From NCBI GenBank assembly GCA_900556365.1, contig USOG01000009.1, positions 1 through 20,487 on the forward strand: DNA of 20,487 bases, in the 5' to 3' direction. Made by a program: the position numbers and the translations under genes. The stretch is from an uncultured Collinsella sp. Lineage in GTDB: Bacteria; Actinomycetota; Coriobacteriia; Coriobacteriales; Coriobacteriaceae. This document shows positions 1 to 20,487 of the stretch, piece by piece. Position 1 is the stretch's first letter, and the number at the start of each line of letters is the position of its first letter. Below the pieces are notes generated by a model. That model saw only the letters and a program-made list of their open reading frames with translations. It had not been told where the DNA came from and made no database searches.

Positions 1-17
1 AGCTGCGCCACGTCCCG
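1..17 (-). tRNA. 5' end of a tRNA, probably tRNA-Pro (partial)
   Basis: Read on the minus strand, the first 17 bases are CGGGACGTGGCGCAGCT. This matches the acceptor 5' strand and start of the D-arm of bacterial tRNA-Pro, which typically begins with C1 and continues GGCGCAGC. The rest, including the anticodon, lies outside the window, so the amino acid is inferred from the 5' end only. It lies downstream of coaBC on the same strand. Confidence 0.5.
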
Positions 18-59
18 AAGCTTTTGTTTGTTGCTCTGCTCTCGCTCGCAACAGGGAGT

Positions 60-89
60 ATATTAACCCGAAACTTTAGACTTGTGCAA
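60..89 (-). promoter_or_regulatory. Possible promoter of the partial tRNA
   Basis: On the minus strand TTGCAC (84-89) and TAATAT (60-65) are separated by 18 bases, a reasonable sigma-70-type pair just after the coaBC stop codon. The implied leader before the tRNA is about 35 bases and can form a short GTTGC/GCAAC hairpin. An overlapping alternative -10, TATACT at 57-62, would need a 21-base spacer. Confidence 0.35.
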
Positions 90-97
90 GAACTTTT

Positions 98-1309
98 TTA
101 CAATTTTTGAAGCAAGTCCAAAATTGTATCTGCGAGCTGGGGTTTTGTTAGTACGGGAAGTTCTTGCGTACCCGTTGTGCTCACAATCCAGGCCTTGTTG
201 GTGTCGGTCCCAAAGCCCGAATCGGTGCGTGAGACATCGTTGGCGATTATTACATCGCACCCCTTGCGGGCCAATTTGCGCTCTGCGTACTCGACAACGT
301 TATCGGTCTCGGCCGCAAATCCGATCACGCATCGCTCGCCCTTCTGGCGCGAGAGCTCGGCCAAAATATCGACCGTCTCGACCAGTTCGATGCGATCCAG
401 GCGCTCGTTGGCCTTTTTGAGCTTATGGTCCGCTGGGGCCGCTGGAGTGTAGTCGGCGACGGCTGCCGCGCAAATGGCCGCATCGGCCGTCTGAAAGGCG
501 CTCAGAGCCGTCTGCAGCATTTCTGCGGCGGTTTGCACGCGTACGCACTCCACGGCGCGGGGAACATCGAGCGATGTCGGGCCCAACACAAGCGTGACCG
601 CAGCACCGCGGCGAGTGGCCTCCCCCGCCAGGGCGATGCCCATCTTGCCCGACGACCGGTTGCCAATAAAGCGCACGGGATCGATCGGCTCGTGCGTGGG
701 GCCGGCGGTGATTACGATGCGCTTGCCCGCAAGATCCTGAGGCGCGGGGTTAAGCACCTCACAGACAGCCTCGACGATGTCCTCGGGCTCGCTCATACGT
801 CCCGTGTCCACGTCGCCGCAGGCAAGGTAGCCGCTGCCGGGTCCCACCACATGCACGCCGCGGTCGCGCAGCGTGGCCATGTTGGCCTGCGTGGCCGGCG
901 CCTTCCACATGCCATTGTTCATGGCCGGCGCAATCACGATGGGTCGCGGCGTGGCTAGCAGCGTGGTGGAGATGAGGTCGTCGGCGATACCGTTGGCCAT
1001 CTTGGCGATGATATTAGCCGTCGCGGGCGCCACGACCACCAGATCGGGCTCCTGTGCCAGCGAGATATGGTGGATGGGGTCGGAGAGATCGTCGAATAGG
1101 CCCACGGCAACGGGCTCGTTGGTGAGCGCACGGAAGGTGAGCGGGCCCACAAACTTGGTGGCATGCTCGCTCATAACGACCTTGACTCGCGCACCGCGCT
1201 TTTGCAGCAGGCGCACGATATTGCACGACTTATAGGCGGCGATCCCGCCGGTAATGCCCAGCAGGATCGTTTTTCCCTCAAGTTGCATTGAATTGTTGGG
1301 TGCCGCCAT
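98..1309 (-). CDS. coaBC: Bifunctional phosphopantothenoylcysteine decarboxylase / phosphopantothenate-cysteine ligase
   Basis: This 403-residue protein carries out two steps of coenzyme A synthesis: joining cysteine to 4'-phosphopantothenate and decarboxylating the product to 4'-phosphopantetheine. The N-terminal flavoprotein (CoaC) half shows GITGGIAAYK near residues 18-27, the catalytic His of IHHISL at about 81, PAMNNGMW at 128-135 and the ACGD motif at 163-166. The CoaB half begins near 193 with GKRIVITAGPTHEPID and continues with FIGNRSSGKMG. Length is normal for a fused CoaBC. The ATG at 1309 is preceded by AAGGAAG inside the end of the upstream gene, 3 bases away; an internal Met eight codons in is an alternative start. 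It is the last protein gene of the block and is probably translated with its upstream neighbour. Confidence 0.95.
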   Translation of the reverse strand: MAAPNNSMQLEGKTILLGITGGIAAYKSCNIVRLLQKRGARVKVVMSEHATKFVGPLTFRALTNEPVAVGLFDDLSDPIHHISLAQEPDLVVVAPATANIIAKMANGIADDLISTTLLATPRPIVIAPAMNNGMWKAPATQANMATLRDRGVHVVGPGSGYLACGDVDTGRMSEPEDIVEAVCEVLNPAPQDLAGKRIVITAGPTHEPIDPVRFIGNRSSGKMGIALAGEATRRGAAVTLVLGPTSLDVPRAVECVRVQTAAEMLQTALSAFQTADAAICAAAVADYTPAAPADHKLKKANERLDRIELVETVDILAELSRQKGERCVIGFAAETDNVVEYAERKLARKGCDVIIANDVSRTDSGFGTDTNKAWIVSTTGTQELPVLTKPQLADTILDLLQKL

Positions 1310-1312
1310 CGT

Positions 1313-2032
1313 TTAAGCTTCCTTGCTCGGGAGCACCAGGAGGCGGTGGCAGTACGGGCAGTGCGTAATTGACCTGCCGTCGTGGTTGAGGTCGCTCATG
1401 GACGATGCCTGCAGCGCGGTGTGGCAAACCGTGGGGATGTTGCCCTGGATGGTCTCGACGGCAAGGCCGCGGAACTGCTTGAGCAGACGCTCGTAGTCGG
1501 TGAGCACGTCGGCCGGCAGCGTGGCAGCAAGCGCGGTGCGCTCCTTAGCGGCGGCGTCAATCTGAGCCTGCAGGTCGGCAGCCTTGGCGCGGGCGGCCTT
1601 GGTATCGGCCTTCACGCCCTCCTCGAACTTGGCGATGATTGCCTGCGCGCGGGCCTCGCGGTCGAGCGCCTCCTTATGGGCGACAACGACGTCCTTGCGG
1701 GTGTGCTCAATCTTGTCCAGACGCTTGGCCAGGGTGGCGAGTTCATTCTCCAGGTCCTGAACCTCGCGGTAGTCGGAGCCGTCGACATGGCGCTTCTTGG
1801 CAGCCTCGATGGCGTTGTTGGTCTGAATCTCGGTGGTGTTGAGATCGTCGAGCTCAATGTCCAGATCCTTGCGCTGGGCGTAGAGCTTGGTCATCTCGGA
1901 CTTGAGCTTCACATAGGTCTTGCGCTTGGAAGCGAGCTCCTTGAGCTCCGGCATATTGGCAAGTTCGCTCTTGTTGCGGGCGAGCTCCAAATCGATCTGT
2001 TGCAGCTTGAGTAGCGTAGCGCCGGCGCTCAT
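1313..2032 (-). CDS. Coiled-coil protein with C-terminal zinc-ribbon-like domain
   Basis: The 239-residue product is mostly helical coiled coil (about residues 5-170, rich in Lys, Glu, Ala and Leu heptads), followed by a short zinc-ribbon-like tail. It matches the architecture of the C4 zinc-ribbon (zf-RING_7, PF02591) family found beside Nif3-like genes in many bacteria, whose molecular role is not settled. The tail has Cys225 and Cys228 (HCPYCHRLL), but the first knuckle has only Cys203 (PTVCHT): the position three residues earlier, usually Cys, is Pro200. Zinc binding may therefore be altered. I place the start at the ATG at 2032, which follows AAGGAGAG at good spacing and overlaps the upstream stop as ATGA. 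A longer reading from 2068 would lie inside the Nif3-like gene. Confidence 0.8.
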   Translation of the reverse strand: MSAGATLLKLQQIDLELARNKSELANMPELKELASKRKTYVKLKSEMTKLYAQRKDLDIELDDLNTTEIQTNNAIEAAKKRHVDGSDYREVQDLENELATLAKRLDKIEHTRKDVVVAHKEALDREARAQAIIAKFEEGVKADTKAARAKAADLQAQIDAAAKERTALAATLPADVLTDYERLLKQFRGLAVETIQGNIPTVCHTALQASSMSDLNHDGRSITHCPYCHRLLVLPSKEA

Positions 2033-2838
2033 AAGTTCTCTCCTTTTGTCACAGTCCACCATTGGCAAGGGTTCAGTATTTTAATCGCATGACGGGGGTC
2101 AACCCCGTCGTCAACTGCAGAGTTCATCAATATATCAACGAACGGCTCCTCGGAGCGGTCGTGGCCGAGCAAGATCACCGGCAGCCCGCGTAAGGCAAGG
2201 TCTTGCGCCACGTGGTATCCCGCCTCGCCCGTCACGACAACGTCCGCGCCCGCGGCGATGGCGAGCTCTCCAAAGTCGCCCAGGGAGCCGCCCAAAATGG
2301 CGACGGTGCGGCACGGACGATCGGCTTCGCCCCACACACGCGGGTCGCTTCCGAAGGCCGTGGCAGCACGGGTGGCGAGATCGCGCAGCGTGCACGGGTC
2401 GTTGAGCGTTGCAAGCGCGCCCAGGCCGGTGGCCTCGGGGTCGTCCACGTGCTCCAGCGAGCTCACGGGCTCAGCGCCCAGCAGCTCGCACAGGCAGGTG
2501 CGCGCTTCGTGCGAGCGGTCCAGATTGGTGTGGAGCGAGATAATGCTCACGCCGCAGCGGGCGGCCTCATAGAGCGCCGCACTGCACTGGGGACGCGTGG
2601 CATCCGCCGGGCAAAACGCCTCAGGCGCCTTGATATAGATGGGATGATGCGTCAGCAGCACGTTTGCGCCGGCCTCGAGTGCTCGATGCACGTTTGCCTC
2701 GGTCGCATCGAGCACGCAGGCAACGCCGGTGATCTCTGCAGCGGGATCTCCCACAGATAGCCCAACATGATCCCAGCCCTCGGCGTCCATCTTGGGGTAG
2801 CGCGCCAGCAGCGCACGTTCAAGCTCGACGACGATCAT
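2029..2838 (-). CDS. Nif3-like dinuclear metal centre protein (GTP cyclohydrolase I type 2 homologue, YqfO/YbgI family)
   Basis: The 269-residue product has the Nif3 (DUF34) metal-binding pattern: LLTHHP with His64 and His65, LHTNLD with His103 and Asp107, and GHDRSEE with His226 and Glu230. Family members form toroidal hexamers holding two metal ions per subunit. Their substrate is uncertain, so no reaction is assigned. Length is typical of the short form without the extra central domain. It overlaps its neighbours at both ends through ATGA junctions, upstream with the cysteine desulfurase and downstream with the zinc-ribbon protein, indicating tight translational coupling. The pairing of Nif3 with a coiled-coil zinc-ribbon gene is recurrent in bacteria. 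Confidence 0.9.
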   Translation of the reverse strand: MIVVELERALLARYPKMDAEGWDHVGLSVGDPAAEITGVACVLDATEANVHRALEAGANVLLTHHPIYIKAPEAFCPADATRPQCSAALYEAARCGVSIISLHTNLDRSHEARTCLCELLGAEPVSSLEHVDDPEATGLGALATLNDPCTLRDLATRAATAFGSDPRVWGEADRPCRTVAILGGSLGDFGELAIAAGADVVVTGEAGYHVAQDLALRGLPVILLGHDRSEEPFVDILMNSAVDDGVDPRHAIKILNPCQWWTVTKGENL

Positions 2839-4013
2839 GCGGCACCCACGATCGAGAGCAGCGTCTGGGCAAACTCGTCCAGATCGCCCGGATTCACACG
2901 GTCATCGAAGGAGATGCGCAGTGCACCCAGGGCCTGCTCGCGGCCAATACCCATGGCACTGAGAACATGGCTCGGGTCCATGCTGCCGCTCGAGCAGGCA
3001 GAACCGGCCGATACCTCAAAGCCGGCGGCGTCTAGCTTGATGATGAGTTCCTCGGAGTCCATGCCGTCGACGTAGATGGAAACCATGCCCGGCAGACGAT
3101 CGGCCTGTGCGTAGTCGCCCATGGTGGCATGAATACGCGGATGAGCCGTAAGCGTGGCGTAGAGCTTGTCGGAAAGAGCTTGCAGCGTCGTACGCTCCTG
3201 GGCCACGCGGGGCGCCAACGTGCGGGCGGCAGCGGCAAAGGCCAGCTGCGTGCGAAGGTCCTGCGTGCCGGCACGACGTCCGGCTTCCTGTCCACCGCCA
3301 AAGATGCGCGGACGCAGCGGCGTGCGGTTCTTAAGGTAGAGTGCGCCGGATGCTACGGGGCCGCCGATCTTGTGCGCGGCAACGGTCATAGCATCGACGC
3401 CCAGCTCGGTGACATCGAGCGGAATATGCAGATACCCCTGGATGGCATCGGTGTGGAACAGGGCGCTCACGGTATGCGCGGCCGCGGCAAGCTCGCGGAT
3501 GGGCTGCACCACGCCGGTCTCGTTGTTGGCGACCATAATGCTCACGAGCGCCACGTCATCGCTCAGCAGCTCACTTAGCGCGGTAGGCTCAATGTAGCCC
3601 GCGCGGCAGGGCTGCGCTAGGTCGACGGTAAAGCCGGCGGCACGCAGCAGCGGCAGGTTGTCCAGAATCGAATCGTGCTCGATGGCAGATACGATCACGC
3701 GGTTACGCTTACGGTCGCGCTGACGGGCACCCTCGGCAAGACCGAGCAGCGCCAGCTGGTTGGCTTCGGTACCGCCGTTGGTAAGGATGATCTCGGACGG
3801 ACGGACGCGCGCGCCAAAGCTGCGGGCAATCTCGCGACGCGCCATTTCTAGGCGCGCAGCGGCCTTGCGGCCGAGCGAGTGCAGCGAGTTGGGGTTGACG
3901 CCGGCAAGCTCGCTGTCGTCGTACTCGCGCTGCGCAAGGAGCGCCTCGGCGCGCATGGGCGTCGAGGCGGCATAGTCAAGATTCACGGGTATGCGGTTTT
4001 GACCTGCGGTCAT
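2835..4013 (-). CDS. Cysteine desulfurase (NifS/IscS-like, class V aminotransferase fold)
   Basis: The 392-residue PLP enzyme would convert cysteine to alanine and pass a persulfide sulfur to Fe-S cluster, thiamine or tRNA-thiolation pathways. Visible hallmarks are GGTEAN (80-85), His113 that stacks on PLP, NNETG (163-167), HTDAIQ with Asp189, the PLP lysine in AAHKIGGP (Lys215), GGGQEAGRRAGTQD, and the catalytic Cys340 in GSACSSGS. The residue two before the Lys motif His is Ala, where many homologues have Ser. Length is normal. No iscU or sufU scaffold lies beside it, so its sulfur acceptor cannot be read from context. The Fe-S enzymes ispH and the DUF512 protein lie upstream in the same block. 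The start at 4013 follows the rpe stop by 6 bases. Confidence 0.92.
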   Translation of the reverse strand: MTAGQNRIPVNLDYAASTPMRAEALLAQREYDDSELAGVNPNSLHSLGRKAAARLEMARREIARSFGARVRPSEIILTNGGTEANQLALLGLAEGARQRDRKRNRVIVSAIEHDSILDNLPLLRAAGFTVDLAQPCRAGYIEPTALSELLSDDVALVSIMVANNETGVVQPIRELAAAAHTVSALFHTDAIQGYLHIPLDVTELGVDAMTVAAHKIGGPVASGALYLKNRTPLRPRIFGGGQEAGRRAGTQDLRTQLAFAAAARTLAPRVAQERTTLQALSDKLYATLTAHPRIHATMGDYAQADRLPGMVSIYVDGMDSEELIIKLDAAGFEVSAGSACSSGSMDPSHVLSAMGIGREQALGALRISFDDRVNPGDLDEFAQTLLSIVGAA

Positions 4014-4019
4014 AAGGGT

Positions 4020-4691
4020 TTATGCCTCCTGTGCGGCCTCGTTGCCCAACTTCTGCAGCAGCGCAACCTCGGCAGCGGGATCTTCGGACTTAAAAACAGC
4101 GGAGCCGGCCACGAGGACGTTGGCGCCGGCCTTGACGACCTCGGCAATGTTCTTGGAAGAGATGCCGCCGTCGACCTCGATGAGGGGCGACACGCCGTGG
4201 CGCTCGCACATGGCTTTGAGCTCGTGGAGCTTAGCGATGGTGCCCGGGATAAAGCTCTGGCCGCCAAAGCCAGGGTTCACGCTCATCAGCAGCACCATGT
4301 CGACAACGTCGATGATGCTCTCGAGTACGCACACGGGAGTGGCGGGGTTGAGCACCACGCCGGCCTTGACGCCGCGCTGCTGCAGATGGGTAAGCGTGCG
4401 GTGCAGGTGCGTGGAAGCCTCGTAGTGCACGGTGATCATGTCGGCACCGGCGTCGGCGTACCAATCGACCGTCTCGTCGGGGTTCGACACCATGAGGTGT
4501 GCGTCGACCGGTACATCGGTGGAGCGCTTGACGGCCTTAAGGATGTCGACGCCAAAGGTGAGGTTGCCGGTAAAGTGGCCGTCCATGACGTCGAAGTGCA
4601 CGTAGTCGGCACCGGCGATTTTGTCGAGTTCGCCCTTGAGGTTGGCCATGTCGGCCGAAAGGACAGACGGAGCGATTTTGATGGAACCCAT
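4020..4691 (-). CDS. rpe: Ribulose-phosphate 3-epimerase
   Basis: This 223-residue TIM-barrel enzyme interconverts ribulose 5-phosphate and xylulose 5-phosphate in the pentose phosphate pathway. Sequence signatures are IAPSVLSAD at the N-terminus, VHFDVMDGHF (metal ligands His32 and Asp34), VDAHLMV (His65), MSVNPGFGGQ as the phosphate-side loop, and EVDGGIS (Asp174), followed by GSAVF. All four expected metal ligands are present and the length is standard. It lies 18 bases after gpsA, with AAAGG upstream of the ATG, and is 6 bases before the cysteine desulfurase. Confidence 0.96.
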   Translation of the reverse strand: MGSIKIAPSVLSADMANLKGELDKIAGADYVHFDVMDGHFTGNLTFGVDILKAVKRSTDVPVDAHLMVSNPDETVDWYADAGADMITVHYEASTHLHRTLTHLQQRGVKAGVVLNPATPVCVLESIIDVVDMVLLMSVNPGFGGQSFIPGTIAKLHELKAMCERHGVSPLIEVDGGISSKNIAEVVKAGANVLVAGSAVFKSEDPAAEVALLQKLGNEAAQEA

Positions 4692-4709
4692 GGTAGTAGC
4701 CTTTCTGCG

Positions 4710-5717
4710 CTAGTCGGTGAGTCCGTAGAACTCTTGAGAAGGGACGCGGTCGGTAAGAATCTCGAGCGCCCTATCCAAAGTAACACCGTTGTAGAGCGTT
4801 TGCTCCACGGCAAAGGTGAGCGGAATGTCTACGCCCAGTGAACGGGCGAGCTCGCTGACGCTGCGGGCCGCGACGGCGCCCTCGACCACCATATGCGTGC
4901 GCGTCTGATACTCGTCGAGCGACACGCCGTGGGCAAACTCGTAGCCAAAGGTGCGGTTGCGCGAATGCTCCGAGGTGCAGGTGGCAATGAGGTCGCCCAT
5001 GCCGGCGAGTCCCATGCAGGTCATAGCTTGACCGCCGCGGGCGTGCACCAGACGGCTGATCTCGGCCAGGCCGCGCGTCATGATAAGGGCAAGCGTATTG
5101 TCGCCGGCACCGGTGCCGGCGGAGATGCCGCACACGATGGCGATGACGTTTTTCATGGCGCCGCAGACCTCGACACCGGTCATGTCTTGCGACAGATAGA
5201 TGCGGAAGGCCGTGGACAGGAGCAGTTCCTTAAAGGTCTCCCCTATCTGCGGATCTTTGCTTGCGATGACGGCGGCAGAAAGTCCGCCGCGGCAGATTTC
5301 CTCAGCATGGTTGGGGCCCGAGAGCGCCGCCACGCGCGACTCGTTGCCGATCTCGCTTGCGATGACCTCGCTCATGAGCAGGCCGGACTCGGGCTCAATG
5401 CCCTTGGTGAGGCAGAGCGCCGGGGTATCGGCGGCGATAAAGGGAGCGGCCTGGTGGCACACGCTGCGAAGGTGCGTCGAAGGAACGGCAAAGATGATGG
5501 CCTCGGCGCCGTCGAGCGCCTGCGATAGGTCCGTGGTGGCGACAACGTTGCCGGGCAGCTCGTAGTCCACCAGATACCGGGGATTGCGGTGCTCGCCATT
5601 GATGCCGGCGGCCGTCTGCTCGCTATGGGCCCACATGGTCACGCGCTCGGCTCGCGCTGCAGCAAGGCCCGCGACGGCGGTTCCCCAGGAGCCGGAGCCA
5701 ATCAGCGCAACATTCAT
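4710..5717 (-). CDS. gpsA: NAD(P)H-dependent glycerol-3-phosphate dehydrogenase
   Basis: The 335-residue enzyme reduces dihydroxyacetone phosphate to sn-glycerol 3-phosphate, the backbone for phospholipids. The N-terminal Rossmann fold shows GSGSWG (residues 7-12). TKGIE contains Lys105, GAMKN contains the catalytic Lys189, and the GDNTLALIMTRGLAEI region starts near 205. The usual SGPSFAEE motif reads SGPNHAEE here. Length is standard. AGGAGAG precedes the ATG by a good distance, and plsY ends 9 bases upstream. Being next to plsY, which acylates its product, and in the same block as a plsC-like gene, it probably supplies this local phosphatidate pathway. Confidence 0.96.
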   Translation of the reverse strand: MNVALIGSGSWGTAVAGLAAARAERVTMWAHSEQTAAGINGEHRNPRYLVDYELPGNVVATTDLSQALDGAEAIIFAVPSTHLRSVCHQAAPFIAADTPALCLTKGIEPESGLLMSEVIASEIGNESRVAALSGPNHAEEICRGGLSAAVIASKDPQIGETFKELLLSTAFRIYLSQDMTGVEVCGAMKNVIAIVCGISAGTGAGDNTLALIMTRGLAEISRLVHARGGQAMTCMGLAGMGDLIATCTSEHSRNRTFGYEFAHGVSLDEYQTRTHMVVEGAVAARSVSELARSLGVDIPLTFAVEQTLYNGVTLDRALEILTDRVPSQEFYGLTD

Positions 5718-5726
5718 GACTCTCTC

Positions 5727-6410
5727 CTACTTATCGTCGGGCTCGGTGACGCGCTTGGTAAACGAGAGCTTGGACTCCTTACCCGTCATGAGCTTTTTGA
5801 TGTTCGCACGATGGGCCCACACCACAGTAATGCCGATCAGCGCCATGCAAAACTTAAGTCCGAGGCTGCTGTACGGAAAGACCGCGCAGGCAGCGATGGG
5901 AAGACCGATGGCCGCGGCAAGCGAGCCCACCGACACAAACTTGGTGATGGCGACGGCCACGATAAACATGCCCAGCAGCGACAGGCCAATAGGCCAGTAC
6001 CAGGCGAGGATGACGCCCAGACCAACTGCGATGCCCTTGCCGCCATGGAAGTTGAGGTAGGGCGAGAAGATATGGCCCCACACGGCTGCCAGGCAGATGA
6101 CGCCGAGCATCCAGTCGCCGGCGGCACCGGGGGCCATAATGCTCACGGGGAAGCCATAGCCCAAGTCGGCAATGAGCGGACGCGCGATAAGGACGCAGAT
6201 GGCGCCCTTCAGGCAGTCGAGCAGCAGCGTGAGCGCGGCCACCTTGGGGCCGGCCACGCGCAGGGCGTTGGTGGTGCCGATGTTGCCGGAGCCCGCCTTA
6301 CGAATGTCCGTGTGGTTGAACACGCGGCCCAGGATCAGACCAAACGGAATCGCCCCGATAAAGAACGAGACCACGGCGCAGATGGCGGTCAGAAGAATCG
6401 GATTATGCAT
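5727..6410 (-). CDS. plsY: Acyl-phosphate:glycerol-3-phosphate acyltransferase
   Basis: This 227-residue integral membrane enzyme transfers an acyl group from acyl-phosphate to glycerol 3-phosphate to give lysophosphatidate. The family signatures are all visible: AGSGNIGTTNALR (39-51), LDCLKG (64-69), GHIFSPYLNFHGGKG (112-126) and RANIKKL near 201-207. About five to seven hydrophobic segments fit the family topology. I chose the ATG at 6410, which overlaps the end of der by 8 bases and starts directly with the first membrane segment. A longer reading from 6521 is encoded within der and has no hydrophobic or family-like character. A PlsX gene that would make acyl-phosphate is not in the window. 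Confidence 0.95.
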   Translation of the reverse strand: MHNPILLTAICAVVSFFIGAIPFGLILGRVFNHTDIRKAGSGNIGTTNALRVAGPKVAALTLLLDCLKGAICVLIARPLIADLGYGFPVSIMAPGAAGDWMLGVICLAAVWGHIFSPYLNFHGGKGIAVGLGVILAWYWPIGLSLLGMFIVAVAITKFVSVGSLAAAIGLPIAACAVFPYSSLGLKFCMALIGITVVWAHRANIKKLMTGKESKLSFTKRVTEPDDK

Positions 6411-7737
6411 CCTTTTGCTCCTTCTTCCTAAAGAAGAGTCGAATGGGCGTGCCGGCAAAGTCGAAGGTCGAGCGCATGCGGTTCTCCACGTAGCGCTGAT
6501 AGGTGTCGTTGACCAGGTCACTGTGGTTGACGAAGAACGTGAACGTCGGCGGGTTGACGCCCGTCTGGGTCACGTAGTGCATACGCAGGCGGCGCTTGCC
6601 GTCCACCACGGTATGACCGAACTCGCGCAGGTCGGTGAGGAACGTGTTGAGGCGTGAGGTACTGATCTTTTGCGAGCGCGTCTTTTCGGCCGCGTCGACC
6701 ATCGACCAGATCTTCTCGACGCTACGGCCGGTCAGGGCTGAGATGCGCAGGTACTGGGCCCAGGGAGCCATGACGCCCAGACGGCGGTCGACGGTCTCCA
6801 TGCAGGCCTCGCGCTTGCGGTCATCGTCGAGCAGATCCCATTTGTTGAGCAGCACGACGATGGCACAGCCGCGCTCGATGGCCAAGCCCATGACCTTCTG
6901 GTCCTGCTCTGTAACGCCCACGGAGGCGTCGACGACGAGCAGCGCCACGTCGGCGCGATCGATGGCGCGCAGGCCGCGGACCATGGAGTAGTACTCGATA
7001 TTCTCGTATACGGTGCTCTTCTTGCGAATACCCGCGGTGTCGACCATGCGGTAGTGCTTGCCGTTACGCTCTACGACGGTATCGATGGCGTCGCGCGTCG
7101 TGCCGGCAATGTTGGACACGATAGAGCGGTCGGCGCCCAGGATGCGGTTGAACAGCGACGACTTACCGGCATTGGGGCGGCCGATGATGGCGACGTTCAA
7201 CGCGTCGGGGTACTCATCGGCGACCTCGTCCTCTTCTTCCGGAAGCAGGGCCACGATATCGTCGAGCAGGTCGCCCGTGCCATGGCCATGCAGGGCCGAG
7301 AGAGGCGTGGGCTCACCGATGCCGAGCGAATAGAACTCCCAGATGCTGTCGTTTTCGCGATCGGGGTTGTCGAGCTTGTTCACCAGCAGAAAGACCGGCT
7401 TGTCGCAGCGCTTGAGCATGCGGGCGACCGACTCGTCCTCCTCGGTGACGCCGGTGCGGCCGTCGACCACAAACAGGATGACGGCGGCTTCCTCGGCGGC
7501 GGCGAGGGCCTGGTCGCGGATGGACGTGGCAAAGACGTCATCACTCTTGAGCGGCTCGATGCCGCCCGTGTCGACGATGGTGAACTCGCGACCGTTCCAA
7601 TCGGCCGTGTGGTATGAGCGGTCGCGCGTGACGCCGCGGGACTCGTGGACGATGGCGTCCGAGGTCTGGGCCAGGCGGTTGACGAGCGTGGACTTGCCCA
7701 CGTTAGGGCGTCCGACGACGGCGACGATAGGTTTCAT
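6403..7737 (-). CDS. der: Ribosome-associated GTPase Der (EngA)
   Basis: The 444-residue protein has two tandem GTPase domains and a C-terminal KH-like domain, the arrangement unique to Der, which acts in 50S ribosomal subunit assembly. Domain 1 has GRPNVGKS (9-16), DTGG (56-59) and NKLD (120-123). Domain 2 has GRPNAGKS (186-193), DTAG (233-236) and NKWD (298-301). The KH region fills roughly 350-444. The ATG at 7737 is preceded by AAAGGAG at good spacing and begins the standard MKPIVAVVG start, so the longer reading to 7908 is rejected. It is 10 bases after the DUF512 gene. Confidence 0.97.
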   Translation of the reverse strand: MKPIVAVVGRPNVGKSTLVNRLAQTSDAIVHESRGVTRDRSYHTADWNGREFTIVDTGGIEPLKSDDVFATSIRDQALAAAEEAAVILFVVDGRTGVTEEDESVARMLKRCDKPVFLLVNKLDNPDRENDSIWEFYSLGIGEPTPLSALHGHGTGDLLDDIVALLPEEEDEVADEYPDALNVAIIGRPNAGKSSLFNRILGADRSIVSNIAGTTRDAIDTVVERNGKHYRMVDTAGIRKKSTVYENIEYYSMVRGLRAIDRADVALLVVDASVGVTEQDQKVMGLAIERGCAIVVLLNKWDLLDDDRKREACMETVDRRLGVMAPWAQYLRISALTGRSVEKIWSMVDAAEKTRSQKISTSRLNTFLTDLREFGHTVVDGKRRLRMHYVTQTGVNPPTFTFFVNHSDLVNDTYQRYVENRMRSTFDFAGTPIRLFFRKKEQKDA

Positions 7738-7747
7738 CTGCACTCCT

Positions 7748-9190
7748 TTAATGGGTAGGGTCAGCGGAATTAGTAGAGTCGGCAGGCACAATGCCAAGGA
7801 TATGCTCCAGGGTATCGAGCAGCTCATGTGGCATGGTCGACACCACATGAACCTCGGCGCTGCGACTGGTAAGGCTTGCGAGTAAATCGTCACGATGATA
7901 CTCGTCAAGCGTCATGCCGTCAGCGTTGAACATGAGCTTAGGCACAAAGAGCATAACCCCCGAGAGGTCCTGCGGCAGCTGCTCCAGAATGTCGCAGGCG
8001 ACGATGAGGCCGGTCACGTCTACGTTGCCGCCAAAGTAGCGGTTCTTGATGGCCGTGACAGTGCCGGCAAGGCCGAGCGGCGATTCCACAAAACGCGCGA
8101 CCGTATCGCGCGCGCTGGCGCCAGAGAGGCACAGGAGGCGCTGGCTGCGCTCGGCGATGCCAGCGCGGACGCGGGCCAGACGCTCCGCGTCGGCGGCAAG
8201 CACGTCATCGGTCTCGTCCAGATACGAGCGGATCATGCCGATGCCGTCGTAGTACTGCGGGTAGCCGTCGTAAAAGTCTGCCTCGGGAGGATCGATGCCG
8301 GCGTCCAGGTAGAACTCGTCACTCATCTGGAAGGTATGGCGGCCAAAGCGTTCGTAGGCACGATCCTGGTAGGGACGGATCATGGCGATAGTCTCGCGCG
8401 CTAGCTCAGGCTTGTCGCTGTAGGACCAGCTAAAACGGTTTTGATGCTTGGTAAAACCGAGCGGCACGATGCCCAGGCTGGTGATCTGCTCGTGCTCCTC
8501 GCAAAAGCGCAGGGTCTTTTCCAGCTCCTTGCCGTCGTTCATGCCGGGGCACAACACGATCTGCGCGTGAATCTCGATGCCGGCGGCCATGATGGCTTCG
8601 AGTACGTCCATGCCCCGCTGGGCGTTGCGGCCCATCATACGACGGCGGACGTCGGGGCTCACGGCGTGGACCGACACGTTCATGGGGCTCATGTTGCGCT
8701 GGATGACGTTTTGAACATCTTCGTCGGAGAGGTTCGTGAGCGTGACGAAGTTGCCCTGTAAAAAGCTCAGACGGTAGTCGTCGTCGCGAATGTAGAGCGT
8801 GGAGCGGCCGCCCTTGGGCAGCATGGTCATAAAGCAGAACACGCAGGCGTTCACACAGGTACGCATGCCGTCAAAGATGGGGCCGTCGAACTCCAGGCCC
8901 CAGTCCTCGCCCGGGAAGCGGTCGAGCTCGACGGAGGTGACGGTGTTGTCGCGTGGGTCGAAAACCTCGAGGTCGACGGTATCATCGTCGGCCTCCCAAA
9001 GCCATACGATCATGTCGGTGAGCTGCTCGCCGTTGACCGTGAGCACGCGCATGCCCGGCTCGATACCCACATCCCATGCGGGCGACTCGGGACGCACGTT
9101 CTTAACGAGCGCGCCCTCACCCGGCTCGGGGTCGCGGCTGCGCCCGTAATCGGCCACCTCGGCGGCGTATTCGGGTACGGTCTGGTCCAT
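7748..9190 (-). CDS. DUF512-family protein: PDZ-like domain plus putative radical-SAM/Fe-S region
   Basis: The 480-residue protein begins with a PDZ-like segment (about residues 28-95, including VGIEPGMRVLTVNGEQL). A cysteine cluster follows at 112, 116 and 119 (CVNACVFCF), the CxxxCxxC spacing of radical-SAM 4Fe-4S binding. Then comes the conserved DDDYRLSFLQGNFVTLTNL-type stretch and a C-terminal DUF512 region. This architecture matches the putative Fe-S oxidoreductase family annotated as TIGR03279 or DUF512, whose substrate is unknown. The gene is often adjacent to der in Gram-positive bacteria, as here (10 bases). The ATG at 9190 lies 2 bases after the ispH stop. The longer reading from 9355 would run inside ispH. 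Confidence 0.88.
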   Translation of the reverse strand: MDQTVPEYAAEVADYGRSRDPEPGEGALVKNVRPESPAWDVGIEPGMRVLTVNGEQLTDMIVWLWEADDDTVDLEVFDPRDNTVTSVELDRFPGEDWGLEFDGPIFDGMRTCVNACVFCFMTMLPKGGRSTLYIRDDDYRLSFLQGNFVTLTNLSDEDVQNVIQRNMSPMNVSVHAVSPDVRRRMMGRNAQRGMDVLEAIMAAGIEIHAQIVLCPGMNDGKELEKTLRFCEEHEQITSLGIVPLGFTKHQNRFSWSYSDKPELARETIAMIRPYQDRAYERFGRHTFQMSDEFYLDAGIDPPEADFYDGYPQYYDGIGMIRSYLDETDDVLAADAERLARVRAGIAERSQRLLCLSGASARDTVARFVESPLGLAGTVTAIKNRYFGGNVDVTGLIVACDILEQLPQDLSGVMLFVPKLMFNADGMTLDEYHRDDLLASLTSRSAEVHVVSTMPHELLDTLEHILGIVPADSTNSADPTH

Positions 9191-9192
9191 GG

Positions 9193-10092
9193 TTAGCGGC
9201 AAAGCTCCTTGATGCGCGTGACGGCGCGTTCGATGTGTTCTTGTGGGGTGGAGGCTCCGGCAGTGATGCCGATGTGGTGAGCGTCGGTAAACCACGCGGC
9301 CTGGAGCTCGGAAGCTTCCTCGATGTGATACGTGCGCTCGCAGGCGTCTGCGCAAATCTGCGCCAGGCGGCGGGTGTTGCCCGAGTTCTTGCCGCCCACC
9401 ACGACCATGCAGTCGCAGCGGTTGGCAAGTGTGGCTGCTGCCTGTTGACGCTCACTCGTGGCGGCGCAGATGGTGTTGATCACACGCAGCTCCTGCACGT
9501 GCGGGGTGATAGCTGCCACGACCTCGGCGAGGTTCTGCGCGGTCTGGGTGGTCTGCACAACCAGGCCTACCTTGCCCTTGAGCGACAAGGCGTTGGCGTC
9601 GGCGGCACAGCTCACGACCTGCGCATCATCGCCGGCGTGACCCAGAATGCCCTCGACCTCGGGATGGCCCGGCTCACCCACGACGAGTACGCGATAGCCC
9701 TCGCGCACCAGCCGCTCGGCGGCCACGTGGACCTTCTTGACGTAAGGGCAGGTGGCGTCGACCACGTTGAGATCGCGCTTGCGGGCAGTATCGATCACCT
9801 GTGGCACCACGCCGTGGGCGCGGATAATCACGGTACCCGACGATGCGTCGTCCAGGTTCTCGGCCAAGCCAACGCCTGCCTCAGCGAGCTCGCGTACCAC
9901 GATGGGGTTATGGATGAGCGGACCCAAGGTATGGACCTGAGTGCTCTCCCCTGCCTGCGGCGCGGCGGCCAGCGCCATGTCGAGCGCACGCTGTACGCCG
10001 TAGCAAGTGCCGGCGTGGGCGGCGATCTCGATGGTGGGCGCGGTTGCTTGGTCAGACGCAGTCGTGGCGATGTTTGTCACGTTCTCGCTCAT
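9193..10092 (-). CDS. ispH: 4-hydroxy-3-methylbut-2-enyl diphosphate reductase
   Basis: This 299-residue Fe-S enzyme carries out the last step of the MEP isoprenoid pathway, making IPP and DMAPP from HMBPP. The three cluster cysteines are visible: Cys30 in AGTCYGV, Cys115 in DATCPYV and Cys209 in NTICAAT. Substrate-binding residues appear in LIHNP (His61), RAHG (His93), GHPEVEG (His143 and Glu145), VQTTQ and GGKNSGNT. The N-terminus is about 20 residues longer than in E. coli IspH. The ATG at 10092 sits 2 bases after the plsC-like stop; the upstream Met at 10122 would overlap that gene and add an unlikely extension. Confidence 0.95.
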   Translation of the reverse strand: MSENVTNIATTASDQATAPTIEIAAHAGTCYGVQRALDMALAAAPQAGESTQVHTLGPLIHNPIVVRELAEAGVGLAENLDDASSGTVIIRAHGVVPQVIDTARKRDLNVVDATCPYVKKVHVAAERLVREGYRVLVVGEPGHPEVEGILGHAGDDAQVVSCAADANALSLKGKVGLVVQTTQTAQNLAEVVAAITPHVQELRVINTICAATSERQQAAATLANRCDCMVVVGGKNSGNTRRLAQICADACERTYHIEEASELQAAWFTDAHHIGITAGASTPQEHIERAVTRIKELCR

Positions 10093-10094
10093 GG

Positions 10095-10823
10095 CTAGAA
10101 CCTGCCCGGATGCTCGGCGCACAGCTCGTCTCGCATAGCGTAGACGCGGTTCATGGCCTCGGACTCAAACCATTCCAGGCGCTCCGTGCGTTTAAGCCCG
10201 GCCGGTGCGTCGGAAAGCGAGACGGCCTTGCCGGCACGGATCCAGCACTTTTTGGGGCGCATGATCTTTTTGCCCGCAGGCGTAATATCGGACCAGCCGC
10301 AGATGGCGAGCGGGTTGACAGGCGCCTTGCCCATCTGGGCGATGAGTGCAAAGCCGCCGTGGACCTCGGGCTTGATCTCGCACGAGCGGATGCGCGTGCC
10401 CTCGGGGAAGATCAGGACGTCCTCGCCGCGCTGCAGCGCATGCTGGGCGGCGCGCAGGCACTTCATATCGGCGGTGCCGCGCTCCACGGGGATGCCGCCA
10501 ACGCGGCTAAAGGCCCAGCGCACAATCTTGCTCTTGGCGAACTCGGACTTAAAGATGGGTCGAATGCGGCGGCCCCCAAAGAACAGCGCCGTCTCCACGG
10601 CCAAGAGCTCGGCCATCGAGGTGTGGTTGCAGATGACCACACTGCCGCGGCCTTCCTGGCGTTCAAACAGCAGGTCGGCGTCCTCTACCTTCCAGCGCCA
10701 CATGAGCTTGGAGAAGGCCCAAAGGATGGCCATGACCACGACGACGGTGCCGCGGATGAGCGCCGGGAACTCGGCATAGGGAGCGTTGTAATAGTCCTCG
10801 GGCGTCTGATTAAACAGGCGCAT
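10095..10823 (-). CDS. PlsC-like 1-acyl-glycerol-3-phosphate acyltransferase
   Basis: The 242-residue protein belongs to the PlsC/LPLAT family, which acylates lysophosphatidate to phosphatidate at the membrane. It has a hydrophobic N-terminal segment (about 22-42), NHTSMAE (66-72), GGIPVERG (109-116), FPEGTR (139-144) and a later VNPLAI. The catalytic HX4D box reads HX4E here (His67 and Glu72), an unusual change of the charge-relay Asp. With gpsA and plsY in the same block, the lysophosphatidate acyltransferase role is likely, but the altered box leaves room for another acyl acceptor. Its ribosome-binding site AAAGGAGG is formed by the last codons of cmk, 3 bases upstream. Confidence 0.85.
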   Translation of the reverse strand: MRLFNQTPEDYYNAPYAEFPALIRGTVVVVMAILWAFSKLMWRWKVEDADLLFERQEGRGSVVICNHTSMAELLAVETALFFGGRRIRPIFKSEFAKSKIVRWAFSRVGGIPVERGTADMKCLRAAQHALQRGEDVLIFPEGTRIRSCEIKPEVHGGFALIAQMGKAPVNPLAICGWSDITPAGKKIMRPKKCWIRAGKAVSLSDAPAGLKRTERLEWFESEAMNRVYAMRDELCAEHPGRF

Positions 10824-10826
10824 GGG

Positions 10827-11513
10827 CTACCTCCTTTGGTTGATGAGGTCCTCGATTATCGAGACGACCTCGTCGATGGTGTGGGCGGTGGAGTCGACGT
10901 GCACGGCATCCTCGGCGGGCACGAGCGGGGCGACTTCGCGGCTGCTGTCGAGCTTGTCGCGCTGCTTGAGGGCGTCGAGGGTCTCGTCGACCTCGGCCTC
11001 GAGCTGCTCGGACGTGAGCGGCTGCGCATCGTTTTGGTGGCGCTGCAGCACGCGGCGTCGGGCGCGCTCGCGCGGGTCGGCGGTCAGGAAGACCTTGACC
11101 TGCGCGTTGGGGAACACGACGGTTCCGATGTCGCGACCCTCGGCCACGATATCGCGGTCTTCAGCGGCGCGGCGCTGGTGGATGAGCATGGCGGCGCGTA
11201 CGCCCGGGTAGGCCGAGACCTTGGACACGTTAGCGTCGACCTGTGGGGTGCGGATGGCGGCCGAAGCGTCCTGGCCGTCAATGGTTAAGCGCGTGTCCTC
11301 GCCGGTGCCGTTGGTAAAGCGGATCTCGATCTGCTCGGCGAGGGCGTCGATGGCCGCCTCGTCGTCCAGATCGATGCCGCGGTCGAGCGCGGCGAAGGTG
11401 ACGGCGCGATACATGGCGCCCGTGTCGAGCTTGTTAAAGCCCAGCTGGCGGGCGATCTCCTTGGCGATGGTGGACTTGCCGGAACCGGCGGGGCCGTCGA
11501 TGGCGACGATCAT
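10827..11513 (-). CDS. cmk: Cytidylate kinase
   Basis: The 228-residue P-loop kinase phosphorylates CMP and dCMP with ATP. It shows GPAGSGKS (7-14), LDTGAMYR (29-36), EGRDIGTVVFP (125-135) and RDKLDSSR (185-192), all in the standard order. Length matches bacterial Cmk. GAAAGGAAG precedes the ATG. It follows the RluB-type gene after 66 bases that contain no open frame, and its last codons double as the ribosome-binding site of the acyltransferase downstream. Confidence 0.96.
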   Translation of the reverse strand: MIVAIDGPAGSGKSTIAKEIARQLGFNKLDTGAMYRAVTFAALDRGIDLDDEAAIDALAEQIEIRFTNGTGEDTRLTIDGQDASAAIRTPQVDANVSKVSAYPGVRAAMLIHQRRAAEDRDIVAEGRDIGTVVFPNAQVKVFLTADPRERARRRVLQRHQNDAQPLTSEQLEAEVDETLDALKQRDKLDSSREVAPLVPAEDAVHVDSTAHTIDEVVSIIEDLINQRR

Positions 11514-11579
11514 GCAATGCTTCCTTTCGATGATTGACGTGCTGGTATGGTTCGCGGGCGTTGGGGCGCGGCGGGTTGC

Positions 11580-12506
11580 CTAGCCCGTGTAGCGCTCGCG
11601 GTAGGTGTTGCGCTTGGGTGCGGAGCCGTGGCTGCCGTGGTGACGCGTGCGGCTGGCGAGGGTTTCCTGAGGCTTGCCACCGCGTATGGCGCTGGCCTGC
11701 TTGGGCGGGATACCACCGCTTTTGAGGATCTGCACCTCGCGGTCGGTGAGCTCGCGCCACGAGCCCTTGGCCACGTCCTTGAGCTCCAGGCCGGCAAAGT
11801 TGCAGCGATGCAGACGGATTACCGGATGGTGAATCTTGCTCAACATGCGCTTAACTTGATTCTTGCGACCCTCGCGGATGATGACCTCGACGGCAGTGGT
11901 GCCGGGCTTGACGCCTTGCGGAGCCACGGCCTCGGCCTCGCGTGCGGTGATGACGCGGCAGATCGCCGGCTGGCATAGGCCGTCGTCGAGCTCGATGCCA
12001 CGGCGGAGCGGGTCTAGATCGCGGTCGGACAGACTGCCGTCCACGAGTGCCTGGTAGGTCTTGTAGACATGCTTGCTGGGGTGCAGCAGATCCTGCGACA
12101 GGTCACCGTCGGTGGTAAAGAGCAAAAGGCCCGTGGTGTCGCGGTCTAGGCGTCCCACCGGGAAAAGTCCCGGAAAGCGTTCGCGGGGGACCAGGTCGGC
12201 TACGCAAGGGCGCTCCTGCGGGTCGCTCATGGTGGTGAGGTAGCCGGTCGGCTTGTAGAGCATCAAGTACACGGCACCCTGGTTGAGCTTGACGGGCATG
12301 CCGTCGACCTCGATCTGGTCGCGGTTGACGTCGACCTTGGTGCCCAGTTCGGTCGCGACCTCGCCGTTGACGGTCACGCGGCCGGCGGTCATCAGATCCT
12401 CCGAGCCACGTCGGCTCGCCACGCCTGCGCGCGCCAAAAAGCGCTGCAGGCGCATGGTGTGCGGGTAGACGGGCTGGGCGTCGGATGCGGGTGCTGCGTT
12501 GCCCAT
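11580..12506 (-). CDS. 23S rRNA pseudouridine synthase, RluB/RsuA family
   Basis: The 308-residue protein has an N-terminal S4 RNA-binding domain (about 18-65, MRLQRFLARAGVASRR) and an RsuA-type catalytic domain. GRLDRDTTGLLLF (118-130) holds the catalytic Asp121, and EGRKNQVKRML lies near the end of the core. RluB-type enzymes modify a helix of 23S rRNA near the peptidyl-transferase centre; the exact uridine is inferred from the family. The C-terminal 40 residues are a basic, low-complexity tail. I chose the ATG at 12506, which is preceded by GGGGAG; an ATG at 12542 would overlap scpB and add 12 residues. Its place after scpA and scpB is a common Gram-positive arrangement. Confidence 0.9.
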   Translation of the reverse strand: MGNAAPASDAQPVYPHTMRLQRFLARAGVASRRGSEDLMTAGRVTVNGEVATELGTKVDVNRDQIEVDGMPVKLNQGAVYLMLYKPTGYLTTMSDPQERPCVADLVPRERFPGLFPVGRLDRDTTGLLLFTTDGDLSQDLLHPSKHVYKTYQALVDGSLSDRDLDPLRRGIELDDGLCQPAICRVITAREAEAVAPQGVKPGTTAVEVIIREGRKNQVKRMLSKIHHPVIRLHRCNFAGLELKDVAKGSWRELTDREVQILKSGGIPPKQASAIRGGKPQETLASRTRHHGSHGSAPKRNTYRERYTG

Positions 12507-12528
12507 GGCGCGCGTCTCCCCTACTTCG

Positions 12529-13257
12529 TTAGTCCTCGTCATGCAAATCCTCCGAGGTCTCGTCGACGACTAGGGTCTCCAAGTCCTCGACTGCCTCAAC
12601 ATCTTCAACATCGGTATCGAGCAGTTCGCGCTCTTCGTCCAGGTCTTCGGCCTGCTCCTCGAGCGTGGACTGAATGCTGCGACCGCTCAAGCGCTCACGG
12701 ATAAACTGACGCGACTGCTCGTCGGGGGCAAACTGCTCCAGATCGGGCAGATCGCGGGTTGAGCGCAGGCCGAATTTTTCCAAGAAGGCGTTGGTCGTGC
12801 CATAGATGATGGCCTGACCGCGCTGGGGGTCGCGGCCGAGCTCGCGCACCAGACCCTTGTCCACGAGCGACGCGATGACGCCGTCTGAGTTGACGCCGCG
12901 GATGCCCTTGACCACCTCGCGCGTTACGGGCTGGTGGTATGCGATAACGGCCAGGGTTTCGAGCGCCGCCTGGGACAGCTTTTGCGTGTCCCAGCTCAAC
13001 ACATAGGCCTCGACCACGTCGTGGTAAGCGGGATGCGTGAACAGGCGCCAGCCGCCGGCGACCTCGCGCAGCTGAAAGCCGCGGTTGGCCTCCTCGTACT
13101 CAACCTTGAGCTCGGCGAGCAGCGACGCGCACTCGCCGGGGGCGATATCCAGTGCGCCGGCCAGCGCGGGCGCACTCACCGGGTCGCTCGACACCAGCAG
13201 CAGCGCCTCGAGGGCGCCTTTGAGGCTGTTTGCCTCCAGCGTGGAAAGGGTTGACAT
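12529..13257 (-). CDS. scpB: Segregation and condensation protein B
   Basis: The 242-residue protein is the winged-helix kleisin partner that joins SMC and ScpA in chromosome condensation. It has the N-terminal LKGALEALLLVSSDPVS pattern, a central QAALETLAVIAYHQPVTR segment and RELGRDPQRGQAIIYGTT, all typical of ScpB. From about residue 200 it carries a strongly acidic tail (rich in Glu and Asp to the end), longer than the minimal family. It follows scpA by 11 bases, and the two products are expected to bind each other. Confidence 0.94.
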   Translation of the reverse strand: MSTLSTLEANSLKGALEALLLVSSDPVSAPALAGALDIAPGECASLLAELKVEYEEANRGFQLREVAGGWRLFTHPAYHDVVEAYVLSWDTQKLSQAALETLAVIAYHQPVTREVVKGIRGVNSDGVIASLVDKGLVRELGRDPQRGQAIIYGTTNAFLEKFGLRSTRDLPDLEQFAPDEQSRQFIRERLSGRSIQSTLEEQAEDLDEERELLDTDVEDVEAVEDLETLVVDETSEDLHDED

Positions 13258-13268
13258 GGTTGCGGCTC

Positions 13269-14081
13269 CTATTCGGTGAGCTCGGGGCCCTCGCCGGGCA
13301 CATAGGCCTCGGCGCCCTCGACGCGGTTGATGCGGATGGTTCCAAAGATCTCGTCCTGGCTCAGCGTGAGCGAGCCGCGCTTGGCGAGCTCAAGCATAGC
13401 TAGGAAGGTGACGACGAGCTGCTCGGTGGTGGCATCGCCGTCCAGTAGCTCGCGGAAGGTGCAGGTTTGGTGCGCCATGGTAAAGCGGTCGACCGAGGCC
13501 ACCGTCAGGTCGAGCGGCACGCGATGCGGCGCCACGTGCTCGGCCTCCAGCAGGAAGGTCTGGCGCTTGCCGTCCAGGTCGGCACAGATGACGGCGAGGC
13601 CGCGCAGGGTGATGCCGGCCAGATAGTCGGGCATTAGGCCCAAAAACTCCGGGTCGGGACCGGCCACACGCGGGTGCATGCGGCTTTCGGCCTGCATGCG
13701 GGCACCGAGGGCCGCCGCCGCGCCCTTAAACTGCTTGTATGCAATCAGGCGCTGGATCAGGACCTCGCGCAAGGCGTCGCCGTCGAGCGTGCTGAGCTCC
13801 TCGAGGTCTTCGTCGAACTCGTCATCGTCGTCATCGACTTTGCGCGGGGCCTCCTGCGGCACCAGAGAGGCGGCCTTGATGTCCAAAAGGGTTGCCGCGA
13901 CCAGCAAAAAGTCGCTCGCCACGTCCAGGTCCAGCGCCTCGATGCGCTCGGCCTCGGCAAGGTACTGCTCGGCCACCTCGCTGATCGAGATGGCGCCGAT
14001 ATCTACTTTTTGGCGGGTTACCAGCTGCAGCAGCAGGTCGAACGGTCCGCTGTAGACCTGCGTCGACACGCGATACGACAT
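13269..14081 (-). CDS. scpA: Segregation and condensation protein A
   Basis: The 270-residue kleisin subunit of the SMC-ScpAB complex begins with YSGPFDLLLQLV (the family FEGPLDLLL motif), followed by IGAISISEVAEQYL and DFLLVAATLLDIKAASLVP. A C-terminal winged helix follows, with LVVTFLAMLELAKRGSLTL. An acidic stretch (about 87-104) separates the N-terminal SMC-neck-binding part from the rest. AAAGGAGG precedes the ATG. An 84-base gap separates it from the M50 gene, the largest gap in the block, so a separate promoter is possible although no clear one is seen. Confidence 0.94.
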   Translation of the reverse strand: MSYRVSTQVYSGPFDLLLQLVTRQKVDIGAISISEVAEQYLAEAERIEALDLDVASDFLLVAATLLDIKAASLVPQEAPRKVDDDDDEFDEDLEELSTLDGDALREVLIQRLIAYKQFKGAAAALGARMQAESRMHPRVAGPDPEFLGLMPDYLAGITLRGLAVICADLDGKRQTFLLEAEHVAPHRVPLDLTVASVDRFTMAHQTCTFRELLDGDATTEQLVVTFLAMLELAKRGSLTLSQDEIFGTIRINRVEGAEAYVPGEGPELTE

Positions 14082-14165
14082 CTTCGACCTCCTTTGACGG
14101 CGCCTTCGCGGCGCGGTTTGGGTGAAAATTGCGACCGTTTTGCACGGTCGACCTGTAAGTTTACC
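14082..14165 (-). other. Intergenic gap with two short hairpins
   Basis: On the minus strand CGACCGT/ACGGTCG forms a 7-bp stem followed by CAATTTT, a weak terminator candidate for the M50 gene. A second hairpin, GCGCC/GGCGC with a five-base loop, lies just before the scpA ribosome-binding site. Neither is strong enough to call firmly, and I see no convincing promoter. Confidence 0.35.
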
Positions 14166-14849
14166 TTAGATGCCGGCGATTGCGAAGTTGAGCAGCCACT
14201 CGGCCAGCGGATACACGGTAACGTCGAAATAGCGCCCGATCACGTCGATGCCGGTCCACATGGGCAGCAGGTACAGCACGATGATAAGGATCGGCATGGC
14301 GTATTGTTGTAGACGGTAATAGTTGTTGAGCGCCTTGCCATTGAGGAACGGCACGATGATCGACGAGCCATCGAGCGGCGGAATCGGGATGAGGTTGAAG
14401 AACGCAAGCGACAGGTTGACCACGATGAACGTGGCGCCGAAGTTCATGATCTGTGATGCCACGGCAAAGGACATGCTGGTGTAGAGGTTGCCGTACGTTG
14501 CGTGCATAAGGGCGGCCGCGAGGCACGCGAGGGCGATGTTCGACGCGGGGCCGGCCACGCTCACCAGGACCTCGTCGCGCTTGGGGTGCTTGAGGTTGTT
14601 GAGGTAGACGGGCACGGGCTTTGCGAAGGCGAATACGGGACCGCCGGCGGCAAGCATCAGCAGCGGCAGGATGATGGTGCCAAACGGGTCGATATGGTTG
14701 AGCGGGTTGAGTGAGACGCGGCCGCGCGAGCGGGCCGTCTTGTCGCCGAGCGCCCAGGCCGCCGCGGCGTGTGCGCTCTCGTGGATAACGATGCCCACGA
14801 TGACGGCGACAGCGCTGGCGAGCAGGTTCATGAGGTAGCTGCTGGACAT
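14166..14849 (-). CDS. Site-2-protease-type M50 family zinc metalloprotease
   Basis: The 227-residue membrane protein carries HESAH (23-27, the HExxH zinc motif) inside the first hydrophobic segment. VAGPASN follows near 98-104, and IPIPPLDGS holds the third ligand Asp160. This is the compact M50B type without PDZ or CBS domains. Such proteins cleave membrane-embedded substrates or membrane anchors; its substrate is unknown. GGGGAG precedes the ATG. It lies 9 bases after the small membrane protein gene. Compact M50 genes near scpAB recur in Gram-positive bacteria, but a functional link is not established. Confidence 0.9.
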   Translation of the reverse strand: MSSSYLMNLLASAVAVIVGIVIHESAHAAAAWALGDKTARSRGRVSLNPLNHIDPFGTIILPLLMLAAGGPVFAFAKPVPVYLNNLKHPKRDEVLVSVAGPASNIALACLAAALMHATYGNLYTSMSFAVASQIMNFGATFIVVNLSLAFFNLIPIPPLDGSSIIVPFLNGKALNNYYRLQQYAMPILIIVLYLLPMWTGIDVIGRYFDVTVYPLAEWLLNFAIAGI

Positions 14850-14858
14850 GTCGCTCCC

Positions 14859-15155
14859 CTAGCGGACGCGGCGCGAGGCGCGCGTGAGCAGGTAATCGGC
14901 CACAAACAAAATGACGGCTACGATGGCGTAATCCAGACGGAACACGCCGCCAAAGGGCGAGGTGATGACGCCGTAGCCGGCGATGGCGCTCGGCAGCGCG
15001 CGAGAAAGCTCAACGACAAAGCCGACAATCTGCAGTTTGGCGGTGAGGCCGCTAAAGCACAGCAGCACGGTCATCGCGCTCATAAAGATGCCGCAGATGC
15101 GACAGGCGATGGCGATGACGCTCATCGCCACGGCAGCGGCCTTACGAGAATTCAC
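14859..15155 (-). CDS. Small membrane protein of unknown function
   Basis: I do not recognise this family. The likely start is the GTG at 15155, which has GAGGAG seven bases upstream and overlaps the end of the ABC-F gene by 14 bases, giving 98 residues. A longer reading to 15275 would lie inside the ABC-F coding sequence. The product has a short basic N-terminus, hydrophobic stretches at roughly 7-30, 39-50 and 73-90, and ends with a basic tail ([10 protein letters not shown]), suggesting two or three membrane segments with a cytoplasmic C-terminus. Its place between the ABC-F gene and the M50 protease is the only context. Confidence 0.7.
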
Positions 15156-17175
15156 GCGCGGTCTCCTCTTCGATCTGGGTGGAAAGCTCCAGCCATTCGT
15201 CCTCGAGCTTGGGCAGTTCTTGCTTAAGGCCGTTATATTCCCCCAGCGCGGCATTGAACTTGTCCTGATCGGCATAAAGCTCTTCGCTCGCCATCAATTC
15301 CATAAGCTCGTCATAGCGGGCGCGCTTTTTGTCGAGCTCGGCCTCGATCTTCTTGAGCTGGTTGCGCACGCCCTTGAGCTTTTTGTTGAGCGTGGCGCGG
15401 GCCTGGGCCTCGGCGCGCTTTTGCTCCTTGGTCTTTTTGCCCTCGGCGGGCTTGGAGGCGGTGGCGGGGGTGTCGGACTGGGCCGCGGTGACCTTAGCGG
15501 ACTTGGTCGCGGCCGGTGCGCTCTCCCCTGCCGCATCGGCCGCGGCGCGGGCTGCGAGGTCCTCGCGCTTGTAGAGGTAGTAGTCGTAGTCGCCGTCGTA
15601 GACCGTGACCTTGCCATCGCGGATGTCAATGATGCGGTTGGCCACAGCGCGTACCAGGTGCTCGTCGTGGCTGATCAGCACGATGGTGCCGGGGAAGTTT
15701 TGCAGGGCGTTCTCGAGCATGTCTACCGAGTCGATGTCCAGGTGGTTGGTGGGCTCGTCCAGGCACAGGAGCGCCTCGGGGGCCACGAGCATCTTGGCAA
15801 GCGCCAGACGCGCCTTTTCGCCGCCGGAGAGGACACGGACCTGCTTCTCGATGGAGTCGTTGTCGCTAAATAGGAAGGCGCCCAGCAGGCTGCGCTGCTG
15901 CGGCACGGTCCACTTGGGCGTGACGGTGTCGATCTCTTGCAGGACGGTGTTGGACTCGGTCATGCCCTCGAGCGCGTGCTGGGCGTAGTAGGCCACACCC
16001 ACGTTGGTGCCCAGGTCGCGGGTGCCGGTGGTGGGCGGTTCCAGGCCGGCGAGGATCTTCATGAGGGTGGACTTGCCGGCGCCGTTGGGGCCGACGAGCG
16101 CCACATGCTCGCCGCGGTAGAGCTTGAGGTCGATGTCACTGTAGATGTGCTTGTCGCCGTATGACTTGGAGACGCCCTCGAGGCCCACGACCATATCGCC
16201 CGAGCGCGGCGGGTCGGGGAACTTAAAGTCGATATGCTTGTGGCCCTCGGGCAGGATGACGAGCTCCTTTTTGATCTGCTCGATTTTGCGGATGCGCTCC
16301 TGGGCCTGGGCTGCCTTGGTGGGCTTGTAGCGGAACTTATCGACGAAGACCTGCATGTGGGCGATGTCGCGCTCCTGGGCGGCGCGCTTGGCGCGCATCT
16401 GCTCCAGGTTGTCCTCGCGCTGCTTGAGGTAGCTGCTGTAGTTGCCGGTGTAGGTGGTTACGCGACGGTTTTCGAGTGCGGCGACGTGGTCGACGCAGGC
16501 GTCCATGAAGGCGCGGTCGTGGCTGACGATGAGCACGGCGCCGTCGTAGTTGGCGATAAAGCCGCGCAGCCACTGGACGCTCTCGAGGTCCAGGTGGTTG
16601 GTGGGCTCGTCCAGAAGCAGCAGGTCGGGGTGGCGCAGGAAGAGCTTGGCGAGCGCGATGCGCATCTGCCAGCCGCCCGAGAACTCGGAGCACGGGCGCT
16701 CAAAATCGGTGACCTTAAAGCCCAGGCCGGACAGGATCTTGCGGGCGTTGCTCTCGAGCTCGTAGCCGCCCAGGTGCTCAAAGCGGTTCTGGACCTGGCC
16801 GTACTCGTTGAGGAGTGCGTCGACGTCCTTGCCCTGCTCGGAGAGCTCGGTGATCTGGGCCTGCAGCACGTTGGCACGCTCGCCCATGCGGCGGATTTCC
16901 TTGGCGGCGGCCATGACCTCGGCAAGGATGGCGGTGTCCTTTTGCTCCAGGTTGGTTTCCTGTTCCAGGTAGCCCACCTGGCAGTCCTTGGCGTACTGGA
17001 CCTGGCCGGCATCGGGGCTGTCGATACCCATGATGATCTTGAGCATGGTGGTTTTGCCGGCGCCGTTGGGTCCCACAAGCGCGAAGCGCTCGCCGGGGTT
17101 GATCTGGAATGACGCGCCGCTAAAGAGGACGCGTGCGCCGAAGCTTTTTTCGATCTTGTCGACCAGGAGGATCAT
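15142..17175 (-). CDS. ABC-F family ATPase with C-terminal coiled coil (YheS/Uup-like)
   Basis: The 677-residue protein has two fused ABC domains and no membrane segments, the ABC-F pattern of ribosome-acting translation factors. Domain 1 has GPNGAGKT (35-42), FSGGW (165-169) and DEPTNHLD (189-196). A charged linker (about 241-325, the P-site tRNA interaction motif region) leads to domain 2 with GPNGAGKS (362-369), LSGGEKAR (449-456) and DEPTNHLD (473-480). An Ala-rich segment (541-585) and a coiled coil (about 586-677) follow. The C-terminal extension fits housekeeping YheS/Uup/YdiF-like members better than dedicated antibiotic-resistance members, but subfamily assignment needs alignment. 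The ATG at 17175 is preceded by AAAGGCGG. The tRNA-Ala terminator ends only about 30 bases upstream, so its promoter is unclear. Confidence 0.93.
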
Positions 17176-17205
17176 GGTGCCGCCTTTGACCTTGTGTGCC
17201 TATAT

Positions 17206-17235
17206 GAAAAAAGGCCCCAACTTGCGTTGGAGCCT
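17206..17235 (-). terminator. Rho-independent terminator of tRNA-Ala copy A
   Basis: On the minus strand AGGCTCCAAC and GTTGGGGCCT form a 10-bp stem with one G-T pair around a GCAA tetraloop, followed by six T. It lies about 15 bases after the tRNA 3' end and about 30 bases before the ABC-F start codon. Confidence 0.93.
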
Positions 17236-17250
17236 CATTCAATGCTCGGG

Positions 17251-17323
17251 TGGAGACGAGGGGGATCGAACCCCTGACCTCTTGACTGCCAGTCAAGCGC
17301 TCTCCCAGCTGAGCTACGCCCCC
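17251..17323 (-). tRNA. tRNA-Ala(GGC), copy A
   Basis: All arms fold. The acceptor is GGGGGCG with CGTCTCC, including the G3-U70 wobble pair that marks alanine tRNAs. The D-arm is GCTC/GAGC, the anticodon stem is CTTGA/TCAAG around loop CTGGCAG (anticodon GGC), and the T-arm is AGGGG/CCCCT. The bases after A73 read CCC, so the final CCA is not fully encoded. It is 73 bases without CCA. Confidence 0.97.
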
Positions 17324-17335
17324 GTGCGAAGAAGT

Positions 17336-17364
17336 ACTATACGGGAACTCCCCCGCCGATGCAA
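17336..17364 (-). promoter_or_regulatory. Promoter of tRNA-Ala copy A
   Basis: On the minus strand TTGCAT (17359-17364) and TATAGT (17336-17341) are 17 bases apart, with the -10 box 12 bases before the mature tRNA 5' end. Both boxes and the spacer length are preserved in copy B although the spacer sequence has changed. Confidence 0.8.
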
Positions 17365-17380
17365 GGACAATTTTGGAAAA

Positions 17381-17486
17381 ACTTTCGGCGGCGCGAGCGC
17401 GTATGCGGGACGGGCCCCAAGAACGAGGGGCCGGCGGCGTGGCCGTCGCCCTCCTTCCCGGCACCCGCCCGGGCACCCCCGGGGAC
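17381..17486. other. GC-rich intergenic stretch without a gene
   Basis: I see no coding signal. A perfect 6-bp GGCCCC/GGGGCC hairpin lies at 17413-17432. This stretch separates the tRNA-Ala copy A promoter from palindromic element 1 and has no clear similarity to the matching interval in copy B (18179-18274). Confidence 0.5.
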
Positions 17487-17656
17487 CTCCCGCCACGGAT
17501 GCGGCCCATCTACTACGTTTGGGCGGCATCCCCCGACCATGGCGTCACGGGTAAAAATAAAACCGCAGGTAGACGGCCTGCGGTTTTCGCGAAATACGGG
17601 GTATGGTCGAGGGGCCGGGGCTAAACGTAGTAGATGGGCCGGTTCCGTGGCGGCAG
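17487..17656. repeat. Long imperfect palindromic element 1
   Basis: Positions 17487-17520 and 17623-17656 are inverted repeats with 31 of 34 positions paired, including a continuous 19-bp match (17502-17520). Further partial pairing continues inward (for example CGACCAT with ATGGTCG). At the apex is a strong hairpin with T runs on both sides. The whole unit is about 170 bases. Element 2 at 18275-18436 shares its core but not its outer arms. I do not recognise it as a named repeat. Confidence 0.85.
17559..17587. terminator. Bidirectional terminator-like hairpin at the apex of element 1
   Basis: CCGCAGG (17563-17569) and CCTGCGG (17577-17583) form a perfect 7-bp stem with a seven-base loop, flanked by AAAA on the left and TTTT on the right. 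On the minus strand the tract after the stem is TTTTATTTTT, which makes termination of minus-strand transcripts likely. It would insulate tRNA-Ala copy A from transcription arriving from the tRNA at 17775-17850. Confidence 0.75.
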
Positions 17657-17730
17657 CATCGCGCACAGCCGACCGAGGGCGCTCGGAAGTGAGCAGACAC
17701 GCTATTTGTATGTGAAAACCACTGCGATGT

Positions 17731-17765
17731 AAAAGAAAACAGACCAGACATATTGCCTGGCCTGT
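17731..17765 (-). terminator. Rho-independent terminator of the CAT-anticodon tRNA
   Basis: On the minus strand ACAGGCCAG (17757-17765) pairs with CTGGTCTGT (17739-17747) in a 9-bp stem with one G-T pair, followed by TTTTCTTTT. It starts ten bases after the encoded CCA of the tRNA. Confidence 0.92.
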
Positions 17766-17774
17766 TGAAAAACC

Positions 17775-17850
17775 TGGTGGGCCCTCCGGGATTCGAACCC
17801 AGAACCCAGGGATTATGAGTCCCCTGCGCTAACCGTTGCGCCAAGAGCCC
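17775..17850 (-). tRNA. tRNA with CAT anticodon, probably tRNA-Ile2 (lysidine type)
   Basis: The acceptor GGGCTCT pairs with AGGGCCC, the D-stem is GCGC/GCGC, the anticodon stem is GGGGA/TCCCT around CTCATAA (anticodon CAT), and the T-arm is CTGGG/CCCGG. A73 is followed by an encoded CCA. The GCA-GG-GACTCATAATC region resembles E. coli tRNA-Ile2, whose C34 is converted to lysidine by TilS so that it reads AUA. Elongator tRNA-Met has the same loop and is the alternative; initiator Met is excluded by the paired first base and the loop context. Confidence 0.9.
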
Positions 17851-17874
17851 TTATAAAGTAGTTGTCGCGGTTGG

Positions 17875-17895
17875 GTTGGAAGAACTACTTCCAAC
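17875..17895. repeat. Perfect 8-bp inverted repeat upstream of the CAT tRNA
   Basis: GTTGGAAG (17875-17882) and CTTCCAAC (17888-17895) pair around a five-base loop, about 25 bases before the tRNA 5' end. No T run follows on either strand, so it is not a normal terminator. It could be a 5' leader hairpin or a protein-binding site. Confidence 0.5.
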
Positions 17896-17940
17896 GTTAT
17901 GAACCACGTCGTGAAATACTACCATGCACGCGGCACCCGT

Positions 17941-17973
17941 TCAACGCACGATCTTGTCGACCAGGAGGATCAT
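17941..17973 (-). pseudogene. Duplicated 5' fragment of the ABC-F gene
   Basis: Copy B of the duplication keeps the ribosome-binding site, the ATG and the first eight codons of the ABC-F gene, then leaves the match. The reading frame ends almost at once, giving a ten-residue product [10 protein letters not shown]. This shows that the duplication started from the arrangement at the intact ABC-F gene. It has no expected function, but could still be translated if transcribed. Confidence 0.85.
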
Positions 17974-18003
17974 GGTGCCGCCTTTGACCTTGTGTGCCTA
18001 TAT

Positions 18004-18033
18004 GAAAAAAGGCCCCAACTTGCGTTGGAGCCT
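18004..18033 (-). terminator. Rho-independent terminator of tRNA-Ala copy B
   Basis: This is identical to the copy A terminator: a 10-bp stem, GCAA loop and six T on the minus strand, about 15 bases after the tRNA. Confidence 0.93.
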
Positions 18034-18048
18034 CATTCAATGCTCGGG

Positions 18049-18121
18049 TGGAGACGAGGGGGATCGAACCCCTGACCTCTTGACTGCCAGTCAAGCGCTC
18101 TCCCAGCTGAGCTACGCCCCC
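18049..18121 (-). tRNA. tRNA-Ala(GGC), copy B
   Basis: The sequence is identical to copy A across all 73 bases, with anticodon GGC and the G3-U70 identity pair. Its promoter boxes and terminator are intact, so it is probably a functional second gene and not a relic. Confidence 0.96.
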
Positions 18122-18133
18122 GTGCGAAGAAGT

Positions 18134-18162
18134 ACTATACGGGAACTCGGACGACGATGCAA
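18134..18162 (-). promoter_or_regulatory. Promoter of tRNA-Ala copy B
   Basis: TTGCAT (18157-18162), a 17-base spacer and TATAGT (18134-18139) lie on the minus strand. The spacer differs from copy A at four of 17 positions, while both boxes are unchanged. Confidence 0.8.
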
Positions 18163-18178
18163 GGACAATTTTGGAAAA

Positions 18179-18274
18179 TTTCGCAGTCGCGGCGCGGGCC
18201 GCCATCCGCTCAACGGCCGTCTTGCCGGCGCCAGGCCCATTACCGGGGCCAATCGCGCTCCCGCCGACCCGGCG
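18179..18274. other. GC-rich intergenic stretch without a gene
   Basis: There is no coding signal, RNA gene or clear terminator here. It lies between the tRNA-Ala copy B promoter and palindromic element 2. Its length is similar to the equivalent interval beside copy A, but the sequence does not align obviously. Confidence 0.45.
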
Positions 18275-18436
18275 ATTTCAAAACCATGCCGGTTTACGGG
18301 ACCAGGCCGGGAACCCACGAGCATGCCGTCATCGGCAAAATTAAAACCGCAGGTAGCCGACTTGCGCATTCCGTGAAATGCAGGGCATGGACGGCCGTTC
18401 CGGGTCCAGCCCCGTAATCCGGCATAGTTTTGAAAT
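18275..18436. repeat. Long imperfect palindromic element 2
   Basis: Positions 18275-18300 and 18411-18436 are inverted repeats with 24 of 26 positions paired. The core (18322-18356) matches element 1 (17538-17572) at 30 of 35 positions, and the central hairpin survives as GCAGG/CTTGC without the right-hand T run. The apex is displaced from the arm centre by the same small distance as in element 1. Total length is 162 bases. The outer arm sequence is unrelated to that of element 1. Confidence 0.8.
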
Positions 18437-18488
18437 GACATTAATTCACTAACAGGTAAACTAGGTAGTTCTAGCGCCTTGTCGCCGA

Positions 18489-19646
18489 CTAATTTCCGAT
18501 TTCCAACCAGTTGCACAAAACATTTGCTCGCAGTCGCGTCTCGGCGGATTTCATTGCCTCAGTTTTGGCTTTATAGCGAATCCCTAAACGGTCGCAGACA
18601 CTTCTGACTATGGTGTCTATCAGCTTTGAATCGTTGAGCATATCGTGAGTCACCAGGAATACATCGAATCCCATGCTCTGCAACGCAGTCATGCGCTCCG
18701 CATCGTGGTCAAGTATTGCACCTGAGCCATGAATGACCTCACCTTGGATCTCGATAATAACTGCCTTCATTAGGATTGGGTTTACGATCACGATGTCGCC
18801 GTAGCAGACCTTTTGGCCTGCGATGCTTTGGGCTGCCACGGATAGAGGGGTTAAATCGTTGAGGTACACGTATCTGAATCCTGCACCACCTAGACGTCGA
18901 GAACGACTTAGAAGCAGGACCCCAGCGACCTCGAGTGGAGACGCAGCAATGCCGATAACCTGCTGAGTGGCATCATAAAACTGCTTTCCCCACATTTGAC
19001 TTTTGACCTTGTCGGCGAATCGATGCAGATCGCTTAGCTCGATGAGCGGCTTTCTCATCCAAAGAGAAGTGCCTTTGAGTTTCGTAACCTCTCTTCCATC
19101 CTCATGCTTGTTCGTTTGGCCTTCTTTATCTGTGGCCTTTACGGTTGCGCGGGCGTAAACTCGTTTCCAAGGAACCTCGTCTTCGCCTTCTCCAAGTTCG
19201 AACAAATCCTGCGTGCTGGAATTGCGATTCTCCTCTACCGCCATTTTTAACTGCATTTCGGCAGCGGGAGCCGGCTCGAAAACAGAAAACCAACCGCATA
19301 GTTCGTACATAGCCAGTACGAGATCTATTTGGGACACAAAGCGTGTCATAGTAAATAACGTGTTAAGCGGATTGGTGACACTGAAGCCTAAATTAGTGTC
19401 GATTGTTGTGCCGGCATTCGATGCCCCTTCCCAGCGAATAGTGGAGCGCAGTCCCGAGTGGTGATTACAACAACCTGGCGAAGCAACAGCGATAATCGGG
19501 GTCTTGAGGACTTCGGTTACAAAAGGGGCTTGGGATAGAGCTCGCCAGCCGTCTTCGGAGTTGGGCAGGCGCGGGTAGAGATTGCGCACCTGCGGTGGGC
19601 AGCGCCAGTAGCGAAATGCGGTGTTTGCGCAGACGATCTCGTCCAT
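18489..19646 (-). CDS. Lone protein with C-terminal Vsr/DUF559-like (PD-(D/E)XK) nuclease motif
   Basis: The 385-residue product is not assigned to a characterised system. The C-terminus resembles a Vsr/DUF559-type nuclease: YGDIVIVN (Asp284), VIIEIQG (Glu299 and Gln301), then DHDAERMTALQSMGFDVFLVT, the helix-strand pair that follows the active site in that fold. The N-terminus (TAFRYWRCPPQVRNLYPRLP, later AMYELCG) resembles a group of Coriobacteriia proteins that I recall only loosely, sometimes compared with AbiEi-like proteins; this is inference. Base composition is lower in GC than the core genes, suggesting transfer. I chose the ATG at 19646, preceded by GGGGAGG; an upstream reading to 19754 lacks such a site. 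A promoter lies at 19677-19705. A role in defence is possible but not shown. Confidence 0.7.
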   Translation of the reverse strand: MDEIVCANTAFRYWRCPPQVRNLYPRLPNSEDGWRALSQAPFVTEVLKTPIIAVASPGCCNHHSGLRSTIRWEGASNAGTTIDTNLGFSVTNPLNTLFTMTRFVSQIDLVLAMYELCGWFSVFEPAPAAEMQLKMAVEENRNSSTQDLFELGEGEDEVPWKRVYARATVKATDKEGQTNKHEDGREVTKLKGTSLWMRKPLIELSDLHRFADKVKSQMWGKQFYDATQQVIGIAASPLEVAGVLLLSRSRRLGGAGFRYVYLNDLTPLSVAAQSIAGQKVCYGDIVIVNPILMKAVIIEIQGEVIHGSGAILDHDAERMTALQSMGFDVFLVTHDMLNDSKLIDTIVRSVCDRLGIRYKAKTEAMKSAETRLRANVLCNWLEIGN

Positions 19647-19676
19647 ATGGGCCTCCCCTAGTTTTGGCTGCGTGCC

Positions 19677-19705
19677 GTTATGTTTGCAGGTAGACCGATT
19701 ATCAA
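19677..19705 (-). promoter_or_regulatory. Promoter of the nuclease-like gene
   Basis: On the minus strand TTGATA (19700-19705) and CATAAC (19677-19682) are separated by 17 bases, about 30 bases before the ATG at 19646. This indicates independent transcription of the accessory gene. Confidence 0.55.
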
Positions 19706-19820
19706 TGGCGGCATCATGCCGGTAAGTACTGGAAGCTGACCAAATGCTGGCCAATAGCTTGACGTAATTCGCCTAAAGATCGCCGTGTGACACAAATCTG
19801 CTGGCAGGCGTTCTGGGGCC
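19706..19820. other. Intergenic stretch without a recognised feature
   Basis: I see no RNA gene, terminator or convincing coding frame here. Together with the neighbouring remnant it forms a gap of nearly 380 bases between the nuclease-like gene and tRNA-Val. It may be further decayed integrase sequence, but I cannot recognise motifs. Confidence 0.35.
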
Positions 19821-19984
19821 GTGGTCCCTATCTCCACATTTGTGCGTGAATCCCATGGCAAATTCAATGAAAGAGCGCATGAGCTTTATGCAAAACGCGC
19901 GATGGCGTCAGTTCAAGAGAGATCAGCTAGAAAAGCGTTTGAAAATTTCGATTCGATTTTGGTGTCAGATTTGGTGTCAAATAG
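19821..19984 (+). pseudogene. Possible remnant of a tyrosine-integrase C-terminal tail
   Basis: The plus-strand frame from 19821 reads KFNERAHELYAKRAMASVQE and so on through KAFENFD. The next bases are a tandem TTCGATTCGA. Removing one five-base unit joins the frame to DFGVRFGVK followed by TAG at 19982. Tails with repeated FGV(K/R) ending just outside a tRNA gene are familiar from phage integrases integrated at tRNA 3' ends. No catalytic Arg-His-Arg-Tyr residues are present, so the identification rests on the tail and on the position next to tRNA-Val. Confidence 0.4.
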
Positions 19985-20015
19985 AAAAAGGCCAGAGGCT
20001 TATAACCTCCGGCCT
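19985..20015 (-). terminator. Rho-independent terminator of tRNA-Val
   Basis: On the minus strand AGGCCGGAGG and CCTCTGGCCT form a 10-bp stem with one G-T pair around a short AT-rich loop, followed by five T. It begins about ten bases after the tRNA 3' end. Confidence 0.93.
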
Positions 20016-20025
20016 GTGCTTTAGA

Positions 20026-20100
20026 TGGTGGGCGATACAAGATTCGAACTTGTGACCCCATCCGTGTGAAGGATATGCTCTACCCCTGAGCCAATCGCCC
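20026..20100 (-). tRNA. tRNA-Val(CAC)
   Basis: The acceptor GGGCGAT pairs with ATCGCCC, the D-arm is GCTC/GAGC, the anticodon stem TATCC/GGATG encloses TTCACAC (anticodon CAC, reading GUG), and the T-arm is ACAAG/CTTGT. A73 is followed by an encoded CCA. The integrase-like remnant ends about 40 bases beyond its 3' end, which fits use of this gene as an integration site. Confidence 0.96.
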
Positions 20101-20120
20101 GTTGCCTTTCGGCAAAAGAG

Positions 20121-20150
20121 ATACTAACATAGCCGTGCGTGGTTTACCAA
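20121..20150 (-). promoter_or_regulatory. Possible promoter of tRNA-Val
   Basis: On the minus strand TTGGTA and TAGTAT are separated by 18 bases, with about 20 bases between the -10 box and the tRNA 5' end. A small GCC/GGC hairpin lies in that leader. The boxes are only moderate matches to consensus. Confidence 0.45.
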
Positions 20151-20212
20151 GAACTTTTTGCTCCCGATTTTAAATTCGTGGGAGCCTTGATTATCAACTT
20201 TATCCGAACACC

Positions 20213-20250
20213 TCCCACATTCATCCGCACATGTGCGGATGAATGTGGGA
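20213..20250. repeat. Perfect 38-bp palindrome upstream of the transposase gene
   Basis: Positions 20213-20231 are the exact reverse complement of 20232-20250, with no loop. It lies 52 bases before the IS30-type start codon. It could be two abutted element ends, a target of the element, or an operator. No T run follows on either strand, so it is not a typical terminator. Confidence 0.9.
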
Positions 20251-20302
20251 ACCCGATACCCTGAGGGCCGGATCGGCCGGCCCCGGGAGATCGGAGGACG
20301 GC

Positions 20303-20487
20303 ATGTCCGGAAAGAAGAAGAGCGGCTCCGCAAGGGCGGTCCCGAGGGCCTACGGAAGGCTCACGAGGCACGAGCGGGACACGGTCCAGAGGATGCTGGA
20401 GCGCAGGGCGTCGTGCAGGGAGATCGCGAGGGAGCTGGGCAGGTCGCCCTCGACGGTGAGCGCCGAGGTGGCGTCGCACAGGTTCGT
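20303..20487 (+). CDS. IS30-family transposase, 5' part (runs off the window)
   Basis: The ATG at 20303 is preceded by GGAGG five bases upstream. The 61 visible residues include YGRLTRHERDTVQRMLERRA, then SCREIARELGRSPSTVSAEV, the N-terminal helix-turn-helix of IS30-type transposases that binds the element ends. The DDE catalytic domain would lie beyond the window. The sequence is very GC-rich compared with the adjacent nuclease-like gene and is the only confident plus-strand gene here. The left end of the element is probably near the 38-bp palindrome. Confidence 0.82.
   Translation, partial: MSGKKKSGSARAVPRAYGRLTRHERDTVQRMLERRASCREIARELGRSPSTVSAEVASHRF

Follow-up and report, generated by a model that had tools for sequence, protein, structure and literature searches.

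A Collinsella family of palindromic intergenic repeats with a common centre and arms that differ between types as matched pairs

ERIC/IRU, Correia/NEMIS and Rickettsia palindromic elements are imperfect palindromes of 100-170 bp that lie between genes, occur in many copies and are restricted to particular lineages. The Collinsella repeats that we describe here are likewise intergenic imperfect palindromes of 100-170 bp, multicopy and lineage-restricted. In MITEs, the ends are the conserved part. REPs are mentioned in PMC8040213 and PMC7771070. Quasipalindromes are presented, in PMC8794818 and PMC8604942, as the outcome of a mutation process on existing repeats, in which template switching makes the two arms alike at the DNA level.

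We analysed a stretch of 20,487 nt from an uncultured Collinsella sp. (contig USOG01000009.1; hereafter the window), in which two long palindromes lie at a tRNA-Ala locus (Table 1). We recognised no description of Collinsella repeats of this form in the open-licence literature.

Two palindromes of one repeat family

Both palindromes lie where a sequence-only reading of the window had placed them, and its counts were right to within one base. Their outermost pairs match at 31 of 34 (palindrome 1) and 24 of 26 (palindrome 2) positions, as first stated; complementarity is 80% over the 54-nt arms of palindrome 1 and 77% over the 53-nt arms of palindrome 2. The offset is equal in the two, as had been claimed, with the core motif beginning 8.5 bases before the arm centre in each. 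The reported similarity of the cores also stands, with its count corrected: within the range scanned, the best ungapped 35-base match agrees at 29 positions, not 30. The outer arms are unlike between the two copies, as described (8 of 30 positions agree at the best small shift), but each turned out to represent a recurring type with cross-species conservation. With a few flanking bases included, folding z-scores against shuffles were -9.0 and -4.8 on the plus strand and -9.6 and -5.9 on the minus strand for palindromes 1 and 2, respectively, and 0 of 200 shuffles were as good in every case; folding alone does not tell which strand is the working one. A GC-rich stretch of 99 bp adjoins palindrome 1, and a 421-aa ORF on the minus strand (window 18489-19754), with no Pfam match at E 0.001, adjoins palindrome 2. 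In some species (L139, L140, L142, L143, L145, L147, L148), the tRNA-Met gene that separates the two tRNA-Ala copies has the reverse orientation.

Table 1. Positions of the palindromes, neighbouring features and sister-family copies (window coordinates unless G042 is given)
Feature	Position	Strand	Detail
Direct repeat copy 1	17200..17380		181 bp, carries tRNA-Ala
tRNA-Ala (ggc), copy 1	17249..17323	-	
Stretch absent from relative G024	17393..17655		263 bp, both arms of palindrome 1 inside; window vs L146
Palindrome 1, arm type A	17487..17656	+	conserved arms GCCACGAAA..GGCCCATCTACTACGTTT and reverse complement
Core of palindrome 1	17530..17613	+	contains AAAACCGCAGGTAGA; core model R1, 86.0 bits, E 2e-21; the 33 model rows include a near copy of palindrome 1 (L016, G013, 99% similar across the palindrome)
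Apex hairpin of palindrome 1	17559..17587	-	terminator-like in tRNA direction; consensus match only
tRNA-Met (cat)	17775..17850	-	
Direct repeat copy 2	17998..18178		181 bp, 98% identical to copy 1, carries tRNA-Ala
tRNA-Ala (ggc), copy 2	18047..18121	-	
Palindrome 2, arm type B1	18275..18436	+	arms CAAAAC.ATGCCGG.TTACGGG.C and reverse complement
Core of palindrome 2	18314..18397	+	core model R1, 73.4 bits, E 4.1e-18; the 33 model rows include a near copy of palindrome 2 (L019, G037, 93% alike over the palindrome)
Family I copies	G042 1186825-1186989, 1555086-1555221, 1692653-1692791 and others		L350, L368, L375
Family III copies	G042 1280277-1280421, 1362265-1362391, 1905333-1905459		L355, L359, L386

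Aligned copies from related genomes fall into arm types A, B1 and B2 and a hybrid, H, whose middle block is A-like and whose outer block is B-like. After removal of duplicates, 134 elements remained from 217 (71 A, 42 B1, 19 B2 and 2 H); these were selected for both arms matching a type, and arm conservation inside types is partly a product of that choice. Every member has a conserved centre of ~84 bases flanked by two mutually reverse-complementary arms. Within a type, both arms retain much the same sequence, and the centre is common to all arm types. It contains an inner inverted pair, CGACCAT/ATGGTCG, around AAAACCGCAGGTAGA, which is nearly invariant, even in copies whose hairpin partner has decayed. 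The earlier reading is borne out in that the two palindromes belong to a family in which arm sequence varies by type and the arms of each type pair with one another. Arrays are frequent, in which two palindromes are separated by ~90 bp that contain a second motif, GGGGACGGAGGAAAACGGATCATTTTGG, or variants of it. At one locus (L231-L251), a type A palindrome shares its intergenic gap with two further palindromic modules, AAGTTGCGGTGGAATA.. and TTTGGGACGGGGC.., which are stacked with it and vary from species to species. At another (L053 3600-12887, in G001), palindrome arrays flank a gene for a 2432-aa protein with 13 FctA stretches and a VWA domain; next to it are genes that encode a histidine kinase and a LuxR-type response regulator.

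We searched 2.0 Mb of genome G042 with the core alone, using a model of 33 cores that has only 3 base pairs and is in effect a sequence profile. This gave 12 strong copies, two of them model rows (L056, L057), and three weaker ones, x3, x2 and x1 (E 1.6e-5, 5e-5 and 0.008, respectively), none of which is a model row; of the remaining rows up to E 1 (23 in all), three repeat a strong copy on its other strand and five lack arms. The weaker copies had first appeared in a scan for a 15-base core with up to 2 mismatches, which gave 30 matches versus 9 for the reversed motif. They carry self-complementary arms unlike A or B, with pairing scores of 19, 14 and 16 for x1, x2 and x3, against a baseline from 300 random intergenic positions with median 5, 95% at 11, 99% at 19 and maximum 25. 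These arms are private within G042 only; in relatives, x1-like and x3-like arms seem to be present at other places too (partial matches, 74-89% identity). In a pairing matrix of 10 of the 15 copies, a left arm pairs well only where the right arm is of the same type or a related one.

Good matches to palindrome 1 were found in 22 of 43 genus genomes, and to palindrome 2 in the same 22; the palindrome 1 search matched 28 of 98 relatives, from which we dropped six with one weak match each (G006, G026, G033, G034, G048, G052). In a collection of 84,980 species genomes, the exact type-A arm and core pattern matched 43 stretches, each with Collinsella in its title. Copies with paired arms are therefore present well beyond the window, and the family stands. 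As far as searched, it appears to be restricted to the Collinsella aerofaciens group, and to be non-coding and old. A phage origin was rejected, as neither phage records (palindrome 1 as query) nor viral contigs (exact type-A pattern) gave a match. Palindrome 1 matched two records in a plasmid collection, both of one C. aerofaciens strain. One of these, NZ_OY725714.1 (L208), is a 486-bp 'complete plasmid' that consists of a tRNA-Ala gene and half a palindrome ending at its centre; we rejected its reading as an excised circle in favour of a chromosomal fragment, most likely from an assembly break. Some contig ends in public assemblies coincide with these palindromes.

Palindromes gained or lost as whole units

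Comparison of orthologous places revealed filled and empty sites. At the x3 locus, the whole 621-base query matched in five genomes (G042 itself, G043, G029, G005, G007). In seven others (G003, G008, G011, G024, G031, G037, G041), exactly query positions 238-395 are missing, with both arms inside; the flanks are contiguous without overlap, and there is no target-site duplication in these seven genomes. The same segment is missing within 3 bases in G036. The x1 locus is whole in 14 genomes, and ~225 bases are missing in G043, G029 and G039, replaced by 13, 13 and 23 other bases, respectively. In one further genome (G012:C1:684140-686093), the x1 locus is split, with query positions 1-316 and 332-651 separated by 1.3 kb, which would fit an insertion within the palindrome. 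For window copy 1, the matches that flank the missing 263 bp in G024 overlap by 2 bp, and the tRNA-Ala locus is without a palindrome between the tRNA genes in G024, G010 and G041. We conclude that at three loci (x3, x1 and window copy 1) the palindrome was gained or lost together with both arms. Since both arms sit inside the missing segment at each of these loci, we rejected the possibility that they are fold-back copies of flanking DNA there. At a further locus, an exact type-A arm is present in four of 21 genomes (G042, G019, G018, G013); by eye, G031 has a B2 palindrome, and G036, G024, G001 and G008, viewed in register, have neither. Most of the other loci examined have ragged junctions, where additional bases stand to one side or to both, and no regular target-site duplication is seen at the other empty sites.

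Presence and absence at orthologous sites, together with several non-coding copies and loci per type, are what would be expected of a classical MITE, whose arms would be terminal inverted repeats for a transposase and whose types A, B1 and B2 would follow different partners. The arms are indeed conserved inverted repeats inside each type, among elements that were picked for intact arms. However, it is the centre and not the ends that is common to all types, the base-exact junctions at x3 have no target-site duplication, and searches of three genomes (G001, G042, G024) with arm-type patterns found no autonomous element with these ends. Pairs of arm-pattern matches in these genomes were spaced ~116-130 bp apart, with a single pair at 1.7 kb; unpaired matches, nearly all with 2-3 mismatches, also remained. 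The long pair, 1.67 kb in G001, was considered as an autonomous parent and rejected: it holds a Transposase_mut (IS256-type) gene that has inverted ends of its own and sits inside a hybrid palindrome. In the sequence of this insertion (L115 1090-2755; G001 1412089-1413754), TCGACATG can be read as an 8-base duplication. A crude motif scan for IS200/RAYT-like (Y1) proteins in 2.0 of the 2.3 Mb of G042 gave 8 ORFs that were unconvincing by eye. The earlier suggestion of a MITE-like element may still apply, given gain and loss as a unit, but neither a target-site duplication nor a partner enzyme was found where these were sought; we regard a classical MITE as unlikely.

Pairing of the arms and placement of the copies

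A long stem could also be kept by selection on a transcript, as a structured RNA or an RNase III-type processing signal. The folds are very stable, and the apex of copy 1 is terminator-like. Between types, the arms change together: with B1 and B2 pooled, free positions pair at.504 versus.439 in shuffles, and 0 of 2000 shuffles were as high, relatedness not being controlled. Inside types, the figures are.450 versus.428 for A (58 of 2000 shuffles as high),.386 versus.403 for B1 and.300 versus.315 for B2; near copies were dropped before shuffling, leaving 42 of 71 A, 20 of 42 B1 and 10 of 19 B2. Because free positions pair hardly or no better than in shuffles, neither template switching nor selection on the stem is clear inside a type; the arms change jointly between types and not position by position within one.

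Over 54 pairs in 134 elements oriented by the core, G.U (487) and A.C (538) are about equal. In the outermost 30 pairs there are more G.U than A.C mismatches (195:152; 109:80 after thinning of near copies), whereas inner pairs show the reverse (292:386; 150:203 after thinning). There is thus no clear sign of a single RNA strand overall, and the outer arms lean slightly that way; because of the excess in the outermost pairs, we weighed the RNA reading up slightly, and our best explanation down slightly. The core yielded no consensus fold, with a covariation term of 0. Rfam matched four tRNAs and nothing else in the window, in line with the sequence-only reading, which knew of no named family of this form, and it matched one tRNA only in a search for the sister families described below (7 of 100 G042 chunks); a known RNA family was rejected on these results. 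Taken together, the lack of a consensus fold, of an overall G.U bias and of more than slight covariation at free positions within types argues against the structured RNA that had been suggested, and we consider an RNA-level role distinctly unlikely.

In 2.0 Mb of G042, inverted repeats with a score of at least 20 within 260 bp number 139, against a single mirror repeat; at a score of 14 there are 331 and 18, respectively. A fixed centre with differing arms is found in at least two further G042 families, I and III, whose arms we chose by maximising complementarity, so that their high pairing is partly by construction. Family I (centre CTGCTCTACAGTCCTG..GTGCGGAACTCGCGA) has 26 centre matches in G042 and differing arms of up to 49 bp; several copies are fully paired. 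In 22 copies the arms are 22-49 bp long, and among their 715 pairs 693 are Watson-Crick, 5 are G.U and 6 are A.C. Some copies form inverted pairs ~200-280 bp apart. The family I centre was matched in 34 of 43 genus genomes. In family III (centre AACATTCCGCAGG..CGAGGACGTT), 352 of 355 pairs are Watson-Crick, from 13 of 14 centre matches. Among family I copies at orthologous places, at least two (L394 and L410) differ from their neighbours in both arms at once; single-arm mismatches occur too. The joint changes are what template switching between arms would do, and selection could also produce them.

All 15 core copies of G042 are intergenic by crude gene calls. Six lie between convergent genes, two of them sharing one gap, and no copy lies between divergent genes. 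G042 has 98 wide gaps (at least 150 bp) of the first kind and 122 of the second (p 0.009, with both copies of the shared gap counted). Such gene-end placement fits terminator-like use or mere tolerance. With 2 of the 15 core copies in 2.0 Mb of G042 at the tRNA-Ala locus, neither a link to tRNA genes nor the insulator role beside them that had been suggested for the window holds in general. A bidirectional transcription terminator or insulator at gene ends, which the placement and the minus-strand apex of copy 1 would suit (a G+C stem and then a T run, absent from the core of copy 2), is improbable in our view, as B-type cores retain AAAACCGCAGGTAGA with the apex hairpin degraded and the placement is also expected from selection against insertions at promoters.

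A DNA-level reading and its relation to described repeats

The reading that we favour, and to which we give slightly better than even chances, is that of a lineage-restricted family of palindromic intergenic repeats that work as DNA, MITE/REP-like, with the centre conserved instead of the ends. The element would act in hairpin or cruciform form, its stem supporting the conserved centre, and the centre would be the part recognised by a protein. It may spread, or may have spread formerly, as a MITE/REP-like non-autonomous unit without a visible target-site duplication, surviving mostly away from promoters. Template switching during replication may help to keep the arms complementary, as suggested most clearly by sister family I. 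A more speculative and rather doubtful extension is that these are mobile palindromes read through a conserved centre on a sequence-free stem: the arms would need only to pair, lineages could carry private arms, insertion would proceed without target-site duplication, and a single enzyme, cellular or mobile, would serve the independent families A/B, I and III in the C. aerofaciens group.

If the centre is what an enzyme reads, such repeats would represent a different recognition logic for small repeats. The 139 long palindromes in one genome of a common gut bacterium are material with which selection and template switching can be tested as sources of arm complementarity.

Among described systems, quasipalindromes corrected by template switching resemble the Collinsella repeats in that their arms are made alike at the DNA level, comparable to the both-arm changes of family I; PMC8794818 and PMC8604942 describe a mutation process on existing repeats and not a repeat family with a conserved centre.

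REP/BIME/REPIN elements are also intergenic palindromic repeats, often clustered, and an insertion sequence inside a palindrome is seen in Collinsella too; the Collinsella palindromes are four to five times longer. By comparison with ERIC/IRU, Correia/NEMIS and Rickettsia elements as generally described, the Collinsella family shares a centre and swaps its outer arms as matched pairs. Like MITEs, the Collinsella repeats are short and non-coding, have inverted ends and are present or absent at orthologous sites; unlike MITEs, they have no partner ends or target-site duplication where tested, on which membership fails, and their ends are not common to all types. MITEs conserve their ends, whereas the Collinsella repeats conserve the centre and exchange the ends as matched pairs.
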